Source: Liolophura sinensis
Lineage: Eukaryota > Mollusca > Polyplacophora > Chitonida > Chitonidae
Direction of reading: 5' to 3'
Length of the DNA stretch: 64,000 bases
NCBI RefSeq assembly: GCF_032854445.1
Contig: NC_088306.1
Span: 25,331,764-25,395,763 of the forward strand
The notes beneath the pieces are model-generated. The model was not told the DNA's origin, made no database searches, and was given only the letters and a program-made list of their open reading frames with translations. Both the position numbers and the translations under genes were made by a program. Positions within the stretch are counted from its first letter, which is position 1; each line of letters opens with the position of its first letter. Below, piece by piece: positions 1 through 64,000 of this stretch.

Positions 1-1860
1 CCAGAATGGATACAATCTTACTAGGCCCTTGCGGCACAAGGTTGCATGCGAAACGTTTTTAAATGACATAGCGTGGAAATTCCACGTGGCGTATGGCCTC
101 TATTGTCAAATTAGCGCAACAACCCATAAGTGACTCCAAATATAGCTGTTTTAAATTGGCTCATGCATTTATCTTATCGAACCATTGGTGATGGTTTCAA
201 CACTGATCTGGTCAGAGAATTAGACCGAGATTCCACCATGACAATACGGCAATGTACTTCTTCGCATTACGTTGAATATATAGACTCACACATTGTGGGT
301 AATTGTCAGTACAGTGTGTGAGGACACATTTACTTATTGGGTTGCAGCTTAATAGTACACTTCAGCTATTTCACTTCTAGAAGGACGGTTAGTTACATGA
401 ATGGAAGAAATTAGACTGCTCCAGCTGGGCACAATATTGCTGGAAAACGGGCTGTTTTCAACGAGCATACTACCGCATGTATGAAAGCATGTATACATCG
501 GTTTTTAAACCATACTTAAGAAATTTTCAGTCATGTAAAGACGACGAGTCATTAGGTGCATATATATACTATGTCTTCTGACGAAAGCCCATGCCGTCAG
601 CGTGCTGCCGCCATTGAATTATCATGCCGACGACACCAGATATGACAATCCACTCAGTCACATTACACTGACACTAGGCCAACCAGTCCTGTTTCCTTGC
701 TATAAATTCCCAGTGCTGATCGCTAAACGTGGCTTCAACGAGTAATGTTTTTTTCTTCCTCATTAAAATTGGTTTCTTATCCAAACCCATATATGACTCC
801 ATCGGTAAAGTCCTACAGGTGGGTGAGTCAAACGTTAGAAATTGACCTCTTGCAACCAAATGGGAAATCGATTGCCAGCCTGCTCACCGTGACACATCGT
901 CTCTGAAATGACGCAAAGACTCACCCGATGTGCTGTTGAAGTTGTTATGTAACAGGTATAGCCCATGAAATAGGCCACCGTAAAATATTCGTAGCTAACC
1001 ATCAGCCTACTGTATGTCGTTAAATGCATATGATAATATCTTTTTCGTCTAATGCTGGTATTTGAAGCAAGTTTTGTCTTACGAATTATATCGTAAATAA
1101 ATGTCTTTAACAGACATTTATTTCAAAGCTAAACTGATAAACAATTGCCCGCTTTCTCAATGCAATTGTTCCATATGCTGTGAGCTCAAGTAAATAGCGT
1201 TGAGCTTTCACTGGAAGAATTTTGTATATAATCTGTATAGATTTAAAGTAATATATTTAAACTTATCTAATATATAGCTTTACAATACATGAAGAAATAT
1301 AAAAAAGAATTTCTTATGTGGTTCATATTAATCTCATCCTTCATGACTTCCCATTGTTACCCATTAAAAAAAAGTCATGCAGTTATAGGAATCGAACTCG
1401 TTATCCTATTAGACAAAAAGGTTTTTAAGTACGCATGTTATCAATGGACCAATGTGGACAATGCGTTAGACGCCATGACATATTATGGTGAATGTAGAGT
1501 TTCCCTGAGCTTCCAAATTATTTCTTTGTGGGGTTTTTTTTCCATTTATAAAAGTATGATTGCATGAACGAACACGATACTTCGTTATAGCTTAGTACTT
1601 GCTAACTAGACACCAAAGTACTTCCCCCGCGTTAGCATAATAGTTCTTTATTCTCTTCTCTTGATGGCTAAAAGCAAAAAAAAATCATAAAACTATGTAC
1701 CTTCCGCTGTTCCGTAACTTGTGGTCCAGTTTACGTATGTTGGGGATGGATGTCGTCGCCAGAATCAAAAAATAACATTTAAACACACTAAAACATAAGC
1801 AAATAAGCCAAAAGGACGAGCACATTAAATTGAAAAATTAATAAGAATGTGCTAATAATA
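1..1860. other. Unassigned AT-rich DNA, no gene seen
   Basis: Only short open frames occur (the longest is 92 codons, 1289-1567 on +). It is lysine/isoleucine-rich, of biased AT composition, and has no motif I recognise. I see no tRNA-like promoter boxes, tandem array or SINE core here. Probably intergenic or intronic. Confidence 0.5.
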
Positions 1861-2015
1861 TATTTATTTATTTATTTGATTGGTGATTTACGCTGTACTC
1901 AAGGATATTTCACTTATACGACGGCGGCCAGCATTATGATGGGTGGAAACCGGGCACAGCCCGGGGGAAACCCACGACCATCCGCAGGTTGCTGACAGAC
2001 CTTTCCACGTACGGC
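1861..2015 (-). mobile_element. SINE family 1, 5'-truncated copy
   Basis: Read on the minus strand, this runs from the middle of the SINE body (CGTGGAAAGGTCTGTCAGC) through the C/G-rich CCCGGGCTGTGCCCGG segment, the AATGCTGGCCGCCGTCGTAT block and the TAAGTGAAATATCCTTGAG core, to a TAAATAAATAAATA tail at 1861-1876. The tRNA-like head is absent. It matches the full copy at 13287-13562 with scattered substitutions, so it is an old insertion. Boundaries are good at the tail and approximate at the truncated end. Confidence 0.85.
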
Positions 2016-2149
2016 TAATAATATAACGTGGATGACTGTATTGTTAATTTTAATATAAATGAGTATACTGATCTACATCATCGATCGGTCAGTCAACAGG
2101 TAAACGAGTCATTTAAAAAAATCCGTTCAGATTAAAAAATCCTTGTTTT

Positions 2150-2665
2150 ACCACGTCGAACTCAACATCTAAATTTTATTGCAGTAGTCGAACACCTTAT
2201 ATGTTTTACCTGATATGTTAGTCCGCTCTAAAAATCAATTTAATTATTCACACGACTTGTTTTGTACCTGTACTTGCACAACGTGTCAGTTCAGTTACAT
2301 ATCACGCTTTTAGTAGATGTTTATTTAGCGGTGCGTGAAAAAAACTCAGACGAGCTAATTTGTTTAAGAACAAAAATTTTTGGACAAAATGTGCCCCTTG
2401 AGACTGCTGATGAAGTTACTTCGGGGAAACAGCCATTTATTCTTCCAGTGCTTCACGCCAGCATTGCCAGAGACAAATGACCCTTTCAACGGATTTCGTT
2501 AAACGTCTGCGGATTGGCGCGTATATTTTTGTGGATTTGCTTGCATCAGACGGAAATAGCACGGATGGCTTAGCATACTGAAGGTAGTCATTAGCAGGGT
2601 ACTTCCTGCTGGAGCGCACGAGAAATCGGCTGATGTCCGTTACATCGGGAAGCCTTAAGTAGAAA
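2150..2665 (+). repeat. Interspersed repeat A, partial third copy
   Basis: This shares diverged sequence with 7358-8453 (+) and the reverse complement of 12171-13271. Examples are GCTAATTTGTTTAAGAACAA near 2355, a TTGCTTGCATCAGAC block near 2538 and CTTAGCATACTGAAGGTAGT near 2570. Similarity stops after TTAAGTAGAAAA near 2662, so only about the first half of repeat A is present. No open frame is conserved among the three copies. I do not recognise the family. Confidence 0.8.
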
Positions 2666-3710
2666 ACGAAGATGAACAAAAGACACGTCGCACAAACCTT
2701 TAAATACTCGAGAAGACATTTACTGAGAATGGACGGGGGCAGTGTGGAATAAATCTCACTCTACGAACCGACTTTTTGCGCCTCTATTTCCATGTGTGTT
2801 GTCAAGGTGCCTGTGCACTAAAACTTAGACGATACTTTAAAATGAAGGAAACAACTCGTACGTTTTACATCAACATCTCCTGGTCATTCCTGGAACACAT
2901 GACAGATGGCAGATAATCACACATCACAAATGTTTTCGAATATTTGATTTTTAATTACAATATGTAAACAAAATAAGTAAATATACTTGCCTATCAATGG
3001 TTATGAGATAAAGCTGGAAAGCTTGGTATACTCCATACCATTGTCATGCAAAAAGATATGTCTACGTACCACTGTGTGTGTGTCTGGAATACTTATCCGT
3101 TTTCTGCCAGGGTTACATGACTTACAAACAGTAATGATTTTGTCCTCTTTCCTGGTCTTTGTGTCAGAAAACGCTGCTTGACATGATGCTTGACAAACAA
3201 CCCGGTGGTTCGATAGCCAGTGTTCCATTCCCCTCCCCCCCACCTCCCCCCAACACCCCATACCACCCCCCATCCCCCCACCCGTCGTCAGTCTTAGTTC
3301 AACAACTGTGTGATTGAATGATTTTCATATTGGTAACTTTGGGATCTAGCCCTATTAGCTTAATGTCACTCATTTACTTATTTGTTTAATATTCCTTTAT
3401 TATTCATGCAGTCAAATATGCATTCCTTTGTCCCGCCACTTCAGACACTGAGCCAACTTCACCCCGAATATATCCGTCTCTATGTCACTTTTATGTGCGG
3501 GAGTATGAAGGCATTTCTTGGATTGTACTTCAACATTCTAGAGCCTTTCATCTCGTCACCGTTGATGAAGCGTTACCTTAGCCTTTGGAGCTCTTCAATA
3601 AATTTGCATAAAATGATTACAGTGTTACAGAAAATAACGATATTGCGATCAGAGGAAAAACAGGAGTGACAAATGACGCAATCGAACCTCAAATTGTGTA
3701 AGTAATTGAA
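2666..3710. other. Unassigned DNA with a C-rich tract
   Basis: No gene or family is recognised. It contains the strongly C-rich stretch listed separately. Open frames on both strands around 3000-3280 are created largely by that tract. Confidence 0.45.
3226..3291 (+). repeat. C-rich low-complexity tract
   Basis: Runs of 4-7 C are separated by short spacers over about 65 bp on the plus strand, so the minus strand has four or more G-runs and could form a G-quadruplex. No coding meaning is inferred; the Gly/Trp-rich frames opposite it follow from composition. Confidence 0.8.
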
Positions 3711-3930
3711 AAGAAAGCTGCATTGCAAATTTCTTAATTGAAAAGATTGCGTCTTTTAAATCTCTAATTCATGAGTCAATTTCGAACCATTCCAGAGACA
3801 AATATGGCTGTCACTTCGTGATAAGAATGACACTGATTTTAAAAATACACAATTTAGTTTTAAAAGAAGGATCGGACACAGGCCAAAGGTCAAGAGGGAA
3901 TGACCTTGTAAGTTACTTTTTCCGTAACAA
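3711..3930 (+). repeat. Interspersed repeat E, copy 1
   Basis: This is homologous to the reverse complement of 11172-11395. Both copies share GAAAGCTG, TTGCAAATT, a GTCTTTTAAA then AATTCATGAGTCA block, and further on AAAATA-T-ACACAA/CGCAAT then GGAT-GGA. Similarity is around two thirds by eye with small indels. The family is unknown and no TIR or tail was found. Confidence 0.65.
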
Positions 3931-4835
3931 GTTCTTCCGAGACACATCGTGTCAAGTGAACTTAACAAACTGAATGTAGCAAAACTATGACAGAAAGAAA
4001 GTATTTAGCAAGTTATTCTGAAAAATTTGAGAGCCGATTTCAAACAAGATCAAAATTCTTGGTTAAGAGAGGACCATCTAAATTAGAATCCAGAACATTG
4101 AATGTAGGCTATACACATTACCTTGTTCGTTTGATTGAAAATTAATTCTTTATAAATAATTATTTATTTATTGTATAATGACTATATATGTCACGGAGGA
4201 AAAATGAAAATACTGACCAATATATCGTATATTACATTCTCTCTATACATTCAGCAAAGAGCAAAATCTATTCTATATAGAAGGTATTCCCTTACATTAC
4301 ATATATTCGGCACATAGATATACACATACATACATGCTCACCAACGAAACAAGCACACAAAATTTACACACAAAATACGTTTCACTAATACTATGTCAAT
4401 ATGTCAGATGCGTATGTATAATACACGGACACGCACGTCTGCTGTTTGAACTCAGAAGAAAAGAACAGAAAGATCTAGTAGTCGAATGTGAATTCATGAA
4501 GTCATTCATGTGTGCTTCCATTTACTTTAGATGAAATGTCGTTTTCAACACTGTTTCAGTCCCATCAGAGCAAGGACTCTTTATAGCAGATCGGTTTTAT
4601 TATAGACATATCTATAGCGCTACCTGAGTAAAACCCCATGCCAAATTTATCAGGCGTTACTTCTATGTTATAGTATATACTTATTACTGTATGGCAGTAT
4701 TATCCCATGTCCTTGGCTCCAACGGATGGGATAGAAACATTTTTACGTTTACCACATGATCCCATTTTGGAGGGGCAAAAGACTCTTACATAATCGTCAG
4801 TCAAACTGGCAGCTGGTGTAGTGATTTATTCATAC
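3931..4835. other. Unassigned AT-rich DNA
   Basis: No gene, array or recognised repeat. Several short runs of alternating purine/pyrimidine occur (for example CACATACATACATG near 4324). Confidence 0.45.
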
Positions 4836-4837
4836 CC

Positions 4838-5033
4838 CGGTCGCTGAGAGTTCAAGTCCAGCTCATGCTGACTTCCTCTCCGGCCGTAGTTGGAAGGTCT
4901 TCCAGCAACCAGCGGGTGATCGTGGACTTTCCCAGGGCTCTGCCCGGTTTTCTCTCGCCATAATGCTGTCCGCCGTTGTATAAGTGAAATATTCTTGAGT
5001 ACGGCGTAAAGCACCAGTCAAATAAATAAATAA
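4838..5033 (+). mobile_element. SINE family 1, head partly lost
   Basis: From the B-box region (GAGAGTTCAAGTCCAGCTCA, 4846-4865) onward the copy is nearly complete: CTTCCTCTCCGGCCGTA, the CCCAGGGCTCTGCCCGG segment, GCCATAATGCTGTCCGCCGT, the core TAAGTGAAATATTCTTGAG and a CAAATAAATAAATAA tail. The 5' part of the tRNA-like head, including the A box, is missing or too diverged. Confidence 0.9.
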
Positions 5034-5189
5034 TTATGACCCTTTGTTCTTATCGCTGCACACTGATGTAAAGTAAGTTAATGTTTTAGAGGAATGGTAA
5101 ATAAACAAATAAAAAAGTTAAATATTTTCCCCGTAAAGGACAAAGACTACAGGGCCTTGGCATACCCATGAGCATTCGGGATTTTTTGT

Positions 5190-8100
5190 GTTTATTTCTG
5201 AAATCTAACCTTCAAGATTAAAGTCACAACCCTTGATGACAATACCCCTATCCCTGAGCAATGAAGAAAGGCAAAACTACGTTGCTTTTTGACACTGAAC
5301 ATTTTTTCCGAGTGGCATAGTGTAATCGATTGTCAAAAAAAGACGAAATCCGAACAACAAGTGACAATGTGTCAGTGTAAGGGAGACTGAAACACTTCGC
5401 GGTGGATTATACTGGGGTAATTTAAGTGGAAGATAAACAGGGTGAAACCGACGTAAAGTTTGTCACAAAATCAACCCGTTGACATGAAGCCAATTTCAAG
5501 ATTCATTGAGCAACACAAATTGAATTTCCACAAATTTCACCCAAACCAAGTCGTGGTAGAAGGGGACAAATTTCAGCCATTCTGCCTATGCCACCTTTGA
5601 TTGCTCAGATCGATGTGCGTTCTTGGATCTTCGACTTCATCAGCAAAACGTGCAGTGGTCTCTGTGCGGTTACAATGGGTGCTCATACCGTGGGTAGGAC
5701 ACAGCTTAACTAAGACAAAAGCGCCCTGGGCCATTCCATTCGGTGCGGGAAAGGCCCTAAAACATTCCAGGAAGGACACAGTATTGAATGGCACTTGCGG
5801 CATGGGATATGAGAAGAAACGTCTTTCTGAACGATATGGATCGGCTTTGTGGAGTGGAAAATTCGAGTAGCCCAGTGGTCAGTTTCTTGACCTTCGTACC
5901 TCGACCCATGTATGACTCATAAATATTGATGCAGACTGGGCGATTTGTGTCCCACATACACATCAGTTATAGTGACTGCACTGAATCCGCCGAGTGATTA
6001 GGCCAAATTTCATAACGGACTGATCCAAGGCCCAATACCGAGTATCATCCTGTGTAATAATTTGACACATGAAATTGACGGGTTGCCACATTACATTGCT
6101 TTAAAATCCATTTACAGTACAATGTTAATCTGTCACATGAAATACACTTCATGAGTAAAGGACCAAATCTGGATCTGTTTATCTGCTTCGGGTTTTCGTC
6201 TACTCATAAAACTGCCTGTCGTCAAACTTCACAAATCAAATTAAAATAGTAAGGATTTTTTTAACACAACGCAATTTCCCGAAAGCTTCAAGTCATATAT
6301 GGTAGTGTTTGGGTTATTTTGACTTTATATAGCTCTCTAAAGTTTTACTTTTGTTTATAAATACTTTAAGCATTTTCCAAACCAAAAGTATTCATTCACT
6401 GGAGTTATATTTTTAATGGATCTTGACATTAAGAAAGTTAGAAAACAAATCAATTCTGACGGTAATGTGCGCTAACCCATGACATTGTAAATATGGTTCT
6501 TTGGCAGGGCAAAGTCAAAAAATGCATAACTTCACTTTTCTATCACCGAATTTGGAAAACCCCTTATTACAGGCGTGAGTAGTTAATGACATGCTGACAC
6601 TCACCTGTTGGAGAGAAAAAAAATGTATTTTAGCACGCATTGTATGAAGACAGGGGCTTTTGTTTGTTAAATAATGTGATCCATTTACGTCATATGCGTA
6701 TGTGTTTTCTGTTCTTATATAGTATAGTATTACCACTCAATAGTCTATTTCTCTGGCCATGTTGTATATATATTCTGTAAAATCATCCACCGCCAAGGTT
6801 GCCCTCCGCTGGCGACACGTAACACTGCCTGCTCTACACACATAGATATTGGACGTCCACAAGACAAAGGAGAGAGTATTTTAACCCTTAATGCTAATCT
6901 GCATAAGCTTGTTCTCGGCAATAAGAATTCATTTCCTCGTCAGATAAAGGTGGAACCTCTTAGTATCTTCTCCGTTACGGTGACACCTCATTATTACAAG
7001 ACAAAAGACAAGATCGCCATGACTTCACAAACTGCGAGGGTTGCTCACGTGAATAATCCATGGCATTCTTAAGAACAAGAAGATCACCTCATCCAATGAG
7101 AACAACAACAACAATTTTGCTCCCTTACAGCTTGTCACATCTAAATTAGTGTAATTCTTAAAGAAGACGCCATTGCAAAATGCCCAAATAACGTTGAAAG
7201 CAAAACGGACAAGAAAATGAGCGAGTTGATTAAAACGAAAATTTTGTAATGAAACGTAAAGTGGCGGCCATTAATATAATGTGTATATTAATTAAAACAA
7301 GCATAACCTAAAAACATCTCTGGCAACCTGTAAGTTTTTAAAATTTTATCTCTAACTAACAAAGCGTTGCTTTCCCATGCACTTCGTACCTTTACCGAAG
7401 TAACCATACTACTTGTGTTTCATCTATGAACCAGTGATCAAATTAATTCTCCAGCCGACAAGTTTTGTGACAGGAATTGGATAACGAGGCAATTAAGTTA
7501 CATCTCACGCTTTCAGTTGATGTCTCGCTTGGTCGATAACGCGAGATTGTGCGAGAAAAAAATGGCTAGCTAGCTAATTTGTTTAAGAACAAAAACCTTT
7601 CAAGGAAATATGTCCGTTGTGACTGCTGGAGAATTTACTTCAGACAAACAGCCATTGGGGTGTAGCGGTGTTTTATACCAGCATAGCAAGAGACAAATGT
7701 CCCCTGCAACGGATTCCGTTCACCATCTACGGATTGCTGTGTTTATTGGCGCAGATTTGCTTGCATCAGACAGGCGATGACAAGGTTGGCTTAGCATACC
7801 GAAAGTAATCATTACCAGTGTGCTTCCTGTTTGAGCACGGGAGAAATCGATCGGTGCCATTTACGGAGGGAAGTGTTAAGTAGAAAATTCGGTGATTGGA
7901 CCGTTCATTCCCAGACCTAATTATAGACAAAAAAATGATAGATTACCCGTTACAATCTTTGGATACTCGGTCAAACATCCGATTTGAATGGGCGAATTAT
8001 GTGAGAAATAAATGTCACTATGCACCAGTGGATTGTTTTAATGTATCTATGTTATTCAATACTAAAAAACTGTCCATGTATAAACTAAAAGACATTTTGA

Positions 8101-8453
8101 TACAAGGGAAACTACCCATACTATCTGTATCAGCTTCTATTGGTTATTTCCATATATGATGAAAAATGGTCACTATTAACACACGAGGCGTCTTCTGAAA
8201 TAAGTGCGTCCAAGATGAGCATTACACCGATGTGATATCAATACAAACAGGCTGGCAGTATGTATACATGCTTTTAGCTTGATATAAAAAACTGGGAAAA
8301 CTTTTTTTGCTTTATACCTGTATTAATGTTAGTTAAACATCAAAGTTTAATTTTTGTCGTGTGTCTACCTGGAATATATCCATCCCGTTTAATTTGGTTT
8401 CATGATATTTATAGAAAGAGACAAAGAACTAAACTTACTTCATCACAAACAAC
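5190..8453 (+). repeat. Left arm of large inverted repeat pair (blocks D and A)
   Basis: Three blocks match the reverse complement of 12171-15500 in mirrored order. Block D (about 5200-5605) includes TTGACACTGAACA, TCGATTGTC and AACCCGTTGACATGAAGC. The middle pieces lie at 6980-7330: AGATCGCCATGAC, CAAATAACGTTGAAAG, GGCGGCCATTAATAT, ACAAGCATAACCT. Block A (7358-8453) includes CATCTCACGCTTTCA, TAACGCGAGATTGTGCG and GTCACTATTAACACACGAGG. It is more parsimoniously two insertions of one ~3 kb element in opposite orientation than a recent palindrome, because divergence is substantial and each arm has private insertions. No protein-coding frame is conserved. It could be a non-autonomous or decayed transposon; the superfamily is unknown. 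Confidence 0.75.
5606..6970. other. Segment present only in the left arm
   Basis: About 1.35 kb between matching blocks of the left arm has only about 0.1-0.2 kb of counterpart in the right arm, so it is either an insertion here or a deletion there. Overlapping open frames of 60-90 codons lie on both strands at 5573-5963, without a recognisable domain. Confidence 0.5.
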
Positions 8454-10440
8454 CTGGCAATTTGCATACAAGCTTTTGACTAGATATAAAGAAACCCTGA
8501 AAATCAGTTTGAAGTAGAACATCACGAGTAATAGACTGGCGGATTATTTTTATTTTAATAACTGCTCCATTTAATCATTCTTTTATCCTATTATTTATTT
8601 TACGCTTAGTTAAATACTCAAGAATACGTTCATTGTATTGTTTCCTAAGTTACTAATTATACACCCATGTCTTTATTTCTTAATTCTGAGACTAAAGTCG
8701 TTTAATAACGTTGTACTTTGAAGTATAATTACTGGGACCAGACTTTTGTCGAATTTTTGTAGTGTTTAAAACACTTTCAAATGTGGGATCAAATGATCTT
8801 CGATTACGACATGTTTACGATTGTACCCCAGTATTCTACAGCCTTTACGTTGTCCGGGGGAAACCCACGACCTTTCGCATGGTACTCATACTACTATTGC
8901 AACTTAGCAAATTAAGACGTAGATATGACAAAATGAGAACCCAAACAAAACAGAACACGCAACTGCATGGGGAAATCTGGGAGCAAATTTTCAATGTTGC
9001 GACCGAACCAAATGGCCACTAGTAAAACACGAGGCGTCCAAGATGAACATCAGAGTCGACTTAAATTGTAACAACTTACCCCAGTAAAGATTTTTGCCCT
9101 TTATATGTTCTTGAAATTGAAAGAAATCACCTGGAACCTTCTTGTAAATCATGGGGTTTAAAGGATTGTTTTAATCTGGAATCTTTTCAAGATCATGTCA
9201 GTCTTATGATAAGCAATCTTAATGTTTCACCGACGCAGATCTCTAATGGAGCCCCAAAACCAAAATGAATCCCAAAACCACGAAAAACCGCGTGGGCTCA
9301 GCTTATGACATTGAGATGTCCAGATTTCCTGGCATCTAGGCGACAATTAGGGATCGTGGCACAAATTGTACATCACAGCTCTAAACCAGTTCAAAACGTG
9401 CGTTCCTTCGCCTTACACAATGTTGTGTGCATACATGTATGTGCACATGACACGTGAGAACGTTCAGGATCGTCAACTGTTTCCGTTTTTCTAAACCGGA
9501 CCTCCACCGTATGCAGTAAAAACAACCAAATCAATCAATAGATTAATAAGTAAATAAATGATAAATAAGTGAATCAATAAGGACACGGGATAGCACCCAG
9601 AATTCTGACACCAGCCGACAATTTCTCTTGGTTTTTATGCTGAACGCCAAGCGAAGAGGTATACCAATACTGGTAGTTTTAAAGTTTTACGTTAGACTCC
9701 CCTGAGATATGAACTCAGGCTCCTTTCCCCAAAGCAGTGTTTAAAGCAGTATTAATGAGTCGATGGTATAAGCGCATCAACAGATCTGCATCAGGCATTT
9801 CACGTAGATATATAGGCATATATGGGTTGAAGTGCGGAGTTCAGGAAACATTCTGGAATCATAACCCAATAAAAAAGACACTCGCTACCAACGGATTCAT
9901 GTCATATTGACAAATACTGTACGTACATGTATCTAATAAGGCTCATCGATCTGCGCAACCACTTAGTACGATCCAGGCATGTGGGCCGAAAGCTTGCGAA
10001 ACCTTTAAATTTACGTGGTAGTGCCTCGACTTCATTTTTATTACCACAAATGGTTGTTGACGGGGCGTCTATGAGGTAGGGTCAAGGTCAATAACTGAGT
10101 TATGGTGAAATTTAAAGTTTGCAGACGGCAAACGTACCACCGGTACGTTAATGTTTACTTACCGTCCGGCGTGGTATGACGTCGTGTTATCTTTTAAAAT
10201 GAACTGTTGAACACCTACAATAACTTCAGCGAGACATTCTAACAAGACATAACACAGGTCATAAATATTCATCACGTGGGAAAAGTGTAGGGCGTCATTT
10301 TCTACGTCAGTGAGTATCTCCATGTTCGCTGTACGTCAGCCTAATGTGAAATTCATACATTTGTTATCTCGTTCATTCGCACTTTTTTATTTTGACAAAA
10401 CCACCGAGGCGTGCCATAAGAAAAAACAGATGAAGAATCA
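8454..10440. other. Spacer between inverted arms, unassigned
   Basis: There is no gene. Two repeat scraps are visible: a minus-strand SINE family 1 body fragment (CCGGGGGAAACCCACGACC, about 8857-8880) and a short piece of repeat A (ACACGAGGCGTCCAAGATGA, about 9029-9048). A palindromic-looking GTACCACCGGTAC lies at about 10133-10145. Confidence 0.5.
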
Positions 10441-10604
10441 TCTTACGCACGACCATCCGCAGGTTGTCGCAGACCTTCCCACATACGCTAGAAGCGAGCA
10501 TGAGCTGGATTTGAACCTACAGTGACCTCATTAGTGAGAGGCTCCTGGGTCATTAGGCCTTGCGCTGGTGTGCTAGCATCCTCGGCTACGGAGACCCCGC
10601 AGAT
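10441..10604 (-). mobile_element. SINE family 1 head, 3'-truncated
   Basis: Read on the minus strand: GGTCTCCGTAGCCGAGG-type tRNA-like 5' end, AATGACCCAGGAGCCTCTCA, a B-box-like GTAGGTTCAAATCCAGCTCA, then the body through CGTATGTGGGAAGGTCTGCG to GGATGGTCGTGCG. The 3' core and tail are missing. It abuts the TTAA-flanked MITE at 10611. Confidence 0.8.
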
Positions 10605-10610
10605 GAAGAA

Positions 10611-10922
10611 TTAAAGGAGAAGAAAACTTAAAAACGGCAAAGCTGGCATAGATCGCTGAGTCCATCTCGTCCTCCATCTTTCACAATTAGTAATTTATGC
10701 TGGGGGTGTGTTGCTCAGCCAAAACTGCCAGCTTGTTCGTGTAAACTCGGAACCTACGTCCAACATTCCGGTTTCCCGATCGTCAAGCGGAAAACGAACT
10801 GTACTGTTCGTTACCTTCTGGGAATAAGAGTTCTACCGGAAATGTACGAACTGCACCCGGCGAGGAAATGCATACTCTTTTCAATAGTATTTGTTTGTAA
10901 TTTAAGTTTTCTTCTCCTTTAA
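10611..10922 (-). mobile_element. TTAA MITE, 304-bp deleted copy
   Basis: The terminal inverted repeats are 18 bp and perfect: AGGAGAAGAAAACTTAAA at 10615-10632, and its complement at 10901-10918. Both ends are flanked by TTAA (10611-10614 and 10919-10922). The interior matches the reverse complement of 54283-54835 (for example the CCGGTTTCCCGATCGTCAAG stretch near 10772), with about 170 bp deleted near one end and smaller gaps elsewhere. It has no open frame for a transposase, so it is non-autonomous. A TTAA target duplication is typical of piggyBac-type transposases, but no such transposase is visible in the window. Confidence 0.93.
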
Positions 10923-11171
10923 CAAAATGACCAAACTCAACAATTACATTATAATTTTAGCATTGTTATTGAGGATACTTTGTATTACCTACAAAATTTG
11001 CATTTTTTACCCGTCGGAAATCTGCTCATACATGTTGGCAGTTGCTTATTGCAGTCGTATTTTCTTGATGTTCTCCTTTTCTTTCATATTTGCGTCTCAA
11101 TCCGCTAACATCTTTTGCAAATGTACCTCGAGCAAAGCGTTTCTGAAAGGAAAACATTGCAAATAGACATT

Positions 11172-11395
11172 AATGTAAAACCTTGAATGGAATTCCGACT
11201 TGACATTTGTACCTTCTCCAATCCTTTTCGAAGTTCTAGATTGCGTAATATTTTGAGACAGTGACATTCTCAGCACGATGTGGAAGCAATATCTGTCTTT
11301 TCAGTTGCTGGCAAAATGACTCATGAATTACAGTTTTAAAAGACGTGGCCGTTTCATTTAAGGAATTTGCAAGAAAGCTGTCTTTTTAAATTTCT
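11172..11395 (-). repeat. Interspersed repeat E, copy 2
   Basis: Reverse complement partner of 3711-3930. Its conserved islands, read on plus, are AAAGACGTGG then AAGAAAGCTG, and TGACTCATGAATTACAG. It lies in the spacer between the inverted arms, so E is not part of the mirrored D-A order and is probably a separate family. Confidence 0.65.
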
Positions 11396-12170
11396 TACTC
11401 AAGAACGCTCAATTGGACGCTCAATTCCATTATTTGGCACTCCCGTTTTTTTGCATCCGAGCTCAATGCCGTTAATTTCTGTGTTGTGATTAGTTTTACA
11501 AAAATTTATTTAAGAACACCAAAGTGCAAGGTAAGCATTCATCAGCTGTGAAAGGCTGTGGAATGCTGAGGCACAGTCACAGATATGTCGTTATAGTCGA
11601 GTATCATTTCACTTCACATTTGAAAATGTTCTGAACATTGAAATATTTCCGCAAAAATTTGGTTCTAGTAATGATTACTTCATACTATACTGGTGAGGAT
11701 GATGGACCAAAACGCACAATGTTGTAAAACGAAATTAATCACGAAGCTAAGGCAGGACGTGGATGAATAATTGAAAAGCCATGAATGAATAATGAATTAA
11801 TCAGTAAGTGAATAAGCATTTAACTAAGACAGTGAGTGAATAAATAAAGGAATAAAGAAACGATTAAATCACCCAATGAATAATATCGAAATTATCAGAC
11901 AAATCAACTAATACTACTGATGTTTTATTTCAAAATCATTTTATCCATATTTCCTGTCATGTTAATTCTACTTAAAAGTACTTAGGACTCAATCCAACAA
12001 AGAAATATTAGGGTTTCTTCTCTCTGATTTAAATTTTAAATGATGTGCAATTCAATTTTGATCAAAATTAACGGTTCTCATTTGTTGTATGAATAAGAAT
12101 GCCACTTTGACCTCAAAGTAAAACCTAAACCGCGAAACTTCTTCTAACTTTCTGTAAATATCATGCTTGT
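11396..12170. other. Unassigned AT-rich DNA
   Basis: No gene is seen. A run of imperfect GAATGAATAA/TGAATAA-type repeats occupies about 11760-11885, a degenerate tetranucleotide (TGAA/TAAA) tract. Confidence 0.45.
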
Positions 12171-13286
12171 GTTGTTTGTGTTGAAGTCAGTTCAGTTCTT
12201 CGTCTCTTTCTATAAACATCATAAAACCAAATTAAACAGGATGGATATATCCCAGATAGACACATGACGAAAATTAAACTTTGATGTTTAACTAACTTAA
12301 TTTGATGTTTATACAGGTATAAAGCAAAAAAAGTTTTCCCAGTTTTTTTATATCAAGCTAAAAGCATGTATACATATTGCCAGCCTGTTTTTACTGATAT
12401 CACATCGGTGTAATGCTCATCTTGAACCCACTGATTCCAGAAGACACCTCGTGTGTTAATAGTGACCATTTTTCATCATATATGGGAATGACCCATACAA
12501 GTTGATGCAGATAGTATAGGTAGTTTCCCTTGTATCGAAATGTGTTTTAATTAATCCATAGACAGTTTGCCAGCATTAAACGAAATATTTAAAACAATCC
12601 ACTGGTGCATAGTGACCATTATCTCTCACGTTATGCGCCTATTCGAAGCGGATGGTGGCCAGAGTATTCAAAGATTGTAACGGGTAATTTTTTGTCTATA
12701 ATTAAGACTGGGTATGAGCGGTCGAATCACAGAGTCATGTACTTAACACTTCCCTCAGCAAATGGCACCGATCGATTTCTCCTCCGCTTAAGCAGGAAGT
12801 GCGCTGGTAATGATTACTTTCAGTATGCTGAGCCAACCATGTCATTGCCTGTCTGATGCAAACGAGAGCGCGCCAATGAACACGACAATCCGTGGACGGT
12901 GAACGGAATCCGTTGTGTGGGACATTTGTCTCCAGTAATGCTGACGTGAAACATTGCAAGAATAAATTTCAGTTTCTCTGAAGTAAATTGAAAAGTAGTC
13001 ACTAGGGGCACATTTTCCCGAAAGGTTTTTGTTCTTAAACAAATTACCTTGCGATCCATTTTTTTTCACGCACAATCTCGCGTTATCGTCCAGTGGAGAC
13101 ATAAATTGAAACGTGAGATGTAACTTGATTTACTCGTTATCCAGTTACAGTAGGAAAAAAACCGTCTGGATATTTAACTTGATCCCTGGTTCATAGATAA
13201 AACACATAAGCAGTTCAATTACTGCGATGAAATTTCAAAGTACCATTTTACGAGCATGGTAAACCAACGCTTACTCAATTTTAGCT

Positions 13287-13562
13287 GGGGCCTCCGTGGC
13301 TCAGTTGGTTAGCGCGCTAGCGTAGCGTAATGACCCAGGAGTCTCTCACCAATGCGGTCGGTGTGAGTTCAAGTCCAGCTCATGCTGGCTTCCTCTCCGG
13401 CCGTACGTGGGAAGGTCTGCCAGCAACCTGCGGATGGTCGTGGGTTTCCCCCGGGCTCTGCCTGGTTTCCACCCACCATAATGCTGGCCGCCGTCGTATA
13501 AGTGAAATATTCTTGAGTACGGCGTAAAACACCAATCAAAAAAAAAAAAAAAAAAAAAAAAA
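13287..13562 (+). mobile_element. SINE family 1, full-length copy with target duplication
   Basis: A 276-bp element flanked by the perfect 12-bp direct repeat TCAATTTTAGCT (13275-13286 and 13563-13574). The head is tRNA-like: the A box lies in GTGGCTCAGTTGGTTAGCGC (13296-13315) and the B box in GTGAGTTCAAGTCC (13363-13376), so RNA polymerase III transcription is expected. The body has CTTCCTCTCCGGCCGTACGT, then GGTTTCCCCCGGGCTCTGCC. The 3' part has AATGCTGGCCGCCGTCGTAT, the core TAAGTGAAATATTCTTGAGT and CGGCGTAAAACACCAATC, ending in about 24 A. This is the youngest-looking SINE in the window and inserted inside repeat A. It is non-coding; a LINE partner would supply retrotransposition. Confidence 0.97.
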
Positions 13563-14313
13563 TCAATTTTAGCTAATATATAAAACGAATAACTTAAAGC
13601 TGACAGGCTGGCTTTTTTACCGGTCGTAGGTGACGACGTCGTATCGTTTCACCACACAGTAGAATAAGCTTCCTATTTATGGGGTTTGGTCAAGAGGGCC
13701 TGAAATGTACTAAGCAAGATGAAGCCCTGTTACAGACTGATCAGGAAAAATGAAATTAAACACAAACCCATGTAAACTTGGGTTGTATCAACGTAAACCG
13801 ATGCACAATAGATGGTTGTGGAGCGGTCGGCTGTCGTGATTGCAAAATATTTCTAAACCGCCGATTTATATTCATGGAAATTTCATGGTTAGGTCTGTCA
13901 GGACTTGAATGAATGAATGCCCTTCAATGACTGCGAGCTTCACAACTCCGTCGCTCATATTTATACACTAAAGTATATTCTGGACGGTTTGATAGTAAAC
14001 ATAGCTACAACACCGATACATCTTTCCAGAATGTATACCTTATGTATGATGACACTAAAACGTTGGATGAAACCATGCAGACAATAACGTAAACAAATGG
14101 GAAAATGTAGGTCAGGCGATGACACAGGAAGAAATAAGAAAAACATAATACAATGTTTAAAGACGGGGTTCGTAACAATAAATACAGATTGACTGGATGA
14201 TTTATACATGTAAGTTATGCTTGTTTCATCTTTTAGATATATTGATATTAATGACCGTCACATCAGATTATATTACAATTTGTTTAAATTCATCAATTTG
14301 CTTGTCTGTTTTA

Positions 14314-14723
14314 AAGTGCCACTTCAGACACAAGAGAAATCCTCACGGAAATGTTAAAATGATTTGAAGGATACCCTATGGATTTAAGGTGAATAACCCT
14401 ATTTAACCCCTGTAAATGAAAAGTCCTTAAAAACCTTCGGCAGCTTCCGTAAAATTTTCCTGTGGTGACGTGATAATATTCATTATGTGACGACGAATCA
14501 GATATGATTTCAAATAAGGCTGTTATGCTGAAATGACGTCATGCGCGCTTGAGCGTACGACGTCATTTGTGCTATGCGTGACCCCTCGTGTTCAAACCAG
14601 GCAAAATGGGAATGTACAGAAAATTTTTGTTTCTGTATTATCCTCTGAAACTACAAACTGTGGTTTTCATCATTTAAACCTGCATTTAAGACATAAAACC
14701 CTGTCAACACTGAAGTAGCTCTT
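14314..14723. mobile_element. Probable TIR element inserted in the right arm
   Basis: About 410 bp bounded by the imperfect inverted repeats AAGTGCCACTTCAG (14314-14327) and CTGAAGTAGCTCTT (14710-14723), 12 of 14 matching. The left arm joins the flanking sequences almost directly (near 7190-7210), which supports an insertion. It contains an inverted repeat with AAATGACGTC and GACGTCATTT at its ends (14531-14568) that includes a perfect TGACGTCA motif. No transposase frame. No clean target duplication found. Confidence 0.55.
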
Positions 14724-15754
14724 CGGGCTTTTACGTCACTTTCAACGTTATTTTGGTATTTTTAGCGATGATACTTTCTGATCACTCTACGCCCGTTGTT
14801 GTTGTTGTTGTTGTTGTTTTTGTTGGGTTGTGTATTCATTTTTATCTTACCTCATGTGCGCAAGCGTCACACTTTCCGACGTCACGGCGATCATTGTGTC
14901 TTACAACACTTGTGTTGTAAATATAGTACCCCAGTGAATACATCCGTGTGAAAACAAAGCTTAAATTATTTGTGAATACAACGCAGTCTCAACTCGTAAA
15001 GCCGCGTGTGAACGTTGCGAGTTGTAAAATCAAAACGTCTGGAGTAAGCGACCAAGCAGGGACAAATGACTCCCCAGGTGGCATAGGAAGAATGACTGAA
15101 ACTTGTGCTTTCTACTACGGCTTGGTTTGGGTGACATTTGTGGAAATTCAACTTGCCCTGCTCAGTGAACCTTGAAATTAGCTTCATGTCAACGGGTAAA
15201 TTTGTGACAAACTTTAACGCCCGTTTCACTCGGTTTATCTACCACTTGAATTACCCTTAGCATAATCCCTTAATAGGTTATTCGGTTCCCTTTGCACTAA
15301 TTCATTGTCACTTTGTCTTGAGATTTCACTTATTTTGGACAATCGAGGACACTGGGCCACGGAAATAGTGTTCAGTGTCAAGAGCTGACACATCATTGCC
15401 CAGGGCTAGGGATATTATTGTCAAGAGCTGTGCCTTTAATCTTGTAGACAGAGAAAAAGGCAGAATTGTGATTATAGCGATGTTAAAATGAACTTCTTTT
15501 GCTGTCGGCAACTTTTTAAAACGTCAGAAAAGAATACAGTTTTGTCAGTTTTTACTAGAAAAAAAAGCACGACCTTATTTTTGAGCTGTAAGACACTTTG
15601 ACCGGTGAGAATAAAAGTTTTTATTTCTTTGTTCATTTAAAACCTTGGCATTATTTTATGAATTCGTTGTCACCTGTATACATGGAATACGAGGCCACTT
15701 AGGCCATAAGGAGACCGAGATAAAAAAAAAACAGTTTCACTGACAATTAAGACT

Positions 15755-15862
15755 ACACGGACTCAAATACAGAAAGATGGAATTGTGAATTTCGCCATGC
15801 GAAAAGAATGTTCATTTTGCTGTCAGTAACGTTTTAAAACGTTTGAACCTAAACATGATTCT
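15755..15862 (-). repeat. Partial extra copy of repeat D end
   Basis: The sequence GGAATTGTGAATTTCGCCATGC...ATGTTCATTTTGCTGTCAGTAACGTTTTAAAACG is a diverged direct duplicate of 15460-15530 (AGAATTGTGATTATAGCGAT, AATGAACTTCTTTTGCTGTC). It directly precedes the 44-bp array, so the array may have grown next to or inside a repeat D copy. Confidence 0.7.
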
Positions 15863-15865
15863 TGC

Positions 15866-17311
15866 AGCTTGAGATACCAGATTGGTAAGTCGAAGTGATG
15901 GGTGCATGTAGCTTGAGATACCATAATGGTAAGTCGAAGTGATGGGTGCTTGTAGCTTGAGATACCATATTGGTAAGTCGAAGTGATGGGTGCTTGTAGC
16001 TGGAGATACCATATTGGTAAGTCGAAGTGATGGGTGCTTGTAGCTTGTGATGCCATATTGGTAAGTCGAAGTGATGGGTGCATGTAGCTTGAGATACCAT
16101 ATTGGTAAGTAGAAGTGATGGGTGCTTGTAGCTTGAGATGCCATATTGGTAAGTCGAAGTGATGGGTGCATGTAGCTTGAGATACCATAATGGTAAGTCG
16201 AAGTGATGGGTGCATGTAGCTTGAGATACCATATTGGTAAGACGAAGTGATGGGTGCTTGTAGCTTGAGATACCATATTGGTAAGTCGAAGTGATGGGTG
16301 CTTGTGGCGTGAGATACCATATTGGTAAGTCGAAGTGATGGGTGCTTGTAGCTGGAGATACCATATTGGTAAGTCGAAGTGATGGGTGCTTGTAGCTTGT
16401 GATGCCATATTGGTAAGTCGAAGTGATGGGTGCATGTAGCTTGAGATGCCATATTGGTAAGTCGAAGTGATGGGTGCATGTAACTTGAGATACCATATTG
16501 GTAAGACGAAGTGATGGGTGCTTGTAGCTTGAGATACCATATTGGTAAGTCGAAGTGATGGGTGCATGTAGCTTGAGATACCATATTGGTAAGTCGAGGT
16601 GATGGGTGCTTGTGGCTTGAGATACCATATTGGTAAGTCGAAGTGATGGGTGCTTGTAGCTTGAGATACCATATTGGTAAGTCGAAGTGATGGGTGCTTG
16701 TGGCTTGAGATACCAGATTGGTAAGTCGAAGTGATGGGTGTTTGTAGCTGGAGATACCATATTGGTAAGTCGAAGTGATGGGTGCTTGTGGCTTGAGATA
16801 CCATATTGGTAAGTCGAAGTGATGGGTGCTTGTAGCTGGAGATACCATATTGGTAAGTCGAAGTGATGGGTGCATGTAGCTTGAGATACCATATTGGTAA
16901 GTTGAAGTGATGGGTGCATGTGGCTTGAGATACCATATTGGTAAGTCGAAATGATGGGTGCATGTAACTTGAGATACCATATTGGTAAGTCGAAGTGATG
17001 GGTGCTTGTAGCTTGAGATACCATAATGGTAAGTCGAAGTGATGGGTGCATGTAGCTTGAGATACCATATTGGTAAGTCGAAGTGATGGGTGCATGTAGC
17101 TTGAGATGCCATATTGGTAAGTCGCAGTGATGGGTGCATGTAGCTTGAGATACCATATTGGTAAGTCGCAGTGATGGGTGCATGTAGCTTGAGATACCAT
17201 ATTGGTAAGTCGAAGTAATGGGTGCATGTAGCTTGAGATACCATAATGGTAAGTCGAAGTGATTGGTGCATGTGGCTCGAGATACCATATTGGTAAATCG
17301 CAGTGGTGGGT
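15866..17311 (-). repeat. 44-bp minisatellite, about 33 copies
   Basis: The unit on plus reads roughly GCTTGAGATACCATATTGGT, AAGTCGAAGTGATGGGTGC, then A/T plus TGTA. Copies differ by recurrent single-base variants (GCATG/GCTTG, ATACC/ATGCC, TTGAGA/TGGAGA, GTCG/GACG), and no indel was noticed. Because 44 is not a multiple of 3, each minus-strand frame cycles through all three phases every 132 bp. The consensus has no stop in any minus phase, so three overlapping frames of 482-504 codons arise (15812-17323, 15823-17271, 15849-17363). They start and end in unrelated flanks. I read this as non-coding. A local block starting with the TGGAGATACC variant recurs exactly 352 bp (8 units) apart at 16001 and 16353. 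Confidence 0.95.
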
Positions 17312-17554
17312 GGCTTTCTTCATATACCAACCAGTATAAACCCGTGGTATTCTTGATGCACATTCATTGAAGCATTTATCCTGTCCACCTAATACTGATG
17401 TGTGACAGCAGGAACTGAACTGGGCTAGGGATTAGAATGGAGTTTGTATGTGAGGTGGGCTGAGTTTTAGCTCGAGTGTGTCTATTTTTTTGGGGGGGAA
17501 AAGGCGCGCTGTTATACTTGTGCGCTTGGTGTTTGGCATAACGCCATACGCCCA

Positions 17555-17650
17555 GAAATGGTCGGGTTTTCTTCCATAATAATGTTGGCCACCGTTGTAT
17601 AAGTGAAATATTCTGGAGTAGGGCGTAAAACACGAAATCAAATAAATAAT
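17555..17650 (+). mobile_element. SINE family 1, 3' end fragment
   Basis: GGTCGGGTTTTCTTCCATAA leads into AATGTTGGCCACCGTTGTAT, TAAGTGAAATATTCTGGAGT, the AGGGCGTAAAACACG end and a CAAATAAATAAT tail. It is immediately followed by an oppositely oriented SINE (17651-17897), giving a tail-to-tail inverted pair. Confidence 0.9.
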
Positions 17651-17897
17651 TCAATTGGTGTTTTACGCCGTACTCAAGAATATTTCACTTATACGTCGGC
17701 GGCCAGCATTGTGGAGGGAGGAAACCGGGCACAGCCCGGGAAAAACCCACGACCATCCGTAGGTTGCTGGAAGACCTTCCCACTTACGGCCGGAGAGGAA
17801 GCCAGCATGAGCTGGACTTACAGCGACCGCATTGGTGAGAGGCTCTTGGGTCATTACGCTGTGCTAGCGCGCTAACCAACTGAGCCACGGAGGCCCC
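17651..17897 (-). mobile_element. SINE family 1, near full-length copy
   Basis: Read on minus it starts GGGGCCTCCGTGGCTCAGTT (A box) at 17897. It continues through GTTAGCGCGCTAGCACAGCG, CTCTCACCAATGCGGTCGCT, GTAAGTCCAGCTCATGCTGG, CGGCCGTAAGTGGGAAGGTC and CCCGGGCTGTGCCCGG to the TAAGTGAAATATTCTTGAG core and CGGCGTAAAACACCAATTGA. No poly(A) tail precedes the neighbouring fragment. The B box has lost a base pair or two relative to the copy at 13287. With 17555-17650 it can form a roughly 45-bp-arm hairpin around 17645. Confidence 0.95.
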
Positions 17898-19388
17898 GCC
17901 TATATATACTAACTCAACGTACAAAATGTGAGTGGATATACAAGTCTCTTTTTTTGCATTTACAGGCATCTATTGTAGCTTGCTGTGTTCCACGCCAACG
18001 GAAAAATTATTTTTAATCACAAGGCTACAAATGGTTGTGGAAATTGCCTCTTTGACGCGGTGGAAATGTCAGTAAGGTCAGAGTGCATAATGGTGAAAAT
18101 GATAGTTCAATACCGGGTATGTCCACCTTGCGCGTGGACGTCCTGAACATTTTCTGACGTCGGGTAAGTGCTACAATTGTGTTTCTGTGACAGTGCATGC
18201 GCCGGCAACTTCCTGTTGCAATAATGTTGAGGCAAACATAACATGGGCTGAATAACATTCATTTAACGTCAGGCCATGCATGACATCGAGTTGTCTTTTA
18301 AAGATAACTGTTTGCAACTACATGTACTTAAGGCGGACGTTCTAATAAGACAGAAAGCTAATGGGTCAAAGACATTAAATATTCTCCACGACAAAAAAGT
18401 GGTTTCCGCCACTGCATATGGTGATGTCATATAGATTAAACACTGCAAATACTCACTCATTCCCTGGTGTTGTACATTATCTTTGGGTACACTTTAACAA
18501 ATCGTGACATATTAAAAAAAATCATCTCTAGCGAGTAATGGCCTTTGTGGTAGACTACAAAAGTTTTCATAACATTTTTATTAGACTAATTTCTAACAAA
18601 CGGTGAATTAAGCGAGTGTGGAAACGATCCACATCCTGCTCGCGGAACTGCTCAGGCCACGATACAGGGGATGTAATTCTGTTACCTCACCGTCAGTACA
18701 GCGCAGTTGTACCATTATTGACTTGAAGGAATATTTTCCAATACTGAACATTTGTTGCTGTTTTATGCCTTATTATCAGCTTTAATATAAGCTGATTGCA
18801 CAATTCTGACTGTACACAGGCCTGAGAAATATCAGCTAACGATCTTCCAGTTTTTAATTATTATTGATAACAGAAGTAACATTTGAACTCGTGATTGAAA
18901 GTGATACTTTATTTGAAACAACCTCCATGCCAGATCTCGCTTTTGATTTTTTTTTTGTTTGTTTAAACCTCAGTGCTTCACTTGCCTTTTTTGCAATGTT
19001 TGGGAAACTGGTCTTCGAAGCCACCCTGTGGTGATCTGATATATGTGGGAAGACTGAGACCCCCCCCCCCTCCCCCTTCCAAATTAGACGTAAAATGAGG
19101 TTAAGAGACGATGACTGTGGTATTTGATTCACATGCGCATTATGGCAAGCGTAGAAAGTAGAACAAAAATGTGGTACTGTTCAATAGCCAGTTACTTTCC
19201 AATGTAATGCGCCTGAATATTTAACTTCAGATTAGGAGATCTTACTGGCTTCGTTTATATAAAGCGCTTTTCTCATTTCATAATCCAGTGTTAAACACCA
19301 TACAAAATGTTGTAAGCTAGCACTGGACACTTCAAGGTGTTGTGTTCCACATTCTAACTGTTTATTTTTTAAGTTTTATATGATTGGA
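17898..19388. other. Unassigned DNA
   Basis: No recognised gene. A pyrimidine/poly-C tract lies at 19060-19078 (CCCCCCCCCC then TCCCCC). The segment 18026-18120 has loose similarity to 10045-10125 (shared ACAAATGGTTGT and ATGGTGAAA), which is too weak to name a family. Confidence 0.45.
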
Positions 19389-19390
19389 GC

Positions 19391-19437
19391 TGATGGAGTT
19401 TTACACCGTACTCAAGAATACTTTACTTGTACGATCG
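19391..19437 (-). mobile_element. SINE family 1, 3' scrap
   Basis: ATGGAGTTTTACACCGTACT, then CAAGAATACTTTACTTGTAC on plus is the complement of the conserved SINE 3' core. The rest of the element is gone. Confidence 0.75.
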
Positions 19438-19440
19438 TCT

Positions 19441-20640
19441 ATCATTTTATTGTGAACAAACTGTGAAAGCATTGGACAGCAAGGGGAAGTAAAGCCATCA
19501 CGTTAAATGGTTCCAGAGGTTCCATATTAGGAAAAGTAGCTTCTCTTGAACACAACACAAATTTGATTGCACGGTAAAATTCATAGCGTTGCACTCGGAC
19601 ATATTCCACTCGTTAAACCTAAGCCCTGGTTTGTATAACTTACGCAAGAAAATGTGGCGTATTTACACCACATATTAAACTATTTCGTCAGTATGCTTAC
19701 CACCATATAATTCCAGGAATAATTTTATACGACAAATTTGCCTACATCAGCATATGCACACCTACTGTGGAATAACGGCAAAGTTGTGCCTGGAATAAGC
19801 TATACACCTCTTATTCCGCGTTTATGCAAAATGCTTGGTGTAAACGTAACGTAACCCAACTCAACATTACTCTTTACCCGCTCTCCAATGAAAAAACTAA
19901 CAGTAAATCGTGACAATGCACGGTCACCGTTTCAATGTGTTGACGCCTTTCTTTCATTCCTCTCTTGAATGGAACAAGGGAAACGACTCTCGGCCCTTCA
20001 GCTTCCTAATTCTCACAGTTTATTATCTCCCTTTTGCCCCTGAAAGGGCCTGGTGGCCATTGCATTTTCACTTCGATAAGTAACTCATTTTGATTAACCT
20101 TATTTTCATATTTGGACGTTTTTATTGGCCTGTTATAATTGTGTTAAAAACTGCGTTTATCTGGGTTATCATTCACCTGATATTCGATCTGCTCTACGGT
20201 GGCAAAAACAGTGGCACTTTTTTGACCACAAATTGTGCTGGAAACTGTTACATACATAGCAAAGATGTGGCTAGGATAAAGACCTTTATTACAGTGTAGT
20301 TTTTCGATATGGAAGAGAGGCTGACTTCTTTGGCACATTACTGTTTGGCTCATTAGCCATACATTTCAGACCTTATAAAGCTCTGCTGAACTGCAGTCAT
20401 TTGCCGCTTTCTAACTAACCACTTCCGTTTTGCTCCCCTTTCCTCGCCTCCACCTCCCCACCTTCCAGTACTATATGGCTGAAACAGATACTCGTAGAAA
20501 GATACGAGTAGCCATGGATCATGTCTTGTCAACGTAATATCTCCCGATAGTGGTGATGCGAAACACATAATGTTTGCGCCGTTTGAAAGCAGCCCAATTA
20601 TTTGTACACAGTATACATATTTCTTAGACTTAAAAAGAGG
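19441..20640. other. Unassigned DNA
   Basis: No gene or named repeat is recognised. The longest open frame (107 codons, 20353-20676 on minus) runs into the SINE-tail array and is read as chance. Confidence 0.45.
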
Positions 20641-20995
20641 AATGCGTGAAATATTCTTGAGTACGACGTGAAACACTTATCAGATAAATAAGTATGTGAA
20701 ATATTTTTAGTATGGTGTAAATCACCACTGAAATAAATATGTGAAATATTTTCAGTGTGGCGTAAACCACTAATCAATTAAATAAATATGTGAAATATTT
20801 TCAGTGTGGCGTAAACCATTAATCAATTAAATAAATATGTGAAATATTTTCAGTGTGGCGTAAACCACTAATCAATTAAATAAATATGTGAAATATTTTT
20901 AGCGCGGTGTGAAACACCAGTCAAGTAATTATGTGAAATATTTCCAGTGTGGCGTAAAACACGAATCAAATAAATAAATAAATATCAGAAATATT
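20641..20995 (+). repeat. Tandem array built from SINE tails, about 7 copies
   Basis: The first copy (GCGTGAAATATTCTTGAGTA, then CGACGTGAAACAC) is recognisably the 3' core of SINE family 1. Then come six more units of 45-54 bp, each with TATGTGAAATATTTT(C/T)AG, a G(T/C)G(T)GGCGTAAA, CCACTAATCAATTAAATAAA layout. Units 3-5 are nearly identical 49-mers, while outer units are more diverged, as expected for internal expansion. The array lies within otherwise unrelated DNA, with no tRNA head or SINE body. Confidence 0.92.
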
Positions 20996-21584
20996 TTAGC
21001 AAAACAAATACAACCGCTCGCTTTATGAGTAAAACATGTAGAATTGGTTTCGCTATTCTAGCAAATACCCTCCTCAGCTTCGCAAGTTCGGGGAATCCAT
21101 TGCTCATCGATTAAGCGCTTCTGTTTGATCAAGACCAATAAAATATCAAAAGACGGCAAGTCTTTCATGTGTTCCGATCAATGATGGTTTCAGGTTAGTC
21201 GTCGATCAAATCACATGGCTCTCATAATGTCGTGATCGAAAATCTGAAGTCAAACCCCGGACGAATTCACCCATAGCGGCAAACAAATTTGTGCTTTTAT
21301 TTTAACGGCTTGATTGGAGAAATCAAAACTTTGATTGCTCAAAACTAGTTTTACACCCACAGCTGCAAGCTTCACACAGATAAGGGTTTGGTTTTCTATC
21401 TTATCTTGCAATATCGATCTCCTCAATAAAGAATTATCCCTAGTTCGACGTTGCAGTTAAATCAGTTTGATGTACAAAACGCCAAGTAATTTACCACCTG
21501 CTTGAACATGTGCACATGTTTTCTTTTTCACTTTGATTATAAGTAAAAGCCTTTAAAATACCCAATCTATGTTTACAGTTCACG

Positions 21585-21695
21585 ACCATTCGCAGGGTTA
21601 TGCCTGATTTCCTACCACAATAATGCTGGCCGTTGTATAAGTGAAATATTCTTGAGTGCGGCGTAAAACATCAATCAATGAATAAATAAATACAT
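21585..21695 (+). mobile_element. SINE family 1, 5'-truncated copy
   Basis: Begins near CACGACCATTCGCAGGGTTA, has a shortened G/C segment (ATGCCTGATTTCCTACCACA), then ATAATGCTGGCCGTTGTATA, AGTGAAATATTCTTGAGTGC and a GGCGTAAAACATCAATCAAT end with a GAATAAATAAATA tail. The CCGCCGTCG block has lost three bases. Confidence 0.9.
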
Positions 21696-21764
21696 CAGAA
21701 CATACAATCCAGATATGTTCTTTGTTACCGCAAAGACTAATAGAATACCATGTGAAATTCTCAC

Positions 21765-22072
21765 CCCGACTTGTTGTTGGGAGAATTAAGGAGAATAACG
21801 TCTTCTAATGCGTTAGATCGACGGTAAGCCACATTTACCGCATCTTCACACGCGCATTAAACCTTATCTGTGAATTTTTGCGGTTGTCATGGATCATTTT
21901 TGGTTCGGCAAGACCCAGAACAGGTTAGTTGATTATGGGAACCACTTGGTTGACATCGAATTACGCTAGAGAAGATTTAATGCGCGTGTGAAGATGCGGT
22001 AAATATGGTTTACCGTCAATCCGACACCTTAGAAGCAGTTATTCCCCTTAATTCTCCCAACACTTCGTGCTG
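21765..22072. mobile_element. Fold-back (long inverted repeat) element
   Basis: Two arms of about 100 bp (21765-21865 and 21969-22072) are inverted copies around a ~100-bp centre. Matches include GGGAGAATTAAGG(A/G)GAATAA near the outer ends and a perfect 25-bp stretch containing CGCATCTTCACACGCGCATT (about 21840) against AATGCGCGTGTGAAGATGCG (about 21979). The centre is unrelated and has no open frame. It resembles a MITE or fold-back transposon. Outer boundaries and target duplication are unclear. Confidence 0.85.
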
Positions 22073-23755
22073 GTCGATACAGAGTTACATTCTGTAACTA
22101 CAAAATAGGTACCCAGCTTTGTCAGTCTCACACTTTCCTACTGTTTACATGTAAATCACTTCCTTTCGTACTGTTTACATGTGAGGTGTTATTAAGCCAA
22201 TGTTCACTGCATGTAAATGAGTGAATCAGTAACTCCGTGTGACTGAGAGATACACCTGTATTTATATCCGACCTTCAGATATTATCCATAAACAACCAGT
22301 CTTGAATTTAATTGGCATTTTTTTCTCGTCATAAAGACGACTAGATGTCGTAATTATTAAATATTCATAAAGGCTTGTGTGTCTTAGATTATCTTCCTAG
22401 CTGCCTGCAGGCTATTAAGTTGCTAAAATGTAAGCATTTACACGAGCAGTTCGAAGAAAACTCTGTGGTAAACTGACAAGAGGTCGTATTTCCCCGGATT
22501 AGGCCTATACGTGTAATCATTTGCCAAAGAGCACTGCTTCGTCGATGCTCTGGTTTTACTCTCTGTGGTGTAGTACCGTGTGTTATATTCTGCACCCATT
22601 AATTTGTTACGTGTTTTCTCGTGAAGAACTTTGCCATTTAGATCACGACCAAAAGATCTGTGATATTGACATGACGCTTTCATATGATAATGGTGACTGG
22701 GTCACAAGTCTAACAATTCCGGACTGTGCCGTGAAACAGTAAAGATTCCAGTCATTTTCAGACTATTTCAGATGGATAATGGCAGACATTTATATCATTC
22801 ATATATTTTCTTGGCCGACTAATCTCTCAGGTTAAAATGGCATGACCGAGTAATAACTGACCCAAGCCGAAACACGCGCACAGTTTTATGCACAGTATTA
22901 GACACGCACCCTCATTCATGGCGTATAAGCTGTACGGACATGACGTAAATTCCCCGTCCGGACTAATCTGACACGGGCTCCTTGGATGAGACAGATATCG
23001 CAAACAACATGAATTATTAAAGGGAATGGCGATACTCGTCGCGGGGGTCTCCATTATCTAACCTGAATGAGGAATGAACGTGAAATTCCCGCTGCGCGTG
23101 CCATGGAGTTCAGACGATAAATGGCAATTTTAATCAAGAAGAATCAGCTAACTAGCTTATGAATAAACCAGTTGAAGAATAAACTGTACTTAGTCCAGCA
23201 TGAATGTTATATCTCTGTTCTTGTGTTTTCCACTTGTCACACACCTTGTGGCATGTAGGGAATATCACGTGATAACATATAAACACACGGAAAGTAATAT
23301 TCTCCTTTTTATTTTCTTATTGCGTGTCATATTGTCATATCGCTTACTGAGCTTAAGAAGACATTAATAATGGGGATATTGCCGTTTTTACCAAGATGAG
23401 ACTTATGAAAATTACTGGAGCGTCTGTAGATATTTCCTCGGACGTTGATTTCCACCGATAGGCACGAGCGACTGGTGGAAAACTAGTTGCTGTACGATGT
23501 AAGGCAATCAGACTAATATGAAATGAAGCTGAACGAGTAAATAAAGAATTTGTCAGATATATATTTATGTTGTTGCATGTGTTGAATTTCTCCATTATAT
23601 CTACTATCTGCCTGCGTGTTATCTTGTAATAGGCTGTTCCATCAATCCGACGCCCTCCCGTGAAGGGGAAAATTAACATGGGGCAGAATATTTAATTAAT
23701 TTGAGAATAAAAACAAATCATTGATCAGTATGAGTTGCTAGATTTCTAGCCCAGT
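22073..23755. other. Unassigned DNA
   Basis: No gene family is recognised. A short direct repeat, TACTGTTTACATGT, occurs twice at 22138-22151 and 22170-22183. Open frames up to 108 codons (23353-23679 minus) show no motif. Confidence 0.45.
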
Positions 23756-23757
23756 GA

Positions 23758-23925
23758 GTGAAAAGGTCTGCCAGCAACTTGCGGATGGTCGTGGGTTTTC
23801 CCAGGGCTCTGCCCGGCTCCCCCCCCCCCTTCCCCTCCATCATAACGCTGTCCGCCGTCGTATAAGTGAAATATTCTGGAATACGGCGTAAAACACCAAT
23901 CAAATAAATAAATAAATAAATATCT
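23758..23925 (+). mobile_element. SINE family 1, 5'-truncated copy
   Basis: AAAGGTCTGCCAGCAACTTG, GGATGGTCGTGGGTTTTCCC, AGGGCTCTGCCCGG, a C-run expansion at 23819-23829, ATAACGCTGTCCGCCGTCGT, then TAAGTGAAATATTCTGGAAT, CGGCGTAAAACACCAATC and a (AAAT)n tail. The C expansion is private to this copy. Confidence 0.93.
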
Positions 23926-23934
23926 ATTTTTTTT

Positions 23935-23990
23935 CGTCGTCATATGACTGAAAAATTGTTGAGTACGACGTTAAACCCCAAGCACTCACG
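23935..23990 (+). mobile_element. SINE family 2, 3' end
   Basis: CGTCGTCATATGACTGAAAA, ATTGTTGAGTACGACGTTAA, ACCCCAAGCACTCACGCAC is the 3' end of a second tRNA-headed SINE family. The same end occurs at 52760-52795, 54836-54860 and on minus at 57612-57665. It abuts the truncated retrotransposon that starts just after the T-run at 23993-24003. Confidence 0.85.
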
Positions 23991-24030
23991 CACTTTTTTT
24001 TTTTACTCGAGTGTGATTCGGTGTCTTTTC

Positions 24031-24440
24031 GGTGGGCTGCAAAATTCCTCCAAATGTACCATAGGTCTAAACATATTTATAGAAATCTGCAGTTATTTGG
24101 GTGTCCCTTTGGATGAAGAAAACACTAAAGGCGCGGCTACCAGAGTTACATTTTAAGCCTTGAGCTTGATACAGAAGATATGGTAGTGAGGATACCTGAA
24201 TTAAGATTAACAACCCTCAGGTCACTATGTTTTGGAAATGATTAATTCTCGCAAGGCAACGCTTCCCGTCACTGTTAGGTTCGTTGAAGTTTGTTTGCAG
24301 AGCTGTACGTCCTGTTCGCTCTTTTGTGAGGCGTTTAATTTCTCTGACGAGTAAAGTCGCTAATCCCCGACATTTTATCTGTTTGGGCAAAGAGCGAAAG
24401 ATGACTTTAAAATGTGGCCTTCTTTTTTTCAAAAAAAAAA
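24031..24440 (+). pseudogene. Reverse transcriptase C-terminal fragment
   Basis: Read across three frames. Frame of 24031-24156 gives FGGLQNSSKC, then YLGVPLDEENTKG and ATRVTF followed by a stop. Frame of 24162-24236 gives ELDTEDMVVRIPELRLTTLR. Frame of 24275-24423 gives LGSLKFVCRAVRPVRSFVRR, then LISLTSKVANPRHF. This is the order expected just downstream of the YxDD active site in Ngaro/DIRS/Gypsy-type RTs (palm end, LGxxLxxxK-T-G-xT, thumb/connection). The catalytic YxDD itself is not readable: the expected spot, just before 24031, is degraded. At least two frameshifts and a stop make it non-functional. Confidence 0.85.
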
Positions 24441-24491
24441 ATTAACGGCGTGTCTGTATTTTTGGACAAGTATTAGGAATGTAATACAGCC

Positions 24492-24970
24492 ATGCAGTTA
24501 TTCACAGATAGCGTAGGGGGTGAGGCCAAAGGCTTTGGGGCTTTTTACCAAGGCAAATGGACCTATGGTATTTGGCCGGAAAGTTGAATTTCTGAAGGTC
24601 TTTTATCGGGTATAACAGGGCTGGAATTTTTTTCCGATATATGCTGTAGTGCATATTTGGGTAGCCAGTTTAGCAAGTATGAAAGTGATTTTTCGCTCGT
24701 ATAATCAAGCTGTTGTAAACATTATTAAACATAATAAATATCATGACATCTCGTTCAAGTAATGTTATGGCATTGGTCCCTAATTTTACCTTAAAATGCC
24801 TTCACTTGAACATTTTGTTTAGAGCGGAACAAGTATCCAGATTGAAAAATGTAATAGCTGATGTAATTCCCGATTATAGTGGCAAAAGTTCAGAATTTTG
24901 GTTCCTTGCGCCGACGAATTTCCTACTGTCATCCTTCCCGAGGTCTGGCAGGTCTCAAAGAGTGAGCTCA
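24492..24970 (+). pseudogene. RNase H domain of the retrotransposon, decayed
   Basis: It begins QLFTDS (first catalytic Asp codon at 24507), then GFGAFYQGKWTYGIWPE and a stop. After that GLEFF supplies the conserved Glu. A T-run frameshift leads into IYAVVHIW and then FRSYNQAVVNI, where the usual Asp-Asn pair of this motif reads Tyr-Asn, so a catalytic residue appears lost. Another frameshift gives SRSSNVMALV and LNILFRAEQV, LKNVIADV, then SEFWFLAPTNFLLSSFP, the usual RNase H exit of these elements. It would have degraded the RNA strand during cDNA synthesis. Confidence 0.85.
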
Positions 24971-24980
24971 GAAACTGATT

Positions 24981-25870
24981 GATGCGGGCACCTCTCAAAA
25001 CACGAGATTGGTTGATGCCAATGCTCTGTCCTCGCTTCAAAAATTCAGAATAGAATTCAGTTGAGATAGTGATTTGCCTCTTTCTGCTGAGCACTTAGTC
25101 GGGTGTGTTAATTAACAGGGACGAGTGTGTGAAGCCGCATCTACTGTTGCTTCATACTTGTCAAGTATTGGTTATCAACACAAGATGTTAGCAGTGACCG
25201 ATACTGCTCAGGCATATGTACTGCACAAAATGTTAGAAGGCATGAAATATTACTACCTCAGGTTGATAATAGAGCACCGATAACACCAGATATTCTCATA
25301 AGGCTCTCTCATGCACTGGATAAGGTGTACCCCTCGTCAAATGAAGCCTCGTTATTTAAGGCAGTATTTTCAGCTGCTATTTTCGGTTTCTTTCGGGTGG
25401 GCGAACTAGTGCCTGCAACTAAATCTCCCAGAGACAGGCCACTTAAGTTAAGTGACATTTCTGTTCTAGATATAAAAATGGTAGCAAATGCCTCGATGCT
25501 GTGATCAGGTGTTCAAAAAGAGATCAAACAGAAAAATCCCGCACATTGGGTGTAACTCAAGGATTGAACTGACCTATATGTCTGATTTTATGCGAATTAG
25601 ACCGCAGAATGGACATCATCTTTTTTGTCATATTGACACACAATATCAATTTAGTGCCGTTCTCAGTAAAGCCATTCAGTTGTTTTTTAGGATACGACGA
25701 GAGGCGATTTAAATCGCACTCATTTCGAATAGGGGCGACTACGTCAGCGGCTAAGTGTAGAATGTCGACCGACACCATTCAACTATGGGGACGGTGGAAA
25801 TCTGCTGTTTGTCAAAAGTACATCAGAATAAACACAGACAGTCTAACAACGGACATGACTCCATGTATTA
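24981..25870 (+). pseudogene. Tyrosine recombinase of the retrotransposon, decayed
   Basis: This replaces the DDE integrase in this element class and inserts circular DNA by strand exchange. The N-terminal core-binding domain is in frame from 24981, with stops at 25062 and 25113, and reads ASTVASYLSSIGYQHKM. The frame then shifts near 25256 to PQVDNRAPITPDILIRL and FGFFRVGELVP, giving the first catalytic Arg (codon 25394), and stops at 25502. Further frame changes lead via MRIRPQNGHHLFCHIDTQ to SHSFRIGATTSAA, with His (25717) and Arg (25726), then LWGRWKS (Trp in the usual His/Trp place) and QKYIR with the nucleophile Tyr (25819). All signature residues seen are present but the frame breaks at least three times. 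Confidence 0.92.
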
Positions 25871-25970
25871 ACAGTCATATTAACCATCCCCACACCGTAG
25901 GGTTGCGCGTTGCTGTTTTTCATGTGTTGTGTAACCAATTCTTCTTCTTTTCTCTCATTTTATTGATTAG
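25871..25970 (+). promoter_or_regulatory. Probable intron between recombinase and hydrolase ORFs
   Basis: Just upstream of the hydrolase frame is a pyrimidine-rich run (TTCTTCTTCTTTTCTCTCAT, 25940-25959) followed by TTATTGATTAG, a canonical 3' splice site ending at 25970. The open hydrolase frame starts directly after it. The recombinase reading frame ends about 100 bp upstream. No donor is fixed: several GT dinucleotides at 25875-25935 are possible. Ngaro elements are known, from memory, to carry spliceosomal introns. Confidence 0.5.
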
Positions 25971-26498
25971 ATATTTGGATGGTCGGGTCGTCATACCTGT
26001 AATTTAGGATTCGACAAAATGGGGTTCCGTCTTGTCTGGCTTGGTGGGCGGGATAGGAAGTGGGGTTCTTTGAGACCGACGGTTGAGCAGACGTTATGTT
26101 GTACAGCGCCCCTGAGTATTTTATTTATGCATATGGATTCAGATGATTTGGTTGGTATGAAATGTGGTGACCTATGCAACAGGATATCAAGTATTTTGCA
26201 TATGCCACGGATGCCATATTGTGTTTTAGTATGGTTTGATATATTTCCTCTTTTGTTCTGGTTTGGAGCTAACGACCAGGAAGCTGTTGAGAGCATTGAC
26301 AGAAGGGTCAGTAGATTTGGTGCTGCCACAGTTCTAAAGTGTGGTGACAGGGCCCTCAAACATGCGCAGATCTCTCATACAGATGTTAGTTTGTGCCTTT
26401 TTGACGGTGGACATTTGTCAGCTCTCGGAAATAATATTTTTCTTAACGTAATGTGTGGCTTGGAAGCTTTTATTCAAAGCAACGTTGATGTTTTTTAA
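25971..26498 (+). CDS. SGNH-hydrolase-like ORF at the 3' end of the retrotransposon
   Basis: Open for 175 codons from the putative splice acceptor (first Met at 26019, giving 159 residues). The layout fits the GDSL/SGNH esterase fold: IFGWSGR with a Ser in the block I position, then GFRLVWLGG, DDLVGMKCGDLCNR (the position of the block III Gly-Asn-Asp loop, here Gly-Asp), and near the C-terminus CLFDGGHLSALGNN. The last carries the Asp-x-x-His of the catalytic dyad (Asp codon 26403, His 26412). The protein ends soon after (GLEAFIQ). The Asn of block III and the flanking Gly of block I are not clean, so activity is doubtful. Its role in the element is unknown. It is the only part of the element with an unbroken frame. 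Confidence 0.72.
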   Translation: MFGWSGRHTCNLGFDKMGFRLVWLGGRDRKWGSLRPTVEQTLCCTAPLSILFMHMDSDDLVGMKCGDLCNRISSILHMPRMPYCVLVWFDIFPLLFWFGANDQEAVESIDRRVSRFGAATVLKCGDRALKHAQISHTDVSLCLFDGGHLSALGNNIFLNVMCGLEAFIQSNVDVF

Positions 26499-26644
26499 AC
26501 TAATTTCTCAGTGCATTTTACACAGTTAGATTTGGGTGTGCATTATGGTTGAGGTATACGTGGAGACATATCCCTGTTGCGGAATTCGGGCGGGTGGATG
26601 GGACTCCCTGGTAGGGACTATAGTATAACCGACAGACACGTGTG

Positions 26645-26794
26645 GTCCCACAACGTGGGTTTGTGTGGACCGGCTCAGTGTGTAATGTTTGCTCGATGTT
26701 TTCCCGACTGACATGGGCGGTCCCACAACATGGGTTTGTGTGGACCGGCTCAGTGTGTGATGTTTGCTCAATGTTTTCCCGACTGACATGGATG
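26645..26794 (+). repeat. 75-bp direct repeats at the retrotransposon 3' end
   Basis: Two adjacent 75-bp copies starting GTCCCACAAC(G/A)TGGGT, then TTGTGTGGACCGGCTCAGTG and ending TTTTCCCGACTGACATGG, differ at about five or six positions. A degenerate third piece, ending CTCCCGAGAGACATG, follows at about 26848-26866. Each copy includes a small palindrome (CCCACAACGTGGG). Tyrosine-recombinase retroelements have split direct repeats rather than LTRs, so these are good candidates for the 3' repeat region. Being a multiple of 3, the duplication also opens chance frames on both strands. Confidence 0.85.
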
Positions 26795-26900
26795 GTCCTC
26801 CCTTTAGTAAATGCAGCGGTCCTGTTGAAGAGTATCTTTTCTACTCGATGGTCTCCCGAGAGACATGTAAGTCCACCGGAGTGAGTCCCCGGGGAAAACA

Positions 26901-28990
26901 TGTAAGCTTGTCATTATATGTAGTTGACGGCCTACACTAAAACTTGGTCCGCCGGCTGGAAGTCAATTTTAGCGATGTATTAGTATAATACAAGTCGTGG
27001 TCTTGTTCATCCAAAAATCAGTGGTTCGAGTGGTTTTCATGTTTTTGTGTTAGGACAATCTCATTAAAATAAACATCAGCTAAGGACGAAGGGATTATAA
27101 GCTTCGCAAGTTGAAACTTGAAATCAGAAATTACAGTCGCCCAGTTAAGTACAAATAGTTGTCTTACGTAGACTGTTAGGTCTTACTTTTCCAGTCGGTT
27201 GGAAAAGGTATGCATTGTAGTTGTTTCAAAAATATGTGACGAGCATTTTGTCAAGCTGTTCCTGTTGTAAGTTCCTGATTCATTAGTATGTAGAACTGTT
27301 TTGCAAGAAAAGGTAATGAGTGTTACATTGTCCATTTTTACACATGCCACATGTATGTACGAGTCAAATCTGGTCTACGGTCGCGATTGTATCGTCTAAA
27401 GAATTTACAATTGCCATGTAATTCCTCTTGGAAGAGGTTCAGCTTACTTTTACAATCAGTTGTAAACTCAGTTCTTGGGTCTACAGTCGATTGTAGCTAC
27501 AATCTCTTTGCTCAATTCTTCTGCGCCTTGAATAGATGCACGAATGATTGAGGTTAGCGCTACATTTGTAATATTTCAGCTATATTGTTGTGGAGGACAC
27601 AGATGTGGCGTTTGGCGTAAAATAAAGACATTCAAAATACAAAAAGGTCACAAGGCTGTTTTAAAACTTTGAATATTTAATTAGTGTTGAAACATAGAGA
27701 TATGCTATAAGAGCTATAGGAGCTGACTCAGTTCAGTGGTTTGTAACCACTATTTAACTGTAGAATAATCAAGGACTGTGTCAAATAACTGATATGTGAC
27801 TTAGCCACATTTGGCCAAGGTGTACACTGCCAACAGAGATATGCAGGATGCCATACGGGGCGGACTAGGTAGCAATACTCTCATCTAGATTCAAATTCTG
27901 TGTCGAGTGGGTGCATGGTTTGAGCGGAGAAGTTTACCACTAAGCACAGGATGTAGGGTCGATCACCTTTATGCTCCTCCTGGTGTCATTTGCTCCTGAG
28001 ACGTGGCAATTGTCGTATACTTACCTCAGTAGGCTGCCGTTTCACGAAAAAGTAGTTTACTCCTATAATCGTGCTCTTGATTATGGTGAGATGAACTATA
28101 TAGACAGAGCTCTGGAACAGGCTGAGCTGGAGCACAGTCAAAATGTTTCATGGACAATAAGCAGTGGTGTATATCTTAGAATTCGAGCAAGAATCCATGA
28201 AAATCTTAGTTCAATTAAATATCTTATTTCAGAACCAAGGACCATGTGAATCAAGAATAGCCTACACTTGAGCAGATATGTCGTATATTGACTTATGGGT
28301 GTTTGATATATTATAAAAATAACATACGTATAATCATATTGCAGAAAGGCGCAAGTGATAATAGAATGCTGAGTCCGGAAGATGCCGCCAGACCTCGCCA
28401 AATAGCCCCTAAAGCTTATGATATAAGGGGTGTCCAAGTCAAGAGGAGTTAGACAAAACAAAGGTTAAAGGTCTGAGCGGAAAGTGTTCAGGTCACTGGG
28501 GTATGTAAGAAACGTCTGGGTGCTAAACATATAGAACACGAATAGAATGACAGGCAAATGACAGCTTTAATCACTACGCAAATGTATCCAAGAAAAAAAG
28601 ATTGTGAGAGATAACTGCAACATTACACAAAGTGCTGTTTTTTTCTTTGGATAAAGCGCGATATATCAACCCATCTCACAGCCACTGATTTTGTGTTTAC
28701 AATCGTATATATCACACATCATCGCCCTTGCAGCTTTATTGCGTGATACAGAATATTTGAGAATCCTCAGAGTTGACTTGATAATCACATGCCAGACGGC
28801 ATACTGTGTAATTCAGGAAGAAGCATGGAACCGCAGAAGTAACATCGTCCCAGACTCGCTATAAGAGAGCAAAATGGTCATGCATTGTGTTTTTATTGTC
28901 GAAGTGTATGGACAAAAGCCAGGCTTTCTTTACCCTGTATCAGGCTTTTGGCCTTCTTTACCCTATATTTTGTTATGTTTTAAGGACTTC
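26901..28990. other. Unassigned DNA after the retrotransposon
   Basis: No gene is recognised. It may include the retrotransposon's 3' end, which I cannot place. A series of self-complementary words (CAGTCGGTTGG, CAATCAGTTGTAAAC, CAGTCGATTGTAGCTACAAT) occurs at 27193-27505. An AATAAA polyadenylation-like signal lies at 27621-27626. Confidence 0.4.
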
Positions 28991-28997
28991 CAGGACC

Positions 28998-29110
28998 GCT
29001 ATTGTGGCCTCGTGGTAAGAGCATCTGGGATACACAGACTTTAAAAATGGTATATTTTTGCTCCCTCGCATAGCGCTCAGCACTGAGAGCTGAAGGAAGG
29101 ATTCAGGACT
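28998..29110 (+). mobile_element. SINE family 2-like head fragment
   Basis: ATTGTGGCCTCGTGGTAAGA, GCATCTGGGATACACAGACT, TTAAAAATGGTA, CTCCCTCGCATAGCGCTCAG, CACTGAGAGCTGAAGGAAGG, ATTCAGGACTG follow the order of the copy at 53965-54200 (head, AATGGTACTTG, GCCCAGCACTGAGAG, AACAGGACTGG). The B-box segment is deleted. The 3' end is missing; repeat C follows, as also happens after the copy at 41450. Confidence 0.6.
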
Positions 29111-29179
29111 GATACACTATATATACACACCCCTAATTTTTAATATAATTAAGACGTTCAACACAGAGAGAAAAAAGAG

Positions 29180-29395
29180 CAGCGGGGACAGTGTGATAGC
29201 TGGCGAATGGGCACACGTTACCGGTGAAATGTGGCCTTTTGTCATTTTACCTCAGCTAGGGTGTTATTCGAACCGTTCTACCGTTAAATGCTTAGCCAGT
29301 AAAAAATTACAGGTCCCCTAGCACCACGGCTTAGGTATAGGGAGGTAAAAACAGTGATGTTACTTGCATGTTATTATACAGTCTATTCAGATTAT
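29180..29395 (+). repeat. Interspersed repeat C, copy 1
   Basis: Characteristic blocks are GACAGTGTGATAGCTGGCGA, ATGGGCACACGTTACCGGTG, AAATGTGGCC, ATTTTACCTCAGCTAGGGTG, TTATTCGAACCGTT, CCCCTAGCACCACGGCTTAG, and AACAGTGATGTTACTTGCAT. Five more copies are seen at 41725, 44255 (-), 58035 (-), 62645 and 63630 (-). The family is unknown to me and no coding frame is shared. Confidence 0.85.
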
Positions 29396-29551
29396 CTATA
29401 TATCACAATATACCCAACTACTTACAGACCATACAAGTTAAAGCTTGCACTGAATCATATACAGTGACCATTTGTATACATGCAATGCCGTATAAGTGTA
29501 ATGGCCTTTCTGGTCTTCCATAGTGCCACCAGTTCAGAATGCCCTTCTTCA

Positions 29552-29752
29552 CACAAGCGAGCGCAAGTCAAGCACGAGGTGAGGGTGTGAGACTTCTTGT
29601 GACAAGCTCAAGGAGCTCGTGTTGTTGACCACGGCCACTCCACGCGTTCTCAGCTCGACTGGAACGTCAGGGATGGAACGGTCATCGACGACGAAGCCGG
29701 ACAATTCTTTAGGGTCGTAAAAGCGATCGATTTTTCTGTTATAGATCCACGG
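29552..29752 (-). other. Unidentified GC-rich open stretch
   Basis: 67 codons without stop on minus between TAG (29753-29755) and TGA (29549-29551), in a locally GC-rich patch inside AT-rich DNA. It contains the string KIDRFYDPKELSGFVVDDRS and PVELRTRGVAVVNN, which has a protein-like composition of charged and hydrophobic residues unlike the chance frames nearby. There is no ATG-led ORF and no domain I recognise. It could be an exon or a relic of a mobile-element protein. Confidence 0.35.
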
Positions 29753-30029
29753 CTAGTAACACGCCGACCCATTGAAAGCCGTAGAGGTTAAGGTGTTGTT
29801 TCATGCTCTTAAGTCTCACACTAGTTGTAGGAAGTTCTGGAAAACTGCCTATACGTATGTATTGTTTTTACCTAGTGTATTTTTCATCCTAACTAGAAGA
29901 CATTTTAACAATAACAGAGAACAAGGGTGCAAAAGCCAGGCCCAGCAACAGCTGATGAATAAAGAGTCAGTAAAATAAAGTCAGTCCTCTCCCCAGTGCT
30001 CCCAACAGGGTCCAGAGGAACCCCACTAC

Positions 30030-30125
30030 TACTCGCCGGGTGTTGGCAAATCATCCCACCTACTTACCGGAGAGGAAGCCAATGTGAGCTGGACTTGAAC
30101 TCATAACTATCGCATTGGTGAAGGA
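30030..30125 (-). mobile_element. SINE family 1 head fragment
   Basis: On minus: CTTCACCAATGCGATAGTTA, TGAGTTCAAGTCCAGCTCAC (B box), ATTGGCTTCCTCTCCGGTAA, GTAGGTGGGATGATTTGCCA. The A box and the 3' half are absent. Confidence 0.8.
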
Positions 30126-33100
30126 CTACTGGAGAAAACTAATAAAAATTAATTGCTTTTCGATTGTGCACCATAATGCCACTGTCAAGGTATTGGTAAA
30201 GTCAAGGGTAAAGATGGCGAGAGTAAATCCCAGTGTGCTCTTCTGTCTAACAGCAATATATCAATCAAAATATTACAAAAATGGTGAAAAGCAGTGCATT
30301 GATTATCCAGTCCATATCTTGGCTAAGGCTTCGGGTTTTCGAATTGTCAACTATATCCAGTATCAGTATTGTATTTGTGTTCTTCAACGAAAGAGAAATG
30401 TTAAAGGTCTAAAGCGTTAAATTTGTCATTAGGTCACGCGTTCAGAAATTTTTTTTTCTTTTTTCCTTTTTTTTTTTGCAAAAATACAATAAAGAATTAA
30501 TTAATAAAATAACTGCATTAATTGCATGTGACTTTTTTGATACCATCTTTTTGGCAGCAGCTGTTGGACCCATAAGCTTAATGTGGTTGTTTTCCAATCA
30601 CACGAATTGTAAGTTCAAACTCGGTCTAGTACATTTTGTTTATAGATCACTCCAAATCCTTGTGGGACCGTGATGATAATAAGTGGTCCATGATGGTGTG
30701 CATATGACATGTGATAAAAAAAACTGGTGGGTAAATTTGGCCAAAATTTGATGACCCCCATGGTATAGGTGAGAAATTGTTGAATATATATAGACCATTG
30801 AAGCTTACGCTTCAGCATTGCGTAGACCATAGACTACGGGGGACCAAACGTTGGTCCCCCTAAGCTGTAAAACCCTTTTTCTTGTGTATCTCCTCATTTT
30901 TTCAGACATTTTAAGAATTAAATGAAAGTTTACACTTGACAGTGGCTTTATAGTGTTCAATCGAATATCGAGGCCTTCCAGTTAAGTATGTTGCGTCAAA
31001 CAAGGCACTATGTTTCTTTTTAAAAGTTACTAGTAGCCGATTATGATCCTATATATCGGCCAGTGTTTTCGTTTCCAGACTAAGGGAAACCGCCCAAATA
31101 TACCAATTAAGTGTCGAATTTGAGTATATATTCTATAATTGTACATGGAGATGCAAGGAAGCGACTACCTTCTTTCATCTTCGTCGGTTTCCGGGGCCGA
31201 AAGATGAAGATTCTAAATAACGAATTTTTGGTGTGTGCCGTCGTTATGTTTTTCGTGATTCTCAAGCGATGCGGCGATATAGGCAAATACGCATCTCCCT
31301 CTAAAACCTGTTGAACTTCTGGTAGTCCTGGAAGAAAGTTTAAATGTGCGAGACACGAAGGTGAGATTGCTTAAGATTGCTTTCACCTTCAGGGTTTCTT
31401 CTGTTGACAGAAAAAACTTAGTACAACAATTCTTATTTTATTTGACTGATAGTTTTGTGTCAGACATGTTAGACAAGAACTTATCTCCCAAAATGAACGG
31501 AAGGTTACCGTCAAACTCACCACGACTTCGGGATAACCATGATAACTCGCAGTGCTAATTACTTGTTTTTATTTCAGCTCCTTACTGTGTAACACTAGTG
31601 TTAAATGCACGTTACGAAAAAAGGAAACTGTTACTCCAACAATGTACGGCACTCGAATCATCAGATCATGGAACTAAAGCGAATTGAAGTCCGTCATCTC
31701 CGGATATGCCAGAAGAAAAATTCTGACATAATTCATAGGATAAACCTGTGAAAGAGTTATGAGGTTAATTTCTTTGAGGCGATAATTACTGCGAAGATTT
31801 GCAATTTGGTTTAATTAAGAAGATCATAACTTCCTTTTAACGTACATCATTGTGTGTACAGGGATTCAAAGAAGTCCAAATTTTACAAACTGGAACTTAA
31901 AAATTCACTTTTTTTCTATGTCTGAATGAGTTTAAAAAAATTTTCAGCCATCTTTCAGAGTTCCAAATTGAGTTAAGATATGTTTTACAAACCATTGTAA
32001 ACTGAATAAAACATGGGTTGAACTTACAATTTTGGTGAATGAAACTTGTATTCATAACTATATATATATGACATTAATTGCAGCTTTTTTGTGTTCCTTT
32101 CTGTCTTTTAACTGTTTAACTCTTTTAACTGTTTAGAATGTTTGTTCCTAAACACGATATGTATGAATACCTGATATACAATTAGGGATGCCTTGCCATG
32201 TTTTTGTGCGCTTATATCTTGTAAAAACAACGGATTTTCTACTCCGTTCATTCTCCAGCCGGCCACTCAGCATCTGCAGTCAGGCGAGCTTACAACACGG
32301 AGCGTAGCTCAGGGCCTGAGTAATCGCTAATCAGATATATTATGACTCAGTGTTACAGTGATGTAAGGCGTAATTATAAGTCAAGAGTGATACAAATGCT
32401 ATGAGCAGTTTGATCATGTAGGCCTTCATATACACGATTTACAGGATAATGTACAACGAGAGCAGTTCTACTTCACTGTACTTTGTTGTAGATTTTTTTA
32501 CCCTTTCCATGCTGACGGTTAACTTGAGAAATGCGGAGCACAGGGAAACAAAAGGTGGGTATAATTTCACATGTTTAAGGCAGAAACTTATCATGAGCTT
32601 AGCAGTGTAAAAACTGGTGGATTTAATGGAGTGACACTGCTTTATCAGACTAACATCATAATCTTAGTGGGATCTGTCTATCTAGATTAATTCAAATTGT
32701 CTTACATAAAAAGTCCTGAGTCAGATTGATGGGCTGCCGCTATTTTTTCGGTTTTTTTTTATTTTTGCCCGACTCTTGCCTGTGGGTAGCCAATTGTCTA
32801 TTTTTGGTCACATAGTTAAGATAGCAGCTCCACATCATAACAATTACCCCAACTTTAGATACAACACTCATTTAGGATTCTCATACCGATACTGCAAGAA
32901 ACCTGAAAATGGTTCAAAATACTGTAGATTTGTCGTTGAATACATGTATGTACATGTAAATTGGGGTTCTCACACTCTGGGTTTATAGACTCCTGGTGAT
33001 ATTTTTAAGCACATGGCTGTAATTTAGTAAGTTTTATACAACACTAAAAAAAATTTTCAGCTTAATTCGTGCATCTTTAATCAGGGTGTGTTGAACAAAG

Positions 33101-33644
33101 GTGAGCCGTAGCCTATTTGAAATCCTCTCTTTTTTATTAACTATGCTGCCGAGTTTGACATTTAATTTGGCTTTCTGGTATGGAACAGATTTAGTATAAG
33201 TGTACGTTATGTACATCAAAAGGGCATCTCCATGTATGTCTTAGCGAGATTTCTTACTTCATTCATTAACTCTTGTGATACATAAACACTCGTACTATAT
33301 ACTAAAAGATACATAATATGTTGAATTCTTGTATCCCCATTTGCCTAAAGGCCTATACCACAGCTTTTTGGCTAATAATGGATAACAGCAAATGGAGTGG
33401 AAGTCGTGTTATTTTACGATAAACCAAGATGTTACATGTAACTTCTTCAAATTCGAAGCTTGTCTGGGCGTGCAAATTTACTAAAAGTTATGATTCAGGT
33501 TGCATTAAACCAGTGTTAGAACCATAAGTTGTTCACATAAGTGTCTGATACTTTCTGGCAAGTAATATTTTAGGCATTGGTTGAAAAATATAGATAAAAT
33601 GCCGCTAAGTGATGTTTCGATAAAAATCTCTGGTACAGCCTCTT
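30126..33644. other. Unassigned AT-rich DNA
   Basis: No recognised gene. It contains a 101-codon chance-like frame at 30115-30420, poly-T tracts at 30449-30477, and possible splice acceptors (for example TTGTTTTTATTTCAG ending at 31577) without supporting coding homology. It could be intronic. Confidence 0.4.
30838..30860. repeat. Perfect 10-bp-arm hairpin
   Basis: GGGGGACCAA and TTGGTCCCCC are perfect inverted arms around ACG. The next 50 bp upstream also contain a small hairpin (TGAAGC-TTAC-GCTTCA). It may be the end of an unrecognised transposon; function unknown. Confidence 0.7.
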
Positions 33645-33790
33645 TTAAAGGAGAAGAAAACTTAAATATCAAACAAATGCCATTGAAAATAGTAGGAATT
33701 TCTTTGCACGTGCATGCCATAAAACAAATTCTAATGTGTACCTCAAGTTGATAAATTATAAATAAATTCAGCGCCAAAAGCCGAGATGTG
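33645..33790 (+). mobile_element. TTAA MITE, 3'-truncated copy
   Basis: TTAA at 33645-33648 is followed by the terminal sequence AGGAGAAGAAAACTTAAA (33649-33666), then TATCAAACAAATGCCATTGA, TGCACGTGCATGCCATAAAA, GTGTACCTCAAGTTGATAAA and TTATAAATAAATTCA, matching 54283-54405. The right part and terminal repeat are absent. Confidence 0.92.
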
Positions 33791-33865
33791 GAGAATCACC
33801 TATCAAGAGCTAACTAATCGTGATATTGAACCCCAAGACATGGCAGAACTGCAGTGATCAAACGA

Positions 33866-33929
33866 GCTCGTTGAATATGGACACGAGATCGTTGAATATG
33901 GGCACGAGATCGCTGGATATTGGCATCAA
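33866..33929. repeat. 21-bp tandem triplication
   Basis: Three copies of roughly TCGTTGAATATGGGCACGAGA, the third diverged. It gives a HIQRSR(A/V)-like heptad on minus, read as chance coding. Confidence 0.8.
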
Positions 33930-34220
33930 ACCATGAACACAGCTTGACGCATGACGCGTCACTAATGACATCGAAGTGCGAGACCATGGCACATGGCCTT
34001 CTAATCATAATACATTGCCTTGAATGAAACAGATAACATTGGATATCAGGATTTGTGGCATGTCATATGACCGTTTACTGACCAATCAAAACACGAAGTG
34101 AGGTATAATAATATTACTTATCATAATTAAGACATTTAAAATGTAATACTTTTGGCCTTCACACAGAATAGTTTAATTTTAATGCCTGTATCATTTATTC
34201 CTAACATTTAACCTTTACAG

Positions 34221-34242
34221 ATGCAGACACCAGTGCCTTACA
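34221..34242 (+). other. Possible 22-nt microexon
   Basis: The stretch ATGCAGACACCAGTGCCTTA plus CA is framed by a good acceptor (CATTTAACCTTTACAG ending 34220) and a strong donor (GTAAGTAT from 34243). No homology supports it. Joining to the candidate exon at 35649 leaves two frames open. Speculative. Confidence 0.25.
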
Positions 34243-34623
34243 GTAAGTATTGCATATACCCTTTTAAGCCAAATCAGACCTGTAAGTGGGCTCCTGGCCT
34301 GTTGGCTCTGAATATTAATAAACCATTAATAAACCAAGCCAATTAGTGGAATAACTAAGATAATGGATTATTCTTATGTATTGTATATTCATGAATAACA
34401 CCTTGAAAGTTGTCCTTACATGTGTCATTTTCTGTTTTCCTGTGTAAGTCTCCACACTCAGATAATTTCAGAATACATGTACGTGTTAACGCTTGAGTTG
34501 TAGTATTTTGTTGTAGGCCAAGTAAGCTATCCTTCAAAGGACTTTTTAGGAAGTTTGAAGTGAGTGATCAATTATTTGTTGCGAAGTGCCTAAAATCCAT
34601 TTTTCTGGGTTGTCAGATCACAT

Positions 34624-35065
34624 AAACCTGGCCACTATAATGTTGGTTTCCCACCGTCACTGTATTGACCTACATGCACATATGACATACAACTGATCAC
34701 CATAATGCTGCTTTCCCACCGTCACTGTATTGACCTACATGCACATATGACATACAACTGGTCGTTATAATGGTCACCATAATGCGGCTTTCCCACCGTC
34801 AGAATATTGACATACATATAGCATACAACTGGTCACCATAATGCTGGTTTCCCACCATCACTATATTGAATATATATAGCATACAACTGATCACCATACT
34901 ACTGGTTTCCTACCGCCACTGTGTTTATATACATATGACATACAACTGGTCACCATAATGCTGGTTTCCTACCACCATAATGCTGGTTTCCCACCGTCAG
35001 AATATTGACATACATATATCATACAACTGGTCACCATAATGCTGGTTTCCCACGGTCAGAATATT

Positions 35066-35161
<96 letters not shown>

Positions 35162-35545
35162 CAACTGGTCACCATAATACTGGTTTTCTACCATTATTAT
35201 TAACATCTATGTACATACAACTGGTCGCTATAATGCTGGTTTCCTACTGTCCACTGTATTGATATACATATATTGTACAACTGGTCATCATAATGCGGGT
35301 TTCCCACCATCACTATATTGGCATACATATAGCATACAACTGGTCACCATAATGCTGGTCTCCCACCGTCACTATAGTGGCATACATATAGCATACAACT
35401 GGTCACCATAATGCTGGTTTCCCACCATCACTGTATTGGCATACATATAGCATACAACTGGTCACCATAATGCTGGTTTCCTACCATCAATGTATTAACA
35501 TACATGTACATATAGCACCCAAATGGTCCACCATAATTCTGGTTC
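34624..35545 (+). repeat. About 59-bp minisatellite, roughly 14 irregular copies
   Basis: The unit is roughly CTGGTCACCATAATGCTGGT, TTCCCACCGTCACTATATTG, ACATACATATAGCATACAA. Length varies between copies because ATATTGACATACAT and ATAGCATAC segments are duplicated or lost. A long (TA)n tract sits in the middle (35068-35158). The CCATAATGCTGG word also occurs in SINE family 1, but the rest of the unit does not match, so common origin is not shown. Confidence 0.92.
35068..35158. repeat. (TA)n microsatellite
   Basis: About 90 bp of alternating TA with a single phase break near 35096. It lies inside the 59-bp array and is likely length-variable and assembly-sensitive. Confidence 0.97.
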
Positions 35546-35648
35546 TGCAATTGGCTGATAGGCCAAATGGCTGAGAGCGATTTTACTGTCTCAATTACAT
35601 ATTTCTTCATTTATGTATATCTTTTATATATTGCTTAATCTATTTCAG

Positions 35649-35724
35649 TTTACTGAGGCAACATTACAGATGGATTCATTATATTTTATCAAGACTGTTT
35701 CACAGAAAAGCGGAAAACAAAGGG
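35649..35724 (+). other. Possible 76-nt exon
   Basis: Acceptor TGCTTAATCTATTTCAG ends at 35648 and a donor GTAATT begins at 35725. The span is open in one frame as FTEATLQMDSLYFIKTVSQK, then SGKQRG. No domain recognised. The frame continues open to 35825 without splicing, so the exon end is not decided by a stop. Confidence 0.25.
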
Positions 35725-36265
35725 GTAATTGTGCTAAGTTTGCTACGCATGTCTGTTTTTTGCAATTTGCGATTTGTAGCTTTGCAATTTGTTATATATT
35801 ATGTTATGTCCATCAGACATTTTGATTTTCACATTAGCAAACAAACTGACCACAGATTTTCAAGATATAAAAAAATAATATGCACTTTTTCATAAATGTT
35901 AAATTTTTTGGTCTCATCAAACTGGGGACACTACGGGAATACTTCATGTATGAATTGCTGCTATATAATATAGTCTGACAAACAACACATACCGATAAAT
36001 TCCCCTGTTTGTTGGTTATTGTGGATGGATGTAAAGGTGTTAGATCAAACAAAACGTAAAAATAACCATTGACTGCTTCGTGTGGTAAATACTGATTGAA
36101 ACTAAATTACAATTACAAAAATCCTTTTAGGTTATAATATTATTATGTTATTTTATGTTACTATTGTTTGAGGTTTCAAATTGTTTTGTAAAAGGGTTGT
36201 GTCTTCTACATAAGCTGCAGTGCCAAATTGAAAATTATGACACAGGATCTGAATGTGTCAAATGG

Positions 36266-36560
36266 ATAACTTGTCTACACCCAGTAACATCTTCCAAATA
36301 CTTAAGATAACTTGTCCACACTGGTAATATCTCCCAAATAGACAAGATAACTTGTCATACCTGGTAATATCTCCCAAATAGACAAGATAACTTGTCCATA
36401 CCTGGTAATATCTCCCAGATAACAAGATAACTTGTCTACACCCAGTAACATCTTCCAAATACTTAAGATAACTTGTCCACACCAGGTAATATCCCACAAA
36501 TAGACGAGATAACTTGTCTACGCCTGGTAATATCTCCCAAATAGGACTACTTGTCTACAT
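36266..36560 (+). repeat. About 40-bp minisatellite, 7 copies
   Basis: The unit is roughly ATAACTTGTCCACACCTGGT, AATATCTCCCAAATAGACAAG. Variant CCCAGTAACATCTTCCAAAT recurs 161 bp apart, and the stretches beginning 36266 and 36427 are identical for over 50 bp, implying a block duplication of four units. Leu/Tyr-rich minus-strand frames (36258-36499) arise from it and are not taken as genes. Confidence 0.95.
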
Positions 36561-37530
36561 GTAGTCCCATGCTACGGAGGGTGACACTAGCATTAAGACA
36601 CTTTGATAATTTAGTGAGCTAATGGCTCACCACTGTGAAGCTACAATGAAAACCGAGTTGTACTTTATATAGACAGGCATATGTCCATTAGTTTCCTTAA
36701 TTCGTAAATAATGTGTTCATCATGGTGTCCTTTATTTCGGACGTGATTGATATATGCATAGTCATATGTCAGTGGTGTACTTCGGTCTTAAATTGTAAAG
36801 TGCTTCAGATATAAAAAAAATCTTGAGTAATGTGCAGAAATCGTCTTTTTCCTCATGTTGTGACATTCATAATGGATCACTCTATCATAAACCGTCCTAA
36901 GATGATACATGAAATAAATGGGTAGCACAAACGTACATAGGCTGTGTGCTGTTACTTTTATCGCAAGAGGACTTTCGAGTTACAATTAATCAGTGACGAA
37001 TCCGATCTTATTTGAAATCATATCAAAATCATATCTGAATGATCCCTATCACTTTACACTAGTGTACACTCCTGACAAGTCCTTATGAAAACAGCCAAAT
37101 AATAGGAAGATGCACATCTCAGAAATTTTGGTCCCATATAGAACCTTTCAGGATTCTTAAGCAGTCGCGCTGGCTTTAAATCGTTAAACATGTATATTTT
37201 TTTGCATTACGTATTCACTTTTAATACTGATATTTCAAGGTTTCACACAAAACCATAGTAATTTTAAAAGAACCCTTTCTTGAGAGTGTATGGCGCCCTT
37301 TATTTGGACACACTTTGTATACATTAGCGGTCTCCTTAAGTCTTAAACAATGGGTAGATTTCGTCTCCTTTACTCTGGACACATGTGTTTCGTTATGGCT
37401 GTATGCCAGTCGATGTGGGTTGTGTGTATACATGGTGGAGGTGTGCCCTGCCCCTAGAAATGGTACAGAAGATGTAGCATTTAGTCTTTATGCATATATG
37501 AGGGCCGCTGTGATCGAATCGGAATGGTTA
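36561..37530. other. Unassigned DNA
   Basis: No gene, array or recognised mobile element. Short open frames only. Confidence 0.45.
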
Positions 37531-37690
37531 GCCAGCTGCACTCAGTGATCACAGTGGCCTCGCACCAATGAGGTCGTGAGTTCAATCCTTGATTTTTCAT
37601 ACTGCATTTGTCTTCCCGGTTTTAGATAAAGTGTGAAGGCCGTCAGGAATCTACAGAAGGCGGTGTGTTTTACCCGGGACGCTGTCCATA
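37530..37690 (+). mobile_element. tRNA-headed SINE-like fragment
   Basis: GGAATGGTTAGCCAGCTGCA resembles an A box. GCACCAATGAGGTCGTGAGT, TCAATCC gives a B box. Then follows a body (TCTTCCCGGTTTTAGATAAA, GTGTGAAGGCCGTCAGGAAT, CTACAGAAGGCGGTGTGTTT, TACCCGGGACGCTGTCC) unlike families 1 and 2. No tail seen. Probably a further SINE family. Confidence 0.6.
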
Positions 37691-38049
37691 AGGCTTTTTT
37701 AAATGACAGAAATGGTTTCCTTTACTACGTAAATATATATCTATGTGCATATATTGGTGGTCACCAGAAGTCTTTAAAATATTGCAGAAATTATCTCCTT
37801 TAGTCTGTAGCATAAATGTATAAGGGTCTTCTTAAGTTTTATTTTCTAATATATACACCCGGTTTGCCTAATGCTGATGAAATATATATAGTTCTTAAGG
37901 GCACCGCTCTGGGTGTATATTTTTCGAATTTCAGAAAATTGACATAAAAGTGATACTTTTGTGATATTTAGCTTAAAAGAGCATAAACTAAATATAAAAA
38001 ATCAATATACAGATATTAAATGCGCCGAACAGCTGTGATGATTGTATAG

Positions 38050-38206
38050 GCTTCTGGATCAAAACATGCACTCAGGGACTACTCCTGCGTCGTCATAAGA
38101 CTAAAAATTGCTAAGTACAGCGTTAAAAATAAAAGCACTCACTCAGATTAGAAACATGCATTTATTTATATATTTATTTATCTATTTATTTATTTATTTA
38201 TTTATA
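38050..38206 (+). mobile_element. SINE family 2 3' end followed by (TATT)n
   Basis: CGTCGTCATAAGACTAAAAA, TTGCTAAGTACAGCGTTAAA, then AAGCACTCACTCAG is a diverged family 2 end. A TATT/TATTTA microsatellite follows at about 38158-38206. Confidence 0.7.
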
Positions 38207-40065
38207 TGGATACTTGATCTGCCTTTTAATAAGAACATGCTCATATTTGTGTCTTCATCAGTTTCAAGTTACTGATAGTGGAGTGCATTTTCAAATACGC
38301 ATGCGTCGCCCACTTATTTATACGTGGAAACATACATTCATATACCACACGTCAACCAAGATGAAAGTTCCAGGTCAATAATCGCATGGCTACCACACAA
38401 CAAAGAAAGTATATAAAGTATCATATTAGGGCGGTATCATGCAAATATTAGCCGTCAATAGTTTTCAGTGATGTTGGATAGACGCAAGATATGTTCGAGG
38501 TGAATGGTTGATAGCAGTATTCAAATCGTGTACCATGCTAGTGTATCAGCTGTCAATAATAAAATAAATATCTCCCACTTGGCGCTCTCATTCAACACGA
38601 TGAATATACATATGCACACCCTTGGCCCAGGGTTTAGCGGAATTAGACAATCATGAAGCGGGGCGCCCAAGATTCCCCTTTTTTCATGTTTATAATTTAA
38701 ATCTCTTTTCTTTGCTTAATTACAGAAAAGGGCAGAAAAATCTTGCGTTGTCCGAGGGGATTACTCATATTTGCTCTTTTCTTCCTTTTCTCGATCATTA
38801 AATTTGTACCAAAATATGCCAAGTTATCGGTCTATTGTTTTCTTGCAAGTATTTTACCACTTAACATTTGTAAACGTCAACCGTGAAGCATGCAGTTTGA
38901 TCTGCAGCACACACGTCCAACCAATTTACCCAGCTTGCATACAGATGCGATGTCTTCCCCAAGCCGATTAGTCACAAGACTTCTAGTGATTCCCCGTGAG
39001 CCCCAGCACGTGAAGACTTTCCAGCGATCATATGACCATTGATTGAGACGCCAGTCGGGGTATAGGTCGGTGGTGATGCGGCATTTCATTGACAGCCTTC
39101 TGACACGTTCTATCTTACAGGATCACCTCTGGCGTGCAAGAGAGCTTTGGAGCATTGGGGCGATTTCTGCCACCCAAGCATCCTAGATTAAGTCGAAAAA
39201 TAATTGCTATAATTAATATGATTTGGCTTAATTGATGTAGTCTCCTTTGCCCGCTAGTTGATTAGCGAAGCCTGGAAGTAAAAATGACATAACAGAATCG
39301 ATAAGGATAAACACACGAAATTTGTGTGGGGGTTTAGAAACCGGCTAATACACTTGTAAACATGCACCTCTTTTCTGAGAAATGTAATATAAGTTACGTC
39401 AATAGACAAGTGTAAGACAAGTTTATTCACCAAGCCCAGGTGTGAAATCCGACAATCGCGTGTACCACTCCAAGGACAAATAAAACCTCATTACGTAACC
39501 ACAACACTCCTTTCCAAAGTAGCTACTAAAACCAATTTTCATGCCAAAGAAAAACATTGATAAAAGTGAGGATGGTTCGCAGAATAAAAGGTTACCGAAT
39601 TTCAATTTTATCATAAAGTACTTGTTGATCTTTCAGCTTTGAGCTATATAATCAGATGTTGAAAAACGCAAATGCGCTACCCAAACCATGTGCAAGACAA
39701 AGGTATTTTAGTCACTCTAACAGTAGTATTTTTGGTGCAAATAATATAAAGGTGTTAACACTAGCTGTAATACTAGCTATGCACACCAGGTCAAGCTGAG
39801 TTAAACATAAATTTGAGAAAGATAATGTACCATCGATATATCGTCCATTGGCTATTTTGTATCGCAATTTGCCGTAATTGAAATTTAATTTACCTACACT
39901 ATTACGTTGAATGCCGAATGTACAATCTTAGCAAATCGTGTTCATTTATACCTACGTACAGCTTTCATTTACTGGCTCCTACTGGAAGTCATCAAACATT
40001 AGACGCCTCTCCAAGTCACAGTATACACGTTCGACCAATGCTTGACCATTTTTTTGTTCGATAGT
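38207..40065. other. Unassigned DNA
   Basis: No recognised gene or repeat. Open frames up to 70 codons on both strands near 38770-39090 lack motifs. Confidence 0.45.
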
Positions 40066-40069
40066 CTAG

Positions 40070-40390
40070 CGAGACAGTGCCAAGATTGGCATACCCGAAG
40101 CCTTACGTGTCCTCGTGAAGTACGAAGATTGTCGTATTTAAGCATTTTCGTCCGCTCACACAGTACCAAGATAATGATATTTAAAGCCTTTTGTATCTTC
40201 ATGAAGTACCAAGATTGTCTTGTTTAAATTCTTTCGTATTTTCATGAAATACCAAGGTTGTCATAATTAAAACCTTTCGTATCTGTGTGAAGTAGCAAAA
40301 TTGTCATATTTAAAGCCATTCGTATCTTCATGAAGTACCAAGATAATCATATTTAAAGCCTTTCGCCTCCTCATGAAGTCTCAAGAACTG
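40070..40390 (+). repeat. 43-bp minisatellite, about 7 diverged copies
   Basis: The unit is roughly CTTCATGAAGTACCAAGATT, GTCATATTTAAAGCCTTTCG, TAT. Starts are at about 43-bp steps (near 40073, 40116, 40160, 40203, 40246). Divergence is high, so this is an old array. TCATGA in the unit is palindromic. Confidence 0.9.
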
Positions 40391-40449
40391 ATGTATGTTT
40401 GGTGATAATGAAAGATTTCTGATTGCATTACAGATGATCATAGCACAGG

Positions 40450-40500
40450 TCAGCGTAAAACACCAATGAAATAAATAAAAAAAATAAATAAATTATAAAG
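40450..40500 (+). mobile_element. SINE family 1, tail scrap
   Basis: CAGCGTAAAACACCAATGAA, then ATAAATAAAAAAAATAAATA is the terminal sequence and tail of family 1 with nothing upstream. Confidence 0.75.
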
Positions 40501-41445
40501 GGGCCGCTCGCAGCAACAAGCGATACATATCGTGTAAGACAACATGTAAGGGAGTACCGTCGCCTGTTTCTTGCTACCAAGTCAAGTAACGTCAATAGAT
40601 ATCGCGAGAATGGTTTTGAACCCACGTGCTCTGTATTAAGAAATAAAAACCAAGCGTTTCATGTTTAGTTTAACTGAAAGAACAATACGGGTTGTAAGTA
40701 AACAATGACTTTAACGACAAAAATGTCTCATATTTTATAAAATGTTTGTTTGAAATACAAGAGCAAATATCGACGTCTCTGTGATCATACGCCCCCATCC
40801 CACATCGATATTGACATTGATGGGATACGAAAGCATTGTCAGACCAGTCAGCGCACATGGAGAAATTCTTCTTTCCAGCATGACGGAAATACCATTAACA
40901 GCTACCCTAAAGCCAGAGCAACAAAAATTGCTCTCTTTGATCCATAGGTTCCGCTTTTCTGATATATTACAAGGCTAGCCAGTTCTCTTTACATGAATAT
41001 GTCTTCGGTCGTCTGGTTTTGTCGTCTGTGCCCGAATGATAATAGCCCTGGAGCCTTCAATAAAACCTTATAATCTAACCCTCCCCTCACAACATGGAGG
41101 GCTGCAATTTTTTACCCTCTTTTACCCTTGGTCAGTCCTGGACGGTTACACGAAAGAGCGGATAAATGTTACATGTGGCACGTCATTACCCTGGTTCACC
41201 ATTTATCTTATGTCTTATTTTGAAGCGTCTAACGAATTTGTCAGTCTATTAGAATGTCTCATATTTCAGGATATATCCCATAAATTATTGACAAGTTATC
41301 TGTTTTAATATTGTGTCTGGATACGTGTAATAAATTTCACACTTTTATTAAAACACCCAAATTGGGAACGTAATATAAAATTGTACAGATTCACTCATTG
41401 TTATCTAACGCCATTCTCAAAGTTATTTAACTTAGATGAAATATA
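40501..41445. other. Unassigned DNA
   Basis: No gene recognised. A 90-codon frame at 41036-41308 on plus has no motif and hydrophobic, AT-driven composition. Confidence 0.45.
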
Positions 41446-41449
41446 AACC

Positions 41450-41720
41450 CTTTCTGTGGCCCAATGGCCGGAGCGTCCGCCATAGAGCCAGGAGGCCTGG
41501 GATCAAACCTGGATTGGATCAAATCAAAAATTTGAATAATGGTGCTTGTTGCTGCCTCGATCAGCGCTCTGCACTCAAAGCTGAGGGCAATGAAACAGGA
41601 CTGGTTGGCCTGGTGTAATGTCTGGCGTCTTCGGCATTATATTTTAGTGGCGGCAGCGCTTTGGGGGCCTATAGTAATGACTCGTCTTCATATGACCACA
41701 CAAATAAAAAGACTATGAGT
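41450..41720 (+). mobile_element. SINE family 2, near full-length diverged copy
   Basis: The head GTGGCCCAATGGCCGGAGCG, TCCGCC carries the A box. GGATCAAACCTGGATTGGAT is in the B-box area. The body has AATAATGGTGCTTGTTGCTG, TCAGCGCTCTGCACTCAAAG, GAAACAGGACTGGTTGGCCT, AATGTCTGGCGTCTTCGGCA, GTGGCGGCAGCGCTTTGGGG and GTCTTCATATGACCACACAA. The 3' end is degraded. Repeat C follows at 41725. Confidence 0.85.
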
Positions 41721-41724
41721 GTGT

Positions 41725-41935
41725 GTGACACCTGAACAGCTACAGCAGTGTGATAATTGGCAAACGGTCACACATAACTGGTGAATTCCGGCCTCTGAGA
41801 TTTACCAGAAGAGAGTATTCTGCTGTTTATGCCAATGCTTAAATATTAACACTTAACACGCTTGCAAGCAGAATTAGGTAAAGAAAATTTAGTGATGTTA
41901 ACTGGGATTTAGTAGGCTTCACTGTTTTAGAATCC
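41725..41935 (+). repeat. Interspersed repeat C, copy 2
   Basis: GCAGTGTGATAATTGGCAAA, CGGTCACACATAACTGGTGA, ATTCCGGCCTCTGAGATTTA, then TTTATGCCAATGCTTAAATA and TAGTGATGTTAACTGGG match the order of blocks in copy 1 at 29180. Confidence 0.8.
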
Positions 41936-42034
41936 TTCAAAATACAATGCAAAATTAAGCACCAAAGCCCGAGTGCTCGGAGTAAACCATTGACTTTTTG
42001 CACGTTACAAGTCATATTGGTAGATGAAGAGACG

Positions 42035-42335
42035 TGATGCTGCCAGTGTGATGTCTGTGAGTTTCCCCCAGGGTATCTCCGGTTTTCTCTCACCATAAAG
42101 CTGGCCGCCGTCGTATAATTAAAATATTCTTGAATCTGTGCGTCGAAACAGACGCGAGTTTACCAGCTGTTTAACACAAACTACCAAAGAACTAAGAAAG
42201 CATGTTAAGTACGAAAATGGGTCGAAACCATACAAAGAGAAGCAGTCAACAGTTTTAATGGTATAGGGAAGACACAAGGTATGTTCTAGGCGACTGGGTG
42301 AGTACAGCGTAAAACACCAATCAAATAAATAAAGT
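42035..42335 (+). mobile_element. SINE family 1 split by a 165-bp insertion
   Basis: The body and core run from GTTTCCCCCAGGGTATCTCC through AAGCTGGCCGCCGTCGTATA to AATATTCTTGA at about 42134. The remaining end (GAGTACAGCGTAAAACACCA, ATCAAATAAATAAA) resumes at 42300. The 165 bp in between (42135-42299) is unrelated and lacks obvious inverted ends. It is either an insertion or two fragments from different copies. Confidence 0.75.
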
Positions 42336-43940
42336 AAGACGTTTAAGATCTGTGTAAATGGCCCACCGCTCCTCAAAAACCCAAAAATCTTTATACCTTA
42401 TAAACCTCAAGCTGTTTACGGAATATGCTATTGTGGAAATGTTACCCACTAATACGGAGTTCTATTTGATTGCATGTATGCTTTACAAAACTTTATCGAA
42501 CTATAAGACTTAGTGTCATTGACAAATTATTTGGATTTCCATTATGGAATGAATGATAAATGCAGATGTAATCGCCTTTCTTTATTTTTTTTCCGTCCAT
42601 ACTGATTTTATTTTATTTTTTATTACATATAAAAAATATAACCATTCTCGAGGTTGTATCAGCGCATTTTTGGTACACTTTGGGAGCCGACATTCTGAAA
42701 ATTTCTTTTAAACTAACATATAAATTTGTCAAAATTGTAATTTATATAGGGCTAAAAAAGGATTTAAACTTATATTTCCAATCTTTACTAAAGTCAGAAA
42801 TGACCTTTTAGAACCAGTTCCTTTACTTATATCTTTTTGTATCGTCGTGTCAAGGAGTAAATGTTCGTCACGGATTTGACTGGTCGTTGTTTTCTCAAAA
42901 TTTATTTGCCCCACTTCATCTTCTGCTGCATAGGGTGATTAGTCTTACTATATCTGCGTATTGTATCTGCGAATAACTCAGATTAGATACTCCTTAGGCA
43001 AGTGTAGTATGATACACACCGCGCCATGGTGTTATTGTGGTCATCGATGTCGCTTTTCATTTCTGCCAGCGTTGTGACAGAGCTAAGTGATTGCAGATAG
43101 AGACATAAGGCGATCGGTCAAAATGACCCTGTAATTCAATTCGATTAATTTTCAATAGCCGTGCAATGACCCTGGTGCAATTTTCCCCCACGCGCGATGG
43201 TCAGCGACTTTCCAGCTGACCAATACAGTTACAGAATTAAGACATTCCCTCTGGACATCTCTCGAGTTCAAATAGCAATAGAAATAATAACAAAAAACGG
43301 CTTAATTGGAGATCCTACAGACAAGTCATCATAGAATGTCCATAAGCTTATTAGTTTTATTTGACTTTCGAATCATTGAACGATAGATCTCATTGTAGCT
43401 AGGCTTCTTGGACAAGTAATATCACCCATATCCACAAAGCAGGATCAATTCTTACGGAATCAGTTTGTATTGACCAGTGTAATCTTGGTATCACCAGATA
43501 ACTAGGGTCGTGTCAGACGATCCCGTGGCCGGCTGTTTCCGATATGTTAGCGATATTGCCACGAGTGGATTGTTTCGCAAACATCGTGTCGTAGCGTTTC
43601 GCGTTCCTTAAGCGACCGAAGACAGGTTGATTCCATAAAGCCGGATTTCTCAATTCCGTCTTCCTTTCTGATAACGTCACTGTCAGACTAGGAAATGAGG
43701 GTTTAGTGTGAATGTTTACAATATATGACGCGTATCATCAATTAAAGGACAAAAACGTAAAGCTCGTGTAATACGCCACCACCCTCTCCACCAAACCCCA
43801 CCCCACCCCTCTCAAATGTTTTAAATATAGAAAGTGGAAAGTCATGTTACTGACCATATATCTAACGTATCATCTGTTGATTAAAAAGAATAGAGATAGT
43901 GTTGTCATCCTTCTAAAACACATGTGGAACCTAAAATAAC
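42336..43940. other. Unassigned DNA
   Basis: No gene or recognised repeat. A C-rich stretch occurs at 43781-43811. Confidence 0.45.
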
Positions 43941-43944
43941 TTGA

Positions 43945-44175
43945 TGGTTAGCATGCTAGCGCTGCACATAGACCCACGACTGTCCCACCAATGGGGTCAC
44001 TGTGAGTTCAAGCCCAATTCATGCTGACTTCCTCTCGCCGTACTTGGGAAGGCCTGTCAGCATGGTTATGGCTTTACCCCGGGCTCTGCCCGGTTTCCTT
44101 CCACCATCGTGCTGGGCGCCGCTGTACATTCTTGAGTAGGGCGTAAAGCACTAATCAAATGAATAAATAAATAAA
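43945..44175 (+). mobile_element. SINE family 1, diverged copy
   Basis: A degraded head (GGTTAGCATGCTAGCGCTGC) leads to the B box GTGAGTTCAAGCCCAATTCA, then ACTTCCTCTCGCCGTACTTG, CCCCGGGCTCTGCCCGGTTT, CGTGCTGGGCGCCGCTGTAC, ATTCTTGAGTAGGGCGTAAA, a GCACTAATCAAATGAATAAA end and tail. About 10 bp of the core (TAAGTGAAAT) is deleted. Confidence 0.9.
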
Positions 44176-44254
44176 AGACCTGTATGAAATACCACGAGTA
44201 AACCATGGTGTCCTGACCCTATTTTTCATGTTATTATTTGTTAAATGTGGCTAC

Positions 44255-44505
44255 AACACCGGAATCTGTGTAATTCTAGACCAGTGATGCTAAGAAATTT
44301 CTATGATTAAAAATCAATGCATTTTTACTTGATTTTGCTAAAGCCATGCAGAGACCGTACAAGTTACTACAATTTAAGCATTTGCGTGAATATTTAGATT
44401 AAAACCAAAACTCAGGTAAATTGACAAGATGCTGGGTTTCATCAGGAGGATGTGACTATAACTGCCAATAATCACGGAGAAGTTGTGTCACACCGTGTTT
44501 TGTTC
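44255..44505 (-). repeat. Interspersed repeat C, copy 3
   Basis: The complement of family blocks is visible on plus: ACCAGTGATGCTAAGAAATT, TTTGCTAAAGCCATGCAGAG, ATTTAAGCATTTGCGTGAAT, ACTCAGGTAAATTGACAAGA, then GTGACTATAACTGCCAATAA and TGTGTCACACCGTG. Confidence 0.75.
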
Positions 44506-44769
44506 TTACCCACCTGTGTCAGAAACTTACAGATTAAAACTAGGTGGTCTTTTTATATTTTGAAACATTCAGTATGAAGTAAGAACGTTTATTCTTTGGG
44601 TTAATTATGATGTGGAATAAGTGTAGGATTTCACACTAGATTTTTCTAAATTTACAAATTACATATGCCTCGCACAGTTGTCAATGGTATTAATTTAGAT
44701 ACATATCACTTTAGCAGCGATGGGGCATTTTAATTGCCGTATAAAGCCACATTTTAACAGTTTTTATTC

Positions 44770-44912
44770 ATTTCATTGGTGTTTTACGCCGCGCTTAAGA
44801 ATATTTCACTTGTACGACGGAGGCCAACAATTCGATGGGAGGAAACCTCACAGTGCCAGGGGGGAACATATGACTATCCGCAGGTTGCTGGAAGACCACC
44901 AGGCCACGAAGG
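44770..44912 (-). mobile_element. SINE family 1, 5'-truncated, next to the 42-bp array
   Basis: On plus: TTCATTGGTGTTTTACGCCG, CGCTTAAGAATATTTCACTT, GTACGACGGAGGCCAACAAT, then GGGAGGAAACCTCACAGTGC and CTATCCGCAGGTTGCTGGAA. The head is lost. About 50 bp later the 42-bp array begins. Confidence 0.88.
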
Positions 44913-44965
44913 CACAAGATGGTAACAAAGAATGAAGCATAATGGCTTCACACCGCATCGGTCCG

Positions 44966-46276
44966 ACTACGCTAGTCGCTAACAGCGCCACTCAGCCAAC
45001 ACACCCGACTACGCTAGTCGCTAACAGCGCCACTCAGCCAACACACCCGCCTAAGCTAGTCGCTAACAGCGCCACTCAGCCAACACACCCGACTACGCTA
45101 GTCGCTAACAGCACCACTCAGCCAACACACCCGACTATGATAGTCGCTAACAGCGCCACTCCGCCAACACACCCGACTACGCTAGTCGCTAACATTGTCA
45201 CTCAGCCAACACACCCGACTACGATAGTCGCTAACTGCGCCACTCAGCCAACACACCCGACTACGCTAGTCGCTAACAGCGCCACTCAGCCAACACACCC
45301 GACTACGCTAGTCGCTAACAGCGCCACTCAGCCAACACACCCGACTACGATAGTCGCTAACAGCCCCACTCAGCCAACACACCCGCCTAAGCTAGTCGCT
45401 AACATTGCCACTCAGCCAACACACCCGACTACGCTAGTCGCTAACAGCACCACTCAGCCAACACACCCGACTATGATAGTCGCTAACAGCGCCACTCAGC
45501 CAACACACCCGACTACGCTAGTCGCTAACATTGTCACTCAGCCAACACACCCGACTACGATAGTCGCTAACTGCGCCACTCAGCCAACACACCCGACTAC
45601 GCTAGTCGCTAACAGCTCCCCTCAGCCAACACACCCGACTACGATAGTCGCTAACAGCGCCACTCAGCCAACACACCCGACTACGATAGTCGCTAACAGC
45701 CCCACTCAGCCAACACACCCGCCTAAGCTAGTCGCTAACATTGTCACTCAGCCAACACACCCGACTACGCTAGTCGCTAACAGCGCCACTCAGCCAACAC
45801 ACCCGACTACGCTAGTCGCTAACAGCGCCACTCAGCCAACACACCCGACTACGCTAGTCGCTAACAGCGTCACTCAGCCAACACACCCGACTACGATAGT
45901 CGCTAACAGCCCCACTCAGCCAACACACCCGCCTAAGCTAGTAGCTAACAGCGCCACTCAGCCAACACACCCGACTACGCTAGTCGCTAACATTGTCACT
46001 CAGCCAACACACCCGACTACGCTAGTCGCTAACAGCGCCACTCAGCCAACACACCCGACTACGCTAGTCGCTAACAGCGCCACTCAGCCAACACACCCGA
46101 CTACGATAGTCGCTAACAGCGCCACTTAGCCAACACACCCGACTACGCTAGTCGCTAACAGCGCCACTCAGCCAACACACCCGACTACGCTAGTCGCTAA
46201 CAGCACCACTCAGCCAACACACCCGACTACGCTAGTCGCTAACAGCGCCACTCAGCCAACACACCCGACTACGCTA
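44966..46276 (+). repeat. 42-bp minisatellite, 31.2 copies, with higher-order structure
   Basis: The unit reads ACTACGCTAGTCGCTAACAG, CGCCACTCAGCCAACACACC, CG. 42 is a multiple of 3, so one plus frame (ATG 44942 to TAG 46127-46129, 395 codons) encodes TTLVANSATQPTHP repeats. The CCTAAG (Pro-Lys) variant starts units at 45050, 45386 and 45722, exactly 336 bp (8 units) apart, and again at 45932 after a 5-unit block. Units within the first two 8-unit blocks match in order. Variants are almost all amino-acid-changing (Ser-Ala to Ile-Val, Ser-Pro, Cys-Ala), and a CAG-to-TAG change stops the frame three units before the array ends. There is no signal peptide, and an in-frame TGA lies at 44933. Read as satellite DNA, not a gene. 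Confidence 0.95.
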
Positions 46277-49200
46277 TCAGGAATAAGGACCCCATTAGCA
46301 TTTCCGTTTCTCTGGAATTTAATTCTGAGTATTTTAGGAGGGAAAGTCCGTTTTTGCTGCCAGTCGGCTATATTTGGTATACAGGTGCATGATTAGTACC
46401 ACAATAATGGAAGCCGTCGAAGTTTGGGCGGGTATGAGTTTTAATGATGAAAGTTTGAAAGGGAAGAGAACACCAGGAGACAGGTGGTGATGACGCTGCG
46501 CGTGTAGCCCCCTTCGCGTTGCTAGGCACCCATCGCAGCTGCCGACGTAAAAAGATCCAGATTTTGACGATCATCCTATGTCCAGATTTTTATGGATTCT
46601 TTCTCACAGGCTGGGCCAGGTATGCCCCAAAGTTTATTGGCCACGGAATGTTTGGAACTGAGCCACAGCGCCAAATGTTAACATTGTCGCTTATGGAAAA
46701 TTAATGAGGGCCTGAGGCCGTATATACAGTCTATTAAACATCGTACAATCACGTTCGCCTGTTAGCCGCGTTAGTTTTCGAGAACACCAACCCTGTCTCG
46801 TCCAAATCTGCATAAATTCGTGACACCTGAAATGCCGACTTGGCAGAATAGAGTAATTGGCAGTAAAATAGTATCGAACAAAAGTTAACGAAACACTTTG
46901 ATCTGGGTTTCAACCTACTGTTAAACCAAATCAAACATCCCTACAACATATGTTCTTTGGCAAATAAAATTTATATTTGACCGTCTTTTATTCAAACAAT
47001 TTACCAAGACACACACGCCGGCAAAAATTAAAAATGCTAAGCGAATATATAATATTTACTCCAATTTATGAAATCCAATTTCTCAATCGAAATCCGTCGA
47101 ACCCTACAGATGGTGGGAAAGTGGCAGCTAATGGTTGTGCAAATTGAATCAGGATATTTTAATACTGCAACGCCCAGTATCGGTCACTTATAAAGGCTCA
47201 AATGACCGATTTTGGAAAGACCTTTGGAAATCGACACCGTCTCCGGTTAATTATTGCCCGTAAAAAAAGTCTCTCGCACACAAGACGTCTGTTGAATTGG
47301 ATATAAGAGTAATTGACAATTTGGAGTTGACGTACAGCTAATAGCCCCGTTCATAAGGCCCTGTGTTGATTTCCCCTTTAAGAGCCGTTTCGATTTCCTG
47401 TCATATCGAACGGTCACATGTATTACAACTGGATTGTATTATGTAGTTGTGAAAAATATGCTTGCAATTACTATTCCAAACATTTGTTTGTTGGTACATT
47501 AGACATGTTGTTACGCACCTATTATGCGGCAAGTTATGCATTGCTAAATTATTTTACCAGCGTTCTCGGACTGGCTTTTTAAAACGGTTTTAGCGCTTCA
47601 TATTAAAGTTAACTTTAAGGCAAGTCTTCAGTTTTGTTCTTAGCCCAAAAATAATTGAGTAACAGTATTTTAAATATGAACTAAATCTACTGCTGTTATT
47701 CTTTGATATCGGACAACTGCCTTGGCTGCTGAGTTCGAATAAAATTTTAAATACAAATTGAAGCTGTTACATTCCTTCTACCGGTGGCCTAGTATCAAGG
47801 CCCAACTGAATGTCAAATAACAAAACACTATGAAAGTAATGCATGATCGGAAAAAGTAAGCTATGGAAAAAGTTTGTTTACCAACAGATGCTAACAAACA
47901 TAACGACGAGTAGCTTTAATGAACTGCTGAAGTACATAGACAATGACAACCTGCATGTACGACTTGTAACAGTATTTACAAAAACAGGCAACATGGAGAA
48001 AAAGCATGATAAAAATGAAAAATAATCAACTGGTTTTGAACCCAACACCACTAAATATCATATACAACACGTCTTGTGCTGAAAACCACCACAGCGCCTT
48101 GATCAAGTTAGGCCTTGGCGATTACTGCACCTGGTTAAGTATGTACATTTCAGGTTGCTCGACACATGGTGTGCAATCACCTCACTCTAGTGTCCCATCT
48201 GGCGTGCCTGAGCTCAGTTCAGTTTTGAGAGCGTGCGAGGGTAGAGTGCGTGTAGCTGACAGGAAATTTTAGGAGACTATAAAGATATGAAAGTTTGGTC
48301 TAAATAATTAGAAGGAATAAGCCGTGTTGTGTGTTGTTTTCTTTACAAAAGATTCCCTGTCCAAAGCCATAGCGTAGTTACTTTTCTGTGTGGCATCCTG
48401 AAGCCCATCTCTTTTTATGGGCATATAAGGTCTGGGACTGAATAGAAACAGGCACTCACGATATTTCTTAGACGTTTGAATTTGGCTGAATAAGAGTAGC
48501 ATGTTTTGGGCTCGTAATGACTCAAGGTACATGAGTGAATAGAAATGTGTGGTATATTTGGCCATGGCTTTGGACTTTCATTGGTGATAGCACGGGGGTA
48601 TGGGGAATGCCAAGAATCACCCATGATGCATTGCGAACAGGGCTGGCTTACGTGCACACATGAAGCACTTGTACAGTAATACACATTTACCTCCAAAGTC
48701 TATATTGAATGAACAGGCTTACATTTCTATTTCTGAAAAAGGGTGTGTCATTTAAACATTTCTAGCGAGAAAAATATTGATCGTAGCTCAAATCCGTTGG
48801 CATACTGCCAAAAGAGCATGTCTTGGGTACAATTTGGTGCAACTTTCACCGATGGATTTCTAGCTACCGTAGTTCTTGAGTTACATGCCATTGAAATTAA
48901 GTAGGTGAAAGAAGTTTTTGACAATATCTGAAAAAATTACAAAGACAGGCAAAATCCGAAAGCAGATTCGGAATCAGCGTTGCCAAATACAACAGAATAC
49001 ATGAAAACATTATCGAAATTAGACACTTTTTATGACATCTTGACTTCGACCAATAGCTGACTTCCAAAGCTTTCGATGAATGTCTAGGATTTCTTCAAAG
49101 TTGCTCTAACTGGGATCAGTCTAGAATACATCAAATGCCAAAGAATTCGTTCGTTGCTTCTTGAGAAGATTTTTAAAGGTTTTGATCAACATCCAAGACG

Positions 49201-52200
49201 GCCGCCATGTCACGAGACCAAAGTTAACCAAAGACAGTCAAAATTTGCCTCCTAACCTTGTTCCTAAAATCACCAAATTTCAACAAAATCCAATGAAAAC
49301 TATTCCTTTTACAACTCTTTAAAGCTTTTGAAAGCTTTCAAGAAAACGGAAGAAAAAATTAATAAAAATCCGAACGATTTCAATAAACATGACCTTATAC
49401 CATCTAATATACTTTCAAACAAGTGGGCATAAGTCAACGTTAGTGTTAAATATAATGTCAACGTTCTTAAATATTAGGAAATCTCTCAGCGTTATGGTTT
49501 ACTCAACGGGTAGCACCACCCTAATCATTTCCTTTTCATTCTTTTTTGAAACTTCCCACCGTAGGAAGGTTGTGATGCGACTTTTAATAAAACAAGAGTA
49601 CGATACAATGCTAACTAAATTTGTCCATGCTGACTTCTGTTATCAGTTGTTCTTTTCAATGTGTGTGTTTAACGCTGTTAAGTAAATGTAGACAAGAGAG
49701 TTGACTGATTGGTTCCATAGCTGATTGCTTTCATGTTTGGTTCACCAATTCAGTCAAACAGACAACCCATAATATCGAACTAGGAAGTCACTTGGGCTTA
49801 TCTAAGCATCTCAACCCCAATGGGTTTTTTTTTTCTTCGCAATAGTGCAAACGCGTTGACCACGATTTGCAATTAATCTATCACAGGCTGTGGAATCTCA
49901 ATGCAATTTTAATATACATGGTAATGATGACATTAAGAGCACAAATGCGCGTCCGCAATGGGCCCGTGGGGGAATTGGCTTAAATTAGAATAGATTCAGC
50001 ATCCCACCTTGGCTCATGCCAATTTCTCGATCGCAGTTTGTAAGAAGAATCCTCTCGCGTTTACTCCAAGAGACCATGGGCGGGATTTGCATAAATCAGT
50101 AACAAAGTGGTTAATGCCTGGCAACTGCGTTATCTCCTTCATGTGTGTAATTCCAACAACCCATGTGTCGCATTTTAAGAACGTTTGTAGTAATCCATGC
50201 CATTTCAGTTAACACTTTCATTGGAGTAAAACATTGAACAGTAAAGATCGTACATAAGTACGCATTTCAGACTGAACAGAATATATTTTGTTTTTGTCTT
50301 GATACGATATGTCACAAGCCAAATAATGTAATGTAATGCTTATACGTGTATACCTTAAAACTAAGTGTAATTGGCAGCCTTACACTACTTCGTAATCTAG
50401 AAAAGGCATGTAGGCAGATGCCTATGCTAAACAATGTGGACATTAGATCAACACCCAAAAATCGTGTGTAAAGTCGTTTTACACCACAATTTACCAACAT
50501 TATTAATGTTTGCTCCATGACTATGGACTTTATTGCTTCACAGTGTAACTCAAGCAAATCTTTACCTCGTTCGGTAACACTACTATGACTGCAATAATGT
50601 CAAAGTGGGGTTAAGAAAATAATCCCTAATTCTATATCAGGTTATGTAAGGGTTCCACTGCCTATCCGTGGATGCCTGATCAGGTACACAGGGGCAATAG
50701 CACGTGCGCGTACTGCACGACTGTGAAATAAACCAGTTATGCAATGGAACCAATTTAAATGTAATCCTGGTTTACTAGAGATGACAAATCAAGCAGTAAA
50801 AGGCACATATCTGTTTCCTTAAAGTTATTACATATATGGACGAGAAGTATACCTATAGGATGTGCAAAAGCACCAGCGAAATTGCTCCTTCCTGAGTGCT
50901 GATTTTCATGTCCTGATCGTTTTACATCAAAGCTATACAGGCGTGTCTACAAGACTTTGTGTTTTCGATTTAACGACTGCAGCGCTTCAAGGAGATCGAG
51001 AGAGAAAGGCAATTAATTTATCCTAAGTTGCCTCTGCTGGATTTCTTAAATACACAGGAAAAGTGTTTTAATTGAGCCACGATTTATTCTGCTTTAGTAA
51101 ACAGTTTTTTGTTAAATTTGGCTGTGAGAAAATTGATGTTGGTCACTTAAAATAGACAAATGGCCCGACTTTGATTTAGAGGATCGTAATACCCTATCTG
51201 TTAAATTGATGGAGTTGTAAATTGCAGGCTTTGTTACTTTTTTCTTTCTTGGGGCATAAACTGATGTTAAAATCAATGACGCTTTCAGTTTTAGTGAGTA
51301 TTATGTGAGGTCCAGAGTGCACCAGAACCTGTATTTTTCAAGTTCCCCCCAAAAAAGAACAAAAAACAACCCAACGTTTTTAAACACAGTATATATTCGT
51401 ATCCATCAAAACCATCTTGTCAAACAGCATAAAACCTCATGGCGTTGTCTTCGACCCAGATTATTTCTTTCAAAAAGGTAGGTTTCGTTGGAGTCATTCC
51501 TAACGTTTTTATACCGCACAGTTTTCTGACAGGTTTTATGAGTTTTGAACTTCTGTTAGAGCAAAAAACAAATGACACAATTAAGTCTTATTTGGGACAG
51601 ACGCTTGAGATTCAGTATCCAAACCGAGGACCATGTTGCTTTATATAATGTGGACGCATATGAAAGTAAATGCTGATGTTAGTTCATAACTGACGAGTAT
51701 ATTCTTGTCAATACGAGAAATTTAAAGGAAAGTGCCACCCAGGCTTTCCCCCCATGTGTTACCTCCATCTCGCAAAATCACATATCGCTCTCTCGAGTTT
51801 CCCACGAAAGTACAATACCGCTTATTCGCACAGTGTCTAAGATTTTAAATTCATTTCAGCCCAGGAATGCATAATGATGTCAAGCATCTGACCTCCTTCA
51901 TCTTGTGTTAACAGCAATAAGCAGTAAAACGTCTGAGGTTGTTTTCGTCATGTCAGAAGTTATGAACCACTCTTAACGGATATCGCAACCGATGGAAAGG
52001 ATTCTTAAGATTTCCATTCATTACAGCACCCAAAAGTGTGGCCAGTTTTTGAACTTTGCTGATAGTGAAATACTCTTTCGGTGCATGACGTGGTATGCGA
52101 GAAGAGCGTTCCTGAGAAGAATGACAGATGCGCACTTTTCATCAGCCGTCATGTGATCTGAAGTATTTTACTCACCAAATAAAACTCCTTCCCGGCGTCT

Positions 52201-52520
52201 TGCCATTTCAAACTGTCCATTTAGGTCTACATGTGTAAATTGCATGTCATTCAAATAATTTTCTGTCCGACAACGGCTTTTTCTTTAATGATAAAGTTCT
52301 TTTGGTAACAAATCCTAATCGTTTTCTTTAGAGCGATGAATAAAACCTTTCTCCCATACAGCCTAGCTTTTTCAGCTGCATTGGTATCTGTAACTAACAG
52401 AATTAACGCAATTCAACCATTATACTTCATAATCAAGAACATCCATATCCCCTGTCAACCCGGCAATGTTTTTAGTAACCGGATGAAAAGCATATATATT
52501 GCTGGAAAAATTACTGGAAA
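46277..52520. other. Unassigned DNA, no feature seen
   Basis: About 6.2 kb without a SINE core, array or recognised coding motif. Open frames stay below 100 codons on either strand. GC-rich patches at 46490-46550 and 48170-48260 contain no domain I know. It may be intron or old intergenic DNA. Confidence 0.45.
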
Positions 52521-52549
52521 ACCGTGAACCTGTTCAAAGTGACTACTAC

Positions 52550-52800
52550 GTGTACAAACCTATTAGTTCCAGAACCTTCGGGCGGTCTACCAGCTGAGCT
52601 ATCTGGGCCGGTAAATCCAGGGTCAATCCTGGGTAGGGTCATACCTAAGATTTTAAAAGAGGTAGTTACAGCTTCCTCGCTCAGTTGAAGCAGCATGAGA
52701 TAAAAGAGCGGTGGAAATCCGCCCTGCAACAAGAAGGCATATTACACGCACTCTAAGAACTCCTTCGTCGACATATGACGTTAAACCCCAAGCACTCACT
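52550..52800 (+). mobile_element. SINE family 2, rearranged copy
   Basis: Body and end: GGTCAATCCTGGGTAGGGTC, ATACCTAAGATTTTAAAAGA, GGTAGTTACAGCTTCCTCGC, then CGTCGACATATGACGTTAAA, CCCCAAGCACTCACTCACC. The 5' end (52556-52610) contains a minus-oriented tRNA-like piece (CCGGCCCAGATAGCTCAGCT on minus, with an A box), so two SINE heads are joined or one inverted. A poly-C run follows at 52803-52819. Confidence 0.75.
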
Positions 52801-53045
52801 CACCACCCCCCCCCCCCCCTAAACCCCACCCCACCCTGTTAAAGTACACACTTTAACATTCGTATACCAGCTGTTAATCAAAATGAACGGTCCGTCTATG
52901 ACATGCTAAAATGATCAGAAACTGACTAAACCGCATCATCAGTAAAGAGAAGAAAAGAAAATGATTTTGGATACTGGCTGAAAATACTGTGCACATCTTA
53001 GAAATCTGTCCCTTTTCGGATGCTTTCCTTGCTCACTTTTGGTCG

Positions 53046-53095
53046 GACCAACGGACGGACGAACGGACGGATGGACAGGACGGGCGGACGGACAC
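53046..53095 (+). repeat. Degenerate (ACGG)n microsatellite
   Basis: GGACCAACGGACGGACGAAC, GGACGGATGGACAGGACGGG, CGGACGGACA. Low-complexity tetranucleotide run of about 50 bp. Confidence 0.9.
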
Positions 53096-53747
53096 GCGCA
53101 ATTCCCAAGCTCCCAAATCTTTTTGGAAATAGCGAATGTAAGAAGTTCACAGAATAGGTGTACCGTTCAATTGCTATACCTTGTTCATTGATTGATTCAT
53201 TCATTGAGTTAGACTTAACTTCGGACTCAACAATATTTCACGTTGCAAGATGGTAGTCAGAATAACGTTTCCTAATACAGGACACCAGGTGGCGTCCCAA
53301 AAACACGCAGTCTTTTGCCTGAAACCGATCAAACCTCCTGACTTAAAGGCGCAACCAGATGAGTGGAAGTGCTTGTCGACGATTTACTGGTACGTGTACC
53401 AACTCCACAACCACAGAGAATATCAACTCGTCAATACAATCTCTGACAATATATGCGTTATATGATATGTACGAATCTGTCTCGCACACTTTGTCCTCCT
53501 TCAAACACTGGGTATAATTCTCGTGTATTTTTGTAGATCAATTTGACCCCAAATTATGCAATGTAAGTTTCCAAACAGTCTGAACTTATTTGCCGTATAT
53601 TGACTTCTACTGACTGTTCTCGTTTCTACAATGACTGGATAAGTTTGTTAGTACCGGTACACACAAAATCTTTGGGGATATTCAGGCATAGAATCAATAC
53701 AACCTTTTATACTTTCTAAATGGTTGCTGTATGTTTATCTGTCTCAA

Positions 53748-53875
53748 GCCCCCCCCCCCCCCCCCAGTAACCTCCGGAGGGTCGTGGCTTTCCCCTGGGC
53801 TCTGCCCGATTTCCCCCACAAAAGTTAATATTCTTGAGCGCGTCGTAAAATACTAATAAATAAATAAATAAATCA
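53748..53875 (+). mobile_element. SINE family 1, 3' half with poly-C expansion
   Basis: After 17 C comes AGTAACCTCCGGAGGGTCGT, GGCTTTCCCCTGGGCTCTGC, CCGATTTCCCCCACAAAAGT, TAATATTCTTGAGCGCGTCG and a TAAAATACTAATAAATAAAT end. The middle core is deleted. Confidence 0.8.
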
Positions 53876-53964
53876 TGACAAAATGAAACTGATTTTCCAC
53901 CTTATCTTAAACACATAAACTTGAAATACTTAGAATTCCGTGTATTCGAATAACGCCAGGCCGA

Positions 53965-54880
53965 TTCGCTGGCCTAATGGTTTGAGCGTCCGCCTCGAAC
54001 TCGGGAGACCCGGGATAAAACCCGGGTCGAGTCATACCTAAGACTGAAAATGGTACTTGATACTGCTTTACTTGGTGCCCAGCACTGAGAGGTTAGAGCA
54101 CGGAAACAGGACTGGTTGTCAGTATTATGTGACAATGGAGTGTCATGTCTAATGTCTTCGGCATGATACTGAATCAGTGGCGGGAGCACTTTGGCGGCAT
54201 GGACTTACCCCGCCATAGGAAGGCACAGCATTTATAAGACGGCAAATGACCTCTCGTCGTCATATGGCTGAATAATTGTTAAAGCAGAAGAAAATTTAAA
54301 TATCAAACAAATACCATTGAAAAGAGTATGCATTTCCTTGCACCTGCATGCCATAAAAAAAATTCTAACATGTACCTCAAGCTGATAAATTATAAATAAA
54401 ATCAACTCGAAAAATCCGCTGTTGGCGACTCTATTTTGCCTAAGAACTAGTCCTGAAGTCTTCTGTGTTAGGAGGAGAATTGCCGTCGGAAATCGCGGAA
54501 GTGCAGTTCGTACATTTCCGGTAGAACTCTTCTTCCCAGAAGGTAGCGAACAGTACAGTTCGTTTTCCGCTTGACGATCGGGAAACCGGAATGTTGGACG
54601 TAGGTTCCGAGTTTACGACTCTCACTGCCTGCGAGGCAACACACCCCCAGCTTAAATTTCAGGGTGTTAAAGATGGAGGACGCGATGAACTCAGCGATTT
54701 ATGCCAGCTTTGCCGTTTTCCGACTTTACGTGTATGGCGAGGAAAAATGGCAAAATTATGCAGCATGCACCACCAGATAGAAAAAATATGTGCTCTTTTC
54801 AGGGTATACTGTCATTTTTAAAGTTTTCTTCCCCTTTATGTACGGCGTTAAACCCCATTTATTCATTCATTCATTCGAAT
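53965..54880 (+). mobile_element. SINE family 2, full-length, split by a TTAA MITE
   Basis: The head CGCTGGCCTAATGGTTTGAG, CGTCCGCCT carries an A box, and CCCGGGATAAAACCCGGGTC the B-box area. The body includes GTCATACCTAAGACTGAAAA, GGTGCCCAGCACTGAGAGGT, GAAACAGGACTGGTTGTCAG, TAATGTCTTCGGCATGATAC, GTGGCGGGAGCACTTTGGCG and CGTCGTCATATGGCTGAATA. At ATTGTTAA (54282) it is interrupted by the MITE, and after it GTACGGCGTTAAACCCCATT resumes at 54840 with a (CATT)n tail. The uninterrupted family 2 end at 23955 confirms the join. Confidence 0.93.
54279..54839 (+). mobile_element. TTAA MITE, longest copy (553 bp)
   Basis: TTAA (54279-54282) and TTAT (54836-54839, a one-base change) flank a 553-bp element. 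Its ends AGCAGAAGAAAATTTAAA and TTTAAAGTTTTCTTCCCCT are imperfect inverted repeats of the 18-bp end seen at 10615. It interrupts a SINE at exactly this point, which fixes both boundaries and the TTAA target preference. The interior has only short chance frames (61-76 codons) and no transposase, so it depended on another element's enzyme. Confidence 0.93.
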
Positions 54881-56015
54881 AACGTCTGGCTCTGAGAGTT
54901 GTAAGGCCTACCATTTCAAAATCGAACCTTAGCGTTTTTCCTTCCGTATGTTACTATACCTAAATCTAGTAAATAAGATTCAACATGTGCTGAAAGTTAT
55001 GTGGTAATGTATGGTATACACCAATCCCGCCAATGTTGATACTTTTTGGCTTAGGTCACACCAACATGGTGTTTCAGTGAGGCAGCACTACAAACGTCAC
55101 GGTTTTAAAACCAGTCTTATGGTATGTACATGTCTGGTTGCATTTGTTAGATCCCGTGTGTTATGTGGCGATTTCAATCAACGCCACAATACTGGTGTGT
55201 CAAAGTTATTCCATCAAAGTGTCTTAAGTGTTACAATGAGTGTAATTCTCATTTGTCTAGAACATTTCTGTTGTCCTTCCGAATTCATTGACTACTGTTG
55301 GCTGCTTCTCCTTGCATGATTCCCTTCTACTTTCGTAATTCATATTCCTTCTTAGTTTTTTTGGTGGTTTATGTTAAACGTCGTTTTTGGAATTGACCTT
55401 CCGATTATGGACCTGGAAAACGCCCATTTCATTTGACGTTTGGTGTGCGGGTGACTGTTTCCACGCATAAAGTTTTCCTGTATAAATCATTATATTATCG
55501 AACTTCTTCAAAAGCCACGTCAAACTTAAGACTGCAAATACAATGAAATAGACAACCCAAATCACATAGGCCTACAGTTATAGTGCGATTGTCAACCTGG
55601 TACCGTTTGGTGCAAATCATATTCACGAGTACTATAAGTAATTGATAATTCGATTTCTATTTTAAATATGTGCGCAAAAATTCATTTGCAGAAATGACGT
55701 CCCCATTAGCAATTCAATTGCCAAAGGTTTTCTCCGATTTACATGCTACTATAAATATAGTACGACTGTTGTGGATTTGGGAACGTAAACTTCATTTCAA
55801 CCTAAGTTATACGTCGTCGCACGAAGCCCGACAGTGGTAGGTAAGTGTTTCAACCTTCAGGGGATGATATGTGTAGATTCCCTCGCTCTCAGTGCTCGTA
55901 GGAGACAAAAAAACTGTTGAAGACGCTGGTGAGATCATATGCGCAGTCTGACGATCATTGAGGACCACTCTTCTTATATCAATATGGTGTGCATGCATTT
56001 CTGTACATCACATTT
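54881..56015. other. Unassigned DNA
   Basis: No recognised repeat. A 102-codon frame on plus (55011-55319) has no motif and ends without a splice-like context that I would defend. Confidence 0.45.
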
Positions 56016-56017
56016 GT

Positions 56018-56160
56018 GAAGGTTCATCAGTAGCTTGCCGATGGTCTGTGGATTTACCCAGGCACCTCAATAACCTCCATCCATCCAAAAACCTAGCCAT
56101 CATCGTAGAAGTGAAAAATTCTTAAGTACGATGTTATTAACGCCACAATCCATCAACCAA
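56018..56160 (+). mobile_element. SINE family 1, highly diverged copy
   Basis: GTAGCTTGCCGATGGTCTGT, GGATTTACCCAGGCACCTCA, then CTAGCCATCATCGTAGAAGT, GAAAAATTCTTAAGTACGAT and a GTTATTAACGCCACAATCCA end follow family 1 order with many substitutions. Confidence 0.7.
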
Positions 56161-56873
56161 TCAAGAAAAATTTTAACTTTGCTTTCATTGTGCTTCAATT
56201 AGTGTTTGATATGACCATTTTCTTCCTAATGCACGTTTTTAGTCGCTAGATGTGGCATTTATCCGATAACGCATAACATTTTCCAGATAATCCTCCGATC
56301 AGTTCATGAATACAATCGTTGCTTATTGCCATCGTCCTCTAGACACAAGATCAACTACACGCCTTAATTGTCCCATAGCGCCGATTGCTTATAGGCTTCT
56401 GATTATGTTATTAAACGGCATGTCACAGGTAAAACCTCCCCAACCTTCCTTCGTATCTGTCTCACATCACAATCATCCCCTGCAAGGTTGCCGGCCAATT
56501 CTTGACCACGTAATTGTGGTCAGTACATTACAGCCACTTGCAGCCATAAAAGAAGCGCCTCAGGGGCTTTCGCAGGAATGAAGGGTTGCGCTTGCCTAAT
56601 CACCTAGGTATTTTGTGATCAGAATTTCTGATCAAGGAAGTATGCTTAAGTATTAGATCAACATTTCTACAATTCCAGCTCAGGTAATAAGACGATGGGG
56701 GAAGACTAGAATAACTAAATACACACAATTAATCCAGTTGTCCACATTAACCCGTAGGAAAATGTCGGGTTTCGCTTTACTGGCTCGATGACTGATGAAT
56801 GTGGATAGAAAAGACAGAACAAACAAAAAGTGAGCTCGAAGCAGAGGGCGTAGATCGTCATTGTTCCACCTCG

Positions 56874-56881
56874 CTATATAA
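56874..56881 (+). promoter_or_regulatory. TATA box of a candidate promoter
   Basis: TATATAAA lies in a locally GC-richer setting (CACCTCGC before it, GGCAACC after it). About 30-34 bp downstream is TTCGCAGTCG (56903-56912), a reasonable initiator. A strong splice donor follows 160 bp later, so the three signals together suggest a transcription start. Confidence 0.5.
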
Positions 56882-56907
56882 AGGCAACCTTTTCCTCTTC
56901 GGGTTCG

Positions 56908-57066
56908 CAGTCGATGTGCGTCCACGTGAGAAGTGCATCCGCGCGCAAAATAAGGGTGGTGTAGAAAAGGAAACCTTAAATAGACACGAAAAAAGGATCA
57001 AAGGGAAATCCGTTGTGAGTGCTAAAGATTTTAAGACAGTAAAACATTCATTCGGCTACTCTTCAG
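56908..57066 (+). other. Candidate first (5' UTR) exon ending in a strong splice donor
   Basis: From the predicted start near 56908 to TACTCTTCAG (57066), followed by GTGAGTAT (57067), a near-consensus 5' splice site. The first ATG (56913) opens only 16 codons before a TAG, so the exon would be mainly untranslated. A longer frame (56799-57110) spans the TATA box and donor and is therefore unlikely to be the product. The downstream coding exons would lie further right; I could not identify them. Confidence 0.4.
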
Positions 57067-57611
57067 GTGAGTATTTTCTGGAACTTTTTGATTCATGTTT
57101 GCAATCTTAATTGCGCGGCAAAGCAATTTGGTGATCGATTTCATCGATTGATGAGTCTAAGTATGGAACTGCGAGGTTACCAAATGCGTCACCCTATGCC
57201 ATCCATCGTGTTGGAGTAAGGCATGTTTTATGACTCACCTATGCGAGCTAAAATGATTAATCTCAACGTTATTCCTACAATTTAATTCTTTTTCATTCAG
57301 TCTGATATTACAATAATGTCCTTGACAGACTTGATTAGATGCGACCGATTCAACATTCTAATACCTGATGTAATCTGATATATTTTGCATATAAAACTTA
57401 ATTGATACTGCAAATATATATATCTTTATAAACTAATAATTAATACAGTTAACTATCATCGTTTCCATGTGTAGCTTAATTTGTTTTCTGGACAATAATA
57501 TGCTGCTTTTAGAAGTGGTAATGAAACAAGATGTGTTTGAGCAGTGTAAACATTAGGGTAGGTCAAAAAGTCAACATTGTTAGCCTTTGAAGAGCAATTT
57601 TCACATTTGTT

Positions 57612-57692
57612 AGTGAGTGAGTGAGTGCTTGGGGTTGAACGTCGTGCTCAACGGTTTTTCAGTCATATGACGACTAAGGAATCCTTCATTTG
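57612..57692 (-). mobile_element. SINE family 2, 3' end fragment
   Basis: GTGAGTGAGTGAGTGCTTGG, GGTTGAACGTCGTGCTCAAC, GGTTTTTCAGTCATATGACG, ACTAAGGAATCC on plus is the complement of the family 2 end (CATATGACTGAAAAATTGTT, ACGACGTTAAACCCCAAGCA). Confidence 0.88.
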
Positions 57693-58034
57693 TTAGTGTA
57701 AATTAACACTGAAAAACAAGCAGCAAATGCTGCCATTTAATCCATATAAAGATGATAATAAAGAACTCACAAGCTGTGTAAAGCTGTGTATGCGATCTTG
57801 TACCTTCCTGTAGTACGCAATACTTATCGGTGAACGTGTTTGCTTACGTAGTAAGGTAGATTATAAGTACTGCTGCGTTACACTCAAAACATTGATCTGT
57901 TGATTTTAAGGGAAAGTCTGTTGTCTTAGTGATGCTAGAATGTATTCTGTTATTATAACATAAAACTGTTATGAATGTTACAGAATGTTATTTTCAAAGC
58001 GTTTTCACTGCGATTTGGGCTTCTTTGTGCGGCC

Positions 58035-58090
58035 CGTCAGTATAAGTGAATTTTGTTTAAGCCATAGTACTAGGAGTCACCTAAGTTCCT
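58035..58090 (-). repeat. Interspersed repeat C, fragment
   Basis: GTTTAAGCCATAGTACTAGG, AGTCACCTAAG on plus corresponds to the complement of the CCCTAGCACCATGGCTTAAG block of repeat C. Confidence 0.6.
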
Positions 58091-59455
58091 GTTATATATA
58101 AATGTTTATCCAGTGGCTCCATAGATTAGTCTCATTTCTGTATGCTTAAACGTACGCAGCTACATATATATAAGCCTATCTACTCTTTACTGTACGTATT
58201 ACGTGACGATGACACAAATACAGAGACCGAAATATAGACTGACAAAATCACTTTAATATTCGTTCCTTTCTTTTTTTATGTAATCATTTACATGAACAGT
58301 TGAGACAGAACAATAATTGATGTAGATTTACAAGAGATCTGGATTCATCAGTTACATTTGGCAGATATCTGTCAGGTATCACACCTCCGTCTCGGCTATG
58401 TTCTTTCTGGGCGAGCTTTTTCATATCTCATTCACGACCCACTGTCAAGCTGTGGTAATTTTGCCCGCAGACAATAATCTCCACCGTCCACCGTCCTCGT
58501 ATAACCCTCCTGCAGCCCCCAGTCACCATCCTTTATAATTCCCCGCCCTCTAGTTTCCATCCATGAACCCGAAATCTCGGGTGACAACCTGCTGTTCAGA
58601 TACCGATGCGGATATCGTAGCAGTTCACATTTATACATTTTTCAATGGCAATCAAGTTTTTCATTGATAAAATGTGGATTTTCTACACACTTGTGTATTT
58701 CCAACTTTATAACGATATAGAATGAGACAGGTACTTGTTTGAGACTAACTTCACGTAAAATGACACTCGGGCCGAAAACCACATAAAATGAACAGGGGTA
58801 ACCTCTGGCTCAGCACACCCGATCACACCTTAACTGATAAAGTCAAAGTTCAAATCTAGTTGTCGCTAGCTCCAGCCACCTGATAGTATATAAATTGTAA
58901 TTGAGAATATAGGTAGCCCAAAGAATTGCCTTTCACACAAATTACACAATGCGATTTGTCATACACGATGATTTCTCGCAAGTTCCGATCACAGGAAATA
59001 CGGCATGTTTTATTTTCATTCGAGTGCTCGGCTCAACGATCCAATCGTGTGAAAGTGGGCGCCCTGGTTTCTCCAGTTGATGCCACCCCTTGATAGCTCT
59101 CAGGTTAATCGCTTAGGCTGAGGTCTTCCATACTTTTCCAAGAACAGGATTAACTGTTACCAACATTAGCTGATACGTTAATTTTTTTTTCACATTGATC
59201 TTTCGAGAATTGACGTTAACGGTTGTTTTTGGATACACCTCCCGTGATTATCCGCACGGAAGGCTCCTATATACGGCTCGGAATCTGTGCTTAATTACAG
59301 GGTTAAACGCCTACATCCTGCGTGTTGGTCACTCTTTTCTCAACAATCTGCCTTGTCCAGCAACTGTTTAGTGAAATATTTCTCCGGTCAGTAGATGTTA
59401 GCACTCTCTTACATTGATCGTCCCAGCAATCTGCAAAGTTAATGACCTACTCCGG
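58091..59455. other. Unassigned DNA
   Basis: No recognised gene or repeat. GC-richer patch at 58430-58610 without a domain. Confidence 0.45.
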
Positions 59456-59545
59456 TGGTTGATTGATTTATCGGTTGATTGATTGATCGGTTGATTCATT
59501 GATTGGTTGATTCATTGATTGGCTGATTTATTGATTGATTTACTT
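59456..59545 (+). repeat. Degenerate (TTGA)n microsatellite
   Basis: GGTTGATTGATTTATCGGTT, GATTGATTGATCGGTTGATT, CATTGATTGGTTGATTCATT and on to ATTGATTGATT. About 90 bp of a tetranucleotide run with TTGG variants. Confidence 0.92.
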
Positions 59546-59851
59546 GGTTTTTTTTGAAGATCCGGTATTCTCAAGAATTTTTCTCAGTAGTACACTATGA
59601 GTAAGTTACTGTTCAACATTGATCTACAAACTTAAAAGCGATTTTGGCGCATGGTATATATTTCTTCAACGAACGTAAGACTACGCCCCACAAAACAGCT
59701 TCAGGTGTAAACACCATGTACATAGCATTCGTTTACCCGCTATGGTAGCCTGGAAAGGTAGAATGTCTGCCCAGAAGGGAGCTTTGGAACTCATCGTGGG
59801 TCTGGAATGATAAGGTATGACACTAAATAGAGGGAATTCCATCTGATCACA

Positions 59852-59908
59852 TTATGGTAGGAGGAAACCGGGCAGAGCCAGGGAAAAACCCACGAGCATC
59901 CACAGGTT
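59852..59908 (-). mobile_element. SINE family 1, body fragment
   Basis: TTATGGTAGGAGGAAACCGG, GCAGAGCCAGGGAAAAACCC, ACGAGCATCCACAGGTTAA is the complement of the middle of the family 1 body; head and 3' core are missing. Confidence 0.82.
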
Positions 59909-61180
59909 AATTACTTTTTATATTTTCTACTAAAGAGCTACGTTTGATGATTCGATCGCCGGGCGAAACATTGCGTCCCTGAGTAACTCTGGCGGGCTGT
60001 ACAAAATACATTTAAAACGAAACGTAAAACGCGCTCTGAAGCTGCACATGTGTACTACGTATGAATTTTATGAATATATCAACACATAAGAGACGACGTG
60101 CTCTTTTACCGCACTCTAGAGCGCTTTCATTAAAATGCACGGGGAGCTTCCCGATTTCTCCTATAGCAACACTAGGTGGAGAATATGAACTATTCTTTAC
60201 ATCAATTAGTATATCATACAAAATTCAAATAGTTCAAACGGCTCCATATATGTTCATGTATACGTGGAAAGCTTCGTTCACTTGGTCGTAATAGTTAACT
60301 ACTTGTGACCGGAAGCAACTTATAATACGCACTTTCAAATTGAATACCACATGCCATTAATAACCTTTCACTTGAAATTCAGAATTGATTTTACTTCCTT
60401 GCATGACAAATGGGTTTCGCTCGCTTGACAGCATTTCTATAGATGAACGCAGTTACGCCATTTGCATTGATATGACCACAGTTACAATTCATTCCAAGTA
60501 TTCCGACATACATTATTATTTGGTGATTGCCAAGGAGCGGTTAGTTGACACGAATGGAAGAGTCTCCAATTTATTACAAATGTTAGGATCGTCGCAGATA
60601 AGTTATCAGCGCAGACATCTTAATGATTGTCGCTTGTTTACTTTTTTCTCTCTTTTCTCCGGCAGAGTCCCATTGATAACTGCTTAACCATCTGTTAGAC
60701 AATCACAGCTAATGCACCGCAGTATAGAGTGGCAGTTTTCGTTTTTTTTTAACCGATTCCAGTTTGTTTGATGGATCGAGACGTAATTAGAATGAAGACA
60801 GTTTTAAAACGACCGTTCACAACCGAATCCATCTTCGTACGTTTTTTTTTAGTTAATAAATTGCCACAGAAAAGCTCACGTGATGCATTGTGAAGATGCA
60901 TCCTTTATACGGTCATTTTTTGTTCCGTTTTTGCTTGGAAAAAAATTTAGGTCACGTGACAACATGTAGTTTCGCTGTGGGCATCCGTGTCGCCATCTGT
61001 CAGATGTAAGATAACCCGGCTGGTATCTTCGCACCAAGCTACCAAGAGTTCTCTGTGTATGTCCGCATCGATTCCTTCTATTACTGTTCTGATATGCGGA
61101 CAGTAGGCCTACATGTCAGATTAGATAATATGTAGCCTATATGGTAACACATTCATTAAAATCTGCATCATAGAGGAGCG
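59909..61180. other. Unassigned DNA
   Basis: No gene recognised. A 100-codon frame (60385-60687, plus) has a mixed composition but no known motif; I rate it as likely chance. Confidence 0.4.
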
Positions 61181-61189
61181 TGACCGAGT

Positions 61190-61545
61190 GTTTAATTGCG
61201 CTTGTGTTTTAGTCACAAGCACACGCTAGGCACAGGCTCAATTCCGGCCTTGCACAGGCCATTTGTGCGTTCTCCCCTGTCACAGTGGGGCGTCAATGAA
61301 GCCTTGGTGATGATAACAATAACGCTCATATAACCGTAGCGCAGTCTGACGTTCGTTGCAGCTCAGTTGTTTCCACTAATTTTGTGTCCATGTCTTTGCG
61401 TCACGAAGGGGGAAGCTGGACAGTGTTTTGCCAAAGGTCAGTGGTTCAGGCCGGGCGCTCCAGTTCCTTCACCGGTGAAGGTGACCGCCATCGGACAGGA
61501 GAGCATTTCTGGAGGGTATCGTTAAATAGCAGTCAGTGATATAAA
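61190..61545 (+). mobile_element. Probable third SINE family
   Basis: GACCGAGTGTTTAATTGCGC resembles an A box and GGCACAGGCTCAATTCCGGC a B box. Then GTGGGGCGTCAATGAAGCCT, GGACAGTGTTTTGCCAAAGG, GTTCAGGCCGGGCGCTCCAG, TCACCGGTGAAGGTGACCGC, CATCGGACAGG. The GACCGCCATCG segment resembles the GGCCGCCGTCG block of family 1, after which the shared core is missing. A single copy here, so family status is inferred. Confidence 0.5.
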
Positions 61546-62640
61546 TCACTAAAATTGTCAGATACCATGCAGTTTGATACGTCCCACTCAGTATGGCGTC
61601 ATAGATGTTCTAACAATTACTGTGTGTTAAGGCTGTACATCTGGCTCAAATACCTGGCAAAATTTTATCATTTCAAATCACGTTGTCTAAAGAATTCTAC
61701 AATGTGTTTAAACCTAGCAATAGTTTTGCTCGGGCAAATTCCATAACCATTTCAAGTTTTAAGAATATGTCCTAGAGTCGTCATATAAAGGTCTGCAGCA
61801 GAGACTGCAAAGGAGGCTCAGCAAATAATCACATCAGACGGCATTTGGTGCTTTCATTACATTTTCAAACTTGCTTCTGTCAAAATTCGCGCTGTGGAAC
61901 TGGTACCGAAGAGGGATGTAGAGCTGGGTACGGAATCTTAACAGTCAGATCCTTAACGGAAAAATACATACATCACCAACACAACCTGAGATATCCTTGA
62001 GTCAAACCCAACGAACGACTACCAGAGCAACAACCCATGACGCTATAGCTAACTGATATATTAGATATGGAGTGAAACAACCGAATGCAGATCACGCCAT
62101 GGGGGTTACGCGAGTGACTATGCTTTTCAGGGGAAAATAGCTTAACAGTGCCAAGAAGCCCTGCAACATGACTCCGGATACTATTACCGACCATACCGCG
62201 AGCTGGATGGGGTTCCACCCTTGTAGTCTGCGCAACGATATACAAATATTGGATTTACCTGACTTCTGTGTTTATTAGCTGTGAGGAGCATCTATGCGGA
62301 GGGAGGGCGTTAGCGTTGTTGTTGATGTTCTTGTGATTCGTCTGGTTTGGATGATGCTCTTCCTTTATGTCCAGATACGAAAGACCATAGGATAAAGAAT
62401 AAAACCAGAGTGCGGTATTGAACGTGTATTAGCTTATATGGGCATTAAGTCATATTTTATATTTAAGTTTTTAGCCAAACTCAGCCAAAGTCAATAAAGG
62501 TCTCAAGAGTCAAATTATTACATCAGCAGTTCTAGTTCACATCTAACATAATGTTACACAATTTTTTCAGGCTAAGTACAAAAATGAAGACTTGCCTTAA
62601 ACTTAAATCTGGTATTCAGTCTGAAATCAGTATTGAACAA
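61546..62640. other. Unassigned DNA
   Basis: No recognised gene or repeat. Confidence 0.45.
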
Positions 62641-62644
62641 CCGG

Positions 62645-62830
62645 GCTCTTAGTAGCGAGGAAAAATTTACCCACCTTATCAGTGAAATCCAGCCCCTGAC
62701 TGTTCCTGTGAATGCTTAGGAAACAGCCACTCCCACGCCCACTAACACTAAGGCTTAATGAGAATTAGGTCAAAAAAGAACAGTAGTGTTACTTGCTAGT
62801 TATTAGATATCACTGGTCTAGAAATACTCA
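62645..62830 (+). repeat. Interspersed repeat C, copy 4
   Basis: GGAAAAATTTACCCACCTTA, TGAATGCTTAGGAAACAGCC, ACTAACACTAAGGCTTAATG, GAACAGTAGTGTTACTTGCT, AGTTATTAGATATCACTGGT follow the 3' two thirds of repeat C. Confidence 0.65.
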
Positions 62831-62944
62831 AAATGCTGTGTTGTCATTATCTCTTTGTCTCATTTAATAAGCAATCACATGGAAACAATACAGAGGGATC
62901 TGTCAATGGGGATGCTTAGTCCACCTGCGGAGTAGAACTTTTGA

Positions 62945-63070
62945 CATAATGGTATAATCGCACTGGTATGACCAAGAGCACTCACCTGGGAAGTGGGAGA
63001 CGTGGGTTTAATCCCGGGATTTGCTGTCTGGTGACTTTGACATGGTGCTATCCATATTTGCATGCTGGCA
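62945..63070 (+). mobile_element. tRNA-headed SINE-like fragment
   Basis: GGTATGACCAAGAGCACTCA is A-box-like and GTGGGTTTAATCCCGGG a good B box at the expected spacing. The following body (GATTTGCTGTCTGGTGACTT, GCATGCTGGCAAAGAAACCA) does not match families 1 or 2. It could also be a tRNA pseudogene. Confidence 0.55.
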
Positions 63071-63629
63071 AAGAAACCAACATTTTGCGAGATATGACCA
63101 TAATCTCCTTGACATACAACACTGGCAAGTTTCGCTGTAAGCACTAGCTTCAACAGCAACACTGACGTATACTTTTGTTACAACAACAACAATGACAAAA
63201 ACAACGAAGCTAAATCAAAATGTTAAATCGACCTCTGCTGTAAGGCAATAGCGCATGTTTTGTCCAATATGTCAATTTCTTTGGCTCCTCCCACTTAAGA
63301 GTTACGTCGTAAGATTCCTGTGGAACTCAGAAATTCTTGACGTAAATCCGTGAGTCAACCGGTATGCCATGGAAACGTGTCAACATAGAAGTGTGACATG
63401 GGGAGTGTATGGACCTTGAGCGCCATAGCTTTGGGGAGTGAATGCGGAAAACACCGCAAGAGCTGTGTCTTCATTGAGGCGTATATTTTATAACTAGTGG
63501 TCAAACAAGGCCATGTGAAGCATTTAGTCAAACATAAACTTACAAATATCCGACAGAATTAGTCGGATGTGATGAAACAAGGGCCATGCAAGTGTTCCGG
63601 CACAAAAACATGTACATAAATGTACAGGG

Positions 63630-63835
63630 TAATTCTACACTAGTGATTCTATACTAATTCTGCTTAAACCATGGTGCTAGGGGTTATGTAATTTGCTACT
63701 TTTTAACCATTTACATAAATAGTTAGAATAAATCCCTGACTGAGGTAAACTGACAAAGAGGCCGAATTTCACCGGTTACGTGTGACTATTTGCAACCTGT
63801 CACACTGTCATCGCCGCTCTGATTATAAACTGAGT
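63630..63835 (-). repeat. Interspersed repeat C, copy 5
   Basis: On plus: TTCTGCTTAAACCATGGTGC, TAGGGGTTATGTAATTTGCT, CCCTGACTGAGGTAAACTGA, CAAAGAGGCCGAATTTCACC, GGTTACGTGTGACTATTTGC, then ACACTGTCATCGC. This is the best preserved copy by order of blocks and the complement of copy 1. Confidence 0.85.
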
Positions 63836-64000
63836 ATTAACTTGAGAACCTCGTTCATTTATTTCGGTTCAGAGGCCCACTTAACCTTCTCCCAAACCGC
63901 AACTACAGTTTTGCCAGGAATTGACAATCTGTTCGTGGAAAAATTGTTTAAATTCTGATGATAAACCGCTCTAACAGCAAAGCATATATGAAATAAAAAA

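Follow-up and report, generated by a model that had tools for sequence, protein, structure and literature searches.

A probable dead copy of a Ngaro-type retrotransposon with a hydrolase-like reading frame in the mollusc Liolophura sinensis

Broken coding pieces resembling reverse transcriptase (RT), RNase H, tyrosine recombinase (YR) and a hydrolase follow one another in a 64-kb stretch of Liolophura sinensis DNA (the window), which raises the question of whether they belong to a single mobile element and, if so, of which class. Very likely, the segment 24007-27080 stems from a low-copy retrotransposon of the Ngaro type (DIRS order) and is a dead copy truncated at its 5' end. In this copy the C-terminal part of RT, RNase H, the recombinase, an SGNH/GDSL-like hydrolase, 75-bp repeats and a 3' tail make up one decayed unit. 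Its coding pieces are short, lie on the plus strand and switch frame repeatedly, as seen in a three-frame translation of 24000-27000 and in the ORF list; stops and frameshifts break the genes. The Ngaro class appears supported, and is read here from domain layout, spacing and repeat structure.

The order of the four coding segments, as claimed by the initial annotation, was confirmed with the proteins of two better-kept relatives, L029 (located on C101) and L032 (on C2), which match the window element collinearly in both BLASTP and tblastn. When their forward ORFs of at least 60 aa were compared with the whole window by tblastn, 13 matches were obtained at E<=0.01, and 11 of them follow the expected order on the plus strand within 24150-26495 (E 3e-14 to 0.008). 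The reversed window, used as a control with the same L029 and L032 ORFs, gave no matches. The other two are one weak opposite-strand match at 5633-5728 (E ~1e-3), repeated in the two relatives. It was considered as a second recombinase fragment and dropped as a chance match, since the matching L029 frame is not the recombinase frame.

None of the ten window pieces scanned against Pfam matched a family at E<=1, so the domains had to be named from relatives. PHROGs returned just two matches (E ~0.09), both to families of unknown function, and no confirmed relative was found in IMG/VR scanned with the hydrolase and recombinase alignments. Of the Pfam profiles proposed as a check, RVT_1 was passed by a sister copy located on C1 but by no window piece, and Lipase_GDSL_2 stayed below the cut-off in relatives of the hydrolase.

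The RT remnant (24007..24442, plus strand) is spread over three frames. An RT had been claimed and is indeed present, but just the part 3' of the YxDD motif survives. It matches the L029/L032 ORF in tblastn (24150-24227 and 24269-24442) and is homologous to the C1 copy (L009, reversed) from position 3519. The 243 aa RT ORF of L009 scores 36 bits against RVT_1 (E 7.6e-9, cut-off 29.6), and the L032 RT comes near but remains below this cut-off (27.3 bits). A PDB sequence search with RT returned just unrelated proteins (E >=0.67). The next segment (24477..24701, plus strand) contains the LFTDS motif and one in-frame stop and matches L029:3812-4453 (BLASTP E 2e-8; tblastn over 24483-24617). We take it to be RNase H from its motif and its place, no profile match having been obtained. 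The region 24719..25280 of the same strand, in several frames, probably comprises the remainder of RNase H together with the recombinase N-terminus; its portion 25116-25280 matches L029:4658-5041 (E 5e-7).

The catalytic part of the tyrosine recombinase occupies 25265..25860 on the plus strand with its motifs in different frames (BLASTP E 3e-10; tblastn over 25265-25477 and 25533-25676; alignment). Legible in the window are the first Arg (FRVGE), the HxxR box (HSFRIG), GRW and YIR, the signature residues of a tyrosine recombinase. The HxxR...GRW...Y pattern, which was composed after the sequence had been inspected, occurs once in the window (25717-25821) and in none of 300 random first-order Markov windows. 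The four-row recombinase alignment has S-x-R-I, G-R-W and Y-I-R conserved in every row; the C1 copy has Pro in place of the HxxR His. No match was found between window 25573-26004 and L029:5016-5483, an ORF which ends before the HxxR box (the box is located in the next piece). Of the 20 matches produced by a recombinase query of the genome, 16 do not belong to the four copies described below.

Sister copies were sought in the assembly of ~609 Mb, where copy counts are lower bounds. That this genome is molluscan is borne out by eight successive Haemocyan_bet_s matches on C8, a domain found in none of 14 control genomes; the last exon there matches hemocyanins of the mollusc type in the PDB, KLH1 among them. 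A DNA search with 25300-25850 found 6 matches, distributed over four places (the window, C11, C6 and C1), and one with 24024-24700 found 4, one each in the window, C11 and C1 and the last in a short piece on C7. C6 is missing from the second result because its copy lacks the stretch covering the RT end and RNase H. The initial annotation would have been undermined if the segments had proved never to adjoin one another in genomic copies; instead, the C11 (L007) and C1 (L009) copies keep the full segment order, and the C6 copy (L008) does so too apart from the loss of the RT-end/RNase H stretch and of part of the recombinase. Over the blastn-alignable stretches of the coding part, K2P distances to the window are 0.182 for C11 (2277 sites), 0.166 for C1 (1769) and 0.191 for C6 (1219). 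Frames are broken in the C11 and C1 copies and the C6 copy carries deletions; the family looks old and inactive. A remnant of the 3' end is also located on C9.

The most complete copy is L009, which, in reversed orientation, starts with the A repeat at 1479, followed by a gag-like ORF, RT, RNase H, YR, hydrolase, the 75-bp array and a tail ending at ~6092. Its gag-like ORF matches that of L032 (E 1e-7). The window and C11 copies both start just 3' of the RT YxDD motif and, to judge by these few bases, may descend from a common truncated ancestor.

A short dispersed repeat fragment with a T run at its end (23934..24003, no strand assigned) abuts the 5' boundary of the remnant and lies outside the element. 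It is found at window positions 23934-23994 and 57612-57680 (61-69 bp) and at L007 4573-4633; the last, a 61-bp piece with 97% identity, interrupts the recombinase region in the C11 copy. Possibly, this fragment is a very short mobile element.

Two tandem arrays were noted elsewhere in the window. One, with a 42-bp unit in ~31 copies (44963-46276), is accompanied by an open frame of 397 aa at 44936-46129 (plus strand) built of 14-residue repeats of the type PTTLVANSATQPTH, and may be a coding mucin-like repeat. The other, with a 44-bp unit in ~33 copies (15866-17312), has a strong excess of G over C, and all three of its reverse-strand frames are open for ~500 aa.

Querying the genome with the hydrolase protein gave 19 matches at 16 places, four of which belong to the window family. 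Six of the other twelve were inspected: in L029, L030, L032 and L033 the hydrolase is preceded by ORF pieces of RT and recombinase, and these four form a second, better-kept family, the RNase H part being missing from L030. L031 and L034 contain no RT or recombinase ORF of at least 110 aa. Split repeats were not seen in the inspected stretches of the second family. L029 and L032 are 96-98% identical over ~6.1 kb (L029 2573-8707) and 88% identical over the preceding 2 kb. This identity reaches past the Ngaro-like ORFs and takes in reverse-strand ORFs, one of which has a YNDD motif and resembles, by eye, the RT of Penelope-like elements; in the three pieces scanned against Pfam, no RT was named. 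The shared stretch is either a large duplication or a composite unit.

The direct repeats noticed earlier at the 3' end proved to be 2.3 copies of a 75-bp tandem unit (26629..26798, plus strand). The unit has 30 genome matches at 5 places, namely the four element copies and the C9 remnant, which means that the array goes with the element. The number of units varies, being larger in C11, C6 and C1 than in the window. On C9 the array comes after the stretch that separates A2 from the array in C11 and before a diverged version of the element tail. In the window the tail, identified with B1 of a split direct repeat, occupies 26810..27080 on the plus strand and is common to L009 (reversed, to 6092) and L007 (to 5633). 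The element was indeed found where it had been placed (24005..26900), but since 26810-27079 is also present in sister copies, its end was moved ~180 bp further, to ~27080.

The A repeat was found at the 5' end of the C1 (L009) and C6 (L008) copies; it was not found in the window, nor was A2 or B2 found after the window tail, and the L009 stretch has no second A repeat. In C11 the tail ends at L007 5633 and an A repeat follows 4 bp on (5637-5915, 79% identical to that of C1), after which come a stretch of ~470 bp, a 75-bp array and a second tail (L036 628-813). This corresponds to the B1-A2-B2 order of split direct repeats, which emerges from the sister copies taken together and not from any single intact copy. 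The window copy ends at most ~10 bp from the point where B1 would join A2, and the simplest reading is that it lost A2-B2 through recombination between B1 and B2. The array itself appears to lie in the B repeat. We regard it as rather unlikely that the array served as an annealing or recombination platform replacing precise B1/B2 repeats, with A2-B2 lost by repeat recombination in the way solo LTRs arise.

The ~470-bp stretch of C11 (L007 5915-6382, between A2 and the array) recurs on C9 (L048, reversed, 4446-4845), also before the array, and is unmatched in the C1 copy. With this stretch in place, C11 may possibly carry a second copy in tandem that has lost its middle. In the C6 copy the 75-bp array passes directly into ~1.9 kb of a 31/62-bp satellite, found instead of the tail (L008 5478-7001, reversed; L037 3097-5024).

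As the window copy is truncated, inverted terminal repeats were looked for in L009 1479-6092 (reversed), the most complete copy, and no inverted repeat joining its ends was found. The sole inverted self-match at E <0.01 is a 26-bp palindrome at ~L009r 5910-5935, inside the tail and unpaired with the other end.

These observations bear on the class of the element. RT/RNase H is followed by a tyrosine recombinase on the same strand, as in Ngaro, and an ORF located after YR occupies the position known from amphibian Ngaro, its SGNH label being sub-threshold. Between the RNase H and YR matches lie ~520 bp in the window and ~500 bp in L029, a distance that the remainder of RNase H and the beginning of YR would take up; judged by this spacing, the earlier claim that no methyltransferase-like domain is present stands. 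Taken with the hydrolase after the recombinase, the split direct repeats seen across copies and the lack of an end-to-end inverted repeat in L009, this argues for Ngaro over DIRS1, as initially proposed; neither of the DIRS1-like traits, room for a methyltransferase (window, L029) or inverted terminal repeats with an internal complementary region (L009), was found. Split direct repeats are also a property of PAT elements, and in a Caenorhabditis briggsae lineage a PAT element was described, in the accessible part of the report, to have acquired a Ngaro-like look by losing the methyltransferase domain (PMC4157794). A PAT-like or DIRS1-like origin with loss of this domain is nevertheless unlikely here: both families in the genome have no room for the domain, and an SGNH ORF after YR is given as a Ngaro trait in the available sections of PMC9210276.

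The hydrolase-like ORF is located at 25976..26495 on the plus strand and matches L029:5670-6275 (tblastn E 3.5e-14; alignment). Its block I (VGSS, 25976-25999) lies in a different frame from the open remainder (26001-26495). The window version thus has GSS in another frame and DSDD for GGND and retains DGGHLS, while its relatives, inspected by eye, carry GSS, GGND and DGVHLS. The Lipase_GDSL_2 matches of L029 (E 0.04), L032 (0.0032), L033 (0.003) and L030 (0.24) are all sub-threshold and, coming from one family, are not independent; the L031 piece gave no match to this profile. PDB sequence searches with the hydrolase returned unrelated proteins only (E >=0.67). The structure predicted for the window hydrolase from its single sequence was of low quality (pLDDT 48), and two structure searches, uninformative at such confidence, placed no SGNH hydrolase among the best 50 matches listed.

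The SGNH-type label is a tentative one, based on sub-threshold Pfam scores, catalytic blocks recognised by eye and the place of the ORF after YR. With profile scores of this kind, no PDB match by sequence and an uninformative model search, the product could in principle be some other alpha/beta protein. We consider this very unlikely: the relatives carry the three blocks, Lipase_GDSL_2 is the sole family listed for four of the five hydrolase pieces scanned (all four from one family), and the ORF has the same location as the SGNH ORF of Xenopus Ngaro in the part of PMC9210276 that describes it. According to the same part of that paper, Ngaro elements are known to carry an SGNH ORF, and the initial annotation was wrong to call such a passenger unusual. 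The notion that remnants of a recombinase element, of another retroelement and of a hydrolase adjoin by chance in a region rich in other repeats, with broken frames, can practically be dismissed, as it is contradicted by the same order in C11, C1 and (with a deletion) C6 and by the second family.

Ngaro elements pass through a circular intermediate, from which they integrate, and the same route is assumed for the ancestor of the window copy. An intact element would be transcribed and then copied into DNA by its own RT/RNase H, and the split direct repeats, arranged as A1...B1-A2-B2, would be used to rebuild both ends. The DNA copy would then close into a circle, which the tyrosine recombinase would insert, with no DDE integrase taking part. 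The product of the hydrolase ORF may act as an accessory protein, perhaps in membrane association, the role put forward for LINE esterases in the sections available of PMC3905857 and PMC5408684.

Both the Ngaro class and a hydrolase passenger were already known; what is added here is a low-copy family of a mollusc that carries a hydrolase-like ORF, together with another family of this genome that is better kept. For Ngaro without a methyltransferase domain and for the amphibian SGNH ORF, the sources cited are Goodwin and Poulter 2004 and Poulter and Butler 2015. Ngaro-like elements without this domain, the amphibian ones with an SGNH hydrolase ORF after YR, are treated in the accessible part of PMC9210276. 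There, DIRS-53_XT and DIRS-54_XT of Xenopus tropicalis resemble the window family in having gag-like, RT/RH, YR and SGNH ORFs and no methyltransferase; DIRS-53_XT has split direct repeats A1...B1-A2-B2, while none were found in DIRS-54_XT. Unlike these two, the window copy is 5'-truncated, dead and devoid of A2-B2, and its 75-bp array before the tail has no counterpart mentioned for them in that part of the paper.

Ngaro elements have also been reported, in the portions available, from molluscs: 53 instances in Lottia gigantea (PMC4157794), and low copy numbers in bivalves and in the gastropods L. gigantea and Pomacea canaliculata (PMC10294476). These share class and phylum with the window element, and those of PMC10294476 its low copy number as well, but, unlike it, they are given no hydrolase ORF in those portions of the two papers. 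A literature search covering titles or abstract openings, and few subscription papers, met no molluscan Ngaro with an SGNH ORF. SGNH/GDSL-type esterases occur, according to the accessible parts of the reports, in other retroelements as well, namely CR1/L2/RTEX LINEs and Penelope-like elements (PMC3905857) and bdelloid Vesta LTR elements (PMC5408684). All these belong to other classes and have the hydrolase in another position; the LINE esterase is part of ORF1, unlike the window hydrolase located after YR. The LINE esterases do not cluster with the other GDSL ORFs considered in the available part of PMC5408684.

Overall, the understanding of the class is unchanged. The finding suggests an old origin and a wide distribution among animals for the arrangement known from amphibians, with the hydrolase placed after the recombinase, and both families constitute comparative material on the function of the hydrolase.
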